NCBI GenBank assembly: GCA_020439745.1
Contig: JAGQSC010000044.1
Location: forward strand, 62,001 to 126,000
Reading direction: 5' to 3'
DNA: 64,000 bases
Source: Acidobacteriota bacterium
Lineage (GTDB): Bacteria; Acidobacteriota; Holophagae; Acanthopleuribacterales; Acanthopleuribacteraceae
Every line of letters starts with the position of its first letter. The stretch's first letter is position 1. The notes below the pieces were generated by a model. That model saw nothing but the letters and a program-made list of their open reading frames with translations, did not search any database and had not been told where the DNA came from. Shown here piece by piece: positions 1 through 64,000 of the stretch. The position numbers and the translations under genes were made by a program.

Positions 1-1069
1 TCACCAATACAATCCCAGTCCAAAACTGGGTGAGGTTATTGGCAATGTGCGGAAATATGAGGCTCTTATCCAAGCCGCCGGTAAGCGGCATACTCACGGA
101 TTGATGGGCGGTATGTTTGCGAAACTGCTCCACAGCTACTAAACCATTTTCGAATGAGCCGCTTTGTATTTCCATCCAGGGTGGCAGTTCTGTAAACCAG
201 TTGTTGAGGTCCAAGCGCTGGGAGGCCAGAGACTGGATCGGTATTTGAATGACGCTTTCTCCTGCAACGATGTTGGGCGGGCCGGATTGGTCCAGGGCAC
301 TCCCTAAATAGACAAACGTCTCGAATTGTTCACGGCGCTGGGCCACGTGCGGCACGGTCAGTGTGGCATGAGTGGTTACCCAGGGCGACATATCCAACTC
401 CAAACCGTCTTGGCTTTCATAAATCCCGTAACTAGAAATCACTCCGGTACCGCGAAAAACAAGCCAGCCCGATTCATTTTCGGGGACCCAAATGCACTTT
501 TCCAGGGGTTTGCAAGTGACAACTGACGTTCGATGGAGGGTGCCTTCAGGCGTGATTTCATCCATTTCACCTGCCAAACCACCGTCGCCGGCTACCAGGG
601 CAAACGAGCCTGGTAACCTAATGGGCGTCGCGAAGGTTTGCTGTTTTGTACCCACCTGGATGGTAAGTGTTTTGGAACTGGCTTGATATCGCTGAGGTGG
701 ATGACCATATTCAAATGCCGCTGGCATGGTTAGGGACACAGTCTGAGGCCCCATTTGCTCGGCCAAGAAAATCAACTGGGAAACGACCAATCCATGCCCG
801 CTCGTTCCTGGTCGGTAATTTCCAAATGTTAACAGGAAGGGGGGCGTCTCCCCGTCAAACGGTGCCTGAATACTGAAATCACCACAGGGTAATACATCAA
901 TAAGTCTTAGACCTCCATCAACATCCAGCTCCATGGACACAACCGCAAACTCGAGGTCGCTGGTCATGCGCAGCTCGACGACAACGATTTCTCCTATGGC
1001 TGCATGCTCAGTCGAAGGCGCAAGCGACCATTCGACTTGGGCGATCAGCGAAAGAAGAACTATTCCCAT
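1..1069 (-). CDS. Exported hypothetical protein, C-terminus cut by window edge
   Basis: The frame opens at an ATG at 1069, inside the last codons of guaA (10-nt overlap), and stays open for 356 codons to the left edge, so the 3' part is missing. The N-terminus (MGIVLLSLIAQ) is a short hydrophobic stretch that could be a signal peptide. The rest is beta-rich with alternating hydrophobics and no catalytic motif I know. Near the edge it reads FPHIANN..FWTGIVLV, a pattern seen in adhesion-like beta-sandwich domains of exported bacterial proteins (family knowledge, weak). The overlap with guaA implies translational coupling. Function unknown. Confidence 0.7.
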   Translation of the reverse strand, partial: MGIVLLSLIAQVEWSLAPSTEHAAIGEIVVVELRMTSDLEFAVVSMELDVDGGLRLIDVLPCGDFSIQAPFDGETPPFLLTFGNYRPGTSGHGLVVSQLIFLAEQMGPQTVSLTMPAAFEYGHPPQRYQASSKTLTIQVGTKQQTFATPIRLPGSFALVAGDGGLAGEMDEITPEGTLHRTSVVTCKPLEKCIWVPENESGWLVFRGTGVISSYGIYESQDGLELDMSPWVTTHATLTVPHVAQRREQFETFVYLGSALDQSGPPNIVAGESVIQIPIQSLASQRLDLNNWFTELPPWMEIQSGSFENGLVAVEQFRKHTAHQSVSMPLTGGLDKSLIFPHIANNLTQFWTGIVLV

Positions 1070-2601
1070 TCAATCGTGCCGGGCGGTTTTGAGGTTATGT
1101 CGTAAACAACGCGGTTGATGCCGTCTACCTCATTCACAATTCGCGTGCTGACATCGGCAAGGAACTCATGGGGCAAACGTGACCAATCGGCCGTCATGAA
1201 GTCGGTCGTGGAGACCGATCGGATGGCGCAAACGCGATCGTAAGTTCGGTTATCGCCCATGATACCTACGGTGCGAACGGGCATAAGCACCACGAAGGCT
1301 TGCGAAACCTGGTCATAAAGACCATGACTCCGCAGCATTTCAATAAAGATATCGTCAGCCTCTTGAAGGATCCTGATGGATTCGCGGTCAAGGGCGCCGA
1401 GAATCCGAACGGCCAAACCCGGACCAGGAAATGGATGGCGATTGACCAGATTCTCGGGTAGTCCGAGGATGCGACCTACACCGCGCACCTCATCCTTGAA
1501 CAGATCGCGTAACGGTTCGAGCAATTGCATGCTCATCTTTTCGGGTAAACCACCTACGTTGTGATGGCTCTTGATGGTTTGTGCGGGTCCCGCATGAGCA
1601 GCGCTTTCGATGACGTCGGGATAAAGCGTGCCCTGTGCGAGAAAATCTGGGTGATCCAGTTTGCCGGCTTCCCTTTCGAATATCTCGACAAAAAGACGAC
1701 CGATGATCTTGCGTTTCTGTTCTGGGTCGCTGACGTCAGCCAGAGCGCCCAGGAACTCGTTCGATGCATCGACGGGAATCAAATTGATCCCTATGCCCGA
1801 TTGAAAAGTGGTGATTACCTCATTCATTTCGTCTTTGCGCATCATGCCATGGTCCACAAAAACACAAGTGAGTTGATCACCAATTGCGCGATGAATCAGT
1901 ACGGCGGCCACGGAAGAATCAACGCCACCACTTAAACCTAGGAGCACTTTTTGACGGCCGACTTTCTGTCTGATTGCCGCAACAGTATCATCGATGAAAT
2001 CGATCATCTTCCACGACGCATGACAGCCGCAGATCTTAAATACGAAGTTGGATAGAATATATGCGCCGTGCTCCGTGTGCGACACCTCCGGATGAAACTG
2101 GATGCCGATAATGGGTCGAGAAAAGTGGTGCATGGCGGTAATTGGCGCGTTGTCACTTTCACCGACTAACTCAAATCCTTGGGGCATGCGTACAAGCCTG
2201 TCGCCGTGACTCATCCAGACTTTCTGTTGCTTCGACAAACCCTCAAACAGGGCGCTTTGGTTCACGATCTGTAATGTGGCCGGCCCATACTCACGGTCCT
2301 TTGATGTGACCACCTCTCCACCCATGGTGTAACACAACAACTGCATCCCGTAGCAGACTCCTAGAATGGGCTTATCGAGATCGAGGATCAATGGATCCAT
2401 GTGCGGTGCGTTTGGTGCAAACACACTCTGAGGGCCCCCAGAAAGAATGATGCCCTTAATCTCAGGCCGGTCCAGTGTTGAAGCGGGTGTGTTGAATGGC
2501 ACGATCTCACTGTAGACAGAAAACTCGCGGATTCGTCGGGCAATCAACTTGGTGTATTGCGAGCCAAAATCCAAAATGACAATCTTGTCTGTAACTTCCA
2601 T
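1060..2601 (-). CDS. guaA: GMP synthase (glutamine-hydrolysing)
   Basis: Converts XMP to GMP with ATP and glutamine in the cytoplasm, the last step of guanine nucleotide synthesis. The protein has 513 residues, normal for GuaA. The N-terminal class I amidotransferase has nucleophile Cys83 (GVCYGMQ) with His170 and Glu172 (QFHPEV). The ATP-pyrophosphatase P-loop SGGVDSS lies at 224-230. The C-terminal dimerisation domain ends in the family's usual KPPGTIEWE. A TATAAT hexamer lies about 30 bases upstream of the ATG at 2601. The gene follows mutY on the same strand and overlaps the exported-protein gene behind it. Confidence 0.97.
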   Translation of the reverse strand: MEVTDKIVILDFGSQYTKLIARRIREFSVYSEIVPFNTPASTLDRPEIKGIILSGGPQSVFAPNAPHMDPLILDLDKPILGVCYGMQLLCYTMGGEVVTSKDREYGPATLQIVNQSALFEGLSKQQKVWMSHGDRLVRMPQGFELVGESDNAPITAMHHFSRPIIGIQFHPEVSHTEHGAYILSNFVFKICGCHASWKMIDFIDDTVAAIRQKVGRQKVLLGLSGGVDSSVAAVLIHRAIGDQLTCVFVDHGMMRKDEMNEVITTFQSGIGINLIPVDASNEFLGALADVSDPEQKRKIIGRLFVEIFEREAGKLDHPDFLAQGTLYPDVIESAAHAGPAQTIKSHHNVGGLPEKMSMQLLEPLRDLFKDEVRGVGRILGLPENLVNRHPFPGPGLAVRILGALDRESIRILQEADDIFIEMLRSHGLYDQVSQAFVVLMPVRTVGIMGDNRTYDRVCAIRSVSTTDFMTADWSRLPHEFLADVSTRIVNEVDGINRVVYDITSKPPGTIEWE

Positions 2602-2631
2602 GGATCCCCACGCCCCCTAAAAAATGGCGCT

Positions 2632-2637
2632 ATTATA
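2632..2637 (-). promoter_or_regulatory. Possible -10 element of guaA
   Basis: A perfect TATAAT on the minus strand, 30 bases before the guaA ATG, in the short gap after mutY. No convincing -35 hexamer lies 16-18 bases upstream, which would fall inside the mutY 3' end. guaA may therefore also be read from the mutY promoter. Confidence 0.35.
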
Positions 2638-2645
2638 GCTCGCAT

Positions 2646-3650
2646 TCAACGGACGAGCATGTCGTAGTTATTGAGCGTCTGTTCAATGAATGGCTTCTGC
2701 AGATAATAGACCTTGGTGAATGGGTAACCCTGATCGTCGCTTCGAACCCATTGAATCTGATCGTAGACATCGGCTTCGACCTCGTAATGTTCGACGAGGT
2801 GTAGATGGTAGAGGGCCTGAATGTGTGTAAACCGATGTTTGACGGCGGTAATGCGCTTGCTGGTGGCCGGTACCCGTTCAGTGACAGGTAACTCCCATAA
2901 GCCACCCAGAAGTAATCCTGCCCTTCTTCGGGCAATCATGAACCGGTCATCCTTGATCACCAACAACGCGTGCAATTGCTGTGACCTTACCTTTGTGCGA
3001 GCTGTTTTGTGGGGCAGGTTGATGGGGTTTACACCCTCGATGTGGGTCACACAGCTCTTTGCAATGGGGCATTGGTCGCATTTGGGTTGGGACGGCAGGC
3101 AAACACGCGCGCCCAGCTCCATCATGGCTTGGTTATGATCACCCGGGCGGTCCATGTGCAGAAATTCGCTTGCTAACGACTGTATTCGCGCCTTGCCTTT
3201 TGATTTGCTGACGTCGTCCCTAACTAAGTAATGTCGGGCTATGACGCGTGTCACGTTACCATCGACGCAGGCGATGGGTTGTCCAAAGGCAATACTTGCG
3301 ATGGCCGCGCTGGAGTAGGCTCCGATTCCGGGCAGCTGCTGCCATTCCACTGCTTGTGTTGGGAACGCACCGATCGCGACGATGGCACGGGCACAAGCGT
3401 GCAGATGGCGCGCTCGTCGGTAATAGCCTAACCCTTCCCAACTTTTGAGCACGGTCTCCAACTCGGCCGCGGCCAAATCGGTTACCGATGGATATTGCGC
3501 CATGAAGCGGTTGAAATATGGAATTACGGTTGCCACTTGGGTTTGCTGCAGCATAGCTTCTGAGACCATCACGGCGTAGGGTGAGGGATTCATGCGCCAG
3601 GGAAGGGGTCTCTTTTGTTCGTCGTACCAGGTTAATAGAGGCGTGGTCAT
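2646..3650 (-). CDS. mutY: A/G-specific adenine DNA glycosylase
   Basis: Removes adenine mispaired with 8-oxoguanine, working with MutM (also present, at 40821-41627) in the GO repair pathway. The protein has 334 residues. The helix-hairpin-helix is LPGIGAYSS (106-114). Catalytic Glu31 lies in SEAMLQQTQV and catalytic Asp130 in CVDGNV. A [4Fe-4S] cluster is formed by Cys184, Cys191, Cys194 and Cys200 (C-x6-C-x2-C-x5-C). The C-terminal third is the NUDIX-like 8-oxoG reader (GGLWELPV). There is no Shine-Dalgarno; a TAGAAT sits six bases before the ATG, so the mRNA is probably leaderless. Confidence 0.96.
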   Translation of the reverse strand: MTTPLLTWYDEQKRPLPWRMNPSPYAVMVSEAMLQQTQVATVIPYFNRFMAQYPSVTDLAAAELETVLKSWEGLGYYRRARHLHACARAIVAIGAFPTQAVEWQQLPGIGAYSSAAIASIAFGQPIACVDGNVTRVIARHYLVRDDVSKSKGKARIQSLASEFLHMDRPGDHNQAMMELGARVCLPSQPKCDQCPIAKSCVTHIEGVNPINLPHKTARTKVRSQQLHALLVIKDDRFMIARRRAGLLLGGLWELPVTERVPATSKRITAVKHRFTHIQALYHLHLVEHYEVEADVYDQIQWVRSDDQGYPFTKVYYLQKPFIEQTLNNYDMLVR

Positions 3651-3656
3651 GGGTTC

Positions 3657-3662
3657 ATTCTA
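3657..3662 (-). promoter_or_regulatory. -10 element placing mutY on a leaderless mRNA
   Basis: TAGAAT on the minus strand, separated from the mutY ATG (3650) by exactly six bases. Transcription from this hexamer would start at or within a base of the ATG. No purine-rich ribosome site exists in between. xdhA and the ABC ATPase at 26723 show the same geometry. Confidence 0.5.
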
Positions 3663-3826
3663 AAGTGACGGGAGGCGGCCTCACAAGGGACCATGGTCTG
3701 GCCTTAGTGAGAATTTCGTCGGCTTCTCCTGACTTCACAGGCAGCAAACGCAAGCACTTGCTTGACCCGCGAGTAAGTTCGGCGTTTTAATGGTGTGTTC
3801 CCATTAGTCATTACTGGAGGGTGAGT

Positions 3827-4519
3827 TTGACGACGGTTGTTTTCTCTTATGAGAAACACATCGGCCCGCACGTGTTTTTCTCCAGCCGAGTTTGTCACGA
3901 TTTGAACAACATAATCACGACCGCCATGGGTGCCGTGTCACTTCTTCAATTCAAGGCGCCGATGGAATCGACGTTTCGCGGTGAGTTGGAACGCATTGAC
4001 CGTTCAATTGAAGCATTGAGCCAGTTTACCAAACGTCTGGAACGTGTGTTTCTCGATATGTTTGAAAACAAGATCCGCTACGATTTCCACCGATTGATTC
4101 GTGCGACTTTGGCTGAGTTTCAGTCGCCCAGATTCTCGGTCCAATACAGTGGTGTCGCCAACATACTTGTGAACATGGATGTAACGGCTGTACAGGGGTT
4201 ACTACGTGAGTTGCTTCAAAACAGCCAAGAATCCTGTCATGGAAAAGGCGCGGTCAATGTACAGCTCAAAAGAAATGAACAGCATGTGGAGCTGCTGATC
4301 AGTGATTCGGGTAAGGGCATTTCTGCTGAACATTTGGATGAAATCTTCACGCCCTTTAAGTCATTTGAAAAGCAAGGTAATCTGGTGGGACTCGGATTGG
4401 CATATGTCGGTAGCGTCGTGCACCACCACGATTGGAAGATGACATTAGCAAGCAAGCCTGGACAGGGCACCGCGGTCTCTATTCACATGCCCGTTAGTGC
4501 CGAGCAAACTTTGGCTTAA
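3827..4519 (+). CDS. Minimal soluble sensor-less histidine kinase
   Basis: A cytoplasmic kinase core of 230 residues. The H-box CHDLNN puts the phospho-acceptor His near residue 24, so there is no room for a sensor domain. The HATPase motifs are intact: N-box ELLQNSQ, G1 DSGKGIS, F-box FTPFKSF and G2 GLGLAYV. I place the start at TTG 3827 because GGAGG (3816-3820) lies six bases before it; the in-frame GTG at 3821 abuts that ribosome site. No response regulator gene is adjacent. The 3' end overlaps the convergent RND gene by 26 bases. A ChpT-like phosphotransferase is an alternative, but the complete ATP-binding motifs argue for a true kinase. Confidence 0.85.
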   Translation: MTTVVFSYEKHIGPHVFFSSRVCHDLNNIITTAMGAVSLLQFKAPMESTFRGELERIDRSIEALSQFTKRLERVFLDMFENKIRYDFHRLIRATLAEFQSPRFSVQYSGVANILVNMDVTAVQGLLRELLQNSQESCHGKGAVNVQLKRNEQHVELLISDSGKGISAEHLDEIFTPFKSFEKQGNLVGLGLAYVGSVVHHHDWKMTLASKPGQGTAVSIHMPVSAEQTLA

Positions 4520-7079
4520 AGGTCTCCATGAGAATAGGTAGTAACACCACCGATGCCAGCCAACAGTAAAAGACCCCAAGGATCGCACTGATTCCGAGGC
4601 TCTTGAATCCGGCATATTTGGCCATGAACAGGGAACTGAATCCGGTGATGGTTGTCAACGAGGTCAACGTAACTGCCTTGGCGCATGATGCGATCAATTG
4701 GCCCAGAGGCTGTGATTTGCGATGGAGATATTTCTCCACGATATGAACGCCGTCATCAATGCCAATGCCGATGATGATGGGTGTGGCGACGAAATTGAGC
4801 AGATTGATATGAATACCAAATAGCTGCATGGTACCCAGCATCCAGATCACTGAAACCAACAGAGGCACAAGAGTCAGACAAACCAGCACAATTTTTCGGA
4901 AATGGAACGCGAGTACTCCAAATACGAAGAGCACTGCCAATACACTGGTAACCTCAAAACTCAGTTGCACCAGGGTTTTGATCTCATCGGCGATTGTCTG
5001 AATTCCGGTCACATAGAAATCACCGTCCGGTCCCATATCCACCGAGTCAATCACGTTCTTGATGAGCGTATTGGTGGCATCTTTGACCCAAAGGCCCCGC
5101 GACGGATACACGTGAGCGACTGCTTTGTACTTGTGTTCGGTTGCGTGCACAAACTGGCCCACAACAGCCTCACCCCGACTGTTGAGTAACTCGCGTATGG
5201 GAATGGGATCCTTGGCTTGAACACCCAGAACCACATAACTGATGTACTCTCGGCAGTCGTCCGTGAAGCGAAAGCCCATCTCTTTCATCGAGGATTCAAA
5301 GACTTCCGCAATGGGTGCTTGATCCAATCCCAGTCCTTTGATGTACTCGATGTTGGCTAGCTGATCAGCGGGCGGCCTGAGAAAGGAAAGAGCAGTGTCG
5401 TACCGAACCAATTCGCCGTGTTCAATGAGCTGGTCAAGCTTTTGCGTCAGCTGTTCGTGGGCTCCGTAAAGGGCTTCCTCACTTGGCGCTTCAATGACGA
5501 ACGTCAAAGACCGAAGAGATCCGCCCACTTTCGAGGTAATCTGACTTTGCAAGTTTATGGCTGGATTCGATTGGGCACGTACACTCCGCAGATCAGCGTT
5601 GAAACTAAGGTGAATTGCTTCCCAGCCAAACCAAAGTGTCGTGATGACGATGGCCCCGAGCACCTCTTTGCGGTAGCGAAGACATGCCGAAATGAGCTTC
5701 TCCACCTTGAAATCGCGTTGCGCCCGCACTGGTGTGGCCTTGTGGGTGCGAAACCTATCTCGCAAGAACAGGAGTGCGGGCAAAAACACGAACATCTGGA
5801 ACAGGCACATGGCAATTCCGACCGCTGCAATCACTGCGAATTCTATTAATCCACGAAAATTGTTAAAGCCCATGGCGAGAAATGCCAGCGCGGTGGTGGC
5901 GCCGCCAGTCAAAGTACCGATTCCAGTTTCTCCAAGCGACAGTTCCATGGCTGCCAGTGCATCTTTGCCAGCAGATTTCTCGTCCAGGTACCGAGAGAAG
6001 ATGTGGATGGCGTAGTCGATTCCCAAGCCAACAATCACCGCCGAAAATGTGGCGGTCAACAAGTTTAGGCGCCCAAAAAGGAAGTAACCAATACCCAGCG
6101 TCCAAATCTCGGCGGACAGCAGTGGGATGCCAACATAGACGACGGCCATTGGCCGGTGGTAGGCGACGATGAACAGGGCGAGGACCATGAAGAATGATGT
6201 GACAAACATCGACACAACATCGCTCTTAATGGTTCGATTCTCATGGGCCGTAATCGGATGCGCTCCGGTCAAACCTAACTCGGCAACGTCCTTGGCCAGA
6301 ATCCCTTCCTCTTCCTCAAATGCAATACAAGCCGCATCCACCTTTGCCTCAAGGAACTGGGTCAGTGCGACTGAGAAGTCCACTTCTTCTGGAGGGCGTG
6401 TCGGCTTACCCAACACCAATAGAAGCTCGTGGTCCTTGCTGACTAGATAACCGTCACTTACGTCCAGACTGTAATTCCCCGTAATTTGGTCGCGGTAACT
6501 GGCTGCAAGGTCAAGTAACGCCAAAGGATCCTTTTCAATGAGTGTCTTGGCGGCTATACCCGATTCCAGGTCGCGATAATTTTGCTCTACCCGTTGACGG
6601 ATACCCTCTGGAGTCAAGCGCGCAGCCAATTGTTCCAATTTATCTGCTGGAAGGAAGCGAGTAAGGTACTGCAAGTACTCGTAGTAATTGGTCTGTTCGA
6701 TCTGGTCGAATATGTTGCCATTCATGTATTTGAGGTAGCTACTGAATTCGGGATCGTTGCGTACCTCGTCGACAAACAAATCGGCAATCACTTGGGCGTA
6801 CTCCAGGTTTTCAGGCTTGCACCTGATGGCCAAAACCACACGATCCACCATGTTGAAATCGCGGACCGTCTCCTCGAACTGGGTCACGACCTTGTTGTCG
6901 TCAGGCAATAAGTCCTTTAACGTGGTTTGTTGCTCCAGTTTCAGAGCGTAGTTTCCAAAGGCAATCGTCAAAGCGGTTAGGCTCAGCAAGATGGGCCAAG
7001 TATGCCGATAGATCAGTCCCGCTAACCAAACCAGGACGCCTTTTCCGCGATGTTTCTTAAGGACGACTTTTTTGGCCAC
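4494..7079 (-). CDS. RND/MMPL-family exporter
   Basis: An inner-membrane protein of 861 residues with two halves. Each half has one transmembrane helix, a large periplasmic loop and a five-helix bundle, the layout of the HAE-3/MMPL branch of RND transporters, including hopanoid transporter relatives. The bundles carry GLGIDYAIHIFSRY and GIGIDDGVHIVEKY, which hold the membrane acidic residues used for proton coupling in this family. The start is GTG at 7079 with AGGAAG upstream. No membrane-fusion or outer-membrane partner is adjacent, as is usual for this branch. Substrate unknown; lipids or hydrophobic compounds are typical. This branch often works with LolA-like carriers, and one is present at 58112-58834. 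Confidence 0.88.
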   Translation of the reverse strand: MAKKVVLKKHRGKGVLVWLAGLIYRHTWPILLSLTALTIAFGNYALKLEQQTTLKDLLPDDNKVVTQFEETVRDFNMVDRVVLAIRCKPENLEYAQVIADLFVDEVRNDPEFSSYLKYMNGNIFDQIEQTNYYEYLQYLTRFLPADKLEQLAARLTPEGIRQRVEQNYRDLESGIAAKTLIEKDPLALLDLAASYRDQITGNYSLDVSDGYLVSKDHELLLVLGKPTRPPEEVDFSVALTQFLEAKVDAACIAFEEEEGILAKDVAELGLTGAHPITAHENRTIKSDVVSMFVTSFFMVLALFIVAYHRPMAVVYVGIPLLSAEIWTLGIGYFLFGRLNLLTATFSAVIVGLGIDYAIHIFSRYLDEKSAGKDALAAMELSLGETGIGTLTGGATTALAFLAMGFNNFRGLIEFAVIAAVGIAMCLFQMFVFLPALLFLRDRFRTHKATPVRAQRDFKVEKLISACLRYRKEVLGAIVITTLWFGWEAIHLSFNADLRSVRAQSNPAINLQSQITSKVGGSLRSLTFVIEAPSEEALYGAHEQLTQKLDQLIEHGELVRYDTALSFLRPPADQLANIEYIKGLGLDQAPIAEVFESSMKEMGFRFTDDCREYISYVVLGVQAKDPIPIRELLNSRGEAVVGQFVHATEHKYKAVAHVYPSRGLWVKDATNTLIKNVIDSVDMGPDGDFYVTGIQTIADEIKTLVQLSFEVTSVLAVLFVFGVLAFHFRKIVLVCLTLVPLLVSVIWMLGTMQLFGIHINLLNFVATPIIIGIGIDDGVHIVEKYLHRKSQPLGQLIASCAKAVTLTSLTTITGFSSLFMAKYAGFKSLGISAILGVFYCWLASVVLLPILMETFKPKFARH

Positions 7080-7139
7080 GTTAACTTCCTAACCCACTCG
7101 CAAATGCGCAGGATTCTAGCAGGTGAGGGGCCAAACCGC

Positions 7140-8894
7140 CTAATCCAAGAACGCCAATTCGAGCCCACTGCGATCGGCCGCCTGTATATGATTCAGTGTG
7201 TGGATGGCTTTAGGCAAGATCTGTGCCGCAAAAAATTGACACGTCTTGATCTTTTCGCCATAAAAACGCTCGTCGGAGGTGGCCAACTTTTCGCTGGCCA
7301 CCTTGGCTTGTCTGGCTAGGTAGTAAGCCGACGCCAACAAACTCATGGCTTCCTGGAAATCTGTGGCGTAGTACTGAACCAGATCCATTTGATTACAGGT
7401 TGCGAAGACCTTGACGGCTTCTTCAGTAGCCTTGGTGGCCTCAAGTAATCGATCTTTGATGACCCCCACGGGCTGAGATCCGCAGAATTCACGGATCTCT
7501 TTCAGCCAAGTTTGCAGCGTCTTTCCTTGGTCACCGAGAATTTTCCGGAAGACGAGATCCATGGCTTGAACACCATTGGTCCCTTCGTAAATACTCGTAA
7601 TCTTCACGTCGCGCATGTATTGTTCCACACTATATTCCTGGCAATATCCGTAACCGCCATGCGTTTGAATTGCCATTTCGGTGATTCGGAAGCCCTGGTC
7701 CGATCCGTAGCTCTTGCAGATAGGAGTTAACAGATCCACATATCCCTGATACCGAGCCGCATCCGTCTTGTGATGGTGTGCCAAATCTTCGTAAAGGGTT
7801 AGGTGATAAAGAAGCGCGCGGCCACCTTCGACCAAGGCCTTCATGGTGAACAACATGCGGCGTACGTCCGGATGTTCTGCGATCTTCACGCCGCGATAGC
7901 CTTGATCGGTTTTGGTAGAACCTTGAACACGGTTTTGAGCATAATCGAGGGCCGCCAAATAGGCAGCAGCCCCTTGGGCCAGTCCCTGAACACCCACCTC
8001 GATGCGTGCGGAATTCATCATTTGAAACATCTGGGCCAGGCCTTGGTTGGGTTCACCGACGAGGTACCCCAGACATGCGTTGTTTGTACCGAAGTTCATG
8101 ACACAAGTGGGCGAAGCCTTGATACCCATCTTGTGTTCAATATTGCCGCAAGCGACATCATTGGTCCCGGTGATGTTGCCGCTATCGTCAACGCGGTTCT
8201 TTGGCACGGCGAACAGGCTCAAACCCCTTGACCCTTTAGGTGCGTCAGGCAGTCGTGCAAGCACCAGGTGGATGATGTTTTCAGACAATGGGTGGTCGCC
8301 CCAGGTGATGAAGATTTTGGTACCAGTGATCAGGTAACCATCGCCGTGGGGTACGGCTTTAGTGGTACTGGCACCCACGTCGGTACCTGCATGTGGTTCC
8401 GTCAGACACATGGTTCCTGACCATTCGCCGCTGTACATCTTCTCCAGGAACTTGTGTTTCAGAGTGTCCGGTCCAAATGTCTCAATCAAATTCGCTGCTC
8501 CGCGGGTGAGCAGGGGCAACATGGAGAACGACACGAACGACCCACATTCCAGTTCCACTACGGGTGCGCCAAAGAAATGGGGCAATTCACTGCCTCCAAA
8601 TTCTGTGGGAGCCAGCATACCAATGAGTCCCAGTTCCTTGTACGCAGACCAGGCTTCGGCTATGCCATTCGGCAAGGTAACTTCACCGTTATTGAACTGG
8701 CAACTCTCACGGTCGGAGGTGTGGTGTAACGGCGCCAAGACTTGCTGGCAAAATGCAAGCGATTGCTCATAAATCATGCGCAGCGTATCTTCGCCAGCAT
8801 CCGGTGACGGATGATTTTCCACAAGTAAATCAACGCCAGGACATTCAAACATGTTGAAATATAGGTCCCGTTCATCAACTCGGTATTGGGTCAT
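7140..8894 (-). CDS. Acyl-CoA dehydrogenase, large DmdC/FadE-like type
   Basis: A flavoprotein (584 residues) that introduces the alpha-beta double bond into an acyl-CoA. FAD-binding signatures are CLTEPHAGTDVG (163-174) and FITWGD. The C-terminal helical domain has THGGYGYCQEY, and the catalytic base is Glu437 in SIYEGTNGVQ. Length and motifs resemble the long class that includes 3-methylmercaptopropionyl-CoA dehydrogenase (DmdC) and other C-terminally extended enzymes, so chain-length preference cannot be assigned. The start is an ATG with GAGAGGTG upstream. A FadR-type operator copy (8915-8928) overlaps its probable transcription start, tying it to the fadNAE regulon. Confidence 0.93.
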   Translation of the reverse strand: MTQYRVDERDLYFNMFECPGVDLLVENHPSPDAGEDTLRMIYEQSLAFCQQVLAPLHHTSDRESCQFNNGEVTLPNGIAEAWSAYKELGLIGMLAPTEFGGSELPHFFGAPVVELECGSFVSFSMLPLLTRGAANLIETFGPDTLKHKFLEKMYSGEWSGTMCLTEPHAGTDVGASTTKAVPHGDGYLITGTKIFITWGDHPLSENIIHLVLARLPDAPKGSRGLSLFAVPKNRVDDSGNITGTNDVACGNIEHKMGIKASPTCVMNFGTNNACLGYLVGEPNQGLAQMFQMMNSARIEVGVQGLAQGAAAYLAALDYAQNRVQGSTKTDQGYRGVKIAEHPDVRRMLFTMKALVEGGRALLYHLTLYEDLAHHHKTDAARYQGYVDLLTPICKSYGSDQGFRITEMAIQTHGGYGYCQEYSVEQYMRDVKITSIYEGTNGVQAMDLVFRKILGDQGKTLQTWLKEIREFCGSQPVGVIKDRLLEATKATEEAVKVFATCNQMDLVQYYATDFQEAMSLLASAYYLARQAKVASEKLATSDERFYGEKIKTCQFFAAQILPKAIHTLNHIQAADRSGLELAFLD

Positions 8895-8914
8895 GACACA
8901 CCTCTCAGGAAAAC

Positions 8915-8957
8915 TGAATTGTCATTCACTCTATCAGGCTTGGCGGGTGTTTCGCAA
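8915..8957 (-). promoter_or_regulatory. Promoter and FadR-type operator of acyl-CoA dehydrogenase gene
   Basis: Reading the minus strand: TTGCGA (8952-8957), an 18-base spacer, TAGAGT (8928-8933), and then directly the near-palindrome TGAATGACAATTCA (8915-8928). The operator differs at two central positions from the perfect palindrome in front of fadN. It sits where transcription would start, 20 bases before the ATG, so a bound repressor would block the promoter. Identity of the binding protein is inferred. Confidence 0.6.
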
Positions 8958-9020
8958 TCAGGCAAACAGTGGCCTGAGAATTGCGTAAGCAACATGGTCA
9001 AACCAATTGAGGAGAAGCTC

Positions 9021-11117
9021 ATGCTACGCCGCTGTCTGATGTGCCTTATGTTTTGCGGGGTCCTTGCGACTGATAATCTCTATTACGTCAACCTCCAGGT
9101 GACCACAACAGAGGACAAGCTGGTGGTTGCACCACTTCCACAGCGACTGGTGAAGTATGACCTGCTCAAGGACGACCAGTACAACCTGAGCCGGGAAATG
9201 ATGGAGTACATGCTCGATGCTCCTTTTCGGCAAACCGCGTTTCTATTTCGCACGCTCGAACGAAACCGAGGTGCGGTGATGGGGTCCGCACCTGCGGGAC
9301 CACTTCCCATTCTTCAGTTCAAAATAGAATGTGCCCTTCGAGACATTACCGGCGAAGAACTGGAAATGCATGAATACGAAGTGGACCTGTTGTTGTCAAA
9401 TGTGGAGGGCGAAGGCATTATTCGCAGCGGCACCACATCTTTGCCATTTAAGATTGCAGAGATCAAGGATTCCAATAGCTATGAAGCCTTTCTAAATCAT
9501 GTTCTCTTTCCTGATGGACCTCAGTCTTTTGCAGTGCCGACGACCCAAGAGTTCCTGGTCGATATCTACTTCAAATGGCCGAAGGTACTGGTGGACGATA
9601 AGATCCCGATCTTTGATCTTTTTCCTTCGCTAATCCTGTGGAACAAAGGCGACGTGACGAAGGTCATGATCCACTTGGGTACTACCTATGGATACCGCGA
9701 AGATGGCCAATGGCAGTTCATGAGCAATGATTTGTTCGAAAAGTACGCACAATCGATTGATGCTTACAGCCAAGCTCTTAAGCTGATTGCCGATGGGGAT
9801 GAAGAAGATGCAATTGCTGCGTTGGAAGATTATTTGGCGGTTTCTCCGGCAGACAAAAAAGCGCTGGATCGCCTTATGCAACTTTATTTGGACTACGATA
9901 TGAAAGATGAGGCTTACAGCCTCGTGTCGCGTTTTCAACCGTTTTTTGCCACCATCCGCGGCGGTATTGATAATCAGAGGAGTCTGGAATCTGCGGCACG
10001 CCGCAAACGAAATCTCCTCCTTGGCAAACGCGGCCAGTTCAAGCGGGACAAGAGCGTGTTGTTGAAGATCACGTCCCCTGAACAGGATGACCTGGTCACC
10101 GGCACAACCAAATTGAATTTCTCTTTGGCTGAAGCTCCGAGTCCTATTTTGCAGATAGACTGCTTCATAGATGAACAAATGATTGCCTCCCTCACTGAAC
10201 CACCTTTTGAAGTGCCATTTACGGTGGATGGTGTGACGGGCTCGTCCGAGTTGCGAGTGGTCGCCTATTTTGAGAACGAAACCTATCAATCAGACGAAAT
10301 CACCGTGCAAGCGCTGCAAGTGGACACGGAGGAGTATGTGAATTTGGTCGGTGTGCGTGCCGTGGTGACTCGGGGACCTTCCAATCTGCTGCTGGATTTG
10401 GAGCAATCGGAATTCAGTGTAGAGGAGAATGGTGAAAAGCGTGAAATCATTCACTTCAAGAAAGATACCGCGCCACTCCGGATTGCAATACTGGTAGATA
10501 ACTCCATCTCCATGTTCGGCAAGAAGCTCTACAACGCGCAATACGCGGTTCACACGTTTCTCTCCAAACTGCAGCCAGAGGACCGAGCATCAATCTACAC
10601 CTTTGACAACAAGGTATTGCGGGTCTCCGACTTGACCAATGACTTCGCTTCCCTCCAAAAACAAGTCTTCACCATGAGTCCCCAACTTGCCACGTCTCTA
10701 TACGATGCCATCCTCGTGGCCAAGGACCATTTGGAAGGGCAAAACGGAACCAAAGTGATTATTGTGGTATCGGACGGTAGCGACTCGGCATCTGCGGTTA
10801 CAGATATCCACGTGGCCAAGGCGCTCAGGGGATCGCCAGTCATGGTCTATTCCATCATTTTGCCCGGCGATTTCTTGGGTAACTCCAATCAGGCTGGAAA
10901 CATGTTTTTGCAAGAAATTGCGCGGGTCACGGGTTCCATTTCAACTCGAGTTCGTAACGTGAAAAATTTGGACGAGACTTTTGACGAGATTTACCTGGAA
11001 CTCAAATCGTTTTACTATTTCGACTACTATTCCAACTTTTTGAATCCGGAGGAGCGAGAGCTTGAAGTCAAGATTTCTCGATTGGGGGCCAAAGCGAGGT
11101 TCAGAGCGATTAATTAA
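9021..11117 (+). CDS. Exported VWFA-domain protein with TPR-like middle
   Basis: An exported protein of 698 residues. I chose ATG 9021 because GAGGAG precedes it and a signal peptide follows directly (MLRRCLMCLMFCGVLAT); an upstream in-frame ATG at 8886 lies in the divergent promoter. Residues 30-250 are a beta-rich region of unknown fold. Residues about 250-320 are helical and TPR-like. Ig-like strands follow. The VWFA domain has an intact metal site: Asp493-x-Ser495-x-Ser497, Thr558 and Asp585. The arrangement resembles the VWFA-related domain common in Acidobacteria. Partner unknown. The downstream amidase gene starts inside its 3' end. Confidence 0.82.
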   Translation: MLRRCLMCLMFCGVLATDNLYYVNLQVTTTEDKLVVAPLPQRLVKYDLLKDDQYNLSREMMEYMLDAPFRQTAFLFRTLERNRGAVMGSAPAGPLPILQFKIECALRDITGEELEMHEYEVDLLLSNVEGEGIIRSGTTSLPFKIAEIKDSNSYEAFLNHVLFPDGPQSFAVPTTQEFLVDIYFKWPKVLVDDKIPIFDLFPSLILWNKGDVTKVMIHLGTTYGYREDGQWQFMSNDLFEKYAQSIDAYSQALKLIADGDEEDAIAALEDYLAVSPADKKALDRLMQLYLDYDMKDEAYSLVSRFQPFFATIRGGIDNQRSLESAARRKRNLLLGKRGQFKRDKSVLLKITSPEQDDLVTGTTKLNFSLAEAPSPILQIDCFIDEQMIASLTEPPFEVPFTVDGVTGSSELRVVAYFENETYQSDEITVQALQVDTEEYVNLVGVRAVVTRGPSNLLLDLEQSEFSVEENGEKREIIHFKKDTAPLRIAILVDNSISMFGKKLYNAQYAVHTFLSKLQPEDRASIYTFDNKVLRVSDLTNDFASLQKQVFTMSPQLATSLYDAILVAKDHLEGQNGTKVIIVVSDGSDSASAVTDIHVAKALRGSPVMVYSIILPGDFLGNSNQAGNMFLQEIARVTGSISTRVRNVKNLDETFDEIYLELKSFYYFDYYSNFLNPEERELEVKISRLGAKARFRAIN

Positions 11118-11871
11118 GGTCCTTTTTCTATTTGGTTTGGTAGTTGCCGTGGGATGCGCGCCGCGCGTTGGCGTGGCTGCACCCCATGATTTTTCACACC
11201 AGCGTGTGACACATCGGTCTGCGTACACAACCCCGGAAATATCCGACGAGTTTGCACTGGTGCCCAGCGAAGAAAGGCTAGACCTGACACGGGAGTATTT
11301 CTACCTTCACAACCCTTCGTTTTTTGAAGAAATGACTGAGTCGTCAGGGTGGATTACGATGACGCCCAGGGTGATCGTGGTGCACTACACGGCGAAACCG
11401 ACCTTGAAAGAGACCATCGATTACTTTCAGCCCAATCGTATTGCATCAGATCGAGCACAGGTGGCCGCAAATGGTGACCTAAATGTGGGTATCCAATTTG
11501 TGGTAGACACTGATGGTCGGATTTATCGTTCATATCCGGAAAATGCGGTTTCGCGTCACGTGATTGGCCTCAATCACCTGAGTATTGGTATTGAAAACGT
11601 GGGTGACTCTGATTTAGACATGGGTGAGGATGGTCTTACATGGCAACAACTGGAAGCCAATGTGTCGCTCATCCGCTATCTGATCGGGAAATATCCCACC
11701 ATTGACTTTGTGATTGCTCACTCCGAATACCGCGATTTGGAAGATCCCGGACATCCAGGGCACGACCTGTTTTTTGAGCAGTTTCCAGCCTATAGGACCG
11801 AGAAAGTAGATCCCGGTCCGCGGTTTATGCGCGAACTGAGAAAACGCCTGAAAACGCGTGGGAGCCATTAG
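11062..11871 (+). CDS. N-acetylmuramoyl-L-alanine amidase, probable lipoprotein
   Basis: A zinc amidase that cuts the MurNAc-L-Ala bond of peptidoglycan, active in the periplasm. Amidase_2 zinc ligands are visible: His108 (VVHYTA), His220 (IAHSEY) and Asp250 (KVDPGPRF, the counterpart of the AmpD C-terminal motif); SIGIENVG is also typical. The N-terminus has a hydrophobic helix ending AVGC (Cys32), a possible lipobox although Ala at -3 is unusual. The start is TTG at 11062, set by GGAGGAG at 11048-11054 with a 7-base gap, so the gene begins 56 bases inside the VWFA gene. This points to tight coupling of the two. Confidence 0.85.
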   Translation: MKSRFLDWGPKRGSERLIKVLFLFGLVVAVGCAPRVGVAAPHDFSHQRVTHRSAYTTPEISDEFALVPSEERLDLTREYFYLHNPSFFEEMTESSGWITMTPRVIVVHYTAKPTLKETIDYFQPNRIASDRAQVAANGDLNVGIQFVVDTDGRIYRSYPENAVSRHVIGLNHLSIGIENVGDSDLDMGEDGLTWQQLEANVSLIRYLIGKYPTIDFVIAHSEYRDLEDPGHPGHDLFFEQFPAYRTEKVDPGPRFMRELRKRLKTRGSH

Positions 11872-12237
11872 ATGGATGTGCTACAAGGTGTTGATATAGC
11901 TGATAGTTATGTACTGGGCTGGACACTGGAGTCCGCCTGTCTATGTTTTGAATTGGATATCAGTTTGTGGCCCGACCATCCTGCATATGTGGCGCATGAT
12001 GCCGGTGAGGTCGCCTGTTACCGAAGGGCGCAGCTGATTTTTGACAATGTTCGCCACATTGAGGGGCTACTGGCGCAAAGTGAGGTGGCAGTTTTGGATC
12101 AAGATTCCGATCCCAACTACGGCACCATCGACTACCTAGCTAGTGCAGGGCGTGGCAGGTTTTTGTTGTCTGGTGAATTTGGGGATGTCGAGTTTGCGGC
12201 CGATCCTCCGCGACTGGAGTTCATGGGCGAGCGTTGA
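11872..12237 (+). CDS. Small conserved hypothetical protein
   Basis: A 121-residue acidic soluble protein whose ATG directly follows the amidase stop codon, with GGGAG nine bases upstream. It is beta-rich and contains FDNVRHIEGL, DPNYGTIDYL and SGEFGDVEF. I recall this pattern only from uncharacterised small bacterial proteins. No signal peptide or membrane segment. Position suggests an operon with the amidase, so it could be an inhibitor or accessory factor, but nothing in the sequence shows this. Confidence 0.65.
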   Translation: MDVLQGVDIADSYVLGWTLESACLCFELDISLWPDHPAYVAHDAGEVACYRRAQLIFDNVRHIEGLLAQSEVAVLDQDSDPNYGTIDYLASAGRGRFLLSGEFGDVEFAADPPRLEFMGER

Positions 12238-12252
12238 AACTTCGATTCGCGT

Positions 12253-12258
12253 TAGAAT
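12253..12258 (+). promoter_or_regulatory. -10 element placing xdhA on a leaderless mRNA
   Basis: TAGAAT followed by exactly six bases and the xdhA ATG at 12265. No Shine-Dalgarno lies between. TTGAAA upstream (12234-12239) is only 13 bases away, too close for a standard -35. Same geometry as at mutY and the ABC ATPase gene. Confidence 0.5.
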
Positions 12259-12264
12259 AAGTCC

Positions 12265-13647
12265 ATGCAACCGACCACATTTATTCTCAATGACAAGCAA
12301 GTTGTGGCGTCTGGCCCTCAATCGGCCCCACTCCTTGACTATCTGCGCGAATCGGCCAGGTTGTGCGGCACCAAGATTGGATGTCGTGAAGGAGATTGTG
12401 GCGCCTGTACGGTTCTCGTGGGCCGCATCGTCAATGGTGACCTTAGCTATCGCAGTTTCACGTCGTGTCTGATGCCGATTGGTCGTGCACAGGGTTGCCA
12501 TGTCGTGACTATTGAAGGTATTCGTGGCGCTGAGCTAACACCCGTCCAACGAGCGATGGTAGAACAGTCCGCTTCGCAATGTGGATTCTGCACACCCGGT
12601 TTTGTGATGTCCATGACGGCGTTTGCCCTGGAAGGTCGTCGAGAATCAGATCTGCGAACAGTTGTAGATGGCAACATTTGCCGATGTACGGGCTACAAAT
12701 CCATTGAACGGGCCCTAGCAAAACTGAGCGACAATTTGAACGGTGCACCGAATACACCCGATCGTCTGACTTGGTTGATTGAGCACGGCTACGTGCCGGG
12801 TTACTTCAAAGAAGTAGCTGACCGGCTGAGGGAACTAAACGCGGAACCTGTGGCGGGATCTGGAACGGTTGTCCTTTCAGGCGGTACGGATCTCAATGTG
12901 CAACGACCGGAATCCATGTTGTCCGAGACACCTATCTGGCCCGCTTTGCCGACAACTGACGACCCTTTTGTCGTTGCGGATGGCTACGTCTCATGTCCTG
13001 GATCAGCAAGCATGGAACAGCTGCGCCTATCGTCAACCGTTAGCCAACTAATCCCCAATATCAACGAATACCTGCGCCTTGTGGCCTCGACACCCGTTCG
13101 GAGCCTGGCTTCAATTGCTGGGAACCTTGCGAATGCCTCTCCCATTGGTGACACCACCATTATGCTTTTGGCACTTGGGGCGGAACTCGACTTGGGTGAA
13201 GGTTGGTTGCCGCTTGATGAATTCTACCTCGGTTACAAGCAGACGGCCCGAAGGCCCGATCAGATCATTGAGTGCATTCGGTTTCCCGTTCCTTCGCCCT
13301 ATTTTCACTTCGAGAAGGTGAGCAAAAGGACCCATCTCGATATTGCGTCTGTAAATACCGCCATGCATATCCGCGTTCAAGAATCCGTGATCACCTCGGC
13401 TCGTCTGTCCGCAGGTGGCGTTGCCCCGATCCCTCTCTTCTTGAGACATACCAGCAGCCAACTGATTGGATTGACCGTAAACGCGGAGACGGCAAGCTGG
13501 GCAGCTCAAATGGCAAGCGATGAGGCACAACCTATTAGTGATATTCGCGGCAGCGCTGAATACAAGCGCATGTTGCTTGAACGCTTGGTGTTGGCTCACT
13601 TCATCAGCTTGTTTCCCAGCATCGAAGCAGAGGTGGCGGTTTCGTGA
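12265..13647 (+). CDS. xdhA: Xanthine dehydrogenase small subunit (2Fe-2S and FAD)
   Basis: Carries electrons from the molybdenum subunit through two iron-sulfur clusters to FAD and NAD in purine breakdown. The protein has 460 residues, matching bacterial XdhA. The plant-type cluster uses Cys40, Cys45, Cys48 and Cys68. The second cluster uses Cys106, Cys109 (QCGFC), Cys139 and Cys141 (ICRCTGY). The FAD domain starts near 200 (SGGTDLNV) with SIAGNLANASPIGD as its second FAD signature. The gene overlaps xdhB by four bases. CO-dehydrogenase-like hydroxylases share the folds but usually split the FAD domain off; the fused form favours xanthine dehydrogenase. Confidence 0.92.
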   Translation: MQPTTFILNDKQVVASGPQSAPLLDYLRESARLCGTKIGCREGDCGACTVLVGRIVNGDLSYRSFTSCLMPIGRAQGCHVVTIEGIRGAELTPVQRAMVEQSASQCGFCTPGFVMSMTAFALEGRRESDLRTVVDGNICRCTGYKSIERALAKLSDNLNGAPNTPDRLTWLIEHGYVPGYFKEVADRLRELNAEPVAGSGTVVLSGGTDLNVQRPESMLSETPIWPALPTTDDPFVVADGYVSCPGSASMEQLRLSSTVSQLIPNINEYLRLVASTPVRSLASIAGNLANASPIGDTTIMLLALGAELDLGEGWLPLDEFYLGYKQTARRPDQIIECIRFPVPSPYFHFEKVSKRTHLDIASVNTAMHIRVQESVITSARLSAGGVAPIPLFLRHTSSQLIGLTVNAETASWAAQMASDEAQPISDIRGSAEYKRMLLERLVLAHFISLFPSIEAEVAVS

Positions 13648-15923
13648 AACACATCGACTTGACCTCTCATGTGACAGGTACGTCTCAATACGTTGACGAC
13701 ATACCTCTCGCCGAAGGAACGCTGCATGCTGCGGTATTCGGTTCGCCCGTGGCTCACGGGCGACTCAATCAACTGCAACTGGCGAAGGCGCTTGCGTATC
13801 CGGGTGTTGCTGCCATTCTCACCAGCACCGATGTGCCCGGCGATAACCAGATAGGTGGCATTATCCCGGATGAGCCACTACTGGCTGAGTCCGATCTTCA
13901 TTTCATGGGGCAACCCATCGCGTTGGTGTTGGCCGACAGTGATTTTGCGGCACGTGAGGCACGATCGTTGATTGAGGTGGCAATCGAAGAACTGGAGCCC
14001 GTTGTCAGACCACGCGAAGCCTATGCCAAGGGTTTGATCATCGGTCGCGAGCGCACGTTTTCAATGGGAGACCCGGACTCGGCATTTGCGGCAGCGGCAC
14101 ATGTTTTTGAAGGTTGCGGATCGTGCGGTGGCCAGGAGCATTTGTATATCGAAACTCAGGGCGCCTATGCCTTTCCCACCGAAAGTGGGCATTTGAGGAT
14201 TGTTTCGTCGACACAGGGTCCAACCGCTGTTCAACGAACAGTTGCACGGGTGTTGGGTATCCCTATGCACAATATCGAAGTAGATGTACGTCGGCTGGGT
14301 GGCGGATTTGGCGGCAAGGAGGATCAGGCGACGCCCTGGGCAGTAATGGCCGCACTTGCAGCACAAGTGCTCAATCGACCCATAAAACTGGTGCTCCATC
14401 GACTGGACGACATGGCCATGACAGGCAAGCGTCACCCCTATGAGTTTGACTACCGCATTGGCTTGGACGATGCATTTAAGATCGTGGCCTACGATGTGCA
14501 GTTTTATCAAGACGCCGGCGCCGCGGCTGATCTATCGCCAGCAGTTTTGGAAAGGACCCTTTTTCATTTTACAAACACCTATTTCGTGCCCCACGCACGT
14601 GCGCGCGCTGCGAGTTGTCGAACCAATGTGACCCCTCATACGGCTTTCCGTGGCTTCGGCGGTCCTCAGGGCATGTTTGCCATTGAATGTGCCATTGCCC
14701 ATGCCGCTGATGAATTGGGTGTCACGCCAAAGACCATTCAGGCCGCAAACCTATTAGCAGAAGGCGACACGTTCCCTTATGGTCAGGTGGCAGAACATGC
14801 CCGAGCCAAAGCTTGCTGGGCAGCACTGGCGGAACACGCGAAGCTGCAAGAACTCGAAGCGTCCGTTCGGTCTTACAACCAAGATCATGTTTTATCCAAG
14901 CGGGGCATTGCGCTGATGCCCATTTGCTTCGGGATTTCATTCACCAAAACGCACATGAATCAGGCCGGCGCGCTGGTTCACGTGTATCAGGACGGCAGCG
15001 TGAGCATCAGCACAGGTGCGGTGGAGATGGGACAGGGAGTATCCACCAAAATGGTTCAGGTGGCAGCACGTGAGTTCGGTATTCCGGCGTCAAGCGTCCG
15101 CATCGAAACGACCAACACCACACGCGTGGCCAACACATCACCAAGCGCGGCTAGCGCCAGTGCCGATTTGAATGGCAAAGCGCTGCAACGGGCTTGCGCC
15201 AAAGTGGCTGGTCGCATGATGGATGTGGCCGCATCGATTCTTAAATGTGAGAGATCATTGCTGCGCACGCAGGGAAATTGCGTCCTTCGAGATAATCAGC
15301 CGACAGGGCTCAATTTTCATGACCTGGCCTCTGCGTGCTACTTGCAACGAGTGAATCTATCCGCGTTTTCCCACTATGCCACGCCAGGTGTCCATTTTGA
15401 TGCGAATCAAGAGCAAGGTCATCCGTTCGCGTACCATGTGTATGGGTGCGCCGCAGTGATGGCCACCGTCGATGGCTTGAGAGGTACCTACGAGTTTGAC
15501 CTAGTCTATATCGCCCATGATTTTGGTTCATCCATCAATCCGGACGTGGATTTAGGGCAAGCAGAGGGCGGCTTGGTCCAAGGACTGGGCTGGATGACAT
15601 GCGAAGAACTCTATTATGATGATCGGGGCCGCTTGCGATCCAATGCGTTGTCCACGTACAAGGTTCCCGATGTCTATGCCGCACCGAAAGAGATCATCGT
15701 CGATTTCTTGGATCTGCCTGGAAGTCCAGCGGCCATCTACCAATCAAAAGCGATTGGAGAACCGCCGTTGATGTATGGGATCGGTGGCTTTTTTGCGATA
15801 CGCGAGGCCCTCAAAGCATTTGGGGCCTATTTGCCTTTTGTAGCACCCGTCACCCATGAGCGAGTATTGATGGCGGTTGCTCAAAAGGTTCCGTTTGGTA
15901 AGCACGCGGGGGCATGTGAGTAG
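13644..15923 (+). CDS. xdhB: Xanthine dehydrogenase molybdopterin subunit
   Basis: The catalytic subunit that hydroxylates hypoxanthine and xanthine at the molybdenum centre. The protein has 759 residues, with a GTG start overlapping the xdhA stop (GTGA). Molybdopterin-binding motifs GGGFGGKEDQ, FRGFGGPQG and EMGQGVSTK are in order. Catalytic Glu706 lies in IGEPPLMYGIGG near the C-terminus. Substrate identity rests on the operon (XdhA-type small subunit plus XdhC) rather than on residues I can check. The downstream membrane-protein gene begins over its stop codon. Confidence 0.92.
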   Translation: MKHIDLTSHVTGTSQYVDDIPLAEGTLHAAVFGSPVAHGRLNQLQLAKALAYPGVAAILTSTDVPGDNQIGGIIPDEPLLAESDLHFMGQPIALVLADSDFAAREARSLIEVAIEELEPVVRPREAYAKGLIIGRERTFSMGDPDSAFAAAAHVFEGCGSCGGQEHLYIETQGAYAFPTESGHLRIVSSTQGPTAVQRTVARVLGIPMHNIEVDVRRLGGGFGGKEDQATPWAVMAALAAQVLNRPIKLVLHRLDDMAMTGKRHPYEFDYRIGLDDAFKIVAYDVQFYQDAGAAADLSPAVLERTLFHFTNTYFVPHARARAASCRTNVTPHTAFRGFGGPQGMFAIECAIAHAADELGVTPKTIQAANLLAEGDTFPYGQVAEHARAKACWAALAEHAKLQELEASVRSYNQDHVLSKRGIALMPICFGISFTKTHMNQAGALVHVYQDGSVSISTGAVEMGQGVSTKMVQVAAREFGIPASSVRIETTNTTRVANTSPSAASASADLNGKALQRACAKVAGRMMDVAASILKCERSLLRTQGNCVLRDNQPTGLNFHDLASACYLQRVNLSAFSHYATPGVHFDANQEQGHPFAYHVYGCAAVMATVDGLRGTYEFDLVYIAHDFGSSINPDVDLGQAEGGLVQGLGWMTCEELYYDDRGRLRSNALSTYKVPDVYAAPKEIIVDFLDLPGSPAAIYQSKAIGEPPLMYGIGGFFAIREALKAFGAYLPFVAPVTHERVLMAVAQKVPFGKHAGACE

Positions 15924-16398
15924 ATTTGTTCGCGATGCGATAGGTGGTGGCGTCATTTTTTCTCTAGGCGATAGCATCGCTTGTTGGATCATAGACGCGT
16001 TTCAGTGGCAGCGTTTGTTGACGGTTCTCGCCATGGGTTCGCTGCTCTATGCATGGGAAGTCCCTCGATACTTTGGATGGATTGACCGTATTCAGCCTCA
16101 TAAGAGGGATGTGAAGGCGGCGATCAAACGCACGTTGCTGGCTGTGGTCTATTTCAATCCCCTGTGGATCGCGAGACATCTTGTCCTGCTGAAACTGGGC
16201 ATGGCCGCATTTCAAGAAATCAGCTGGTCACTCTTGGTGGTCGCAAGCTACTCATTCTTGGCGCAGTTACCGGTAACTGCTGTCGTTAACTTCGTGATTC
16301 AGAACCATGTGCCCACCGCATTGCGTTTTCCCTCCAGTGCCACTTTTTCAACGCTGATGGCAGTCTACTACGCACTCATCGAACGTTTTTTTGGGTGA
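15916..16398 (+). CDS. Four-helix membrane protein, possibly Mpv17/PMP22-like
   Basis: A hydrophobic protein of 160 residues with about four membrane helices, counted from a GTG at 15916 that overlaps the xdhB stop by eight bases; a TTG at 15877 would add a 13-residue polar start. The order of motifs recalls the Mpv17/PMP22 family: SLGDSIACW near the start (family: GD-x-x-x-Q), then VPRYFGWID (family: P-x-x-x-x-WY), and near the end LPVTAVVNFVIQNHVP (family: WP-x-x-x-x-NF-x-x-VP). The match is by eye and several family residues are missing. Its place between xdhB and XdhC suggests co-transcription. Role unknown. Confidence 0.6.
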   Translation: MSRFVRDAIGGGVIFSLGDSIACWIIDAFQWQRLLTVLAMGSLLYAWEVPRYFGWIDRIQPHKRDVKAAIKRTLLAVVYFNPLWIARHLVLLKLGMAAFQEISWSLLVVASYSFLAQLPVTAVVNFVIQNHVPTALRFPSSATFSTLMAVYYALIERFFG

Positions 16399-16402
16399 CA
16401 TT

Positions 16403-17326
16403 ATGGGGTCGAGGCGATTAGGGTTCTGGCGTTTTGCTCTCGACGCGATTGATTGCAGCGGTTCGGTTTATTTGTGGGTTGTAGTCCACGATTGGGGGAG
16501 CGCCCCCGGCAAGACGGGATTCAAGCTGTTGGTCACGAAGGATGGATGGACGCGGGGCACGATTGGTGGTGGCGTCATGGAGTCAGACTTGGTGGCGCGG
16601 CCGTGGGCCAGTGAACCCGTACTTGTGCGCAAGGTCCATCTTGCGGATGCTGCACGTGAGGAGCGAAGCGGCATGATCTGCGCAGGCGGACAACTCATGG
16701 TGGGCTGTGTTCTAGAAGAAGATCAGCGACCAGTCATTGAATCCATACTCGATTCCGAAAAGCAGCAAAACCCCAAGTGGATTCATCTGACGCAGCGTGG
16801 CTTGTCGCTCCGAGAATCTGGGATTCAGGGTTTTGTCAACCATGAGCTCGAGTGGACATACCAGGAAGAAGTAGGCTGTGTCCCGATTCTATATGTCATT
16901 GGTGCTGGGCATGTGGGAAAGGCCATTGCAAAGCAGTTCCAGTTGCTGGATTTTCACGTGGTGGTTCTGGATGATCGAGCCGAAATGTGTGCCACCTGTG
17001 AAGGCGTCGCCGATGAAGTGGTGGTAGCGGGATTTGACGAGATCGGTTCAGTGATTGACTCGGAGAAAGCGCGTGTGGCCGTGGTCACAAGAGCTTTTGA
17101 CACTGACATAACAGCCCTCAAATCGCTTTTGAATCGCCAATTTGGGTATTTGGGGCTCATGGGCAGCCATCACAAAATAGCCAGGATCAAACAAGAACTG
17201 CTCGCGGCCGGGGCCCGTCGAGACTGGTTGGATCAGATCGTAGCGCCGCTTGGCATACCCATCAGTAATCGTACACCGGCCGAAATTGCGGTGAGCCTCG
17301 CAGCTCAATTGATTTCACTACGGTGA
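16403..17326 (+). CDS. xdhC: XdhC/CoxI-family molybdenum cofactor maturation protein
   Basis: XdhC proteins bind molybdenum cofactor, help load the terminal sulfido ligand and insert it into xanthine dehydrogenase. About 307 residues from ATG 16403; a TTG at 16391 would add four. The N-terminal domain has GSAPGKTG and IGGGVMESDL. The C-terminal domain has a Rossmann dinucleotide motif VIGAGHVGKAI with the FGYLGLMGSHHK and GIPISNRTPAEIAVS signatures of the family. The gene closes the xdh operon and supports a molybdenum hydroxylase for its two large neighbours. Confidence 0.9.
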   Translation: MGSRRLGFWRFALDAIDCSGSVYLWVVVHDWGSAPGKTGFKLLVTKDGWTRGTIGGGVMESDLVARPWASEPVLVRKVHLADAAREERSGMICAGGQLMVGCVLEEDQRPVIESILDSEKQQNPKWIHLTQRGLSLRESGIQGFVNHELEWTYQEEVGCVPILYVIGAGHVGKAIAKQFQLLDFHVVVLDDRAEMCATCEGVADEVVVAGFDEIGSVIDSEKARVAVVTRAFDTDITALKSLLNRQFGYLGLMGSHHKIARIKQELLAAGARRDWLDQIVAPLGIPISNRTPAEIAVSLAAQLISLR

Positions 17327-17380
17327 ATTTGTAAATCCAATCGCCACTCAGGTGACGTAAGATTAACTGAGAGAATACCT

Positions 17381-20314
17381 ATGCAGGAACCATCATCGAC
17401 CTCAGTTTCACATTATCGCTTGATTCGTCAGATCGGGGTTGGCGGAATGGGCGAGGTCCATCTTGCGGAGGATCAATCTTTGCGCAGGCAAGTTGCGTTG
17501 AAGTTCCTACCGTCTTTCTTGAATATTGATGAATTGGGCAAGCAGCAACTCAAGCGCGAAGCGCAAACCGCGGCTAGTCTCAACCATCCAAATATCGTCA
17601 CCATTTACGAAATCGGAGAACACGAAGGACGCGATTTTATCGCGATGGAATACATGGATGGCGAGTCTTTGAAGGAGTTGATCAAGTTAGGTCCGCTTTC
17701 TGTCGAACGTGTCCTTGATGTGTCGATACAGCTATGCGATGCGCTTTCCGCAGCGCATGAAAAAGGTGTCGTGCACCGAGATATCAAACCCGACAATGTT
17801 CTTTTTGACCGCTCGGGGAGACCGAAGATTTTGGACTTTGGACTCGCCAAATACACCCAGGTGTCACTGACCAATAAGGATCGCGCGTTCGGCACACCAG
17901 GCTACATTGCGCCTGAACAGATCCATTGTGAGGATGTGGACCAGCGGGCCGACATCTTTTCTTTGGGGGTCGTCATCTACGAGATGGCTTGTGGCATACG
18001 CCCATTTGTTGCGGAACGCGAAATGGGTGTGATTTACAAAATCCTGCACGAGGAACCTCCACCACTTAAGGACCATGGCGTCGACTTGCCAGACTTACAA
18101 CTGATCATCGACAAGGCATTGACAAAGAATCCCGATCGCCGTTATGCCAACATCGCGGAAATGAAACACGACTTGATGGTGCTGCGAGGTGATTCTTTTA
18201 CCCGCCCTCTACCACGCATTCAATCCTCCATGCCCTGGTGGGCACGTGCAGTCTCTCTGGTTGCGATCCTTGCTATGGCTTGGTTTGCGGTACGGTCCAT
18301 GAGCCGAGACGTTGAGCCGCCATTGGACCTTGGCGATCAAGTGGGCGTGGCAGTTGCCGTGATGCCGTTCACAGTTCGGGCAGGCGATGATTATGCCTAT
18401 CTTTCAGAGGGTATGGTTGATTTGATCAGCACGAAACTGGATGAAGTGACTGATATCCGCTGTGTCGCGGCTGAGGCATTGTTGTCCTACGTCGCCAAGA
18501 ATGGAGGTGCGGATGTCGATGATGCGGGCAAACGCAAAATCGCTAACCGCTTCGGCGCTCAGTATTACGTACAAGGCACCGTGGTGGAAATTGCGGGTCA
18601 ATTGAACTTGGATATCTCCTTGTACGCCGTAGACAAGGATGGACCTGTCGTACATACCACCTTGTCGGGTACCTCTGAAGAACTTTTCGAAATGATCGAT
18701 CGCGCAGCGGTAGATGTGCTAAGTGGTATCGCTCCAGACCCCGCGCAAAGAATGCGGCGCCTGGCCGCGGTGACCACTCATTCCTTTCCTGCCCTGAGAT
18801 CTTATCTCGAAGGGGAACGTCTTTTTCGTGAGGGCCGCTTTGCGGCGGCTATTGATTCGTTGCAAAACGCGGTGAAGGAAGATGAATCATTCGCGCTTGC
18901 CTACTATCGCATGAGTATGGCGGCAGAGTGGCTCGCTTTGACAGGTCTTTCACAGCAAGCGGCAGAAAGTGCGGTAGAGCATTCGGGCCGTCTGAATCGA
19001 CATGACAAGATGCTATTGAATGCCAGTCTCGCCTGGCGAATTGGCGATGTCAACGAAGCCGAGTTACTGTATCGGAAAATCCTGGATATTTATGTTGATG
19101 ACGTGGAAGCCTGGTTCCAGTTAGGCGAAGTAAAGTTTCACAATGCACCCATTCATGGCCACTCGTTGACTGAGGCGGTGGAGCCATTTGAACGTGTGCT
19201 TGATATTGACCCTCATCACGTTCCTGCACTTTGGCACCTTTTACGTATCGAGATCTTGCGGGGCAATCAGGCACGAGCCAATGAAATGATCAAGCTGATT
19301 AGTACGTTGCAGCCCGAAGGGGAGCGGTTGATTGAAATTGAGACGCTGGACGCGTTTGTGAACAACGACCAAAAGAAGATCGACAGTATTCTCGATCGAT
19401 TGAATACCGCAGGCGATACCACCCTCATGTTGGCAGCTTGGAACGTAGGTGCCTTTTCGCCCGCTCCTTTTGAAGCCACAGCGGTTGCCGATTTGATGGC
19501 ACAGCCCGAGCGGTCGCGCGATTGTCGCACACTTGGTCTCTTCTGCAAGGCCTATCTCGCCATAGCTCAAGGACGCATTTCCGAGGCTTTCGTGTACGTC
19601 GATGATGCGGCCCGAAACGATCCGAGAGCGGCACTTGAGTTGAGGGCCTATTTCAACTTGTTGCCGTTCGTTGAAAGTGACGCCGGCATATTGGACGCGT
19701 TGCAGGAACGGTTGGCATCGCCTCCTTCTGCCTACGAGCCAGACTCACACAACATATTCGTGACGGTCCACAACGGCATGCACGGGCACATAACCACGTA
19801 TTTGTCCACTTTGTTGGATATCCGAATGGGCAAGAATCCACGCAAGTGGGCTTCCACCGAAGAGGTGATGTCCGATTTCAACCACAATTCTGCATTGAAG
19901 GATCTGAAACTGGGTGCGTTGGCTTATCAGGACGTTATGTTGGGTAACTTTGAAGAAGCCGCCCAAGAACTCGACGGCTTGAATCTTCAGGGTTGGTATG
20001 GATTTGTGAGCACGTCGCCTTTCTTCTCACGAGCCCGTGAAAGGTATTTGCATGGCTTGGCGTTGGCCCATGCTGGTCGAATAGAGGATGCAGACGTGAG
20101 GCTTCGGTCCTTTACCAATCATTCGTTGCACGACCTGATGTATTTGGCGCCGTCCCATTACCAGCGAGGCCTGATGTACGAAGATCGGGATCCCGAAAAG
20201 GCGGCGGAACACTTTGCGCTATTCCTTGAAATGTGGCAGGGAGCCGATTCTCAGTTTGATACAATGATCAAGGACGCCCGAGAGCGCCTAGAACGCATCC
20301 GCAACCGCATGTAG
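17381..20314 (+). CDS. Ser/Thr protein kinase with TolB-like and TPR domains
   Basis: A membrane kinase of 977 residues. The PknB-like domain (12-270) has GVGGMGEV, Lys41, Glu60, HRD 132-134 with Asn139 and DFG 152-154, so it should be active. One transmembrane helix lies near 285-307. The extracytoplasmic part opens with AVMPFTVRAGDDYAYLSEGM, the start of a TolB N-terminal/FlgO-like domain that predicts CadC-style protein sensing in related kinases, followed by helical TPR-like repeats to the end. This architecture is common in Acidobacteria and Myxobacteria. Single gene; its 3' end meets the TetR gene with a six-base gap. Signal and targets unknown. Confidence 0.9.
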   Translation: MQEPSSTSVSHYRLIRQIGVGGMGEVHLAEDQSLRRQVALKFLPSFLNIDELGKQQLKREAQTAASLNHPNIVTIYEIGEHEGRDFIAMEYMDGESLKELIKLGPLSVERVLDVSIQLCDALSAAHEKGVVHRDIKPDNVLFDRSGRPKILDFGLAKYTQVSLTNKDRAFGTPGYIAPEQIHCEDVDQRADIFSLGVVIYEMACGIRPFVAEREMGVIYKILHEEPPPLKDHGVDLPDLQLIIDKALTKNPDRRYANIAEMKHDLMVLRGDSFTRPLPRIQSSMPWWARAVSLVAILAMAWFAVRSMSRDVEPPLDLGDQVGVAVAVMPFTVRAGDDYAYLSEGMVDLISTKLDEVTDIRCVAAEALLSYVAKNGGADVDDAGKRKIANRFGAQYYVQGTVVEIAGQLNLDISLYAVDKDGPVVHTTLSGTSEELFEMIDRAAVDVLSGIAPDPAQRMRRLAAVTTHSFPALRSYLEGERLFREGRFAAAIDSLQNAVKEDESFALAYYRMSMAAEWLALTGLSQQAAESAVEHSGRLNRHDKMLLNASLAWRIGDVNEAELLYRKILDIYVDDVEAWFQLGEVKFHNAPIHGHSLTEAVEPFERVLDIDPHHVPALWHLLRIEILRGNQARANEMIKLISTLQPEGERLIEIETLDAFVNNDQKKIDSILDRLNTAGDTTLMLAAWNVGAFSPAPFEATAVADLMAQPERSRDCRTLGLFCKAYLAIAQGRISEAFVYVDDAARNDPRAALELRAYFNLLPFVESDAGILDALQERLASPPSAYEPDSHNIFVTVHNGMHGHITTYLSTLLDIRMGKNPRKWASTEEVMSDFNHNSALKDLKLGALAYQDVMLGNFEEAAQELDGLNLQGWYGFVSTSPFFSRARERYLHGLALAHAGRIEDADVRLRSFTNHSLHDLMYLAPSHYQRGLMYEDRDPEKAAEHFALFLEMWQGADSQFDTMIKDARERLERIRNRM

Positions 20315-20320
20315 TCCTGG

Positions 20321-20932
20321 TTATTTCAGCCCGTTGATCAGGATATCGATGGTGGGTGCTGCCATATCCTTGAGGGCGTATTCCTTCTTGCGCAGTACCC
20401 AGTTGGTAGCCATTTCGTCCAGGGCGCCGAACACCACTTTCACAGCGGTCCAGGGATCGAGATCGGCGCGAAGTTCTCCAGCGCGTTGCGCTTCTTCAAT
20501 CACACCTTCAATGATATTGAAGTAGTCGCGTAACTTGGTCTGTGAAAACTGTTTCATGGTGTGAATGCTGTGCCGCAGTTCAATCTGGAACACCGCAGCC
20601 AGGTCTTCATTGGATCCCAATCCCGAAAGATGGAGGTCCACGATGGCCCGCAATTTGTCGGTCGGGGAGGTACGCTTGGCGATTTCTTTGACACCATCGG
20701 CAATGAACCGGTCCATGGTTTCTTCGAAGATGGTGATCAGCAAGTCGTCCTTATTCTGAAAATACAGATAGATGGTGCCATCCGCCACCTGAGCCTCAGA
20801 CGCCACTTCGGCCACGGTCGTACCCTGGAAACCATTCTTAGCAATAACCTTGATCGCAGCGTCGAGAATGCGTTGCCTTTTCTCGATCTTTTTTCGTTCT
20901 CGGTTGCTCAACTTGGATTGAGTCGCATCCAT
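20321..20932 (-). CDS. fadR: TetR-family regulator, probable FadR of beta-oxidation
   Basis: A DNA-binding repressor of 203 residues from ATG 20932, which has GGGGGA upstream; an in-frame ATG at 20986 has no ribosome site. The TetR helix-turn-helix spans about 38-57 (VAEVASEAQVADGTIYLYF), followed by a helical ligand domain. It is divergent from fadN-fadA-fadE, the gene set controlled by the TetR protein FadR (YsiA) in Bacillus, where long-chain acyl-CoA releases the repressor. The palindrome upstream of fadN uses the same TGAATGA/TCATTCA arms I recall for Bacillus FadR. The family is certain; the specific role is inferred from position and operator. Confidence 0.85.
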   Translation of the reverse strand: MDATQSKLSNRERKKIEKRQRILDAAIKVIAKNGFQGTTVAEVASEAQVADGTIYLYFQNKDDLLITIFEETMDRFIADGVKEIAKRTSPTDKLRAIVDLHLSGLGSNEDLAAVFQIELRHSIHTMKQFSQTKLRDYFNIIEGVIEEAQRAGELRADLDPWTAVKVVFGALDEMATNWVLRKKEYALKDMAAPTIDILINGLK

Positions 20933-21155
20933 AAATCCCCCAATCGAAGCCACAAGGTAACCTAGGCTGGGTGTGATTGTAAACATTAACTGAAACGGGT
21001 TCCTCCAAGTCCTTGTGATTTAAGACGCTGCACAAAGCGTATTCATGGCGGCAATATTCGTGTGGCTGGGTGATAAGGAATCACAACGTCTTTTGCTTGG
21101 GCGAAGTGAAATATTGGCTGATCAGCTTCCGTGATTGAGTTGACCTTCATTCTTC

Positions 21156-21203
21156 TTGACAAGGTGCGTCATAACATGCAAAATAAAAATGAATGATCAT
21201 TCA
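21156..21203 (+). promoter_or_regulatory. fadNAE promoter overlapped by palindromic operator
   Basis: TTGACA (21156-21161), 17 bases, CAAAAT (21179-21184), then a perfect 14-bp palindrome TGAATGATCATTCA (21190-21203) covering the expected start of transcription. The fadN ribosome site GGAGG follows at 21209. The arms equal those of the Bacillus FadR box as I remember it (arms separated there by four bases, abutting here). A 12/14 copy lies at 8915-8928. Confidence 0.7.
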
Positions 21204-21217
21204 ATTTTGGAGGCGAT

Positions 21218-23584
21218 ATGGTTCGCGATATCCAAAAGGCTGGGGTCCTTGGGGCAGGTGTGATGGGTGCGGCGATTGCTGCACACCTCGTGAATGCCGG
21301 GATCGATGTCGTTTTGTTGGATCTTGAAATCGAAAAAGGCGGACAGAAAATTCATCTGGCTCGCGAAGCCGTCAAAGCCATGGCCAAGGCAAAGCCTTCG
21401 CCCATTTTTGTCAACGACTGGCTTCAAAAGATTAAGACGGGCACCTTTTCCAGTGACCTCAAACAACTTGAGGATTGTGATTGGGTGATTGAGGTCGTCA
21501 AAGAAGATCTCACCGTGAAACACAACCTATTCAAACAGATTGCAGGCCATCTGCGCGCTGATGCGCTACTGACGACCAACACGTCTGGAATTCCCATCGC
21601 GCAATTGAGCGAGGTACTGCCAAGCGATCTCAAACCAAGATTTTGTGGCACGCACTTCTTTAATCCACCGCGGTACATGAAGCTTCTGGAAGTCATTGCG
21701 GGCCCAGAAACCAGTCAAGACGTGCTTTCCTTCTTTGAACAGTTCGGCGAATCGAGGTTGGGCAAAGGTGTGGTATTTGCCAAAGATTGTCCCAACTTTA
21801 TTGCCAACCGAATTGGTGTATTGGCCATGATGGGCGTGATGCAGTCAATGCTCGAAGACAAGTACACGATAGAAGAAGTGGATAAGTTGATGGGTCCGCT
21901 GACTGGAAGACCCAAGAGCGCCGTGTTCAATACGGCGGATGTGGTGGGCTTGGATACTTTTGCGCATGTGTCGGACAACCTCTATCAAGCGGCGGTTGAC
22001 GATGAGATGCGTGACCAGTTTGTGTTGCCGCATCCCATTCGAGCCATGATCGAAAAGGGGTACCTGGGACGCAAATCCGGTTCCGGGTTCTACCAGAAGA
22101 CAAAGGGAGAAAAGTCCGAGATCCTGACGATTGACCTGGATACCCTGACCTATCGCCCCAAACAGAAACCCAATTTCCCCGCCGTAGAGGTCGTCAAGAA
22201 CGAGGAAGATCTCGCTGAACGCCTCCGCAAGCTGGTTGCACTCAACGATCGCGCCGGTACGTTCATCTGGAAAGCGCTCTCAACCACGCTTGTCTATGCC
22301 GTAAACCGATTGGGTGAAGTGGCTGACGATATTGTGAATGTCGATCGAGCAGTTCGTTGGGGCTTCAATTGGGAGATGGGTCCGTTTGAAACATGGGACG
22401 CATTAGGGGTTTCAGCCACTGCCGAGCGTTTACGAAGTGAAGGTCGCCCGGTTCCGGCACTGGTTGAAAAGATGCTGGAAAAAGGCGTGACCTCTTTCTA
22501 TCAATCCGAAAAAGGCGTGCAACGTTATATGGACATTGAAACGCTTACCTACACTGATGTCCCTGGTCGACCGAATGTATTGATCCTGGCCGACTACAAA
22601 CAGGGCGACCATCGCGTGGTCAAGCAAACGCCCGGCGCCAGCCTTCTCGATCTGGGAGACGGAGTGGCCTGTCTTGAATTCCATTCCAAGATGAATGCGA
22701 TTGGCTCAGACACCATCTCCATGACCCAGTATGCGGTAAAGACGGTTGAGGAGAAATTCGATGCCTTAGTCGTGGCCAACCAGGGCGGTAACTTCTCAGC
22801 CGGAGCGAACCTAATGCTGTTGCTGATGGAGGCTCAGGAAGGGAATTTTGAAGACATCAATCTAATGATTGCCGCGTTTCAAAAAGCCACCAGCTCGCTG
22901 CGATATTGCAAAAAACCTGTTGTCGTGGCGCCATACGGCCTAACCTTAGGCGGCGGTTGCGAATTCACGTTGCATGGTGATGGCGTGGAAGCGGCTGCTG
23001 AAACCTACATGGGCTTAGTTGAGGTAGGTGTGGGTTTGATACCCGCAGGTGGCGGCACTAAAGAAATGCTGCTCCGTCATGTTGGGGGCGCCGCGGCGCG
23101 AGGCGAGTCAGACTTATTGACACCACTGCGACGCATCTTTGAAACCATAGGCATGGGCAAGGTTGCCACTTCGGCCGAGGAAGCACGTCAGTTTGGGTTC
23201 CTCAAGCCAACAGATGGCGTAACAATGAATGGCGATGCACTCGTCACGGCTGCAAAGAAACGAGCTCGCGCCATGGCCGATATGGGTTATCAGCCTCCCA
23301 GCGTGCCTGACAATATTCCTGTCTTAGGTGAACCGGCTTATGCGGCATTGAAGCTGGGCTTGTACATGATGCGCGAAGGCGGCTACATCAGCGAGCACGA
23401 TGCCAAAATCGGGACCCATTTGGCCCGTATCCTGACGGGAGGTGCCTTGACGCCAGGAACCACCATGACAGAGCAACACGTTCTGGATTTGGAACGAGAA
23501 GCGTTTCTGCGTTTGTGTGGCGAACGAAAATCGCTCGAACGCATTCATCACATGCTGACCAAAGGCAAACCACTGAGGAATTAG
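21218..23584 (+). CDS. fadN: 3-hydroxyacyl-CoA dehydrogenase / enoyl-CoA hydratase
   Basis: A bifunctional beta-oxidation enzyme: hydrates enoyl-CoA and oxidises 3-hydroxyacyl-CoA. The protein has 788 residues. Unlike FadB of enterics, the dehydrogenase half comes first: NAD Rossmann GAGVMG (12-17) and catalytic His146 in CGTHFFNPP. The hydratase/crotonase half is C-terminal, with NFSAGANL as oxyanion region, LGGGCEF and [10 protein letters not shown]. This order and length match FadN of Bacillus. The gene is first of a fadN-fadA-fadE operon; GGAGG lies four bases before the ATG. Thiolase follows after eight bases. Confidence 0.94.
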
Positions 23585-23592
23585 GAGCCAAT

Positions 23593-24774
23593 ATGACTGA
23601 CGCACTCATCGTGTCTGCCGTCCGCACACCGGTCGGCAAAGCTTACAAGGGGAGCTTCGCGGCTACGCGGCCAGATGATCTGGCAGCTGTGGCCATGAAT
23701 GAAGCCATCAAAAGGGTGCCTGGCTTGGAAGGCGGGCAATTAGACGACATTATTATGGGTTGCGCCATGCCGGAGGGCGAACAAGGCATGAACGTCGCCC
23801 GAATCGCGCAGTTGCGTGCAGGCATTCCTGAAACGGTTCCGGCCTTGACCATCAACCGGTTTTGTTCTTCTGGCCTGCAATCGATTGCATTTGCAGCAGA
23901 CCGCATTCAGGCAGGCGGTGCCGACGTGATTTTGGCCGGCGGCACCGAGTCCATGTCCATGATTCCCATGGGCGGCAACAAAATTGCGCCTAACCCGTAC
24001 CTGGTCGACCATTATCCAGAGGTCTACATCAATATGGGACTGACGGCCGAGAAGGTTGCCGAAAGATACCAGATATCTCGTGAAGACCAGGATCGATTCT
24101 CGCTTTCCAGCCATGAAAAGGCGGTTCGCGCCATGCAAGAGGGCCGCTTTGACGATGAGCTTGTGCCCTACACGGTTACCCACACAGTTGCGGGCAAAGG
24201 CTATAAGACCGAGTCCAAGCAGTTTGAAGTGAAAGCGGACGAAGGACCTCGCCAAGACACGGATTACGAGGCGCTGGCCAAGCTAAAGCCTGCCTTCAAG
24301 ATGGGCGGCAGTGTAACTGCTGGCAACAGTTCTCAAATGTCAGACGGAGCGGCGGCTGCCGTTGTCATGTCTTCGTTAAGGGCCAAGGAACTGGGTGTGA
24401 AGCCTTTGGCTCGCTTTGTCGGTTTTGCGCTTGCCGGCGTAAAGCCCGAAATCATGGGAATTGGACCAGCCTTGGCCATTCCAAAACTGCTCGAAAAGAC
24501 GGGTCACCGTCTTTCGGATATTGGTTTAATCGAGCTCAATGAAGCCTTTGCCGCACAGTCGCTGATGGTGATACGGGAGCTCGATCTGGATCCCGCCAAA
24601 GTAAATGTGAACGGCGGCGCCATTGCGTTGGGACATCCTCTCGGATGTACGGGTGCCAAGTTAACAGCGACATTGGTCTACGAAATGAAACGCAGAGACG
24701 TCCAATTTGGCATTGTCTCTATGTGCATAGGCGGCGGCATGGGTGCAGCCGGCCTGTTTGAACTGGTAGCTTAG
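23593..24774 (+). CDS. fadA: Acetyl-CoA acyltransferase (3-ketoacyl-CoA thiolase)
   Basis: Cleaves 3-ketoacyl-CoA with CoA to acetyl-CoA and a shortened acyl-CoA. The protein has 393 residues, counted from ATG 23593, which has TTAGGAG upstream; upstream in-frame starts lie inside fadN. Catalytic residues are Cys91 (NRFCSSG), His348 ([11 protein letters not shown]) and Cys378 (CIGGGMGAA). It lies between fadN and fadE, nine bases from each neighbour. Thiolases that make acetoacetyl-CoA look alike, but the operon fixes a degradative role. Confidence 0.95.
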
Positions 24775-24783
24775 GAGGCCCTA

Positions 24784-26574
24784 ATGATGACTGAGCAGGA
24801 AAAAAAAGCATTTGTTGCCGGTGGGAGTTTCCTAACCAGCGAACATACGGAAATCTTCACTCCGGAAGACTTTACCGATGAACATTTGATGATGGCTGAA
24901 AGTACCGAGCGATTTGTGGATGAGGTGATCATGCCGCAGTCCGAGAAGCTCGAGAAAACTGACATCCCTACAATCGTGCAGATCCTCAAGCAAGCGGGTG
25001 AACTGGGTCTGTTAAGCACGGAAGTTCCCGAAAGTTATGGTGGCATGGAGCTTTCCAAGGCGGGTGCCTGCCTTGTCGCTGAAAAGATGGCAAAGACGGG
25101 CGGGTTTGTGGTCAGTTTTGGTGGCCATACAGGTATTGGTACCATGCCCATAACCTACTTTGGAACGCCTGAACAAAAACAAAAGTATTTACCCAAGTTG
25201 GCGAGCGGCGAGTTGCTGGCGGCTTATGCGTTGACCGAAACATCGTCTGGCTCCGACGCCCTGAACGCGAGAACCAAGGCAGTGCTCAGCGAAGATGGCA
25301 CCCACTACGTCCTCAACGGCAACAAAATGTGGATCACCAACGCAGGATTCGCGGATGTGTTCATTGTATTTGCCAAGATTGATGGCAAGGATTTCAGTGC
25401 CTTTATCGTGGAACGGGACTATCCAGGTGTGTCGGTTGGAGCTGAAGAGCGAAAGCTGGGCATCAAGTCCTCGTCCACGCGCATGCTGATCCTGGAAAAT
25501 GTCAAGGTGCCGGTGGAGAACCTTTTGGGCGAACAGGGCAAGGGACACAAGATTGCTTTCAACATTCTGAACATTGGCCGATTCAAGTTGGGGGCCGGTG
25601 TAGTTGGCGGCAGCAAGTTGTCGATTGCATTGAGTAGCCAGTATGCCAAAGAAAGAAAAGCCTTTGGTAAGCCCATCAGCGATTTCGGCATGATTCAACA
25701 CAAATTGGGTGAGATGACCATTCGCACGTTTGCCGCTGAATCCATGGTGTACCGAACGGCTGGCTTGATTGACCACATTCTTGAAGGCGTCAAGTTTAGC
25801 GATGAAGGTGGTGAACAACGCATTCTTCAAGGTATCGAGGAATACGCCATTGAATGTGCCATGGCCAAAGTGTTTTGCTCCGAAGTATTGGACTATTGCG
25901 CCGACGAGGCCGTTCAGGTGTACGGCGGCTACGGATACTCGCAGGAATACCCGGTCGAGCAAATCTACCGCGACAGCCGAATCAACCGAATCTTCGAGGG
26001 CACCAACGAAATCAACCGCATGCTGATTGTCGATATGCTGATCAAACGCGCCATGCAAGGCAAGATCCCGCTGATGGAACAGGCGCAGTCACTCATGGGT
26101 GAATTGATGGGTCCCCCATCCTTTGATTTCGACGAGGACTTTGAAGTGCTCAGCGATGAAGCCAAGATGATCGCGAACGCGAAGAAGGTGTTCATGTTCA
26201 TTGCCGGCGCAGCCTTCCAGAAGTACATGGAGAAATTGGCTGATCAACAGGAGTTGTTGGGTTTGGCGGCCGATGTGCTGACCGAAACCTTCACCATGGA
26301 AAGTATGCTGATGCGAACCCGCAAAGCCATCGGCCGTTCTGGCGAAGCAGCTGCTGCGGACATGATTGCCGCCACACGTGTCTATTGCCACGATGGGTTG
26401 GAACGCATCCAGACTTGGGCAAAAACCGGACTGGCAGCTGTTGCTGATGGGGATACCCTGATGACTATGATGGCTGCGGCGAGAAGGCTGTTGAAGCATC
26501 CCGCAATCAACACCATAGAATTGCGCCGCCAGGTTGCAAGAAAGGTGATAGACAAAGAAGGCTACATTTTCTAA
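24784..26574 (+). CDS. fadE: Acyl-CoA dehydrogenase (beta-oxidation)
   Basis: First oxidation step of fatty-acid breakdown. The protein has 596 residues, the long VLCAD/FadE-like form also found in the Bacillus fadNAE operon. FAD signatures are YALTETSSGSDA (148-159) and MWITNAG. CoA and flavin contacts continue in ERKAFGKPI and YGGYGYSQEYP. The catalytic base is Glu405 in IFEGTNEI. A C-terminal helical extension of about 170 residues follows the core. AGGAGG precedes the start, an ATGATG pair in which either ATG could be used. Electron-transfer flavoprotein genes are not in this window. Confidence 0.95.
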   Translation: MMTEQEKKAFVAGGSFLTSEHTEIFTPEDFTDEHLMMAESTERFVDEVIMPQSEKLEKTDIPTIVQILKQAGELGLLSTEVPESYGGMELSKAGACLVAEKMAKTGGFVVSFGGHTGIGTMPITYFGTPEQKQKYLPKLASGELLAAYALTETSSGSDALNARTKAVLSEDGTHYVLNGNKMWITNAGFADVFIVFAKIDGKDFSAFIVERDYPGVSVGAEERKLGIKSSSTRMLILENVKVPVENLLGEQGKGHKIAFNILNIGRFKLGAGVVGGSKLSIALSSQYAKERKAFGKPISDFGMIQHKLGEMTIRTFAAESMVYRTAGLIDHILEGVKFSDEGGEQRILQGIEEYAIECAMAKVFCSEVLDYCADEAVQVYGGYGYSQEYPVEQIYRDSRINRIFEGTNEINRMLIVDMLIKRAMQGKIPLMEQAQSLMGELMGPPSFDFDEDFEVLSDEAKMIANAKKVFMFIAGAAFQKYMEKLADQQELLGLAADVLTETFTMESMLMRTRKAIGRSGEAAAADMIAATRVYCHDGLERIQTWAKTGLAAVADGDTLMTMMAAARRLLKHPAINTIELRRQVARKVIDKEGYIF

Positions 26575-26625
26575 GCTAGGGGACCTATATTGTGAATAGC
26601 GCCTCATTTGGGTGCTATCGCGAAT

Positions 26626-26699
26626 AAGGCCGCATCGGTTGGAGTTTCGCTGCCAGGAGTGCCGATCCTATAAACCAGCCGTGCGGCCTTTCCCTTTTT
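26626..26699 (+). terminator. Long two-part hairpin with T-tract after fadNAE
   Basis: Arms AAGGCCGCA (26626-26634) and TGCGGCCTT (26682-26690) pair perfectly over nine bases. After a one-base bulge, CGGTTGG (26636-26642) pairs with CCAGCCG (26675-26681), one pair being G-U. The remaining loop of 32 bases could fold further. A pyrimidine tract ending TTTTT follows (26691-26699). This fits an intrinsic terminator of the fad operon, though the stem is longer than usual. Confidence 0.65.
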
Positions 26700-26710
26700 A
26701 GTGCAACAGA

Positions 26711-26716
26711 TATAAT
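26711..26716 (+). promoter_or_regulatory. -10 element placing the ABC ATPase on a leaderless mRNA
   Basis: A perfect TATAAT, then six bases, then the ATG at 26723. It stands just after the fad terminator, so it is the likely promoter of the ABC operon. There is no Shine-Dalgarno. No good -35 is visible. Confidence 0.55.
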
Positions 26717-26722
26717 GACCGG

Positions 26723-27613
26723 ATGCTGGAACTACGCAGTGTCACTAAACGGTTCGGCACCGTACGTGCCGTGGATGGCGTTTCGTGCCTATTTCCCGAG
26801 GGCCGTGTTTCCGGGCTCTTGGGTCCGAACGGCGCCGGTAAAACCACCATCATCCGCATGATCATGGATATTCTTAAGCCGGATTCTGGATCGATTGAGT
26901 TGGGTGGCGATCAATCGGACCGGGCACGCAAAAACGGGATCGGCTACCTACCGGAGGAACGGGGACTCTATACTCGTGAGCGAGTGGACGACACCTTAGT
27001 CTACTTTGCCATGCTCAAGGGTCTTTCTCGTCACGACGCCCGCGAGCAGGTGACGTATTTCTTAGACCGGCTGGGTATGACCTCGGTGGCCGGTGAACGC
27101 ATCAAAAAATTGAGTAAAGGCAATCAGCAGAAAATTCAGTTCATCGCCACGGTGGTCGCCCGCCCAACCCTCCTTATCTTGGATGAACCGTTTTCCGGAC
27201 TGGATCCCGTTAATGTACGCATCGTGAGCGAGATTATTCGTGAACTGAATCGTGACGGCATGACTATCATTCTCTCCACGCACCAAATGAATCAAGTGGA
27301 AGCGTTTTGTGAAAACATGTTCTTGATCAATCGCGGCCGGCTCATTTTGGAAGGTGAAGTTGGACCCATCATCGAATCTCGTTCGGGTTCCTTTGTGGTG
27401 ATTGAAGGTATTGGAGAAATCGAAGCCAACGATCTTTTTGAAATAGTGGGGCAGCTAGATCACGGATTAAAGGTTCGCTTGCATGAAGGCGTAGATTTCC
27501 ATAGGTTGCTGGCTTGGATCGCCAAAAAGCGCCTGCCAGTAACGGCTGTCCGTCCCTTCCGGGTTCCCTTGTCGGATGTGTTCATTGAGGCGGTGGAGGC
27601 CTTGGATGGATAA
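26723..27613 (+). CDS. ABC transporter ATPase, NatA-like
   Basis: The ATP-binding subunit of an exporter made with the permease encoded next. The protein has 296 residues. Walker A is GPNGAGKTT, the signature is LSKGNQQK (the SKGN variant typical of NatA-type ATPases), Walker B is LLILDEPFSGLDP and the switch His is in STHQ. The last 80 residues form the accessory domain of drug/sodium exporters. The 3' end overlaps the permease start by eight bases. NatAB exports sodium in Bacillus, but related pairs handle other substrates, so the substrate is open. Confidence 0.9.
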   Translation: MLELRSVTKRFGTVRAVDGVSCLFPEGRVSGLLGPNGAGKTTIIRMIMDILKPDSGSIELGGDQSDRARKNGIGYLPEERGLYTRERVDDTLVYFAMLKGLSRHDAREQVTYFLDRLGMTSVAGERIKKLSKGNQQKIQFIATVVARPTLLILDEPFSGLDPVNVRIVSEIIRELNRDGMTIILSTHQMNQVEAFCENMFLINRGRLILEGEVGPIIESRSGSFVVIEGIGEIEANDLFEIVGQLDHGLKVRLHEGVDFHRLLAWIAKKRLPVTAVRPFRVPLSDVFIEAVEALDG

Positions 27614-28949
27614 GGTCAAAGTAGTGGCGATGCGTGAGCTGATGACCCACCTCAAACGACCCTCGTTCTGGTGGATGACCTTTGGCATGCCGATTTTGCT
27701 TCTTGCGTTGGGATTAGCCATAGCCGCGATTTCTGCGTTTGCAATTGCAAGTAGTGATGACGATGAAGGTGAGAGCGAAGAGCCACCCATGGCGGTGGTG
27801 GACCATGCGGGTCTCGTTAACCTGGCACAACTGAATTCCGTTGCTTCCAATGATGTGGATGTGGAAGATATGGCAAAAGTTCTCGACGAACTTGAAGTGC
27901 GCGACTCAATCAAAGATTGGTTGAAGAAACGCGTCTTTGAGTCGTTCCAACCAGCTGAGGCTCGCGAGTTTTACCGGTCCTATCCCGACGAGGAACAAGC
28001 TGAAGCGGACTTAATAAAAGACGAGCTGAGCGCGGTGTTGATCTTGGATGCGGATTTCCGCAATACCTACCATGCGCGACTCATTCAGCGCGACCGCAAG
28101 GAGGACCGTGTCTCGGTTCGTGAGATTGAGGCACATTTGCGTGACAACCTACTCGCTGAACTGGTTTCGCCGGATCGCGTACGACTGGTCAAAAGACCAT
28201 TGACCGATTTGGAACGCACTTATCTGGATCCCACAACGCCACCCGATGAACTGAATCGGATCATGGAAGGCATCAAAGTGTATCTATTGCCGTTGATGCT
28301 AATCATGATGATGCTCTTTGCTTTGCTGGGTACCACAGACCGTATGATTCGAGGGATGGTAGAGGAAAAGCAAAATCGCGTCATCGAGGTTTTGCTGTCA
28401 TCGGTTTCGGCCGATCAACTCATGGCGGGAAAAGTCCTTGGATTGGGTGCTGTGGGTATGGTCCAGTTGGTGATTTGGAATGCGGGAGTCATCTTGCCCA
28501 TGGGGATGCTGGCGGGCATCTTCAAGCTAGGAATAGGAACCTGGCTTGTGTTTGGCGTCTTCTTTGTGATGGGCTATTTCCTTTTGGCGACCATTATTCT
28601 AGGTTTTGGGTCTTTGGGCGCCAACCTTCAGGAAGCCGGTCAATGGTATATGGTTTTTGTCATGCTGGCACTGAGTCCCATGTTCATGCTCCCAAACATA
28701 TTGGAAGATCCGACCGGATTGATTGCTCGCATTCTCACGTATTTTCCACTGTCGGCACCCATAACCGTGGTGGCTAGACTTGGATCCGAGTCCATTGGAT
28801 GGTGGGAGGGCACCTTGAGTGGGCTGGTGCTTTTGGGATCCATCGTGATTGCGATTCGCATTAGCGCTAAGGTCTTTCGGATTGGCATTCTCATGACTGG
28901 CAAGACCCCAAATCCCATCGAATTGTGGCGGGCATGGCGGCATAGTTAG
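27606..28949 (+). CDS. ABC-2 type permease, NatB-like
   Basis: The membrane partner of the preceding ATPase. The protein has 447 residues from ATG 27606, which overlaps the ATPase stop; an earlier in-frame ATG lies deep in the upstream gene. One N-terminal membrane helix (FGMPILLLALGLAIAAI), a periplasmic domain of roughly 200 residues with many acidic residues, then a block of five or more helices including the conserved MVEEKQNRVIEVLLSS amphipathic segment of ABC-2/NatB permeases. PhzF starts nine bases downstream. Confidence 0.88.
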   Translation: MDKVKVVAMRELMTHLKRPSFWWMTFGMPILLLALGLAIAAISAFAIASSDDDEGESEEPPMAVVDHAGLVNLAQLNSVASNDVDVEDMAKVLDELEVRDSIKDWLKKRVFESFQPAEAREFYRSYPDEEQAEADLIKDELSAVLILDADFRNTYHARLIQRDRKEDRVSVREIEAHLRDNLLAELVSPDRVRLVKRPLTDLERTYLDPTTPPDELNRIMEGIKVYLLPLMLIMMMLFALLGTTDRMIRGMVEEKQNRVIEVLLSSVSADQLMAGKVLGLGAVGMVQLVIWNAGVILPMGMLAGIFKLGIGTWLVFGVFFVMGYFLLATIILGFGSLGANLQEAGQWYMVFVMLALSPMFMLPNILEDPTGLIARILTYFPLSAPITVVARLGSESIGWWEGTLSGLVLLGSIVIAIRISAKVFRIGILMTGKTPNPIELWRAWRHS

Positions 28950-28957
28950 GAGGCGTT

Positions 28958-29746
28958 ATGGAACTGGATCTTTATCAACTCGACGCATTTACCAACAAAG
29001 TCTTTCAAGGTAATCCCGCAGCCATTTGTCCATTGAACGCCTGGCTCCCCGACACCCTGATGCAAGCTATCGCGGCCGAGAACAACCTGTCTGAAACAGC
29101 CTTTTTCGTGCCTATTGAAGGAGGATACCACTTACGTTGGTTTACGCCTGTGGCTGAAGTGGATTTGTGCGGCCACGCTACCCTTGCCACGGCAGCATTG
29201 ATTTTCCATGTTCTTGGCGATAAGGGGGACGAGCTTAGATTCAATACGCGCAGTGGCTGGTTGAACGTACGACGTCAGGATGATTTGCTTCAAATGGACT
29301 TGCCTGCATTGCCGGCAAAAGAGTGTGAGGCCGTTCCCGAGCTTGTGGAGGCGTTGGGCGTGCAGCCACTTTTTGTGGGACAAAGCAGAGATGATTATCT
29401 CGTAGTGATCGAAGATGAGGCTGCAGTACGTGCGGTTAGACCGGATTTCAAGGCTTTAAGTGCGATTGGGGGTCGTGGTGTTCTGGTGACGGGTCCTGGC
29501 AACGACGTGGACTTCGTGTCACGATGCTTCTTCCCCGCCTATGGAATCGACGAAGATCCCGTCACTGGTTCGGCCCATTGCACTTTGGCCCCGTATTGGG
29601 CGGACAGGTTGGGGAAAAATCGGTTGACCGCTCTTCAATGTTCTCAACGCGCGGGTAAGCTTATCTGCCAGATTGCAGGTGATCGTGTGCTTCTGCTTGG
29701 GACCGCCAAACTGTATCTCAAAGGAAAGATCTGGGTAGGCGACTAA
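28958..29746 (+). CDS. PhzF-family isomerase/epimerase
   Basis: A soluble enzyme of 262 residues with the two-lobed diaminopimelate-epimerase-like fold. The catalytic Glu lies in NNLSETAFF, and the second lobe has the signature DEDPVTGSAHCTLAPYW. PhzF itself isomerises a phenazine precursor, but most genomic family members have unknown substrates, and no phenazine genes are here. TAGGAGG sits six bases before the ATG. The stop overlaps the start of the DUF1992 gene by one base. Confidence 0.9.
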   Translation: MELDLYQLDAFTNKVFQGNPAAICPLNAWLPDTLMQAIAAENNLSETAFFVPIEGGYHLRWFTPVAEVDLCGHATLATAALIFHVLGDKGDELRFNTRSGWLNVRRQDDLLQMDLPALPAKECEAVPELVEALGVQPLFVGQSRDDYLVVIEDEAAVRAVRPDFKALSAIGGRGVLVTGPGNDVDFVSRCFFPAYGIDEDPVTGSAHCTLAPYWADRLGKNRLTALQCSQRAGKLICQIAGDRVLLLGTAKLYLKGKIWVGD

Positions 29747-30102
29747 TGGATGCGTGGCACCTGATTGCCGATCGAAAGATTGTAGAGGCCCAGGATGAAG
29801 GACTGTTCGATCACCTGAAAGGGGCTGGTGAGCCCTTGTCCATGGATGATCACGTACCTGAATCGCTGCGCATGGCATATACCATTCTTAAAAACGCACA
29901 TGTATTGCCGCCGGAAATAGAGTTGAAGCACCAGATCGAACATTTGACGGCCCTAATCGCTTCTTGTGGCAGGGAGGCTGGAGACTTGCCACGGCAATTG
30001 CAATATAAACAGATGCAGCTACAGATGTTGCTCGAACGCCGGGGGTGTACGTTAGGGCATTATGGGATGGCTGTGATGGATCGGGTGGGTAAGAGCACGT
30101 GA
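29746..30102 (+). CDS. DUF1992 (DnaJ-C28-like conserved domain) protein
   Basis: A 118-residue soluble protein. Residues 1-60 match the DUF1992 pattern: WHLIADRKIVEAQDEG, then GAGEPL, then VPESLRMAYTILKNAHVLPPE. The domain is shared with eukaryotic DNAJC28; its bacterial function is not established. The C-terminal half is helical. It starts on the last base of the PhzF stop and ends in a GTGA overlap with the next gene, so it belongs to the same operon. Confidence 0.88.
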   Translation: MDAWHLIADRKIVEAQDEGLFDHLKGAGEPLSMDDHVPESLRMAYTILKNAHVLPPEIELKHQIEHLTALIASCGREAGDLPRQLQYKQMQLQMLLERRGCTLGHYGMAVMDRVGKST

Positions 30103-30767
30103 TTGTCCAGGTGGCCGGGTTTCACAACGAAACCGAATTGCGCGCCGTCTTGTCGCATGCGATTGACTGGGTGGGTATTCCTTTACGCCTGGCTTACCAC
30201 CTACCAGACGTTACCGATGCTCAAGCGCAGATGTTATGCGATTTGGCTTCGCAATTGGGCGCAAAACCTGTCCTGATTACCTATCTGGATAAATTCGAGC
30301 CATTGGTTTCGTTAGCGCAGTACCTCCATGTGAATCATGTTCAGTTGCACGGCGACGTGAGTCCTGCATTGTGCCGTCAACTGCGGGAAACTTTTCCCGA
30401 ATGGACACTCATCAAGAGTGTTGTTTTTGAGCGCGGTCACGAACCTTCATCGCTGCTGAACAGCAAAAAGTACGAACCGTTTGTGGATTGGTTTATCACC
30501 GATACCTTTGATCCCCTGACAGGGGCTCGAGGCGCCACGGGTGTGGCGCACGATTGGCGCTTCTCGGCCGATCTGGTTCAAGCATCGAGTATTCCCGTCA
30601 TGGTGGCTGGGGGACTAAATCCCACCAATGTACGTCGATGTGTGTCTGAAACCGGATGTAGTGGTGTGGATGCGCATACTGGGCTGGAGGACCGCCAAGG
30701 AATTAAGAGTCCTGGATTGGTTGCAGAATTTGTGAGGGCTGCCAAAGGAAAAAAAGCGTCTAGGTGA
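30099..30767 (+). CDS. TrpF-like (beta/alpha)8 protein lacking the catalytic Cys
   Basis: A 222-residue barrel of the phosphoribosylanthranilate isomerase family. Conserved parts are VQLHGD, FITDTFDP (acid Asp135 kept), GATGVAHDW, the phosphate loop VMVAGGLNPTNV and GVDAHTGLED. The first strand reads IVQVAGFHN, whereas active TrpF has V-K-I-C-G; Ala6 takes the place of the general-base Cys. No other trp genes are near. It may be an inactive or redirected paralogue. GTG start overlapping the preceding stop by four bases. Confidence 0.8.
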   Translation: MIVQVAGFHNETELRAVLSHAIDWVGIPLRLAYHLPDVTDAQAQMLCDLASQLGAKPVLITYLDKFEPLVSLAQYLHVNHVQLHGDVSPALCRQLRETFPEWTLIKSVVFERGHEPSSLLNSKKYEPFVDWFITDTFDPLTGARGATGVAHDWRFSADLVQASSIPVMVAGGLNPTNVRRCVSETGCSGVDAHTGLEDRQGIKSPGLVAEFVRAAKGKKASR

Positions 30768-30783
30768 GCGGGCGTTGAGCCGC

Positions 30784-30789
30784 TAGAAT
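30784..30789 (+). promoter_or_regulatory. Possible -10 element of the S9 peptidase gene
   Basis: TAGAAT 17 bases after the TrpF-like stop codon. An ATG in the peptidase frame lies inside this hexamer and would not be on the transcript, which favours the start at 30821. No clear -35. Confidence 0.35.
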
Positions 30790-30820
30790 GGGTGCGGACA
30801 TTCAAAATCGGGAGTATCTT

Positions 30821-32860
30821 ATGCGAACTGTGGTTGTTCTCTGTGCATTCTGTGTGATTTCGTGGGCGCAAGAGTCGATGACACCAGAAGACATCGCCAA
30901 ATTGGAGCGCGTTTCAGACGCTATTTTGGCTCCTAATGGCAAGACGATTGCCTACATATTATCGGTGCCCCCCATCCCTTTTGTGGATGACGATGGCTCC
31001 GCCTACCGCCATCTCTATGTGTGGGATCAACAACGCGGTTCAAGGCCTTTTGTCACAGGTAAACAAAGTGTCAGCGGCATTGAGTTCACGGCGAATGGAT
31101 CTTCATTGGTTTTCCTGGCCAAACGCGATGGTGACGAGTCCACCAGTCTTTACGAAATACCTCTGGATGGCGGCGAAGCCGTCAAATTGTTTGAACACGA
31201 AACCTCCATTTCTTCTTTTCACTTGAGCCCCAATGGCGATTCGTTTGCATGGGTCGCATTAGAAAAGGGTCCCGATCGCGGCGACCTTGAGAAAAAGGGT
31301 TTTAAGGCACAGGTCTATGAAGAAGAGGAGTCTTTCAAACGCTTGTATATATGGTCACGTGGTGATGAGAAAGCCCGAATGATTGATGTGGAAGGCTCTG
31401 TTTCTTCGGTGATGTGGCGCCCGGATGGTAACCACTTGGCAATCACGGTGGCACCATCGCCTCTGATTGATGACGATTATATGTTCAAACGTCTTTGGGT
31501 CATTGACACCTCCGGTCAAGTGGTCCACAAATTTGAGAACCCTGGAAAGTTAGGGCAATATACGTGGAATATGGACGGTTCGGCTCTGGCTATGATCTCA
31601 GCAGCTGACATACATGACCCGAAAGAAGGCGTGCTGACCATAGCATCCATGGCAGATGGGTCATTGCGAACCCTACTTTCGGATTACGAAGGTCATCTCG
31701 CCGATTTGGATTGGTCGGACCCTAACGTGATTCTCGCTTTGTACGATGTTGGAACCCAGTCCACGTTGCTCTCAGTGGACCCCAAAAACGGCAACACCAA
31801 AACCATCCTGGGAACGGAAGGTCCCTATTTCTCAGGTTTTGAGCGCCGAGGGGGAAGCGTCGCGCTTTTGGGCGAGTCATCCAAGTTCCCCACTGAAGTC
31901 TTTACGCATGAGTTGGGATCCAAGAAGCCACCCCAACGCGTCACCCACCACAATGAATTTCTAAAGGACAGGGCCTTCGGAAAGCAGGAAGTGGTCCAAA
32001 TCAAGGCGCGTGACGGCTTGGTATTTGAGGGCATCTTGATCCGACCGGTGAACGAAGAGCAAGGCAAGAAATATCCTTTGATTATGTGTGTGCATGGGGG
32101 TCCCGAATCGCACGTGAGCAATGGTTGGCTAACAGGGTACAGCTACCCGGGTCACATGGGCGCAGCCAGAGGTTTTGCGGTTTTTTACCCCAATTATCGC
32201 GGTAGTACGGGACGAGGCGTGGCGTTTTCCAAAACAAGCCAAGGCGATCCGGCGGGTAAGGAATTCGATGATCTGGTAGATGCGGTCGATCAGCTGGTGG
32301 CCATGGGTTTAGTAGACAAGGATAAAGTTGGCATCACAGGTGGATCCTATGGCGGTTACGCGACGGCTTGGGCCACAACATACTATTCTGACCGTTTCGC
32401 GGCCGGCGTGATGTTTGTGGGTATAAGCAATAAATTGTCAAAAGTAGGCACGACAGACATTGCCAATGAGGAATTCTATGTTCACGCCATGAAACGTGTC
32501 TGGGACAACGACGATACCTGGAAGTTTTTTCTTGAGCGAAGCCCTGTATATCATGCTGGCAAGAGCAGGACACCTCTGCTCATCATGCACGGTGCCGACG
32601 ATCCACGCGTCCATCCCAGTCAGTCCATGGAGATGTATCGGCACCTGAAGCTCCGTGGTGAGGCGCCCGTTCGTTTGGTCTTTTATCCGGGCGAAGGTCA
32701 TGGCAACCGCAGAGCCGCTGCCCGTTATGACTACTCACTGAGGATGATGCGATGGATGGAGCACTTCCTGCAAAAGGGAGGCACGGAAAAGCCTCCGTTC
32801 GAACTTTCCTATCCCAATGATGGAACAAAGGCCGAGGCTAAGGTTCAAGAAGCTTCATAA
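30821..32860 (+). CDS. Exported S9-family prolyl oligopeptidase-like peptidase
   Basis: A periplasmic or secreted serine peptidase of 679 residues. I start it at ATG 30821, preceded by GGGAG and followed by a signal peptide (MRTVVVLCAFCVISWAQ). Residues about 30-400 are WD-like beta-propeller repeats. The alpha/beta hydrolase domain has the nucleophile Ser in TGGSYGGYAT, Asp in HGADDPRVHP and His in GEGHGNRR. Dipeptidyl aminopeptidase and acylaminoacyl peptidase relatives cannot be told apart by eye. Its 3' end faces thiL with an eight-base gap. Confidence 0.92.
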   Translation: MRTVVVLCAFCVISWAQESMTPEDIAKLERVSDAILAPNGKTIAYILSVPPIPFVDDDGSAYRHLYVWDQQRGSRPFVTGKQSVSGIEFTANGSSLVFLAKRDGDESTSLYEIPLDGGEAVKLFEHETSISSFHLSPNGDSFAWVALEKGPDRGDLEKKGFKAQVYEEEESFKRLYIWSRGDEKARMIDVEGSVSSVMWRPDGNHLAITVAPSPLIDDDYMFKRLWVIDTSGQVVHKFENPGKLGQYTWNMDGSALAMISAADIHDPKEGVLTIASMADGSLRTLLSDYEGHLADLDWSDPNVILALYDVGTQSTLLSVDPKNGNTKTILGTEGPYFSGFERRGGSVALLGESSKFPTEVFTHELGSKKPPQRVTHHNEFLKDRAFGKQEVVQIKARDGLVFEGILIRPVNEEQGKKYPLIMCVHGGPESHVSNGWLTGYSYPGHMGAARGFAVFYPNYRGSTGRGVAFSKTSQGDPAGKEFDDLVDAVDQLVAMGLVDKDKVGITGGSYGGYATAWATTYYSDRFAAGVMFVGISNKLSKVGTTDIANEEFYVHAMKRVWDNDDTWKFFLERSPVYHAGKSRTPLLIMHGADDPRVHPSQSMEMYRHLKLRGEAPVRLVFYPGEGHGNRRAAARYDYSLRMMRWMEHFLQKGGTEKPPFELSYPNDGTKAEAKVQEAS

Positions 32861-32868
32861 CTCAAATC

Positions 32869-33786
32869 TTAGAAATGGTCCCATACCGGTTTTGAAAAAC
32901 GGTATGGGTGTCCATTGATTCGGTAAATCACATCTTGTTCTTTGGTGACCTCGCCAATATGCGTGAGCGTAATTCCCAAGATCTTGGCCGACGCGACCAG
33001 ACTCGCAACTCGATCGCTGGGAACGCACATCAAGAGTTCGTAATCCTCACCGCCAATCCATGCAGTTTCTCGGTCTCCGTCCTCAGGAATGGGTACTTTG
33101 TCCAAGTCGATGTGAAATCCCACGCCAGACGCGCGACTCATGCGAAGAACGTCGCGAACCAAGCCGTCTGACAGGTCCATCATGGCATGGACTTGCTCTA
33201 AGAAAGCTGTGTCTGATACCAGTCCAATGGGTAGTGGTCGAAGAAAGTGCTTGGCGGCGATTTCATTGCGAGAGCCCTTCAAAGATTCCTGAAGCCCGAT
33301 CGCAGATTCTCCGAGTACACCCGAGACAAGTACGCGATCGCCTACGCGTGCACCTGCACGAGTAATGGGACGTCCTAACGTGCTGGAACCCAACGCAGTG
33401 ACGCTGAACATCAAGTCTTCCTTCGATGCTGTTGTATCACCGCCAATGAGTTGCACCTCAAAGCGCACACATGCCTCGTGGACACCCACCAGCATGGTTT
33501 CAAGCCAATCGACCGGCGTGTGTGCGGGCATACTGGCTGTGAATAGGATGGCTCGTGGGATGCCACCGCTGGCAATGATGTCAGAAATAGTCGCTCGAAC
33601 GATCTTTTGACCCACCCAATCCGCTGGCATGTCTTGTGTGAAATGGACGCGCTCGATAAACGCATCACATGAGATGAGGCGTAGGTCGGATTGTTGCCAA
33701 GCACAGTCGTCGTTTAAGGGCGCAGCGATCGGTTGAATGAATTGTTTGATGAACTGGTCTTCGCCGATATCTGCAAGTGTGGTCAT
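32869..33786 (-). CDS. thiL: Thiamine-monophosphate kinase
   Basis: Phosphorylates thiamine monophosphate to the cofactor thiamine pyrophosphate. The protein has 305 residues of the AIR-synthase-like ATP-binding fold. Metal and ATP contacts are in LISCDAFIERVHF, SDIIASGG and LIGGDTT, the last a clear ThiL signature. The gene overlaps the upstream methyltransferase by four bases. No thiamine riboswitch precedes it and no other thi genes are present. Confidence 0.93.
   Translation of the reverse strand: MTTLADIGEDQFIKQFIQPIAAPLNDDCAWQQSDLRLISCDAFIERVHFTQDMPADWVGQKIVRATISDIIASGGIPRAILFTASMPAHTPVDWLETMLVGVHEACVRFEVQLIGGDTTASKEDLMFSVTALGSSTLGRPITRAGARVGDRVLVSGVLGESAIGLQESLKGSRNEIAAKHFLRPLPIGLVSDTAFLEQVHAMMDLSDGLVRDVLRMSRASGVGFHIDLDKVPIPEDGDRETAWIGGEDYELLMCVPSDRVASLVASAKILGITLTHIGEVTKEQDVIYRINGHPYRFSKPVWDHF
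32880..32908 (+). other. Nine-base-pair hairpin inside the 3' end of thiL
   Basis: CCCATACCG (32880-32888) and CGGTATGGG (32900-32908) form a perfect stem that can close further through TTTT/AAAA. It lies 20 bases after the S9 peptidase stop and within the last thiL codons. Neither strand has a T-tract directly after it, so it is not a classical terminator. It may protect the 3' ends of the two convergent mRNAs. Confidence 0.5.
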
Positions 33787-34427
33787 TTTTTGCGTATGAG
33801 TGTCATTCCGTCCCTAATCGGTAGCATTACAGACGTTACCTGGGGGTGTCTGGCCACCATCTGGTTGAATGTGTGGATTGCTCGAGTGCTCTCGTCATGT
33901 TGATCGGCGGGATGTGTGACTCGACCAGACCATAGGGTGTTGTCCGCCACCATCAATCCGTTTTGGCATAGCAGGGGAAGCACCCTGTGGAAGTAGTTAG
34001 AATAGTTCACCTTGTCCGCATCGATAAAGCACATATCAAAGGGTCCCTTGAGCTGTGAAAGCGTGTCAAGGGCAGGTCCCACCCGGACTTCGATGCGGTT
34101 GCCATAAGCGGCACGTCGGTGAAAGCTTCGTGCTGTCTCGGCGATGCTTGGGTCTAACTCGCAGGTGATTAAGGTGCCGTCCTCGGGCATTGCAGATGCC
34201 ATGGCAAGCGAGCTGTATCCTGTGAAGGTACCGATTTCCAATACATGGCGGGCTCCGGTCAAAGTGACAAGGAGCCTCAACAGGGCACCTTCTAAGGGAC
34301 CCACCAACATTTGAGGCATGGCAATATGGGCATGGGTATATTGCTCCAGTTCGTTCAATAACGGGTCCACGGGTTCGGTATGCATCTGCGCATATTTTTC
34401 AATCTCTTCTGCAACCAGCCTCAACAT
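33783..34427 (-). CDS. SAM-dependent O-methyltransferase (caffeoyl-CoA OMT family)
   Basis: A class I methyltransferase of 214 residues. The SAM loop is VLEIGTFTGYSSLAMA, followed by acidic Glu in ITCELDPS, metal site FIDADKVNYSNYF and DNTLWSGRV, which mark the cation-dependent catechol/caffeoyl-CoA branch. The substrate cannot be read from sequence. It is coupled to thiL by a four-base overlap and follows the STAS gene on the same strand after 12 bases. Confidence 0.9.
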   Translation of the reverse strand: MLRLVAEEIEKYAQMHTEPVDPLLNELEQYTHAHIAMPQMLVGPLEGALLRLLVTLTGARHVLEIGTFTGYSSLAMASAMPEDGTLITCELDPSIAETARSFHRRAAYGNRIEVRVGPALDTLSQLKGPFDMCFIDADKVNYSNYFHRVLPLLCQNGLMVADNTLWSGRVTHPADQHDESTRAIHTFNQMVARHPQVTSVMLPIRDGMTLIRKK

Positions 34428-34439
34428 GTTTGATAGGCC

Positions 34440-34781
34440 TTACGATACAAATGAGTTGAGCGCTTTTTGTTCATCATTGAAATACTCAAACACGCTCAAT
34501 AGCTGGGTAATTTGCAACAGGTCTTTGATCTTGGTTGATATGTTCAGGAGCTTTAGCTTGCCACCATGAGACGTGACCGACTGAAACACACCCAATAATT
34601 CGCCCACACCGGAACTATCCATGTAAGCGATTCGTGCCATGTTCAGGAGGATCTTTTGGTGGCCTGACTGTAACAGGCCTTGGATGGAATCCCTTAATAT
34701 GACATCGCCTTCGCCTATGGTGATTCGGCCTTCCAAATCGAGTACGGTGATTTCACCTTCTTGTCGTTGATGAACCTTCAC
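34440..34781 (-). CDS. STAS anti-sigma factor antagonist
   Basis: A SpoIIAA/RsbV-like protein of 113 residues. In partner switching the unphosphorylated form binds the anti-sigma kinase. The phosphorylation site is Ser57 in AYMDSSGVGELLG, followed by the usual helix-strand end. The GTG start overlaps the kinase gene's stop by four bases, and AGGAG lies upstream. No sigma factor or PP2C phosphatase is adjacent, so the rest of the switch is elsewhere. Confidence 0.92.
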   Translation of the reverse strand: MKVHQRQEGEITVLDLEGRITIGEGDVILRDSIQGLLQSGHQKILLNMARIAYMDSSGVGELLGVFQSVTSHGGKLKLLNISTKIKDLLQITQLLSVFEYFNDEQKALNSFVS

Positions 34782-35212
34782 GATGGTTGCTCCTGCAGTC
34801 TCTTGATCATGGTTACTGTAGTGCCGTTCTCATTGATGTATTCCACACGATCCATGAAACTCTTCATATAGAAGAGGCCTCTTCCACTTGTTTTGAGGAG
34901 GTTCTCAGGCTTCGTTGGGTCGGGAATCTTTGACATGTCAAAGCCTTCGCCTTCATCCTTCACGGCAATGCGAAATTCGCCGTTTTCAGTGGTGATCCAC
35001 AAATGAACTTTTTTGTTGTCGTCCATCTTGTTACCGTGTTCGATGGCATTGTTCAAGGCTTCCTGAGTTGCTAACCATATCCAGTATCGGGTGTCTTCGT
35101 CGTAGCCAAGTTGCCCGCAAATGCGATCAGTAATGGGCTGAATGAGGTCAAGTATGGCGAGACTTGTGCTGAATCTCATTTCCACGTAGACAATATCTGT
35201 ATGGTTGGTCAT
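34778..35212 (-). CDS. Anti-sigma regulatory Ser/Thr kinase (RsbW-like)
   Basis: A GHKL-fold kinase of 144 residues that phosphorylates its STAS partner and may hold a target protein. The N-box is EALNNAIEHGNK, G1 is VKDEGEGFDMSKI and G2 is TSGRGLFYMKSFMD. It is translationally coupled to the STAS gene. FtsB-like and enolase genes lie upstream on the same strand with short gaps, so long transcripts from eno are possible. Confidence 0.92.
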   Translation of the reverse strand: MTNHTDIVYVEMRFSTSLAILDLIQPITDRICGQLGYDEDTRYWIWLATQEALNNAIEHGNKMDDNKKVHLWITTENGEFRIAVKDEGEGFDMSKIPDPTKPENLLKTSGRGLFYMKSFMDRVEYINENGTTVTMIKRLQEQPS

Positions 35213-35229
35213 TCTAATTAGGCGCTCAA

Positions 35230-35553
35230 CTATGGTGTTGTTTGATCGGGAAAAACGTAGACAATTTCACCCGGTCGTCCAAAACCAAATTGTTCGCGGC
35301 CCAAAGCCTCCATTTTTCGGGGATTCGTTTGAATATCTCGAATTTCTTCAGCAAGTTGACGGTTCTCAGCCGCCAATACTTGATTACGCTGAAGTTGCTT
35401 TTCGTATTCCGACTTGACTTGAAGACCAACCAAAATGCCTGAATCGCCAAAAAAGGATCGCGCCATGTATGACAGAAAAACCATGGCTCCAGTCAGTGCA
35501 AACACCATTTGGCGCCTTTTTTTGCGTTGCATGCGTCGTTCGGTGGGTGTCAT
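35230..35553 (-). CDS. ftsB: FtsB/DivIC-family septum formation protein
   Basis: A 107-residue bitopic inner-membrane protein. A basic N-terminus (RRMQRKKRRQ) precedes one membrane helix (MVFALTGAMVFLSYMA), then a periplasmic coiled coil rich in Gln, Glu and Leu, and the C-terminal RKMEALGREQFGFGRPGEIVYVF that marks the family. It links FtsL and FtsQ in the divisome. Four bases separate it from the eno stop. An eno-ftsB neighbourhood is found in many bacteria. Confidence 0.88.
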   Translation of the reverse strand: MTPTERRMQRKKRRQMVFALTGAMVFLSYMARSFFGDSGILVGLQVKSEYEKQLQRNQVLAAENRQLAEEIRDIQTNPRKMEALGREQFGFGRPGEIVYVFPDQTTP

Positions 35554-35557
35554 GGTC

Positions 35558-36865
<1,308 letters not shown>

Positions 36866-36876
36866 TTATTGGCTTA

Positions 36877-36905
36877 ATCTTATATTGACAGGGCTTTCGA
36901 GGCAA
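36877..36905 (-). promoter_or_regulatory. Promoter of eno
   Basis: On the minus strand, TTGCCT (36900-36905), a 17-base spacer and TAAGAT (36877-36882), about 33 bases before the ATG. A second overlapping -10-like hexamer TATAAG lies two bases upstream of it. Confidence 0.5.
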
Positions 36906-36979
36906 GTTTGCGGTGTCTAGGCAAGAAGAAAGAACGAAAGCCACCTTCGGTTACACGGGTTTTGTGACCACGGCAGACC

Positions 36980-37007
36980 AAAAAAAATGAGCCGGATGGA
37001 CCGGCTC
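36980..37007 (-). terminator. Intrinsic terminator after the FecR-domain gene
   Basis: GAGCCGG (36989-36995), loop of five, CCGGCTC (37001-37007). On the minus strand the stem is followed by ATTTTTTTT. It lies 23 bases beyond the stop at 37030 and upstream of the eno promoter. Confidence 0.85.
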
Positions 37008-37029
37008 CAGTTTGTCTTGATTTGCGTGC

Positions 37030-39207
37030 TCAGTCGTCAACTGGCTTGGTTCGCGTTGGCTTGCGCACGGTGGTGCTGCGCGTGGTTTGGGTTTTGCGTG
37101 AGGCTGGGGCAGACTGTCTTTGGACTTTCGTTTCTTGTTTAGGACGGGCGGTAGGTTGAGTCGTTGGACGCGGCCGTTCAACAGGTCGAGGTCGGGTCGA
37201 TTCCTGGCTTCTCGATGGTCGTGACTCTTGGCGGTAGGTAGGCTGACTTGCCTGACGTTCCGAAGGCCGCGCACGCACTGTCTCTTGTCTTGTTACTGGA
37301 CGAGATTCCTGTCGGTATGAAGGTTGATCACTCTGGCGTGAGGTGGGTCGTGACTGCACTGTCTCCTGCCGGGTTGTGGGTCGAGGTTGCGTTCTACCAT
37401 CAATGCGTGTTTGACTTCTTTCTACAGGTCTGGCCTGGGGAGACACTTGTTGGGTACGGCTCATGTTTCGGCTTGATTGGCGGTCATCATCTTCCTGCGG
37501 TTTTGGCTGTGTGCGTGTTGGTTTGGGCTCGCTAGTCGTGCGAGGTTTGGTTGTGGTTCGCGGTTGGGTTGTTCGCTGCGGTTTCGTTTCGGTACGCGGT
37601 TGCGGCGTCGGTTGGGCGGTCGTTCGGGGTTTTTCCACCTGTCTTGGCGTTGCTTGATCGACTTGCCGAGTGGTTGGCTGTTGTGTCGTGGTGCGGGGTT
37701 CCGCGCGCTGCGTCGATTCATGGGTTCGGGTTGTTTCCCTGGGAGAGGTAGTGCGCGTGGGTGTTGATTGACGAATGGTTTCTTTGGTGTCGCTTGAGTA
37801 AGTACGAGATGTTGGCCGTGTGGAGGTGTCAATTCGCGACACTGCTCGCGTGCCCGTGCTTCGAGTGACGCGCTCCTGGCTCTGCGATCTGGAGACGATT
37901 TCAGGGTTGCTTGACCTGACAACGCGAGTTGTTTCATTTCGCGAAACAGCTCGGCGGCGATTCACTTCCACATCGCGAACGGCTGCAGTGATGGTTCGCG
38001 GTTGGCGGAAACTGGTTCGGTCTGTATAGATAGGACGCGTCGTGACGTCACGCACCACGGTGTGTCGGTTATCTCGTCGGATATTGATGGTTCGATTGTG
38101 GATGTGGTTCACATCAATGTAGTTCCAGGTGTAATTATTATTAATAACAATGGTGTTGTAGTTTCGGTGCCGGTCATAGTAGTAAGGTGTGCGCCAGTAA
38201 CCTAGTGGACACCAACCAAGGTAAGAGTCATAGCTTGACCACGCTACCCAAGCGGGTGAGTAATAACGCCCCGGGATCCAATACCAACCCCATCGCGAGC
38301 TCCATCCCCAACTCCCATAATGGTGGGTCACCCAACCAAATGAATCGTAAGACACCCAAGTTAAAGCACCAGCACACGAGGTCCAGTAGCCGTTGTAGTA
38401 CGGACTCCAGCTGACGCCAACCGACGGGACCCAAACATGGACATCGATGTCAGGTTCGTATCGCCAATTACCGTTGTCGTCTAAATCAGATGCGTAATAG
38501 GAAAGATTGCTGTCCACGTAAGAGGAACTGGCGCTGGAAACCCGAGGCCCGCGGGCATAGGCCCATTTCTCAAATCGGCTACCTTGAAACGCATTGAAAG
38601 AGCGAACTCTGCTGGGGCGATTCATGCCAGTAATGCTGGCATACTCGCCACTGCGCAAAAGGGTGGAATGCTCTTCGCCTGCCAGTTCGGCCAAACCTCG
38701 ATAAACTTTGAGTTTCATGTGGCGCACCTGGTATTCCACGTAATAGACACCGGGGTGGTCAAAGTATGCACTTCCGGATTGTGTGTCGACGCGGAACACG
38801 CGGCGTCCAATATCAATGCGAGAATCTGTAATGTGGAAAAGAACAGCTCCGTCATAGAGGTTCAGCACCGTCAGCGCCTCGTCATTGAGGATCTGGGAAA
38901 TGGCTTGGAACTCGACTCGAGAGGATCCGTCCACCTGGACAAGGGTTCCGTCCACAAATTCGATTTCTGTGTAATTCCCGATGGTGGACTCCAATACATC
39001 ACCATAAGTAATGGGGTAATTGATGACGGGAACTTCGTCGTCGCCCTCACGGATGATCTTGAGATTGCGATCGGCATAGGTGATGCGTGCTGTCTCGTAT
39101 CCATATCCGTAGTCTTCAAGTGCTGGCTCGTCTACCAGTCGGTCTTGCCAAGCGAAGGATGAATGTGCAAAAAGAATCAAAATCAAGGATGTGAGGATTG
39201 TTTTCAT
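37030..39207 (-). CDS. Exported FecR-domain protein with W/Y-rich middle and basic low-complexity tail
   Basis: The protein has 725 residues. A signal peptide (MKTILTSLILILFAHSSFAWQ) is followed by a FecR domain at about 50-180 (GDVLESTIGNYTEIEF, then FRVDTQSGSAYF and KVYRGLAEL). Residues 230-350 are crowded with Trp, Tyr and Gly (HYGSWGWSSRWGWYWIPG), as in DUF6600-type exported proteins. From about 390 to the end the protein is almost only Arg, Thr, Pro, Gln, Ser and Glu, strongly basic and probably disordered. Residues 612-665 are a 27-residue tandem duplication. No sigma/anti-sigma gene is near, so this is not the FecR of iron signalling. A cell-surface or matrix role is a guess. Confidence 0.85.
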   Translation of the reverse strand: MKTILTSLILILFAHSSFAWQDRLVDEPALEDYGYGYETARITYADRNLKIIREGDDEVPVINYPITYGDVLESTIGNYTEIEFVDGTLVQVDGSSRVEFQAISQILNDEALTVLNLYDGAVLFHITDSRIDIGRRVFRVDTQSGSAYFDHPGVYYVEYQVRHMKLKVYRGLAELAGEEHSTLLRSGEYASITGMNRPSRVRSFNAFQGSRFEKWAYARGPRVSSASSSYVDSNLSYYASDLDDNGNWRYEPDIDVHVWVPSVGVSWSPYYNGYWTSCAGALTWVSYDSFGWVTHHYGSWGWSSRWGWYWIPGRYYSPAWVAWSSYDSYLGWCPLGYWRTPYYYDRHRNYNTIVINNNYTWNYIDVNHIHNRTINIRRDNRHTVVRDVTTRPIYTDRTSFRQPRTITAAVRDVEVNRRRAVSRNETTRVVRSSNPEIVSRSQSQERVTRSTGTRAVSRIDTSTRPTSRTYSSDTKETIRQSTPTRTTSPRETTRTHESTQRAEPRTTTQQPTTRQVDQATPRQVEKPRTTAQPTPQPRTETKPQRTTQPRTTTKPRTTSEPKPTRTQPKPQEDDDRQSSRNMSRTQQVSPQARPVERSQTRIDGRTQPRPTTRQETVQSRPTSRQSDQPSYRQESRPVTRQETVRARPSERQASQPTYRQESRPSRSQESTRPRPVERPRPTTQPTARPKQETKVQRQSAPASRKTQTTRSTTVRKPTRTKPVDD
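37213..37374 (-). repeat. 81-bp coding tandem repeat in the FecR protein tail
   Basis: Residues 612-638 and 639-665 are two adjacent 27-residue copies that begin TRQETV and end in YRQESRP plus one residue. They agree at about 19 of 27 positions. Shorter RQES and TRQ units recur around them. This suggests expansion by slippage or unequal exchange. Confidence 0.75.
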
Positions 39208-39240
39208 GGCTGAGCCCTCCTAGCCTGGTAAAGGGCAAAA

Positions 39241-39268
39241 AATATACCAACTCGCATCTTGCTGTTAA
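39241..39268 (-). promoter_or_regulatory. Promoter of the FecR-domain gene
   Basis: Minus strand: TTAACA (39263-39268), 16 bases, TATATT (39241-39246). A leader of about 25 bases with GGAGGG leads to the ATG at 39207. Confidence 0.55.
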
Positions 39269-39279
39269 ATCGTTTTATT

Positions 39280-39843
39280 TCAGTGGCTTGGCTGCGTATG
39301 ACGCTTTGTGCGCTGTGCTCTTTGGTGGGCATTTACTGGGGTGCCGTTTGTTTTTGTGAACAGGACAGGCACCTCCGATTTCGGCGTCGATGCCATAAGC
39401 GTCTCAATCTGATCGGCGATATGGGTACGTTCTGTTGGGTGGTGATAGTCGGGTTGAATCTCGTTGAGCGGCATCAAGACAAACAATCGGTCCCACATTC
39501 GGGGGTGCGGTGCTTGAAGTAACTTGGTTTGGATGGTCTGTTGTCCGTAATCGAGCAAATCCAGATCCAGAGTGCGGGGCGCATTGGGTGCCCGTCGTAC
39601 GCGTCCGTGATGCTGTTCGACCGCCATCAAATAGTGAAGTAGCACCTGTGGTTCGGTGTGCGTATCGAGCATGACGACCGCGTTAAGAAACTTAGGTGCT
39701 CGGGCCCAACCCCACGCGGGGCTTTCATACAGCGAACTGATGTACTTAAGGGAACCAATGGCAGACAGGGCACGAATGGCACTTTCAATCAGTGCTTTTC
39801 GATCACCCAAGTTGCTACCTAATCCAATCAAAGCGCTCACCAT
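39280..39843 (-). CDS. folK: Hydroxymethyl-dihydropterin pyrophosphokinase
   Basis: Transfers pyrophosphate to 6-hydroxymethyl-dihydropterin in folate synthesis. I start it at ATG 39843 (187 residues, MVSALIGLGSNLGDR), where the family begins; an ATG at 39912 would add 23 residues with no homology expected. Catalytic and Mg residues are in RRAPNAPRTLDLDLLDYG. The family's final block is PHPRMWDRLFVLMPLNEI. The C-terminal 35 residues are a basic, polar extension. No Shine-Dalgarno; TATGGT lies six bases before the ATG, so it may be leaderless. Confidence 0.9.
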   Translation of the reverse strand: MVSALIGLGSNLGDRKALIESAIRALSAIGSLKYISSLYESPAWGWARAPKFLNAVVMLDTHTEPQVLLHYLMAVEQHHGRVRRAPNAPRTLDLDLLDYGQQTIQTKLLQAPHPRMWDRLFVLMPLNEIQPDYHHPTERTHIADQIETLMASTPKSEVPVLFTKTNGTPVNAHQRAQRTKRHTQPSH

Positions 39844-39998
39844 CCGCGAACCATAGCATAAACGCCGCAGTGTTTGTTCCGATTCAGAACTAGCCGCGAA
39901 CGACACATGCAACGGATGGGCAACCTGATCTGATTCGTGGGATATTACTTGCCCTTCACTCAGGCATCTGGCATCGTGCCTGTATGACGAGGTGATTC

Positions 39999-40826
39999 AT
40001 GGATTCGTTGCGATTTGATCGGCAAGGCGCACCACTATTTGATGAACGTGAAGAAAATGAACTCAAGGAATCGTTCTTCGATGCCGTTTGCCTGATGCGG
40101 CAATTGCGGCGCTACTGTCCGTGGGACGCAGCTCAGAGCCCTGAGACGCTTAAACGATATGTGGTAGAAGAGGCGTATGAAGTCGTGCAGACGATTGATG
40201 AAAGGGATTGGGGGGCACTTAAAGCAGAATTGGGTGATTTTGTTTTTCAGGTCTTGTTTCAGGCGGAGATCCAAACAGAGCAGGGCAGGTTTTCGGTAGA
40301 CGATGTTCTTCGCGAATTGGTGGCAAAAATGGTGCGACGCCATCCTCACGTATTTGGTGAGGAACAGGGGCGTAACCTGGATGCCATCAAGGCGCACTGG
40401 CATCAAATCAAGCGCGAAGAGCGCGGGCAGCATGCCTCGCTGTTTGCCGACTTTCCACGATCGCTGCCTGCGCTGCAAAGTGCCTACAAAATTGGCAAGA
40501 AGACTGAAGGCGTTGCTTTCGACTGGGCTACGCCGCACGAAGTGGTGCTCAAAATTCATGAAGAGCTCGATGAATTGAACCAGGCTCTGGCCCAATCTGA
40601 TCGCAGCGCCATCGAGGAAGAGATGGGTGACTTTCTATTTACCATGGCTCAACTTTGCCGAAAGATGGGCATGGAGCCTGAAGACACTTTGCGCCAAGCT
40701 AACCGAAAATTCATCCGCCGTTTTCAGCACATGGAGCGACTAGCTTCTGAAAGGGGTTTGGACTTTAAGAACCTATCACCCGACGAAAAGGAACGACTGT
40801 GGGATATTGTGAAGGCTGGCTCATAG
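39999..40826 (+). CDS. mazG: Nucleoside triphosphate pyrophosphohydrolase MazG
   Basis: A house-cleaning enzyme that hydrolyses (d)NTPs to monophosphates. The protein has 275 residues with two MazG repeats. The first has CPWDAAQSPETL, the metal set EEAYEVVQTID and ELGDFVFQVLFQ. The second has KIHEELDELNQAL and EEMGDFLFTMAQL. GAGGTGATTC before the ATG serves as ribosome site. The last six bases overlap the convergent mutM gene. Confidence 0.95.
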   Translation: MDSLRFDRQGAPLFDEREENELKESFFDAVCLMRQLRRYCPWDAAQSPETLKRYVVEEAYEVVQTIDERDWGALKAELGDFVFQVLFQAEIQTEQGRFSVDDVLRELVAKMVRRHPHVFGEEQGRNLDAIKAHWHQIKREERGQHASLFADFPRSLPALQSAYKIGKKTEGVAFDWATPHEVVLKIHEELDELNQALAQSDRSAIEEEMGDFLFTMAQLCRKMGMEPEDTLRQANRKFIRRFQHMERLASERGLDFKNLSPDEKERLWDIVKAGS

Positions 40827-41627
40827 CTTTTGACAGGAAGGACAAAAGTGTGTCCCTCGCTGGGCGAGTGCTATTTTTGTAATGGTCCTTTGACATCTCA
40901 TACAAGGATCATTTTGTCGTCCGTAAACGACAAATTGGTCTTGGTTGCTGCCGGCAGTTCCGTCGGGTTTGCGGTACCACCCGATCGTGGATCCTTCATG
41001 CCGGATGGCGCTCGTTAGGACCCCTTTGATGGAATCGAGTAGCAGTCGGGCACCTCTTGCAGAAATCGACCGAGCGGCTTTTTTGGGGTGGATTCGGGCG
41101 TGCCAAAGCGCTTCGTCGGCATATATGTTGCCCACACCGGCAAGGTTCGATTGGTCCAACAACCATGGTTTGATTGACCTACTGGAGTGTGCAAGTCGCG
41201 CTTTGAATTCAGGAAGTCGCAAGTCAAGAGGTTCAGGTCCCAGTTTGGCTTCAAGGGCTGAAAGACTCTCTAACCATTGCATGCGACCGAACTTTCGTGC
41301 ATCAGAAAAGACAAGATGGTCTCCGGAACTCAAGTGCATGGACAGGCGGACCCAGGCGTCGTGTCCTTGGGGTTCGGGGTCAAGGTATAACCTGCCAGTC
41401 ATACGTAAGTGGATGGTGAAAAATCCCTGATCTAGTTGGCCTATGATGTATTTTGCGCGGCGCCAAAGCCTGTGAATGGTCTGGCCAACAAGTACGCCGC
41501 GAAAGAGATCGATCGAATGCAGGTCAATGACTCCGGGCCATCCGATCCAAAGGTCCTTGATACTGGTGTGTTCAACTCGTTGTCGTAATGAGAGGACAAC
41601 CGTTTCAACTTCTGGCAACTCCGGCAT
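40821..41627 (-). CDS. mutM: Formamidopyrimidine-DNA glycosylase
   Basis: Excises 8-oxoguanine and ring-opened purines, with lyase activity; partner of MutY. The protein has 268 residues. The N-terminal Pro and Glu nucleophile motif MPELPEVE is intact. The helix-two-turn-helix region has LAGVGNIYADEALW. The zinc finger is at the C-terminus (CMRCQ and FCPSCQ). The FHA-GGDEF gene lies immediately upstream with a two-base gap. Confidence 0.96.
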   Translation of the reverse strand: MPELPEVETVVLSLRQRVEHTSIKDLWIGWPGVIDLHSIDLFRGVLVGQTIHRLWRRAKYIIGQLDQGFFTIHLRMTGRLYLDPEPQGHDAWVRLSMHLSSGDHLVFSDARKFGRMQWLESLSALEAKLGPEPLDLRLPEFKARLAHSSRSIKPWLLDQSNLAGVGNIYADEALWHARIHPKKAARSISARGARLLLDSIKGVLTSAIRHEGSTIGWYRKPDGTAGSNQDQFVVYGRQNDPCMRCQRTITKIALAQRGTHFCPSCQKL

Positions 41628-41629
41628 AT

Positions 41630-42538
41630 TTAGCCGACAACTTGGTCCTTGCCGTTTTGTTTTCCTTGGTACAGACGCGAGTCAGCACACACGATCATGG
41701 ATTGTGGAGAGTCGAAGTTGTCGTTTTCCAGTGTGGCGACGCCAATGGTCACGCTGGTCTGGAACTCGGCGGAAGGCGTGCTGAATTTCATCGCACGAAC
41801 CAGTTCCAGTAGTTTGCCGCCAATTCTCAGTGCCGTTTCCTTGGTAGTATTTCGGAAGAGTGCCATGAACTCTTCGCCTCCAAATCGAGCAAAAAGGTCC
41901 TCTTTCCTCAGACAACTAATGATTTGTTCGGCAAATGTCTTGAGCACGATATCCCCATTGACATGACCGTACACGTCGTTGATCTTCTTGAAATTATCCA
42001 AATCAAAGATGAGGACTGAAAGCGGTTTTTCGTATCGGCTGTGATAGTTGAATTCCTTTTGAAAAGCATCGAGAAAGAAAGCCTTGTTGTGGGCGCCGGT
42101 CAGGGGATCCTTGGTCGCCTTCTCAAATAATTCCTGTTGAAAAACGAACTCAAGATCATCTTTCAGCGAATAACGCAGGATCACATTGCCCAGACAAATA
42201 CGGTCCCCATCACATAGTTTCACTGAGTCGATCTTCTTGCCGTTGACCAGGGTACCGTTGGTTGAGTCTAGGTCCTCGAGAATCGTGTCGCCGTTGGCAT
42301 GGACCACGAAACGGGAATGCCGTCGAGAAATGTTCTGATCGTCGAGGAAAATATCGCAGTTACGAGACCTTCCAGCATCCATTTGCCGACCCGGTTTCAG
42401 GCGGATTACGCGTCCGGAGACATCGCCGGCAAGCACCACCACATAGGGAACATGAACCACCTTCGCTTCATTGACATGAGCGGCATGGATGGTCGTCTCT
42501 TCATCTCGTTGGAATTGAGGTGCTGAGTCCTGCGACAC
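41630..42538 (-). CDS. FHA-domain diguanylate cyclase
   Basis: A cytoplasmic c-di-GMP synthase of 302 residues from GTG 42538. A longer reading from TTG 42634 would begin upstream of the promoter. The FHA domain binds phosphothreonine: GRSRNCDI, SRRHSRF and DSTNGTLVNG are in place. The GGDEF domain has FDLDNFKKIND and the active site GGEEF, so cyclase activity is expected. RKED five residues before it is the RxxD inhibitory site. The combination links Ser/Thr phosphorylation, perhaps by the kinase at 17381, to c-di-GMP; that link is inference. Confidence 0.9.
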   Translation of the reverse strand: MSQDSAPQFQRDEETTIHAAHVNEAKVVHVPYVVVLAGDVSGRVIRLKPGRQMDAGRSRNCDIFLDDQNISRRHSRFVVHANGDTILEDLDSTNGTLVNGKKIDSVKLCDGDRICLGNVILRYSLKDDLEFVFQQELFEKATKDPLTGAHNKAFFLDAFQKEFNYHSRYEKPLSVLIFDLDNFKKINDVYGHVNGDIVLKTFAEQIISCLRKEDLFARFGGEEFMALFRNTTKETALRIGGKLLELVRAMKFSTPSAEFQTSVTIGVATLENDNFDSPQSMIVCADSRLYQGKQNGKDQVVG

Positions 42539-42595
42539 GTTCCACCACTTGTTTCTTTGTTTGGTTGAAGCCACAACCTGAATACAATTATTTTC

Positions 42596-42623
42596 ATTAT
42601 ATATAAAAAGCTCAGATTGGCAA
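42596..42623 (-). promoter_or_regulatory. Promoter of the FHA-GGDEF gene
   Basis: Minus strand: TTGCCA (42618-42623), 16 bases, perfect TATAAT (42596-42601) in an A/T-rich stretch. Its position downstream of the TTG at 42634 is the reason for choosing GTG 42538 as start. Confidence 0.65.
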
Positions 42624-42709
42624 TGGCGCTTCAAAGCAACCTTTTCTGGAATCGGAGGGCATGCTAAGATAACTGCGAAATTTACCTACAATTTTTTCAA
42701 GGATGTAAC

Positions 42710-43129
42710 ATGGCGAATCGCAAGCTGATCCGTCCAAGTCTGAAGGATATCAAGGAAACACCCAATAGGCCTCCAGAGCCTCAGCAGCCTGCGATTGCTA
42801 CGTCCATCCAGAATCAAGGGAATCTGGCTTTTGCGCGCCGAAAACATATCCCCGCTGAACAGACCAATGCCGAGAGTTTCTATTATCTAAAGCAGATGCA
42901 AACCAAGACGCCTATGGTCATCACCTTACAGGACGGTGAACAGATCAGGGGTGTGATTGAGTGGTATGACCGGCACTGCCTCAAAATCAATCGTTACAAA
43001 GAACCCAATCTGATGATTTTGAAGCACAACATCAAGTACATGTACAAACAAGAAGACGAGCCCCGGGGATTGCGCCGCCGAGGCCGGTCCTCAAAAGAAC
43101 GAGACAACGAGACAAACAATAAAAGCTGA
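42710..43129 (+). CDS. hfq: Hfq-like RNA chaperone with N-terminal extension
   Basis: A 139-residue protein. The Sm fold occupies about 60-118: ESFYYLKQMQTKTPMVITLQDG, Sm1 turn IRGVIEWYDRHCLKI, and Sm2 LMILKHNIKYMYK, where the KH motif of Hfq is kept. Standard Hfq is 70-100 residues and starts near the first helix; here about 60 polar, Pro-rich residues precede it and a short Arg-rich tail follows. Hfq pairs small RNAs with mRNAs. TACAAT (42687-42692) is a likely -10, and AAGGA precedes the ATG. It faces another Sm-like gene three bases away. Confidence 0.85.
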   Translation: MANRKLIRPSLKDIKETPNRPPEPQQPAIATSIQNQGNLAFARRKHIPAEQTNAESFYYLKQMQTKTPMVITLQDGEQIRGVIEWYDRHCLKINRYKEPNLMILKHNIKYMYKQEDEPRGLRRRGRSSKERDNETNNKS

Positions 43130-43131
43130 TC

Positions 43132-43329
43132 CTATTTGCCGGAGACCGCGTCAATGTTCGCTCGCTTAATAATAATCGAATCGTAGTGTTGGTTGCGCAG
43201 TTCCACGTATTCATCTGTGAAACTGACCACCAATCCCGTAAACCGGTCGCCATTCAAGGCAATTTCGATACTGCGGTTTTGCTCCTTGCTCCACCGAAAT
43301 AAATCTTCCCATCTCGCTTGCATCTGCAT
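43132..43329 (-). CDS. Small Sm-like (LSm) protein
   Basis: A 65-residue protein. ATG 43329 is chosen because AGGAGG (43335-43340) lies five bases upstream; a longer reading to 43407 would start with an unlikely hydrophobic leader. After an N-terminal helix (WEDLFRWSKEQ), the sequence follows the Sm pattern: IEIALNGDRFTGLVVSF with the buried Gly and hydrophobics of Sm1, then DSIIIKRANIDAVSG for Sm2. The KH of Hfq is replaced by KR. It converges on the hfq gene three bases away. Function unknown; RNA binding is inferred from the fold only. Confidence 0.75.
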   Translation of the reverse strand: MQMQARWEDLFRWSKEQNRSIEIALNGDRFTGLVVSFTDEYVELRNQHYDSIIIKRANIDAVSGK

Positions 43330-43464
43330 AGGTGCCTCCTGAAACAACAAAGTGGGGGGTGTCGGGCAAAAGGAACTGAATACAAAAACCAAGGTCAACA
43401 TAGTCACTCCAGCAAATTGTCTTAAGGGAACCCTTTCAATCTAAAGACTATAGGGTATGAAATC

Positions 43465-43496
43465 AAGAAAAAAGGCCGCGAAAGATCGCGGCCTTT
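43465..43496 (-). terminator. Intrinsic terminator after the surface-protein gene
   Basis: AAAGGCCGCG (43471-43480), loop of six, CGCGGCCTTT (43487-43496): ten perfect pairs. On the minus strand it is followed by TTTC and further T/A sequence. It ends the gene whose stop is at 43518. Confidence 0.9.
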
Positions 43497-43517
43497 GAAT
43501 TCTATGGATGCTTGTGA

Positions 43518-44102
43518 TTAGGCGGTGCGTCTGCGCATGAACCAGAGTCCGCCTAGCACCAGCAGACCGCTGAAGATAGCAAGTGCATATCCGGAAAGAG
43601 CGGGTACCTGTTGCCCAAAAATGAGGGCTGCGGTGTTGTAAATGATGAAGACGAATCCGCTTCCTGTCGAGGAATAAATGTTACCTGTAATGATCGAGTT
43701 GTATCCTACGCAGCAACCAGAAAAAGCAGTGATCGTGCGGGCACTGGTGTCCGGGTAAGTATGGCTGAATGAACCTCGAAAGGTTGCAGGGTTCCCTGGC
43801 GTTACCAATGGAATGGAAGTCTGAGGCGTCGTGTTGCCATCCCCCCAATCAATCGCCGGAATCCCGTAAAATGACGAGCCGATGACAATACTGCCGCCGT
43901 CGACTGGGCGGTCCCGCGGATGGATGGCGTCTTTGCTGGTTGTGTCAAATACCGTGACATCAATAGTGCCCTGCATGAGGGTGGTATTGACATCGGTAAC
44001 CGTGACGCGAATGCCAGTCTGAGCCGACTGCCCCCAGGTAAAGGTTCCCATAACAAAAATAACGAACAGGACAACGCGGACCAATGGCCGATGGTAATTC
44101 AT
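43518..44102 (-). CDS. Exported protein with CTERM-like C-terminal anchor
   Basis: A 194-residue protein from ATG 44102, with GGGAGA upstream; upstream in-frame starts add an unlikely polar stretch. A signal peptide (LVRVVLFVIFVMGTFTWG) leads into a beta-rich domain with AIDWGDGNTTP, a PKD-like turn. The C-terminus reads VPALSGYALAIFSGLLVLGGLWFMRRR: a short motif, one membrane helix and an Arg cluster, the tripartite form of IPTL/PEP-CTERM sorting signals. No exosortase or rhombosortase gene is in the window. Likely displayed at the cell surface. Confidence 0.78.
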   Translation of the reverse strand: MNYHRPLVRVVLFVIFVMGTFTWGQSAQTGIRVTVTDVNTTLMQGTIDVTVFDTTSKDAIHPRDRPVDGGSIVIGSSFYGIPAIDWGDGNTTPQTSIPLVTPGNPATFRGSFSHTYPDTSARTITAFSGCCVGYNSIITGNIYSSTGSGFVFIIYNTAALIFGQQVPALSGYALAIFSGLLVLGGLWFMRRRTA

Positions 44103-44158
44103 GTATTCATCTCCCGAATTTAGCCTTACTCTCAGATTATGTTTTGGTACGCAAGCTG

Positions 44159-46918
44159 TCAAGGGTTTTTTCCGTGTTTCTTGAGACTGAGTTCCAGTAG
44201 TTTGTCCTGCACCTGTTGGCGTCTTGGGTGGTTTGGCGTGCTCCAACGGAGAAAAGCGTTATAGTGATCTTGCGCTTTTGCCCAGTCTGATTTTGAATCC
44301 GCGTAGAAATCACCGAGCTCTAAATGCAGATTGGCATTGTTCGGCGAGGCCTTCAATGCGAGCTTAAAATGCTCTTCAGCCTCATCAAATTTCTCGAGAT
44401 GGCGTAGAGCCAGCCCCTTGTTGAAGATGGCAGGCCAGTAGCTGGGATCAATGGTTAATGATCGCTCGTATTTGACCAAAGCTTGTTGGGATTGCCCCAA
44501 TTCATCCAGACAGATGCCCCAGTTATTCCACGCTTCAGCGATGTGTTCGTTGATGTTGAGTGCAGTTTCTGCCGCTTTGGCCGCTTCGGCCCACGATTCT
44601 CGATTTACCAGCACGGCAGAAAGGTTGTTCCAAGCGTCCGCGTATTTTGGATGGTGACTGAGGATGTCGCGCAGTTGTGTCTCGGCCTTCTCAAAGTCGC
44701 CGGATTGGTAAATTGCGATCGCTTGATTATTGCGCGCCTCCGGGTTTTGGGGTTCCTTTTCCAGAACTAGGCGGTACTGTTGTTGACCCTGTTCGAATTT
44801 GCCGTGGTCAATATACCAGGCACCCAAAGACACATGCCATTCGGACCTGAATCCCTGAGTGAGGCGGATCGCCTCACGTAAATGAGTTTCCGCCTGATGG
44901 CTGTCCGAACTGCTGGCCAAGAGAACGCCTAACAGACCGTGTAACTCGGCGTCGTCCGACCTGCGTTTCAAGCCTTCACGGAACGCATCGATGGCTTCAC
45001 TGACACGGCCCTGTTCTTTGAGGGATTGCCCCAGCAAACGCCAACACAACACATGGAACGGGTCGCGTTTGAGACCCGCACGTAATAATTCTTCTGCTGA
45101 GGACCATTCGGCGTTTCGAATCAAAACCCATTGCACATAGGCGGATACCAATGCCGGATGGTCGCCGTCTTGGGACAATGCTTCCTCAAGTATTTGCTTG
45201 CTTTCCTCGGACCGTCCGAGTTTATAAAGGAACATCGCCTTTTTGGTTGTGGCTTCAGTGAACCGAGGATCCAAAGCAAGTGCTATGTCCACCAGTTCTA
45301 GTGCCTTTTCTGTATGACCGCGGCGATCTTCAACATTGGCCAGATTTACATGGAAACTGGGTACATTGGCATCGATTTCGATGGCATGCAGTAGCACTTC
45401 TACAGCACGATCCAACTCATTGAGACGTTCCAATGACACTGCCAAGTCGGACATGGCGGCCAGATTACCAGGATCAATCTCCAGCACAGTCTCTAGTTCA
45501 CTGCGTGCGTCTTCGTACAAATCGTCTTGAATGAATTGTCGCGCTTTTTCCAAGCGCACATGCAAACCAATGAAGTCTTTGGGATCGGGTCGATTGCCAT
45601 CGTCGATGTGTGTTTGGGACCCGACAGACACATAACCCAAAGAACGCAACTGTTCCAGGGTATCGCTGTCTAACGACATGGATGCGCCTTCCTCTTCATT
45701 GCCCATGCTACGCATCAATGATTCGAGTTCATCGTGGTAATCACTGTGTTTACCGGGGTTCTGAACGGCGACGTTGGCGAGTTCGCGAGGGTCGCGTTTG
45801 AGGTTGTAAAGTTCTGGCGTAGGTGCGTCGATGTATTTCCACATATTTTTGCGGATGGTCTTCAGCTTGGCCCAACCGTAGGTATAAAAGGGCAGGTAGG
45901 TTTCGCCGTACAAGTAACGGTCCATTTGAGAGACCCGATTTTCCAAAAGGGGTACCAGACTGGACCCTGATGACTCCTTCATGGGAGGCTGGTCGATCAG
46001 ATCTAAGAGGGTAGGAGCCAGATCCACCTGGCTGACTTCAGTGGTTATGCGGTGCTTTGCTGGGCCGCCCGGTATGCGAAGCATGAACGGGATATGTAAT
46101 GTGGCATCGTAGGCGAGAATGGCATGGGTCATTTCCTCGTGCTCACCAAGACTTTCGCCGTGATCTCCCAGAATGGCAACGACAGGATCAGAAGCTATTC
46201 GAGGATGGTTTAGGAGCCGACCCATCTGTTGGTCCATGTAGGCAATCTCACCTTGGTACAGACGGTCTTTATAGTCTTGTCTAAATGGGGCCGGTGGCGA
46301 ATAGGGTGCATGGGGGTCATAGAGGTGGACCCAAAGAAAGAAGTTGTCGTCTTGGGGCGTTTCGTCCAGCCATTGAATGGCTTCGTTAATCGTAAATTCA
46401 GCGGGTCGATCGGGGACCATCCGCGGGTGCCGTTCACGCCCTGTCGAAAGATCGTCGTTGTACGTTTCAAAGCCCTGGTTCAATCCATACTTCTTGTCCA
46501 GAACGGCGGCAGATACGAAAGCAGCGGTTCGATATCCTTGCTGCTTGAGGTGCTCAGCCAAAGTGACGACGTTATCAGAAACTCGGTGAATCCCATTGTT
46601 GCGCACCTGGTGTTGAGGCGGGTATAAGCCCGTCATAATGCTCGAATGTGCAACCAGCGTGATCGGTGCCACGGAATAGGCTTGCTCGAATACGATGCCC
46701 TGCTCCGCAAAGCTCGCTAAGTTTGGGGTAGCTACGTCTTCGACTCCATAAGGTTCCAGTTGATCGCTACGTGTGGTATCCATGGTGATGATTAGTACGG
46801 ATCGGCGGTCCCGCTCGATGGGTGCCACGTCTTTGCCCGGTTTGTGTCGCTTCACCAAGAACCATGCAAAGCCAACAAGACCAGCCGTGATCATCAAGGC
46901 ACCTATCCACTTTGACAT
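44159..46918 (-). CDS. Alkaline-phosphatase-fold (sulfatase-like) enzyme with Thr nucleophile and TPR tail
   Basis: A membrane-anchored enzyme of 919 residues. ATG 46918 has GGAAGGAG upstream; an upstream ATG at 46966 precedes the -10. A membrane helix (5-22) is followed by the catalytic domain: metal site MDTTR (Asp47), ATPNLASFAEQG and LGDHGESLGEH. Where sulfatases have the formylglycine motif C/S-x-P-x-R, it reads ITLVAHSS, giving Thr87 as nucleophile, as in phosphoethanolamine-type transferases and phosphodiesterases. About 12 TPRs fill residues 430-910. It is therefore more likely a phospho-transferase or hydrolase than a sulfatase. Substrate unknown. Confidence 0.86.
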   Translation of the reverse strand: MSKWIGALMITAGLVGFAWFLVKRHKPGKDVAPIERDRRSVLIITMDTTRSDQLEPYGVEDVATPNLASFAEQGIVFEQAYSVAPITLVAHSSIMTGLYPPQHQVRNNGIHRVSDNVVTLAEHLKQQGYRTAAFVSAAVLDKKYGLNQGFETYNDDLSTGRERHPRMVPDRPAEFTINEAIQWLDETPQDDNFFLWVHLYDPHAPYSPPAPFRQDYKDRLYQGEIAYMDQQMGRLLNHPRIASDPVVAILGDHGESLGEHEEMTHAILAYDATLHIPFMLRIPGGPAKHRITTEVSQVDLAPTLLDLIDQPPMKESSGSSLVPLLENRVSQMDRYLYGETYLPFYTYGWAKLKTIRKNMWKYIDAPTPELYNLKRDPRELANVAVQNPGKHSDYHDELESLMRSMGNEEEGASMSLDSDTLEQLRSLGYVSVGSQTHIDDGNRPDPKDFIGLHVRLEKARQFIQDDLYEDARSELETVLEIDPGNLAAMSDLAVSLERLNELDRAVEVLLHAIEIDANVPSFHVNLANVEDRRGHTEKALELVDIALALDPRFTEATTKKAMFLYKLGRSEESKQILEEALSQDGDHPALVSAYVQWVLIRNAEWSSAEELLRAGLKRDPFHVLCWRLLGQSLKEQGRVSEAIDAFREGLKRRSDDAELHGLLGVLLASSSDSHQAETHLREAIRLTQGFRSEWHVSLGAWYIDHGKFEQGQQQYRLVLEKEPQNPEARNNQAIAIYQSGDFEKAETQLRDILSHHPKYADAWNNLSAVLVNRESWAEAAKAAETALNINEHIAEAWNNWGICLDELGQSQQALVKYERSLTIDPSYWPAIFNKGLALRHLEKFDEAEEHFKLALKASPNNANLHLELGDFYADSKSDWAKAQDHYNAFLRWSTPNHPRRQQVQDKLLELSLKKHGKNP

Positions 46919-46949
46919 CCGGTACTCCTTCCCGTGCTTGGATTCCCGG

Positions 46950-46956
46950 TATAATA
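46950..46956. promoter_or_regulatory. Symmetric -10 element of a divergent promoter pair
   Basis: The heptamer TATAATA reads TATAAT on the plus strand (46950-46955) and TATTAT on the minus strand (46951-46956). It stands 33 bases upstream of the minus-strand ATG at 46918 and 48 upstream of the plus-strand ATG at 47003. One site could serve both genes. Confidence 0.5.
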
Positions 46957-47002
46957 CACGCCGCATGCCGATAACTGAAGTGTCAGCAAGCAGGAAGGCT
47001 AC

Positions 47003-47443
47003 ATGATGAAATCATTGGTTTTTTGCGTGTTGTGGATTGTGCCCTTGGGAGCTCAAGATCCTAATTTGCCGCCATCAATGTTAAAGAACATCTGGTGGAA
47101 CCAACAAGCGGGACAAGATCTGGGACTCACACCGAATGTTAGAGCCGAAATGGACCAACGCTTACGTACCTTTTTTGAAACGAGAGTTAGCCTAAACCAA
47201 GAAGTACTGGCCAAACGCACACAATTGGAAGCTCATTTGAAGAAAGGTGCTTTTGAAGATGCGGAAAAGGTAGCACAACAGATGGCGGAACTGGCTGCGC
47301 GTCTCAACGCCAATCAGGAATGGTTACGGCGCACTGTGATTCAGATGTTGAGCTCTGGCCAAAGGGCGTTGTTGGCTGAGAAATATGAACATCTCTACCG
47401 TCAGAACTGGGTTGTGTTTAGCAAACGACCCAAGCGTTCGTAA
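47003..47443 (+). CDS. Periplasmic Spy/CpxP-like helical protein
   Basis: A 146-residue exported protein. A signal peptide (MMKSLVFCVLWIVPLGAQ) is followed by an all-helical, charged body with L-T-P-x-x-R-A-E (LGLTPNVRAEMDQ) and a C-terminal QRALLAEKYEHLYR, resembling the LTxxQ repeats of Spy, CpxP and ZraP. These proteins act as periplasmic chaperones or metal-stress modulators. AGGAAGG precedes the start. The family call is by pattern only. Confidence 0.7.
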   Translation: MMKSLVFCVLWIVPLGAQDPNLPPSMLKNIWWNQQAGQDLGLTPNVRAEMDQRLRTFFETRVSLNQEVLAKRTQLEAHLKKGAFEDAEKVAQQMAELAARLNANQEWLRRTVIQMLSSGQRALLAEKYEHLYRQNWVVFSKRPKRS

Positions 47444-47453
47444 GAAAGGTCCA

Positions 47454-49106
47454 TTAAAAACCGGGCCTGGGTGGACATGCCCCGTAATTCACGAAACTGA
47501 CCAGTTGAGTGATGGAGGGGTTTGTTTCAAAGCAAGCATTGAACTCGCTTGGCCACTGGCTGTAGCCCGTACCAAGCGATGTCAATACATGAGGCGCCAT
47601 GATTCGATAGTGACTGTTGGGCACTAGGTAATAGGTATTCGCGGTAAGGTCAGGCCAGCGCACATCCACTTGAATAGGTCCCGTGGCGGCACCTAACCCA
47701 AAATGGGCACGGGGTTCGCTATTACCCAAATAGTTGGCGTTCCCGTTTATTTCATGGACTTGAGGACCATTCGGGGTATGCGCGGTCACTTGGCAACCGA
47801 AGCCGAAGGGCGCAAAAGGCCCGGGCTGAAGCGTTTCCACTTGGATCTGAATCCAGTTTGTGCCCGGTCCCTGAAGATTGTTACGCAAGTACATGAGGGG
47901 TTCGTTTCGAGAGAATATGACCACCTCCATGTCGCCGTCGCGGTCCGCATCTAGATGGGCAATACCCCGTCCTTGGCCTGTATGATTGATGTTGTAAGCC
48001 ACATGGGATTCGGTAAATGTATCATCGCCATTGTTGATATAGAGCGTCGTGGGCTTGTTGTCATAGGGTGTGGTTGCCCATCCGTTGGTCGAAATAATGT
48101 CCAACCATCCGTCGTGATTGACATCATTGCCAATCGTCCCCCATGACCAGAAGCCGTAACGCATGCCAGAAGATTCAGGCACCAAGAAAAGGTTGTGGCT
48201 GCCCAAATTGAGCATCAACATGTTTCCGTCGTTGTCGAGGCCCGATGACTTGAAGATGGAGGTGATGTGCCAATCCAACAGGCCGTCGTTGTTGAAATCC
48301 CCCAAATAGCCACCCATACCATTCGTTTCATAACAACAGCCCGAAAGCATGGTGCGGTCTTCAAATGTGCCGTTTCCAAGATTGGCATAGTAGTGGCTGG
48401 AGTTGAAATCGGCTGTAACCAACAACTCAGGGTATCCATCGCCATTCATGTCTCCAAAGTGGGCTGAAAATCCGCGCGTGTTGCCGCGGTCAATGCTGAC
48501 AAGGTCGGTGACGTCAGTAAAGGTCTCATCACCGTTGTTGCGGTACAGACAATTGCCCAGGGCCCCGTCAAACCAGCCTGTGACGAATAAGTCGAGGTCG
48601 CCGTCCAGGTCGTAGTCACCAAAGGCGGCGCTAAACCCGTCATGTTGAATGGACGAACTGGTGGTGACTCCCGCTGTCGAAGTTATGTCTACAAAACCAG
48701 TACCAGCCAAGTTTTTCAAGAGCTTGTGATGGCCGGGTCCCACTGTGGATCCAGTGGCTCCGTAACTCGTGATGAAGAGGTCGGGCCATCCATCATTGTT
48801 GAAATCGCCAACCGCCGCACCCACACCTACGTGACTCATTTGCACGCCAAAACTTAACGATTGGTCCACAAAGGTTCCATCACCCTGATTGATGAAAAGT
48901 GCGTCCGGCCTGCCACTTCCTCCCAGTGCGAACAGGTCGGGCCAGCCATCCCGGTTGAAATCGCCTACCGTGCCACCCCCTTGCATTTCTTTCCCGGCGT
49001 GGGTTTCACCAAAGGTATGAGAAAAGGTGAGTCCTGCGTTTGTCGTTTCATCTGAAAACTGGGCAAAAGACGAGGATACCAGTACCAACCACCATACGTA
49101 CCTCAT
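47454..49106 (-). CDS. Exported FG-GAP/VCBS repeat protein (CRTAC/UnbV type)
   Basis: A 550-residue secreted protein. A signal peptide (MRYVWWLVLVSSSFAQ) is followed by about seven beta-propeller FG-GAP repeats, each with a calcium loop such as GDFNRDGWPDLF, GDFNNDGWPDLF, GDYDLDGDLDLF and GDMNGDGYPELL. The C-terminal 130 residues form the UnbV/ASPIC domain (NWIQIQVETL to HFGLGAATGPIQVDVRWP). Such proteins are abundant in Acidobacteria and Planctomycetes; an adhesion or cell-surface role is assumed. GAGGAGG lies before the ATG. Its end faces the Spy-like gene. Confidence 0.92.
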   Translation of the reverse strand: MRYVWWLVLVSSSFAQFSDETTNAGLTFSHTFGETHAGKEMQGGGTVGDFNRDGWPDLFALGGSGRPDALFINQGDGTFVDQSLSFGVQMSHVGVGAAVGDFNNDGWPDLFITSYGATGSTVGPGHHKLLKNLAGTGFVDITSTAGVTTSSSIQHDGFSAAFGDYDLDGDLDLFVTGWFDGALGNCLYRNNGDETFTDVTDLVSIDRGNTRGFSAHFGDMNGDGYPELLVTADFNSSHYYANLGNGTFEDRTMLSGCCYETNGMGGYLGDFNNDGLLDWHITSIFKSSGLDNDGNMLMLNLGSHNLFLVPESSGMRYGFWSWGTIGNDVNHDGWLDIISTNGWATTPYDNKPTTLYINNGDDTFTESHVAYNINHTGQGRGIAHLDADRDGDMEVVIFSRNEPLMYLRNNLQGPGTNWIQIQVETLQPGPFAPFGFGCQVTAHTPNGPQVHEINGNANYLGNSEPRAHFGLGAATGPIQVDVRWPDLTANTYYLVPNSHYRIMAPHVLTSLGTGYSQWPSEFNACFETNPSITQLVSFVNYGACPPRPGF

Positions 49107-49161
49107 CGGACCTCCTCGTTCTTAGAAGCAGATGAGGGTTAACTATAGCAGCTGGCGAGGA

Positions 49162-50538
49162 TCACAAGTAATATCTCAAATACACGTATATGGTGGCGAT
49201 AACGAGTGTAAACAGCATGACTGGGAAACCGTAGGCCAGGAACTTGGTAAACGAAATCGGTTTCCCGGCCTTTTCCGCAATGCCAATCACAATGACGTTG
49301 GCCGAGGCCCCTATGGGTGAACCGTTACCGCCTAAACAGGCGCCTAGCGCCAAGGCCCACCAAACCGGAATCAATGTAGGGTGATGTAGTGTTTCCGCGG
49401 GTAGGTTGGAGATATCTAATGCGCCTTGGTGAAAAACGGTATTGGCCATGTCCAATACCAAAGGGATCATGGTAGCAACAAACGGAATATTGTCCACGAT
49501 GGCTGAACCGATACCAGAGAACCACAACATCACCATGGTGGTGAACAGCATGCTGTCTTCGCTGGGATTGGTGACATCAATCATGAATGCACTCATGTCG
49601 CTGATCAATCCCACTTTCACCACACCGCCGACTATGATGAACAAGCCAATAAAGAAAAAGATTGTCGGCCACTCAACTTCAGCCAACGTGTGGTGTGGGT
49701 CATCGCCGGAAATCAGTAACAAGACCGCTGCGCCCAAGAGGGCCACCGTGGCGGGCTCCATGTGTAGAACGCCGTGAAGCGCAAAACCAGCGATGGTTGC
49801 GCCCATAACAATGAGTGACTTCTTAACCAAGGAATGATCGCGAATCAGTCTTCGCTCATCCATGTTCATGACACGTAAGCGGTTCTCCTCGGTGACCTTG
49901 AGCCTTTTGCGAAACATGAACCAGAGGATGAACATGTATGCGGCAACCATCAACAAGACTATGGGCGTCAGATGGATGATGAAATCGCCAAATGTCAATT
50001 TGGCTTTAGATGCGACCATCAAATTAGGTGGGTCGCCGATGAGCGTTGCAGTGCCGCCGATATTTGAGGAAATAGCTTCTGCAATGAGGAATGGGATGGG
50101 GTCAATTTCAAGCTCATCAGCCACTAACAAGGTTACCGGTGCTATGAGCAAAACAGTGGTCACGTTATCCAAGAAAGCCGACGAAAAGGCGGTAACCACC
50201 ACAAACAAGAGCATGATGCGCATGGGCTTCCCGTCTGCCATTTTTACGGACCGAATCGCCACCCATTCAAAAATGCCGCTTTTACTCATGATATTGATCA
50301 GGATCATCATGGAAATCAAAAGAAATACAACGTTGTAATCAATCCCGTATTTCTCAGTGTGGAAGGCTTCATGTTGGGTCAGGATGGGCAAGCCAATCAT
50401 CAAGGCGGCACCCATGAGCGCCACCTTGGTCTTGTGAACCTTTTCACTGACAATAATCGCGTAAGACAGTGCGAAGATAGCTGTTGCCAGCCAGTAAATC
50501 GTTGGCGTCGCCTCTGTTACGGCACCGTGGACCGTCAT
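49162..50538 (-). CDS. NhaD-type Na+/H+ antiporter (ArsB/NhaD superfamily)
   Basis: An inner-membrane ion transporter of 458 residues with about 12 helices. Family marks are AFLDNVTTVLLIAPV and SNIGGTATLIGDPPN in the first half and SAIVDNIPFVATMIP plus LGACLGGNGSPIGASANV in the second, the inverted repeat of the NhaD/CitM fold with acidic Asp residues in both. Citrate and arsenite carriers share the fold; the GDPPN and GNGSPIGASAN forms fit NhaD best. It is the last gene of the desaturase-CBS-antiporter operon, 13 bases after the CBS gene. Confidence 0.88.
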   Translation of the reverse strand: MTVHGAVTEATPTIYWLATAIFALSYAIIVSEKVHKTKVALMGAALMIGLPILTQHEAFHTEKYGIDYNVVFLLISMMILINIMSKSGIFEWVAIRSVKMADGKPMRIMLLFVVVTAFSSAFLDNVTTVLLIAPVTLLVADELEIDPIPFLIAEAISSNIGGTATLIGDPPNLMVASKAKLTFGDFIIHLTPIVLLMVAAYMFILWFMFRKRLKVTEENRLRVMNMDERRLIRDHSLVKKSLIVMGATIAGFALHGVLHMEPATVALLGAAVLLLISGDDPHHTLAEVEWPTIFFFIGLFIIVGGVVKVGLISDMSAFMIDVTNPSEDSMLFTTMVMLWFSGIGSAIVDNIPFVATMIPLVLDMANTVFHQGALDISNLPAETLHHPTLIPVWWALALGACLGGNGSPIGASANVIVIGIAEKAGKPISFTKFLAYGFPVMLFTLVIATIYVYLRYYL

Positions 50539-50551
50539 ATCATCCTCTAAT

Positions 50552-51004
50552 TTATCGCGAGATTTCCAGCTTGTATCGCAGTCTCGCCAGTACGCTGGAC
50601 CTGGTGATCATGCCGATGAATTTGTTCCCCTCAATGACAGGGATGGCTTTGCGGCGATGATGAACGAAAAGCGCGACCGCTTTGATGACCGCATCATTGG
50701 GTTCCACGCTATCAATAGCCTTTACCATAAGATCGCGTGCAGTTTTGTTCTTGATGCGTTCGTATTTTTCCTCAAAATAGCCGGCATGGATAACGTTCAT
50801 TAGATCCTCATCCATTTCGACGTAATACGGGACAATCGTCTTGAAAATGTCGTGAACACCGATCATTCCCAAGAGTTGGTCATTGGCGTCTATGACGGCC
50901 GCAGACTCGTGGGCGGAATCAATGAATAGATGGATGAGTTCCGAGATGGTCGTGTCTGGAGCAACGGTCAATGGGTCGGAAATGATCGAGTTCTTGACAA
51001 TCAT
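50552..51004 (-). CDS. Two-CBS-domain protein
   Basis: A soluble protein of 150 residues with a Bateman pair: CBS1 about 8-60 (DPLTVAPDTTISELIHLF to LLGMIGVHDIF) and CBS2 about 88-145 (DSVEPNDAVIKAVALF to FIGMITRSSVL). Bateman modules sense adenine nucleotides or ionic strength. Its place directly before the antiporter gene suggests it gates or tunes that transporter, an inference from position. It begins 19 bases after the desaturase stop. Confidence 0.92.
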   Translation of the reverse strand: MIVKNSIISDPLTVAPDTTISELIHLFIDSAHESAAVIDANDQLLGMIGVHDIFKTIVPYYVEMDEDLMNVIHAGYFEEKYERIKNKTARDLMVKAIDSVEPNDAVIKAVALFVHHRRKAIPVIEGNKFIGMITRSSVLARLRYKLEISR

Positions 51005-51023
51005 CGGGATTTCTCTGTGCTTG

Positions 51024-52178
51024 TTACGCTACCGCCGCGTTGAGTAAGGAGGCATGGGTTTGCTGCCAATGATCCATGGCCGTTCTGCAAGAACGTTTCA
51101 AATCGCGATAGCGAATTTTGAATTGGTCCAGTTCGCCTTTGATGCTTCGGCTCTTTTCGCGAAGCAGAATCTGTTTTTGATCCATCCACGCGATGCGGGA
51201 TTGGTTCCACGCTTCTAGAGCCGTAACTGCATTTTTGTAGGCGTCCTCAAGCGAATGACGTAAATGCTCCAACGCTGGATTTGAGTTCAGGTGTGAAATT
51301 GCTTGGGCGCGTTGGGTTTCTAGCCGCGCTTTCTGGATGGCTAGGCGTGGTGCTCGCCTGAGTTCCGTGGCCAACCCCAATCGCTCTAAGGTGTGGATAA
51401 TCCACTTGCCTGGGTCGTACGCATACCACTTGATGCCGTTTCGATAATCATATTGGAAACTGTGGTGGAAGTTGTGATAGCCCTCACCATAGGTGACCAA
51501 TGCCAGCAGGGGATTATCGCGCGAAGTGTCTTTAGTCGAATAAGGACGCGTACCCCAAATGTGTGCCAGCGAATTGATGAAGAACGTAAAATGGTGATTC
51601 AATACGATGCGCAGAATACCTGCCAACAAAAACGTGCCCCACAACTTCCCGTGCCAGTAACCAATCGCTAATGGCAAACCCGCATTCACGAGGATGGCCA
51701 GGGGGATGTAAAAGCGGTGTTGAAACTGGCAGATAGGGTCTCGGGCCAGGTCCTTAATATGATCGAAATTGCGGGAACCTGATTTGTAATCGCGAATGAT
51801 CCAACCAATGTGTGAAAACCAAAATCCACGGGTCGCAGCATAAGGATCACGTTTTTTGTCATCGACATATTTGTGATGGTTGCGGTGGTCTGCACTCCAA
51901 TTGAGGATGGAGTTTTGTAGTGCGGCGGCTCCAAAAACCGCTAAAAACAGACGAACCGCCGGATGTGCTTTGAAGGCCCGGTGTGACCACAGTCTGTGAT
52001 ACCCCACAGTGATCGAAAAGCCGGTAATCGCCAACATAACCAAGAAAACAGACCATTCCAGTCCATCGTAACCGACCGCAAATCCATAGACTGGCACGAT
52101 GGTGATTGCCGCAAGAAACGTCAATCCCAGGACCAAAAAGTTGACCCAGATTACTGGTGCATTTTCTCTGTCGTACAC
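51024..52178 (-). CDS. Acyl-lipid/acyl-CoA delta-9-type fatty acid desaturase
   Basis: A di-iron membrane enzyme of 384 residues. The three histidine boxes are present: HRLWSHRAF, HRNHH and HNFHH, separated by two pairs of membrane helices, the pattern of stearoyl-CoA-type delta-9 desaturases. The catalytic part ends near 285; about 100 more residues form a charged coiled-coil-like tail not found in typical bacterial members. The start is GTG at 52178 behind GGAGGG. It heads an operon with CBS and antiporter genes. Adjusts membrane fluidity. Confidence 0.92.
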   Translation of the reverse strand: MYDRENAPVIWVNFLVLGLTFLAAITIVPVYGFAVGYDGLEWSVFLVMLAITGFSITVGYHRLWSHRAFKAHPAVRLFLAVFGAAALQNSILNWSADHRNHHKYVDDKKRDPYAATRGFWFSHIGWIIRDYKSGSRNFDHIKDLARDPICQFQHRFYIPLAILVNAGLPLAIGYWHGKLWGTFLLAGILRIVLNHHFTFFINSLAHIWGTRPYSTKDTSRDNPLLALVTYGEGYHNFHHSFQYDYRNGIKWYAYDPGKWIIHTLERLGLATELRRAPRLAIQKARLETQRAQAISHLNSNPALEHLRHSLEDAYKNAVTALEAWNQSRIAWMDQKQILLREKSRSIKGELDQFKIRYRDLKRSCRTAMDHWQQTHASLLNAAVA

Positions 52179-52299
52179 GCAACCCTCCGCGATTCCCTAA
52201 CTGGCACAAGGCTATCAAATTGGCGGGTGAATTCACAGCTTAAAAGGGAGCGGAGGCTCGTTTTTTTGCAGATGGACTGTGATCAAGCGCACAAAACCC

Positions 52300-52460
52300 A
52301 GGCTGTTAGCGTGTTCCCGCGGGAAATGTGTGGCAAATCACGGATTTCGGTTTGTGGAGGACCCACATTGGCCACGTGAGCAGAGACGTTTAAGCATCTT
52401 CTCCCTCCCAAACATCCGCAAGTCAGGGCGGTTCGGCACCCCCCACCGAACCGCCTTTTC
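52300..52460 (+). ncRNA. Candidate plus-strand structured small RNA
   Basis: Between the divergently read desaturase and the next minus-strand gene lies a run of strong structures: palindrome TTCCCGCGGGAA (52314-52325), hairpin AAATC/GATTT (52335-52347), and a ten-pair stem with one bulge joining 52350-52360 to 52404-52413. The run ends in a plus-oriented terminator (52427-52462). No plus-strand protein gene lies nearby upstream, and there is no start codon with ribosome site. The 5' end and promoter are unclear, so the left boundary is approximate. Confidence 0.35.
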
Positions 52461-52462
52461 TT
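52427..52462 (+). terminator. Plus-strand intrinsic terminator without an upstream plus-strand gene
   Basis: GGCGGTTCGG (52427-52436), a nine-base C-rich loop and CCGAACCGCC (52446-52455) make ten perfect pairs, followed by TTTTCTTGTTT. On the minus strand the stem is followed by CTGACT, not T's, so it points to plus-strand transcription. Confidence 0.75.
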
Positions 52463-52464
52463 GT

Positions 52465-53616
52465 TTACAGTGTGTGATGTGGATATTCGGGCGACCTATT
52501 TTGGAAACTCAGGATCTTCGGGTTCTGAATCTGACCGCCGCGAATCTCGATGGAGCGATCGATGGTGACGTTGTCACTCCAGCTCTTGGGACCTTCCATC
52601 ACATGTCCTATGAAGGGGTGGATGGATTTCGAAATCACCCATGAGGCGGCATTCCACAAATAGGTAGGTGTGTGATCCACGGCATAATACGTGATGTTGT
52701 CTCGCACCACAAACGTGGGTTCTTCGATGGTCGTTGGGCGGGCAAAAGGGAAGCCCATGGCTTCATCACAGCTGATGTCGATGATGAGTGTGTCTTTGCG
52801 GAGCAAGGATACTTCGTCTTCTGTCAGAAAATCGGTTGGATTGTCGGTATCTTGCAGGGTCCCGTTGACGATGATATCGGCTTGCGACAAGACTTCTGAA
52901 AATCGTTGGTGTTTTCCGTCTACTCGCAAACCCAAGAGATGGCCCTCTTTATCATAGGTAAGTTGACGAAAAGTGAGACCTGGAACCTGATCAGCCACCG
53001 AGTAAGGTGGCCTTTTTGTGTAGATATCGATGTCGTGGAAACCGCGCCCCTGTAATGCGCAGATGGCGCCTCGACTGACAGATCCAAAACTCAGGACCAC
53101 GGCCTTCTTGCGTGGGCCGTAATGGCCGTCCAGACCTGTCAGGCGCAATGCATCTAGCACCCCGCAATATCCGGCCATTTCATTGTTCTTGTAGAAGATG
53201 TGCATAAGCTTTTGCTGTTGACCTGACCAGGTGAACATCGCTTCCCAGGCAATCAATGTGAGTTTGCGATCAATCGCTATTTGGGTCATTTGACGTTGCT
53301 GCACACAGTGTGGCCATCCCCACAACACGGTGCCCGGCCGCATGGCTTTTAGGTCATCAACCACGGGTTTTGGATTCAAAATGACGTCGCATCGCTCCAT
53401 CAATTCGTCGCGGGTCGCCAGGTGTACACCCATTTTTAACAGATCCTCATCTTGCACACTGAATTTCTCGCCATATCCGCGTTCAAACCAGATCTGGCGT
53501 CTCAATTTCGGGTCGATCCACTCAATGTGCCTTGGGTGAATGGCTACTCTCGATTCATTTTCTTTACGCGATGTGCCTACCACACCCATGCTCAATGTGA
53601 CCACGTCGAACTCCAT
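52465..53616 (-). CDS. AlaDH/PNT-family dehydrogenase, N5-(carboxyethyl)ornithine synthase-like
   Basis: A soluble NAD(P) enzyme of about 383 residues from ATG 53616 (AAGG upstream); ATG 53640 and GTG 53649 are also in frame. The N-terminal domain has SRKENESRVAIHP and ERGYGEKF as in alanine dehydrogenase and transhydrogenase. The segments LWGWPHCVQQ, AWEAMF and FYKNNEMAGY resemble my recollection of N5-(carboxyethyl)ornithine synthase, which reductively joins pyruvate and ornithine. The dinucleotide loop reads LSFGSVSRGA. The substrate is not proven; rocD, another ornithine enzyme, lies 5 kb away. Confidence 0.75.
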   Translation of the reverse strand: MEFDVVTLSMGVVGTSRKENESRVAIHPRHIEWIDPKLRRQIWFERGYGEKFSVQDEDLLKMGVHLATRDELMERCDVILNPKPVVDDLKAMRPGTVLWGWPHCVQQRQMTQIAIDRKLTLIAWEAMFTWSGQQQKLMHIFYKNNEMAGYCGVLDALRLTGLDGHYGPRKKAVVLSFGSVSRGAICALQGRGFHDIDIYTKRPPYSVADQVPGLTFRQLTYDKEGHLLGLRVDGKHQRFSEVLSQADIIVNGTLQDTDNPTDFLTEDEVSLLRKDTLIIDISCDEAMGFPFARPTTIEEPTFVVRDNITYYAVDHTPTYLWNAASWVISKSIHPFIGHVMEGPKSWSDNVTIDRSIEIRGGQIQNPKILSFQNRSPEYPHHTL

Positions 53617-53702
53617 GTGTCTGCCTTGTGTTGTGTTCATTATACCCACTGTTTTATGTGCTGCTTTGGTTTGGCAGTGTAGAATTGCGGCCGGGGGTTC
53701 TC

Positions 53703-53909
53703 TTGAAACGACTCAAAAAGGCTGTCTGGGCGATCTGCATCGTTTGGGCAATAGTGGCGGCTGGATTGTTCGGAGCTGTCTTAATGGGTTTGCTGGATAA
53801 GTCGACTTTTCAGTGGCTATTCACCATTGGGTTTGTGGTATTTGCAATTGCCGTAACCTTGCTATCCCAGATCCTGCAGCAGTCCGACGAAGATTCTGAT
53901 CAGAAATAG
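53703..53909 (+). CDS. Small two-helix membrane protein
   Basis: A 68-residue protein if started at TTG 53703, with GGGGG eight bases upstream. A basic start (MKRLKKAVW) is followed by two membrane helices (about 10-25 and 38-58) and an acidic tail (QQSDEDSDQK). No family recognised. It diverges from the dehydrogenase gene, and its last ten bases overlap the convergent barrel gene. An upstream in-frame start would add a hydrophobic stretch lying over the divergent gene's start. Confidence 0.5.
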   Translation: MKRLKKAVWAICIVWAIVAAGLFGAVLMGLLDKSTFQWLFTIGFVVFAIAVTLLSQILQQSDEDSDQK

Positions 53910-54985
53910 ATTTGTATTGCCGTGAAGTAAAGCGGATCGAATCGCCCAAACTCGGTCTCATCGTGACCGGCAAATAAATAGGTGCTGAGGGCGATATCCA
54001 TGTTTTGCCCCAGCGAATAGCTGAAGCTGGGACCCAGTAACGCACTGTGATCGTCCAGGTTCACAACCGCATACACTTGTAGCGAAGTCAGAGGCGTCAA
54101 TTCACGACTCGCGAGGGCAGCCAGATACGCTTTCCCGCTCCTTTGCTCCACCAGTATGGGTAAACCTTCAGGTTGATCGCCGCCCGAGTCGTCGTAGAAC
54201 AGTTCGGCCATGGCATAGGTCTTTCCCCAGGTCCGGTCTGTGTTGATGATCGCCTTAATAGAGGTCGCTTCGTCATCCCATGTAACCAACCACTCGGCCC
54301 TTAGCGCGTTGGATCCCAAATAGGTCGACATGTCGCCGCCAAGCACCTCAGCCTGACCGCGTTCACCACCCATCAACGACCAATCGGTTTTGCCGAAATG
54401 ACCGCTATGTCGCAGGGCCCACTTCTTGGCCTCGGCATCAGTAGCTGGCGCATATGCCAACTCCGTGCGTTGAAAGGTGCCGTGGTTGTAAACGAAATGG
54501 ACGCCGTCTGTGGTGGCCTTCTCTTCCCGCTCAATGGAAGTCGGCGATGTGGGATTAAAGAGGTCCGTGGGATTCCAAACGAAACCGCTACCCCAGGCGA
54601 TGCGCTGCCTACCCAGGGTCAATTCAACCTGCTTGGTGTGCCAACTCAAGGCGGCGCGTTCAAGTCTCAGGTCGACAATGCCCCAATGTTCGTTTAGGAG
54701 CTCCGTGTCAAGATCCAGGTAATCCGACGTTGGGACCTGCTGGCTCAGAAAATACTCAAATGAATCGAGGTAGTTACCCATGAGCCATGATGTGTCCAGC
54801 CACACTTCGGCAGACAGGCGATCCTTGTAGTCGAATTGGTTCTTGAGCCTTAGGCGGTTGACCCAGTATTGTGTGGTGGTCCCATCAAAGAGGCTTTTGG
54901 ACTGGTTGATGAGCACTTTAATCGAGCCATTGGTCTGAACTTGCGCCATTGAAAGTGCGCACAGAAAAACAAGGACAAGTCTCAT
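53900..54985 (-). CDS. Outer-membrane beta-barrel protein
   Basis: A 361-residue exported protein. A signal peptide (MRLVLVFLCALSMAQ) is followed by alternating amphipathic strands throughout, for example LRLKNQFDYKDRLSAEVWL and ELTLGRQRIAWGSGFVWNP, the latter typical of DUF1302-like porin barrels. It ends in a C-terminal aromatic residue (TAIQIYF), the outer-membrane assembly signal. It overlaps the ATPase gene by four bases and is the last gene of the LolA-FtsX-FtsX-LolD operon, so it is probably the outer-membrane exit or acceptor of that system. Confidence 0.82.
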   Translation of the reverse strand: MRLVLVFLCALSMAQVQTNGSIKVLINQSKSLFDGTTTQYWVNRLRLKNQFDYKDRLSAEVWLDTSWLMGNYLDSFEYFLSQQVPTSDYLDLDTELLNEHWGIVDLRLERAALSWHTKQVELTLGRQRIAWGSGFVWNPTDLFNPTSPTSIEREEKATTDGVHFVYNHGTFQRTELAYAPATDAEAKKWALRHSGHFGKTDWSLMGGERGQAEVLGGDMSTYLGSNALRAEWLVTWDDEATSIKAIINTDRTWGKTYAMAELFYDDSGGDQPEGLPILVEQRSGKAYLAALASRELTPLTSLQVYAVVNLDDHSALLGPSFSYSLGQNMDIALSTYLFAGHDETEFGRFDPLYFTAIQIYF

Positions 54986-55671
54986 GGCCTCTTGTCTTCG
55001 ATGATCTTTCCGTCGCGCAAGTGGACGATTCGGTTGGCGCGCTCCATCACTAGTGGATCGTGGGTTGAAAAAATGAACGTGATTCCCTTTTGCTCATTCA
55101 TCGATTTCATTTTGTCCAGTAGTCGTTTTCCCGTCGTTGAGTCGAGGTTGGCGGTAGGTTCATCGGCCAGGATGAGTTTGGGCTCGCCCACGGTCGCTCG
55201 AGCGACCGCGACCCGTTGTTGTTGGCCGCCGCTGAGTTTATGCGGACGACGCCGATGAAGTTCTTTTTCGATGCCCAATGCTTCCAATTCATCGCGAACC
55301 ATGTTTTGTCTTTTCTGTTTGTCAACGCCTCTAAGCAAAAGCGTAAAGGCCACGTTCTCCTCGGCAGTTAACACGGGGACCAAGTTGTATGCTTGGAATA
55401 CGAAGCCCAAATGGTGCAAGCGGAAAGCTGCCAGTTCGCGTTTGTTGAGCGTGCCCAGATTCTTGCCATCCACTTCAACGGAGCCTTCCGTAGGCGTGTC
55501 GAGACCACCAATGATGTTGAGCAGAGTTGTTTTGCCAGAACCTGAGGGTCCTACCAGGGCAGTGAACTCGCCTGGCTCGATTTCGAGGGAAACGCTGTCG
55601 AGTGCATGTACAGGCACCGCATCTTTTTCTCTGTAAATCTTGGTCAATTGATTGGCGAGTACAATGGGCAT
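54982..55671 (-). CDS. LolD/MacB-type ABC ATPase
   Basis: A 229-residue ATPase of the mechanotransmission class. Walker A is GPSGSGKTTLLN, the LolD loop is RLHHLGFVFQAYNLVPVLTAEEN, the signature is LSGGQQQRVAVARA, Walker B is LILADEPTANLD and the switch is STHDP. It serves the two FtsX permeases encoded just upstream. These transporters use ATP to move lipoproteins or amphiphiles from the inner-membrane outer leaflet rather than across it. Confidence 0.94.
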   Translation of the reverse strand: MPIVLANQLTKIYREKDAVPVHALDSVSLEIEPGEFTALVGPSGSGKTTLLNIIGGLDTPTEGSVEVDGKNLGTLNKRELAAFRLHHLGFVFQAYNLVPVLTAEENVAFTLLLRGVDKQKRQNMVRDELEALGIEKELHRRRPHKLSGGQQQRVAVARATVGEPKLILADEPTANLDSTTGKRLLDKMKSMNEQKGITFIFSTHDPLVMERANRIVHLRDGKIIEDKRP

Positions 55672-55677
55672 GTGTCC

Positions 55678-56883
55678 TCACTGAAAATGGATCGCGTCCA
55701 CCACTTGGAAGCGACTTGCTTTGATAGCAGGGTACAGGGACGCCAGCACGGACATCCCAAGTGTCATCAACACGGCTAATACCTGATCTGAGGTGGTGAC
55801 GAAGGGGTGAATAATCGGTGATATACCGAATCGACCTAGTCCTTCAGACACGATGCTCAAATCTAACCCACCGGTGGTGAGCGGATGAATGAAGGCAAAG
55901 GCAGTCACAGATCCGACAAAACAGCCTAGCAATCCCACAAACAAGGTCTCCCAAATCAACATTGCACGAATCACGCGCGGTGGGGCACCCAGTGCCAAGG
56001 TGATCCCAATCTCCCGCACGCGTTCAAATATGACCATAAGGAAGATGTTGATGATGCTGAATGCAATGGCCGTCAGCATGATTCCGCCGAAAATCCATAC
56101 GTTGTATTTGAACGATTCAAGTGAAACGACTAGGAAAGGATTGAGCTGCCGCCAATGGAGTACTTCGCACCCGGGCGTACTTAGTGCCAGTTGATTTGCA
56201 AGGGGTTCCGCTTGTGCCGGGTCGTCTAATTTGATGGCGACCATGTTCAACTGTTGGTCGTATTCTGCCAGACGAGCAGCGTCGTGGCGGGAAACGTAGA
56301 CGCGCATCTTGTCCACGTCTTGGTAACCGCTCTGGAAGATACCTATGATTCTGAACGCGTTGGCGTTGATGTCCTTGGAAAGACCCGAGACCATGAGCAC
56401 CATCTTCTCGCCCAAACGCAGATCCAAATGATCAGCCATGTCAACGCCTATCACGACTTGTCCTTCTTGAGTCAGGAAGGTGCCTTCGATGATCTTGTCG
56501 GCGATTAGTGACACGGATCTCTCGCGTTCGGGAACCACGCCGTAGATCTGAGCTGCAGTCGCACTTTCGGGACTACTGGCCATGCCCTGAAGCAACACAC
56601 GCGGAGACCACTTCAAGCCTATCTTGGCCTTTAGTTCAGATTCCAACGCATCGCCCTGCTCAATAAAACTATCGATGCTGGGCTGTGTGCGAAAACCCGG
56701 TGCTGCAATTTCAACCGACGCGGTTTGAAAGTCCAGGGATCCATTGACCATCTGCCTTTCAAAAGCGTTCACGAAAGCCTGGGTACCCAGAATCGCAAAA
56801 GAGCCGATGGCGATGGTGATGATCAACACGAATGAGCGCCGTTTGTTCCGCCAAATATTGCGCCATGCAATCGTTAGTATCAT
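55678..56883 (-). CDS. FtsX-family permease (second of two)
   Basis: An inner-membrane protein of 401 residues with one N-terminal helix after IAWRNIWRNKRRS, a periplasmic MacB-PCD-like domain, and three C-terminal helices (VWIFGGIMLTAIAFSIINIFL and on), which is the LolC/LolE layout. It probably pairs with the product of the preceding gene as a heterodimer. GARVREIGITLALGA-like coupling helix is present as FERVREIGITLALGAP. Six bases separate it from the ATPase gene. Confidence 0.92.
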   Translation of the reverse strand: MILTIAWRNIWRNKRRSFVLIITIAIGSFAILGTQAFVNAFERQMVNGSLDFQTASVEIAAPGFRTQPSIDSFIEQGDALESELKAKIGLKWSPRVLLQGMASSPESATAAQIYGVVPERERSVSLIADKIIEGTFLTQEGQVVIGVDMADHLDLRLGEKMVLMVSGLSKDINANAFRIIGIFQSGYQDVDKMRVYVSRHDAARLAEYDQQLNMVAIKLDDPAQAEPLANQLALSTPGCEVLHWRQLNPFLVVSLESFKYNVWIFGGIMLTAIAFSIINIFLMVIFERVREIGITLALGAPPRVIRAMLIWETLFVGLLGCFVGSVTAFAFIHPLTTGGLDLSIVSEGLGRFGISPIIHPFVTTSDQVLAVLMTLGMSVLASLYPAIKASRFQVVDAIHFQ

Positions 56884-56885
56884 GA

Positions 56886-58112
56886 TCAGCCCTGTCTCAT
56901 CGCGTCTACAAGATCGGACTTAAGTGCCAGCACCACGGGATAGATAATCGCCAACAAACAGATGCTGGTCACTGAAATCAGCGGCTCCAGAAACACTTTC
57001 AACTCGGTTGAGAAGTAGATGTTGGGTAGCTCGCCCCAAATGCTCATGGCATCCTTCAGCTCTTGGCTTAGCGGTAACGGGTACGGCTTGATTAAGGTCA
57101 GAGTCAACCACGAAACGAACAAGCCTAGCCCCACACTGAGGACAATTTTCAAGATGAATTCAATGGCCAATAATCCGGCCAATTGCTGTTGATTGAGACC
57201 GATGGCTTGAAGAATGCCAAACTCTCGTCGCCGCTCGACCACGCTCATCATGGCGGTATTTAGGATTTCAAAACCCACCACCAAGATCAGGAAGGCCAGC
57301 AGGATGGCACCAGATACATTGTCCCATGCCACCATCTGTTCCAGGTCTGGCATGATTTGCTGCCAGGATCGAGCTGTGAGTTTTGTACCCTCTAGCAATC
57401 GGTTCAGCTCATTGGCGACGGTTTCGGCTTCTCGAAAATAGTGAGTCTTAACGGCCACTTGAGTGGCTGCATCTTCCACGACAAAAAGATTCTGAGCGCC
57501 TTTGAGTGTGAGTACCGCGATGCCGCGGTCCAGTTCAGGAGAACCCAAGGAAATCATGCCCGATACGACAAACGTTTCGGCACCCATTGCATTGCGATAG
57601 CCTTGGGTGATCACCGCAAACTCATCGCCTATGTTCAGTTCCAATTGCCTTGCCAAGGTTTTCCCAATCAACGCTTGATTGGGCTGGTCGCTGTTCAAGG
57701 GCTCACCGGCTACCAGGTTGCCTGCAAACCGAGTAATGTCCGGCTCTTTTTCTGGGACGATTCCAAAAATGGCAGCTCCAGCACTCGAAGCATCGGAACT
57801 GACGAGCCCAAACCCCGCGATTCTGGGAGACCACTGAACAATTTTGTCGCTATTCAATGCTTCAGTTGGCAGGTTGGACAAGGCAAATGCCTGATTGATC
57901 GTGTGGTCTTCGAAATAGGTCGGAGACGCTATTTGCAAATCACCTTCAACCAGACTGATGGCTGATGATTCGATGGCGTTGTAGGATCCATATTGGAGTG
58001 ATCTTGAAAGGGTGATGATCCACAGAGCGAACACAACTGCACTAACCGTAATCCAAGTCCTTCGCCGATGACGCCACAAGTTCCGCCAGGCTAGGGTCAG
58101 CGTAAAATGCAT
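56886..58112 (-). CDS. FtsX-family permease (first of two)
   Basis: A 408-residue permease with the same layout as its neighbour: LAWRNLWRHRRRTW, helix, periplasmic domain, then three helices with the coupling motif ERRREFGILQAIG. Both permeases probably form the LolCE-like core. Its ATG overlaps the stop of the LolA-like gene by one base, and three bases (two untranslated) separate it from the second permease, so the complex parts are translated together. Confidence 0.92.
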   Translation of the reverse strand: MHFTLTLAWRNLWRHRRRTWITVSAVVFALWIITLSRSLQYGSYNAIESSAISLVEGDLQIASPTYFEDHTINQAFALSNLPTEALNSDKIVQWSPRIAGFGLVSSDASSAGAAIFGIVPEKEPDITRFAGNLVAGEPLNSDQPNQALIGKTLARQLELNIGDEFAVITQGYRNAMGAETFVVSGMISLGSPELDRGIAVLTLKGAQNLFVVEDAATQVAVKTHYFREAETVANELNRLLEGTKLTARSWQQIMPDLEQMVAWDNVSGAILLAFLILVVGFEILNTAMMSVVERRREFGILQAIGLNQQQLAGLLAIEFILKIVLSVGLGLFVSWLTLTLIKPYPLPLSQELKDAMSIWGELPNIYFSTELKVFLEPLISVTSICLLAIIYPVVLALKSDLVDAMRQG

Positions 58113-58834
58113 TAACGGGACGACCTCAGGTGCTGCATGCTAAACACCTGGTTTTCAATAGGTTCATCAAAGCGAATGTTGGACATGATCAGTCGCGTGA
58201 GTTGGCCGGGCTTATTGATTTGTTTCAGTTCCATTTTGCATGGGATGACGCGGTCGTGCATCAGTTTGAAGTCGCTGTAGGTCATCACTCTAACCAGTTC
58301 GTCGCGTTCATTGAAGAATTCGGCTTTGATCGGATTGTAATCTTCTTTGCGTATCCATTCCCTGATCTTGCCCCAAACCACAGCGGCCTCAGGCTTGGGA
58401 ACCAACTCAATCAGCCAGGCTTCACCCGCTTCAGTCGGTTCCGTACCTAAAAGACGGTGTTCGTAGTCGTCGATGATGCTGGATTCCTTGACCAAATCGT
58501 CGTTGGTGAAATCGGAGCCCATCCAGGATTGCATCATCATCGAGGGCGGTATCTTGATGACGCGATTAATGCGCGGCACATACTGCCACATTTCGCTTTC
58601 CATTTTGAGAAACGATACGCCTTTGTCCCTGATGGGCTGATCCACGCGAATAAAGGATTTCTCGGTTCCCTCAGACCAAAACTCGAATTCGAGGACGCGT
58701 TCCCAATCCGGGTGAACAATAACCATGGTGTAGTGTCCCTGCTGGGTTAATCCACGTGTGAGTTCGTCGACTCGGCGGATGATGTCTGCAGCCGTGGGTT
58801 CACCAGGGAGGAATGCCATCAATGCCAACCACAT
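58112..58834 (-). CDS. LolA-like outer-membrane lipoprotein-sorting protein
   Basis: A periplasmic carrier of 240 residues. A short signal peptide (MWLALMAFLPGEPTAA) is followed by an eleven-strand LolA-type fold with the marks MWQYVPRINRVIKIPP and SWMGSDFTNDDL, where the LolA-like family has its FMGSDFTYEDL. The family binds lipoprotein acyl chains or other lipids. GGAGGTGA lies before the ATG, and TATGAT about 20 bases upstream may be the -10. First gene of the trans-envelope operon. Confidence 0.88.
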   Translation of the reverse strand: MWLALMAFLPGEPTAADIIRRVDELTRGLTQQGHYTMVIVHPDWERVLEFEFWSEGTEKSFIRVDQPIRDKGVSFLKMESEMWQYVPRINRVIKIPPSMMMQSWMGSDFTNDDLVKESSIIDDYEHRLLGTEPTEAGEAWLIELVPKPEAAVVWGKIREWIRKEDYNPIKAEFFNERDELVRVMTYSDFKLMHDRVIPCKMELKQINKPGQLTRLIMSNIRFDEPIENQVFSMQHLRSSR

Positions 58835-58910
58835 CGGTCACCTCCAGAACACATCATAACGTACGCGCGCCAAGCAATTGTGTTTCTTTGGTTTATTTGG
58901 TTTGTGCGGG

Positions 58911-58938
58911 CAAAAAAAAGGGCCGGTGTAACCGGCCC
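58911..58938 (-). terminator. Intrinsic terminator after rocD
   Basis: GGGCCGG (58920-58926), loop TGTAA, CCGGCCC (58932-58938). On the minus strand the stem is followed by TTTTTTTT. It ends the ornithine aminotransferase transcript and separates it from the LolA-like operon. Confidence 0.9.
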
Positions 58939-58945
58939 GTGTTGA

Positions 58946-60163
58946 TCATGCTTCGCAAAGCACCTTTTGCAGTCGGTCCAATGCCCAATCCAGTTCGGAT
59001 TTCGTAATTACCAAAGGAGGCGCCAAGCGTATGGTGTTTACGTGCGTCTCCTTACAAAGGAGCCCTTCTTCTTGCAGACGTTCGCAGAATCGACGTGCGC
59101 CACCCGCTTTATCATTGAGCTCAATGCCAATCCACAACCCCGAGCCGCGAATTTCGGCAATGTGTGGGGAGGGTATGTTTTTGACGCGTCCCAGAAGGTA
59201 TTCGCCGAGCGACGAAGACTTCTCTACCAATTGTTCTTCCACCAGGACATCAAGCGCTGCATCAGCAACGGCACATGCCAGTGGGTTACCGCCATAGGTA
59301 GACCCGTGCGTACCAGGTGTGAACACAGACATAAATTCGTCATTGGCCAGGAATGCTGATACTGGATAAAGTCCGCCTGAAAGGGCTTTGCCAATGGTGA
59401 CGGCGTCCGGTCGAATGCCTTCGTGCTCAAAGGCAAAGAGCTTGCCGGTTCGGCCCAGTCCAGATTGGATTTCGTCAAGGATCAATTTGATGTTGTGCTG
59501 GTCGCACAATGTGCGGAGGCCTTTGATGAACCCAGCAGGTGGGAGTACCACGCCGCCTTCGCCTTGAATAGGCTCCACCAATATGGCACAGGTATGGGGC
59601 GTGATCGCTTTGGCTGTACCTTCCAAGTCACCGTAGGGCACCGTGACGAACCCCGGCGTAAAGGGTCCAAACCCGCCTGTGGTCGTCTCATCGGTAGAGA
59701 AGCCCACAATGGTGGTGGTTCGCCCATGAAAGTTGCCGTCAAACGTGATGATCTCTGCCTTGCCTGCGGGGACGCCTTTGCACTCGTAACCCCACTTGCG
59801 GGCCGCTTTGATGGCAGTCTCTACTGCTTCGGCGCCGGTATTCATGAGCAGGGCTTTGTCGAATCCAGTGATTTCATTCAGTTTTTGTAGCAATGGCGGG
59901 AACTTGTCATTGCGAAATGCCCGCGACGTCAATGCAAGTACTTTCGCCTGCTCGGTGAGTGCTTGAACAATTCGGGGGTGGTTGTGTCCCTGATTCACGG
60001 CCGAATAGGCTGCTAGAAAATCCATGTATTTCTTGCCTTCAACGTCCCAAACCCAAACACCTTCACCGCGCGTAAGCACGACGTCGAGTGGGTGGTAATT
60101 GTGTGCGCCGTATTTGCTTTCCTGATCGATCAGCGCTTTGGCAGATCGTGTCGTTGTAGTCAT
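58946..60163 (-). CDS. rocD: Ornithine aminotransferase
   Basis: A PLP enzyme of 405 residues that moves the delta-amino group of ornithine to 2-oxoglutarate, giving glutamate semialdehyde. The PLP Lys is Lys259 (TIGKALSGG), with Asp230 in LILDEIQSGLGRTG. The start NYHPLDVVLTRGEGVWVWDVEG is characteristic of ornithine aminotransferases and separates it from acetylornithine and GABA enzymes. GGAGGG precedes the ATG. An inverted repeat with TGAAT/ATTCA arms lies about 170 bases upstream. No rocF or proC is in the window. Confidence 0.92.
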   Translation of the reverse strand: MTTTTRSAKALIDQESKYGAHNYHPLDVVLTRGEGVWVWDVEGKKYMDFLAAYSAVNQGHNHPRIVQALTEQAKVLALTSRAFRNDKFPPLLQKLNEITGFDKALLMNTGAEAVETAIKAARKWGYECKGVPAGKAEIITFDGNFHGRTTTIVGFSTDETTTGGFGPFTPGFVTVPYGDLEGTAKAITPHTCAILVEPIQGEGGVVLPPAGFIKGLRTLCDQHNIKLILDEIQSGLGRTGKLFAFEHEGIRPDAVTIGKALSGGLYPVSAFLANDEFMSVFTPGTHGSTYGGNPLACAVADAALDVLVEEQLVEKSSSLGEYLLGRVKNIPSPHIAEIRGSGLWIGIELNDKAGGARRFCERLQEEGLLCKETHVNTIRLAPPLVITKSELDWALDRLQKVLCEA

Positions 60164-60334
60164 TGTTACCCTCCTGAAGGTAAACGCCTGCCGATCGTGG
60201 CATGTTGGCTTTGTTGTGCAATCTCAAGCGTCTCATTCCCCTCGAAATGGCCGCTTACCCCCTGCAGGTCTTTGGTTTCGGGCGAACCTTGCAAGATCGC
60301 CTTATCCTCGCCCTAGTTGAGCCCTACGTCAACC

Positions 60335-60359
60335 CCTGAATTATGAAGTGATATTCAGG
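60335..60359. promoter_or_regulatory. Inverted repeat upstream of rocD, possible operator
   Basis: CCTGAAT (60335-60341), 11 bases, ATTCAGG (60353-60359): perfect seven-base arms. On the minus strand it lies immediately upstream of TTGACG (60328-60333), a possible -35 for rocD. The arms contain TGAAT and ATTCA, the half-sites of ArgR boxes, but the 11-base spacing is not that of a standard box (four). There is no T-tract, so a cotH terminator is unlikely. Confidence 0.4.
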
Positions 60360-60361
60360 AA

Positions 60362-61495
60362 TTACCAGCGGTTCAAATCGTACGCCACAAACTCACCTCG
60401 CCTTTCGATATACGATTTGAAGCGGACGAATGCGAGCTCCCATTTTTCGTAGGCTTCCGGGCTGCAAGCTGCTGCCATTTCGGGCTGAAGGATGGCATGG
60501 CAACTGTCCAAGAAAACACGGGTGTCTTCAGAATAGACTTGGCGGCTCAGGCGATGGAGTTGCTTGATATAGAGCGCTTCGAGTTCTCTAACGCAAAGGA
60601 TATCCAGCAAAGGCAAATCTGATACCCCAACGCCAATGCCCAAAGGGCGATCGAATCGGTGGCTGAAGGCTCTGTCCATGTCCCATGGCACGATGTGCAA
60701 TCGACCTTTGCTGTCTTCGCACAAATAGTAGTTATGGCGGTCGCGGTAGTCGTCCCAAACGGCCATCAGGTCGGTTAGCACCAAATAGTCGATCGCTTCA
60801 GTGATCGCAAAAACCCTGCTTAGGTTTTTCACGGTGGCTTTGCTCCAATCGTGGAGGTGTTCGCTCACGCGAAGGACGTCTTGATGCGCCTCCTTTTGGG
60901 ATCCACTCTTCAGCGCGTAAATTTCGGCATAGTGTTCAACATCGCCGCCCAACCATTCAAGACCGGCTTTGTTGGGCTTGTAGCGATGGCGCTTACCGCT
61001 TCCAAAATTGCGTTTCATGAATTGTTTATCGATACGTTCCACGTTGACGAAGATGCCATAATCAATGCCATTCACATGGAGCCACGCCCAGTTGGCTCGG
61101 GGTGCGATCATGTGTTGGCCAAGCAGGCGGTAGGCGAGCAATTCGGCGCATAAGCTCTCGTCAAACTTACCTGCATTGAGCGTGAGCAGATCGATACCCG
61201 CGAAATCACCTTGGCCAAAAGCATCGAGCTTGATGGCTAACGAATTTCGCGTGGACGAACGCCCCACGTAGGACGAATTGCCTTTGATTCGCATCCCGGC
61301 GTGCGGAAACTGTAGACCCTGTACCGTTACACTCGCCTTAAGGTAGGTGGAGCTTTTGTTGATTTGGTCCTTCCGGTGATTGGCATGTAACTGTTCTTCC
61401 CAGTCTGATTGGTTGAAACCGACCTCAATATCTGTAATGTGTGTCAACTCATAAAGGTTAGGTGCTTGGAGCAGCATCAAACAAAAAAGAATCAT
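60362..61495 (-). CDS. Exported CotH-kinase-family protein
   Basis: A 377-residue protein with a short N-terminal signal (MILFCLMLLQAP). The CotH fold is a distant protein kinase relative; marks are GMRIKGNSSYVG with RNSLAIKL, and the catalytic region VWDDYRDRHNYYLCEDS followed by IVPWDMDRAF. CotH phosphorylates spore coat proteins in Bacillus, but this organism shows no spore genes here, and secreted CotH proteins are widespread in non-sporulating bacteria. GGAG lies before the ATG. Substrate unknown. Confidence 0.88.
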   Translation of the reverse strand: MILFCLMLLQAPNLYELTHITDIEVGFNQSDWEEQLHANHRKDQINKSSTYLKASVTVQGLQFPHAGMRIKGNSSYVGRSSTRNSLAIKLDAFGQGDFAGIDLLTLNAGKFDESLCAELLAYRLLGQHMIAPRANWAWLHVNGIDYGIFVNVERIDKQFMKRNFGSGKRHRYKPNKAGLEWLGGDVEHYAEIYALKSGSQKEAHQDVLRVSEHLHDWSKATVKNLSRVFAITEAIDYLVLTDLMAVWDDYRDRHNYYLCEDSKGRLHIVPWDMDRAFSHRFDRPLGIGVGVSDLPLLDILCVRELEALYIKQLHRLSRQVYSEDTRVFLDSCHAILQPEMAAACSPEAYEKWELAFVRFKSYIERRGEFVAYDLNRW

Positions 61496-61666
61496 GGGTA
61501 AACTCCAATATCCATTATCTTAGCCATAATCTTCAAGCGGTGATGATAGGATTCGGGCATGGGCGTGATTAACTGCTTGTTGGTACGACCCGATCCTTTC
61601 GGGATAGGTAATGGCGTGGCCGCCCCGGTAGGTGAGGGATGGGCTGGATTTTTGAATGGTCCGTTC

Positions 61667-62278
61667 ATGTTGGATTTCTTTATTTCGCTTGTTTTGGCCA
61701 CGCTGCTCGGTGGCGTCATCGGTTATCACCATCGCATCCACCGCAAACAACAGAGCATCGAGGAAACCGATGCGCCGAAAACCTTAATCCTTTACTCAGT
61801 GGTGGGGGCGTTGATCGGCGTGATGGTGGTGCACTATGGGTTTGTGGTTGGATTCATCGTGTTTGGAATTGGTGGACTGCTTCGTTTTCGAACGGATGTA
61901 GGTCCAGCAAAACAGGCGGGTCGCATTATTTTGGTGACCATGATTGGCTTGTCGGTGGGCTTGGGCTTACCGCATGTGGCCATTATTACCACGCTCTATT
62001 CCTACATCCTTCTGTATGTACTGGAGCGTGCAGACACATACCGACTCACGCTCAGAGGCCTAACGCCCGATTTGTTGGCGCAGAAAGCCCAAGCTTATCG
62101 GGAAGGGTTGCTTGCGATTGGATGTTCTGTGCTTAGCGAACGCAAGAATTTCGTAAAGGGGCAAGTGGTGTTTGTGATTCGCGTAAGAAATCACGTTGAT
62201 CGAGATGAGTTGGAACAGCGACTGGTCACGCACCTCGATGAAAATGAGGTCTGCGCCACGGATTGGGAAACAGGGTAA
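61667..62278 (+). CDS. Membrane protein, MgtC/DUF4956-like
   Basis: A 203-residue inner-membrane protein. ATG 61667 is chosen because a helix starts at once (MLDFFISLVLATLLGGVIGY); upstream in-frame starts at 61559 (ATG) or 61652 (TTG) cannot be excluded, since no start has a good ribosome site. About four or five helices, including GFIVFGIGGLLRFRTDVG, which recalls the R-F-R-T core of DUF4956 and MgtC-type proteins. A soluble C-terminal domain of about 70 residues has an ACT-like strand-helix pattern. Function unknown. The SPFH gene follows after 65 bases. Confidence 0.65.
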   Translation: MLDFFISLVLATLLGGVIGYHHRIHRKQQSIEETDAPKTLILYSVVGALIGVMVVHYGFVVGFIVFGIGGLLRFRTDVGPAKQAGRIILVTMIGLSVGLGLPHVAIITTLYSYILLYVLERADTYRLTLRGLTPDLLAQKAQAYREGLLAIGCSVLSERKNFVKGQVVFVIRVRNHVDRDELEQRLVTHLDENEVCATDWETG

Positions 62279-62343
62279 TTAACTTAATAATCAGGCCTTG
62301 CTACAATACGCCCATCTCATGGACGATAATTCGGAGGTAGATC

Positions 62344-63228
62344 ATGGATCGTTTTTCGCCCAAGATGATTGTCTTAGTCATCGGGATTTTCATCTTTATT
62401 CTTTTTTTTAACAAGCTATACAAAACCATACCGGCTGGTCACGTAGGGGTGGTCACATTGTTCGGTAAGGTAAAATCAGAGTCCTATGCAGAAGGTCTAC
62501 ATATCCCTGTAAACCCGCTGTATAAGTGGTACCTGTACGATGCCCGTCAGAAAACCCATATGGAAACCGCCGCTGTGCCAACGCAAGACCAGCTTCAAAC
62601 GAAAGTGGACGTGAGCGTCCAGTACCATATTGATGGAAACCTTGCGCCGAAGATCTTGAAGGAAACTGGAGACATGGAGAACCTGCAAAACGTTCACCTG
62701 GTCCCAAAACTCAGGTCTCTGCTGCGGGAACAGGGGAAGTCCATCAAACGTGCCGAAGACTTTTTTCTTGAGGAAACGCAAACCAGGCTGCAGTTATCAC
62801 TTGAGGAGAGTCTGAAGGAATACTGCCAAGACAAAGGTCTGGTGATACAAGCGGTTCTGATTAGAGACATCACACTTCCAACGTTTATTTCAACAGCTAT
62901 CGAAGCCAAGAAAGAACGGGAGCAGGCGGTTGAAAAGCAAAAAGCGGAACTCGAGCGTTTTCGAACCGAACAGCAACAGCTCGTTGCGGCTGCTGAAGCC
63001 CAACGCAAGGCCGCTGAAGAAGACGCAGCGCGCCGCCGTGTGATTGCCGATGTTCAGGCATACGAGATTGAAAAGATCGTCAAGGCCACCGGTAATAGCC
63101 CCACCTATGTGCAGTTGCAGGCGCTGGAAACACTCAAAATAATGTCCAAGGACCCCGCAGCCAAGATCTATTTCATCGATGGGCAGAGCAGCACACCGCT
63201 ACCCCTGTTACATATGAACGAGAAATAA
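62344..63228 (+). CDS. SPFH/prohibitin-family membrane protein
   Basis: A 294-residue protein with one N-terminal membrane helix (MIVLVIGIFIFILFF), an SPFH domain (about 28-190, beginning TIPAGHVGVVTLFGKV) and a long Ala/Glu/Lys/Gln coiled coil (190-235). Length and order match bacterial prohibitins and HflC. Such proteins form ring scaffolds around membrane proteases or in lipid domains. TCGGAGGTAG precedes the ATG. No FtsH or NfeD partner gene is adjacent. Confidence 0.92.
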   Translation: MDRFSPKMIVLVIGIFIFILFFNKLYKTIPAGHVGVVTLFGKVKSESYAEGLHIPVNPLYKWYLYDARQKTHMETAAVPTQDQLQTKVDVSVQYHIDGNLAPKILKETGDMENLQNVHLVPKLRSLLREQGKSIKRAEDFFLEETQTRLQLSLEESLKEYCQDKGLVIQAVLIRDITLPTFISTAIEAKKEREQAVEKQKAELERFRTEQQQLVAAAEAQRKAAEEDAARRRVIADVQAYEIEKIVKATGNSPTYVQLQALETLKIMSKDPAAKIYFIDGQSSTPLPLLHMNEK

Positions 63229-63236
63229 TGCGCTTG

Positions 63237-63257
63237 GAGGCGGGTTAAGCCCGCCTC
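63237..63257. terminator. Hairpin between convergent SPFH and Usp genes
   Basis: GAGGCGGG (63237-63244), loop TTAAG, CCCGCCTC (63250-63257), eight perfect pairs, reaching the Usp stop codon. T-tracts after it are weak on both strands (CTTTCTTG follows on the plus strand after six bases). It may work as a poor bidirectional terminator. Confidence 0.45.
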
Positions 63258-63708
63258 ACTCCGCTTTCTTGTGTTTTACGGCAACGACCGGGCATTCCGA
63301 GTGACGTAGTACATATTCCGTGACGCTGCCCAAGACCATTCGACTCAGCCCACGATAGCCGTGACTGCCCATGACGATCATGTCTGCCTTGATTTCTTCA
63401 GCGCATGCGACGATTTCTTCTTGCGGTTTGCCTTCTCGGAAGTGGGACACGCAGTCTGGGCCCAACGTACCCGCAATTTCGGAGAGCAATTCGTGTGCAC
63501 GACCGCGTGCCTTGTCCGTGTGTTCCTTGATCCAGTCATCGACGGCAGGCATGAAATAGTAGGGAGCTGGTACCTGCAACGCGTCGGGGTCGAACACGTG
63601 AACGACGTGAATTTGCGCACCGATACTCTCTGACAACCAGGCCCCATAAAGCTGTGCATTGGCAGATATATCCGAAAAATCAGTGGCGATAAGTACTTGT
63701 TTGCTCAT
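63256..63708 (-). CDS. Universal stress protein (UspA family)
   Basis: A 150-residue cytoplasmic protein of the ATP-binding Usp class. It starts VLIATDFSDISANAQ, and the ATP loop is VMGSHGYRGLSRMVLGSVTEYVLRHSECPVVAV, matching G-x2-G-x9-G-(S/T). Expressed under energy or envelope stress in other bacteria. A run of G's lies before the ATG. It converges on the SPFH gene. Confidence 0.94.
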   Translation of the reverse strand: MSKQVLIATDFSDISANAQLYGAWLSESIGAQIHVVHVFDPDALQVPAPYYFMPAVDDWIKEHTDKARGRAHELLSEIAGTLGPDCVSHFREGKPQEEIVACAEEIKADMIVMGSHGYRGLSRMVLGSVTEYVLRHSECPVVAVKHKKAE

Positions 63709-63765
63709 ATCAACCCCCTTCTGAAAAAAGATGGATGAACCATTCCAATACCATCTTACTCCAAC

Positions 63766-64000
63766 TCAGTTACCAATGGGTGAGCCGGGTGGAGGCTCGA
63801 CTCCGAGGAGCTGTTGGATGTCGATGTCTTTGGCCAGGGCCTGGTCAATCAAGTGACTGTTCCACGATTGTACCCGGCTTTTCCCGAGGTTGGCTTTTAG
63901 CGAGTGGAGGGCATCGAAGAGTGAAGCCCTAACCTCGGGACTGATGTCATTTCGTTGGTAACACATAATCATCTTCTTGGTCACCGTGCATAACAGTCTC
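63766..64000 (-). CDS. C-terminal fragment of an unknown gene at the window edge
   Basis: The frame that ends at 63766 stays open to the right edge. A GTG at 63984 (72 residues) is only one possible start, and the gene probably begins outside the window. The visible part is helical and polar (ISPEVRASLFDALHSLKANLGKSR) and ends EPPPGSPIGN. No family recognised. Confidence 0.45.
   Translation of the reverse strand, partial: RLLCTVTKKMIMCYQRNDISPEVRASLFDALHSLKANLGKSRVQSWNSHLIDQALAKDIDIQQLLGVEPPPGSPIGN

Follow-up and report, generated by a model that had tools for sequence, protein, structure and literature searches.

The fatty-acid-burning genes of this Acidobacteriota bacterium are probably controlled by a relative of Bacillus FadR that acts through a shortened DNA switch, a 14-bp palindrome lying at the predicted promoter of the beta-oxidation operon fadN-fadA-fadE. 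The window, that is, the whole stretch of 64,000 nucleotides that was analysed, also carries a tetR gene divergent to this operon. A probability of about 0.72 is given to the reading in which the FadR-type TetR protein binds the fadNAE operator as one dimer, acts also at a second site (8915–8928), is released by acyl-CoA and belongs to a clade in which a second operator copy has been lost. We infer binding, repression and the acyl-CoA ligand from sequence, and the presence of one dimer per operator purely from the geometry of the site. This reading would extend FadR-type control of beta-oxidation to little-studied phyla, with an operator that can be tested.

The fadNAE operon, its regulator gene and its promoter

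The operon consists of fadN (21218–23584, plus strand; Pfam, NCBIfam), the acyl-CoA thiolase gene fadA (23593–24774, plus strand; Pfam, NCBIfam) and the acyl-CoA dehydrogenase gene fadE (24784–26574, plus strand), the product of which scores 868 bits on the NCBIfam model of Bacillus FadE (cut-off 600). The Pfam domains of FadN are in reversed order, with 3-hydroxyacyl-CoA dehydrogenase (HCDH) first and enoyl-CoA hydratase (ECH) last. Both the gene order and the domain order agree with a preliminary description of this DNA, as does the TetR gene that it had placed divergently beside the operon, found here at 20321–20932 on the minus strand. Its product is FadR-type by Pfam domains and by fold: TetR_N (PF00440; 62.0 bits) and the YsiA-like TetR_C_4 (PF08359; 106.7 bits) are both above cut-off, and the top fold matches of the AlphaFold2 model (pLDDT 92) are FadR of B. 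subtilis and B. halodurans, among them the complex with stearoyl-CoA (3whc). By sequence as well as by fold, these two proteins are its nearest relatives with known structure. On the NCBIfam FadR model NF053878 the protein scores 197.5 bits, 2.5 bits under the equivalog cut-off of 200, and it is therefore named FadR-type here and not filed as an NF053878 equivalog. No relatives of it were found in the viral contigs searched. Convergent with tetR, and next to it, is a 977-aa ORF (17381–20314) that, judged from its sequence and not by family search, starts as a Ser/Thr protein kinase-like protein and has a long C-terminal part.

A consensus scan places the predicted fadN promoter at 21156–21184 on the plus strand, with the −35 hexamer TTGACA (21156–21161) and the −10 hexamer CAAAAT (21179–21184) separated by 17 nt; 0.5 such matches are expected in the region by chance, and the hexamers and their spacing are kept in four related genomes (G001, G003, G005 and G006). 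The palindrome TGAATGATCATTCA is a perfect one of 14 bp at 21190–21203. Its first base is the sixth after the predicted −10, it spans the predicted transcription start, and its last base is 14 bases 5′ of the fadN ATG at 21218; GGAGG at 21209–21213 (plus strand) is a probable ribosome-binding site. The preliminary description had named this palindrome as a FadR-type operator over the fadNAE start. The palindrome and its distance from the −10 are exact, and the placement over the start is borne out for the predicted promoter. The claim that the arms abut holds for the window copy, which resembles abutting 7-bp arms because its four central bases are GATC, but not for the motif in general: what is constant among relatives is a pair of 5-bp arms, TGAAT and ATTCA, around four variable bases (TGAAT-N4-ATTCA).

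Operator length, phylogeny and dimer number

Operator length was compared across 130 non-redundant FadR-type loci, 92 outside and 38 inside the TetR clade of the window. Operator classes were set by fixed patterns, as were the genome-wide scans, and many of the genomes are metagenome-assembled. No paper giving the letters of the Bacillus operator was found in the open literature, and the 18-bp form, TGAATGA-N4-TCATTCA, was thus taken from the Bacillota loci themselves. Outside the clade this 18-mer is found near tetR in exact form at 56 of 92 loci, and with at most one mismatch at 79, in a class that spans Acidobacteriota, Bacillota, KSB1 and Myxococcota; inside the clade the exact 18-mer is near tetR at none of the 38 loci and TGAAT-N4-ATTCA at 33, all these counts being of related loci and not of independent events. 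A single locus outside the clade (L019) has the 14-bp site alone. Within the clade, 25 of the 33 loci with the 14-bp site lack even a near-18-mer, whereas 8 also carry one with one mismatch, so that in Krumholzibacteriota the operator types grade into each other.

Genome-wide scans gave a similar picture. Each of three genomes from a family of the same class (f3) has five exact 18-mers, and five other Acidobacteriota have between 0 and 4; none was found in six of the seven genomes of the window's family, the window's own included, or in nine Krumholzibacteriota genomes. The only exact 18-mer in the family (G005:C54:216258–216275; L269 2259–2276) is located 20 bases 5′ of an ORF for an exported protein. 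An operator shorter than that of Bacillota had been suggested for the window, and this is upheld at 14 bp against 18 bp. Across the loci compared, the shortening belongs to a TetR clade in two phyla and not to the window locus alone. Annotation that searches with the 18-bp motif overlooks this whole short-operator branch.

The short-operator clade is made up of Acanthopleuribacteraceae-type and Krumholzibacteriota TetRs and also holds other Acidobacteriota. In the TetR tree from all columns, the window's family groups with the Krumholzibacteriota short-operator proteins with support of 99/90; for the ligand domain alone, without the DNA-binding domain, the support is 91/88, and in the FadN tree it is 84/75, neither of these two being starred. 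The TetR ligand domain does not reject a single clade of the window's family with f3 (p-AU 0.56), and FadN rejects it weakly (p-AU 0.044); transfer between phyla is thus likely, not proven. Transfer from Bacillus was considered and is not supported, as both TetR trees place the Bacillus FadRs apart (98/97 and 99/97). The earlier suggestion that gene set and regulator had travelled or been conserved together outside Firmicutes therefore stands as to conservation and finds no support as to a Firmicutes origin: its proposed phylogeny, once made, put the window TetR with Krumholzibacteriota and other Acidobacteriota, away from Bacillus. Given an 18-bp FadR operator in several phyla and 14-bp sites at most loci of the clade, the short operator can be put down neither to a peculiarity of a single genome nor to acquisition from Bacillus. 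Judged by these sequence comparisons, FadR-type control has a long history and a broad distribution, and the 14-bp form of the operator belongs to one FadR sub-branch common to two phyla.

In B. halodurans, two FadR dimers occupy the operator cooperatively. For Sulfolobus acidocaldarius FadR, a spacing of 11 positions separates the contacted G from its symmetric C, and whether one dimer or two bind depends on the presence of another G-C with this spacing (PMC6449355). One G-C pair so spaced (G2-C13) is present in the 14-bp site and two (G2-C13 and G6-C17) in the 18-bp site, so that the longer form amounts to a pair of 14-bp sites that overlap with an offset of four bases. Such a reading predicts TGAAT-like inner half-sites, and an excess of AT after the inner TGA is indeed seen in the 18-mers (32/112 against ~7.6 % expected; 12/48 on distinct centres). 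The simplest mechanism for the shortening would then be loss of the second, cooperatively bound dimer. At 21190–21203 one flank reads AAAA where the outer TGAA would stand and the opposite flank ATTT in place of TTCA, and the G-C pair for a second dimer is thereby gone.

The same flanks are at issue if the FadR-type repressor still binds here as two dimers, with the second on AT-rich DNA and the palindrome being a degenerate-looking form of the usual operator. An 18-mer read on either side of the window site shows just two mismatches, and several of the Krumholzibacteriota 14-mers are partly extended (TGAATGATCATTCATTAA). However, AAAA and ATTT eliminate the second G-C pair, and the genome is without an exact 18-mer; binding by two dimers is accordingly regarded as unlikely, although it deserves to be kept in mind.

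The preferred reading is that one dimer suffices. The TetR protein of 20321–20932 would be the local FadR-type repressor, and a single dimer on TGAAT-N4-ATTCA at the transcription start would block RNA polymerase at the fadNAE promoter; the same protein would act at 8915–8928, upstream of a gene for an acyl-CoA dehydrogenase. With long-chain acyl-CoA in its ligand pocket, the dimer would open and come off the operator, so that beta-oxidation would be induced by its own substrate. For this release, the predicted fold match to the stearoyl-CoA complex is only suggestive. Most relatives would place two dimers on an 18-bp operator, and in the clade of the window the second copy would have been lost, one dimer being enough.

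The recognition helix does not vary between the 14-bp and 18-bp classes, and the half-site is thus expected to be identical in both. At the start of helix 2 (TetR residues 38–40), short-operator proteins mostly have T-T/S-V and users of the 18-bp operator have A/S-K/R/Q-V. A specificity switch at one residue, T39 for K/R/Q39, fits most loci but was rejected, as three Krumholzibacteriota loci (L197, L198 and L200) combine R39 with 14-bp sites; the α2 residues are therefore no exceptionless predictor of operator length. It may be that the clade swapped a two-dimer cooperative operator for a one-dimer operator with its recognition helix unchanged, and crossed phyla along with fadN, a tentative scenario to which we would give slightly less than even odds. 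If true, the operator switch of this clade would be a natural experiment on a TetR operator losing or gaining dimer cooperativity. As operator length tracks protein phylogeny while the reading helix stays the same, TetR cooperativity could be tested across natural relatives.

Conservation and further candidate targets

Binding by the window TetR is predicted, and a different regulator of the genome could bind the palindrome instead. In Acidobacteria bacterium DOLJORAL78_46_51 (G002), tetR is on another contig, unlinked to fadN, with an exact TGAATGATCATTCA still 5′ of fadN. However, orthologues of tetR in several phyla have the same half-site next to them, in most cases immediately upstream in an autoregulation-like position, and another regulator is improbable.

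Seven genomes of the family were compared: that of the window (G000) and G001–G006, which include Holophagae bacterium OFTM365 (G001) and Acanthopleuribacter pedis (G006) besides G002. TGAAT-N4-ATTCA is present in the fadN promoter of all six that have fadN, down to 67 % FadN identity; in G004 the TetR is present and a fadN match is absent. Outside the window genome and G002, the site reads TGAATGACCATTCA in G001, TGAATGAGCATTCA in G003 and TGAATGAGTATTCA in both G005 and G006. Apart from this site and the promoter hexamers, the intergenic DNA diverges. In A. pedis (L078) a second TGAAT-N4-ATTCA, TGAATAGCGATTCA, is located upstream of the −35, 90 bases before fadN, and two sites thus flank that fadN promoter.

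Because the palindrome stands at the predicted start of the leader and could pair with itself, it might work as a hairpin in the 5′ leader RNA and not as a DNA operator. Related sites keep the letters of both arms with no joint change, however, and the distance between site and start codon is not constant either; we consider a hairpin very improbable. TGAATGATCATTCA has a single exact copy in the 5.1 Mb genome, where composition predicts ~0.016, and for the 285-bp tetR/fadN intergenic region the probability is ~0.02 for a perfect 14-bp palindrome and ~0.001 for TGAAT-N4-ATTCA, values that treat sites as independent. Chance, to which the seven perfect 14-bp palindromes in the window might point, is very unlikely, as the site is kept at the same promoter in six of six fadN-bearing genomes while its intergenic surroundings differ. 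This conservation among related genomes is taken as the decisive evidence that the palindrome is real.

A second operator-like site, TGAATGACAATTCA (8915–8928, minus strand), is located 20 bases before the start of an acyl-CoA dehydrogenase gene (7140–8894, minus strand; Pfam), the predicted second target in the window, which has at least one orthologue in each of the seven family genomes. In G005 and G006 the site keeps its position, and in G001 it has one mismatch. Genome-wide there are 12 TGAAT-N4-ATTCA sites against ~4 expected from base composition, and unconserved single sites are thus weak evidence. Two sites 50 bases apart lie between the class I fumarase gene fumA and a divergent gene (G000:C56:15006–15069; L061 2501–2564; L266), and at the equivalent place in G001 there are again two, 51 bases apart, one with a mismatch. 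Although these sites are kept in G001, fumA was not adopted as their target, one site being at the +1 position of the divergent gene; the secreted hydrolase-like product of that gene gave no Pfam match and no significant family or structure match. Elsewhere in the genome, TGAATGACCATTCA is found ~80 bases before a gene for HMG-CoA reductase, an unusual possible target (G000:C16:112250–112263; L057 2501–2514). A small ORF that has a partial lipase-chaperone match (Pfam PF03280) and is followed by a multihaem cytochrome-like gene carries a copy reading TGAATGATGATTCA (G000:C27:233094–233107; L059 2495–2508) immediately 5′ of its ribosome-binding site.

Comparison with known FadR systems

Bacillus FadR (YsiA) is a TetR-family protein that represses beta-oxidation genes, fadNAE among them. 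The window system resembles it in fold, in the YsiA-like ligand domain, in the invariant recognition helix with the half-site TGAAT, and in its target, fadN-fadA-fadE with the reversed FadN domain order. It differs in having an operator of 14 bp in place of 18 bp and a divergent tetR beside fadN, and in a TetR that falls in a separate clade and narrowly misses the NF053878 cut-off.

Other FadR-type TetRs of Acidobacteriota, including those of f3, belong to the same protein family, at ~45–50 % identity. In the f3 genome G010, as in the window, predicted control sites stand 5′ of tetR, of a fadA-fadN operon and of an acyl-CoA dehydrogenase gene. Unlike the window genome, with no exact 18-mers, f3 genomes use 18-bp operators; the five in G010 are found before tetR, the thiolase-fadN pair, the acyl-CoA dehydrogenase gene, an EtfB-like gene and a gene for a large membrane protein, the last three being identified from sequence starts and not by family search.

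Thermus thermophilus FadR has a 15-bp palindrome, TTRNACYNRGTNYAA, at which one homodimer is expected (PMC5597230). It shares the TetR fold and is an acyl-CoA regulator; its operator letters are different, and the fold match to the window TetR is distant (TMq ~0.7). The Sulfolobus protein (FadRSa) is likewise a TetR-type acyl-CoA regulator with the 11-position G-C spacing (PMC6449355), and is distant from the window TetR in sequence. In FadRSa the number of dimers varies among the operators of one protein, whereas here it is operator length that differs, and it does so between clades.
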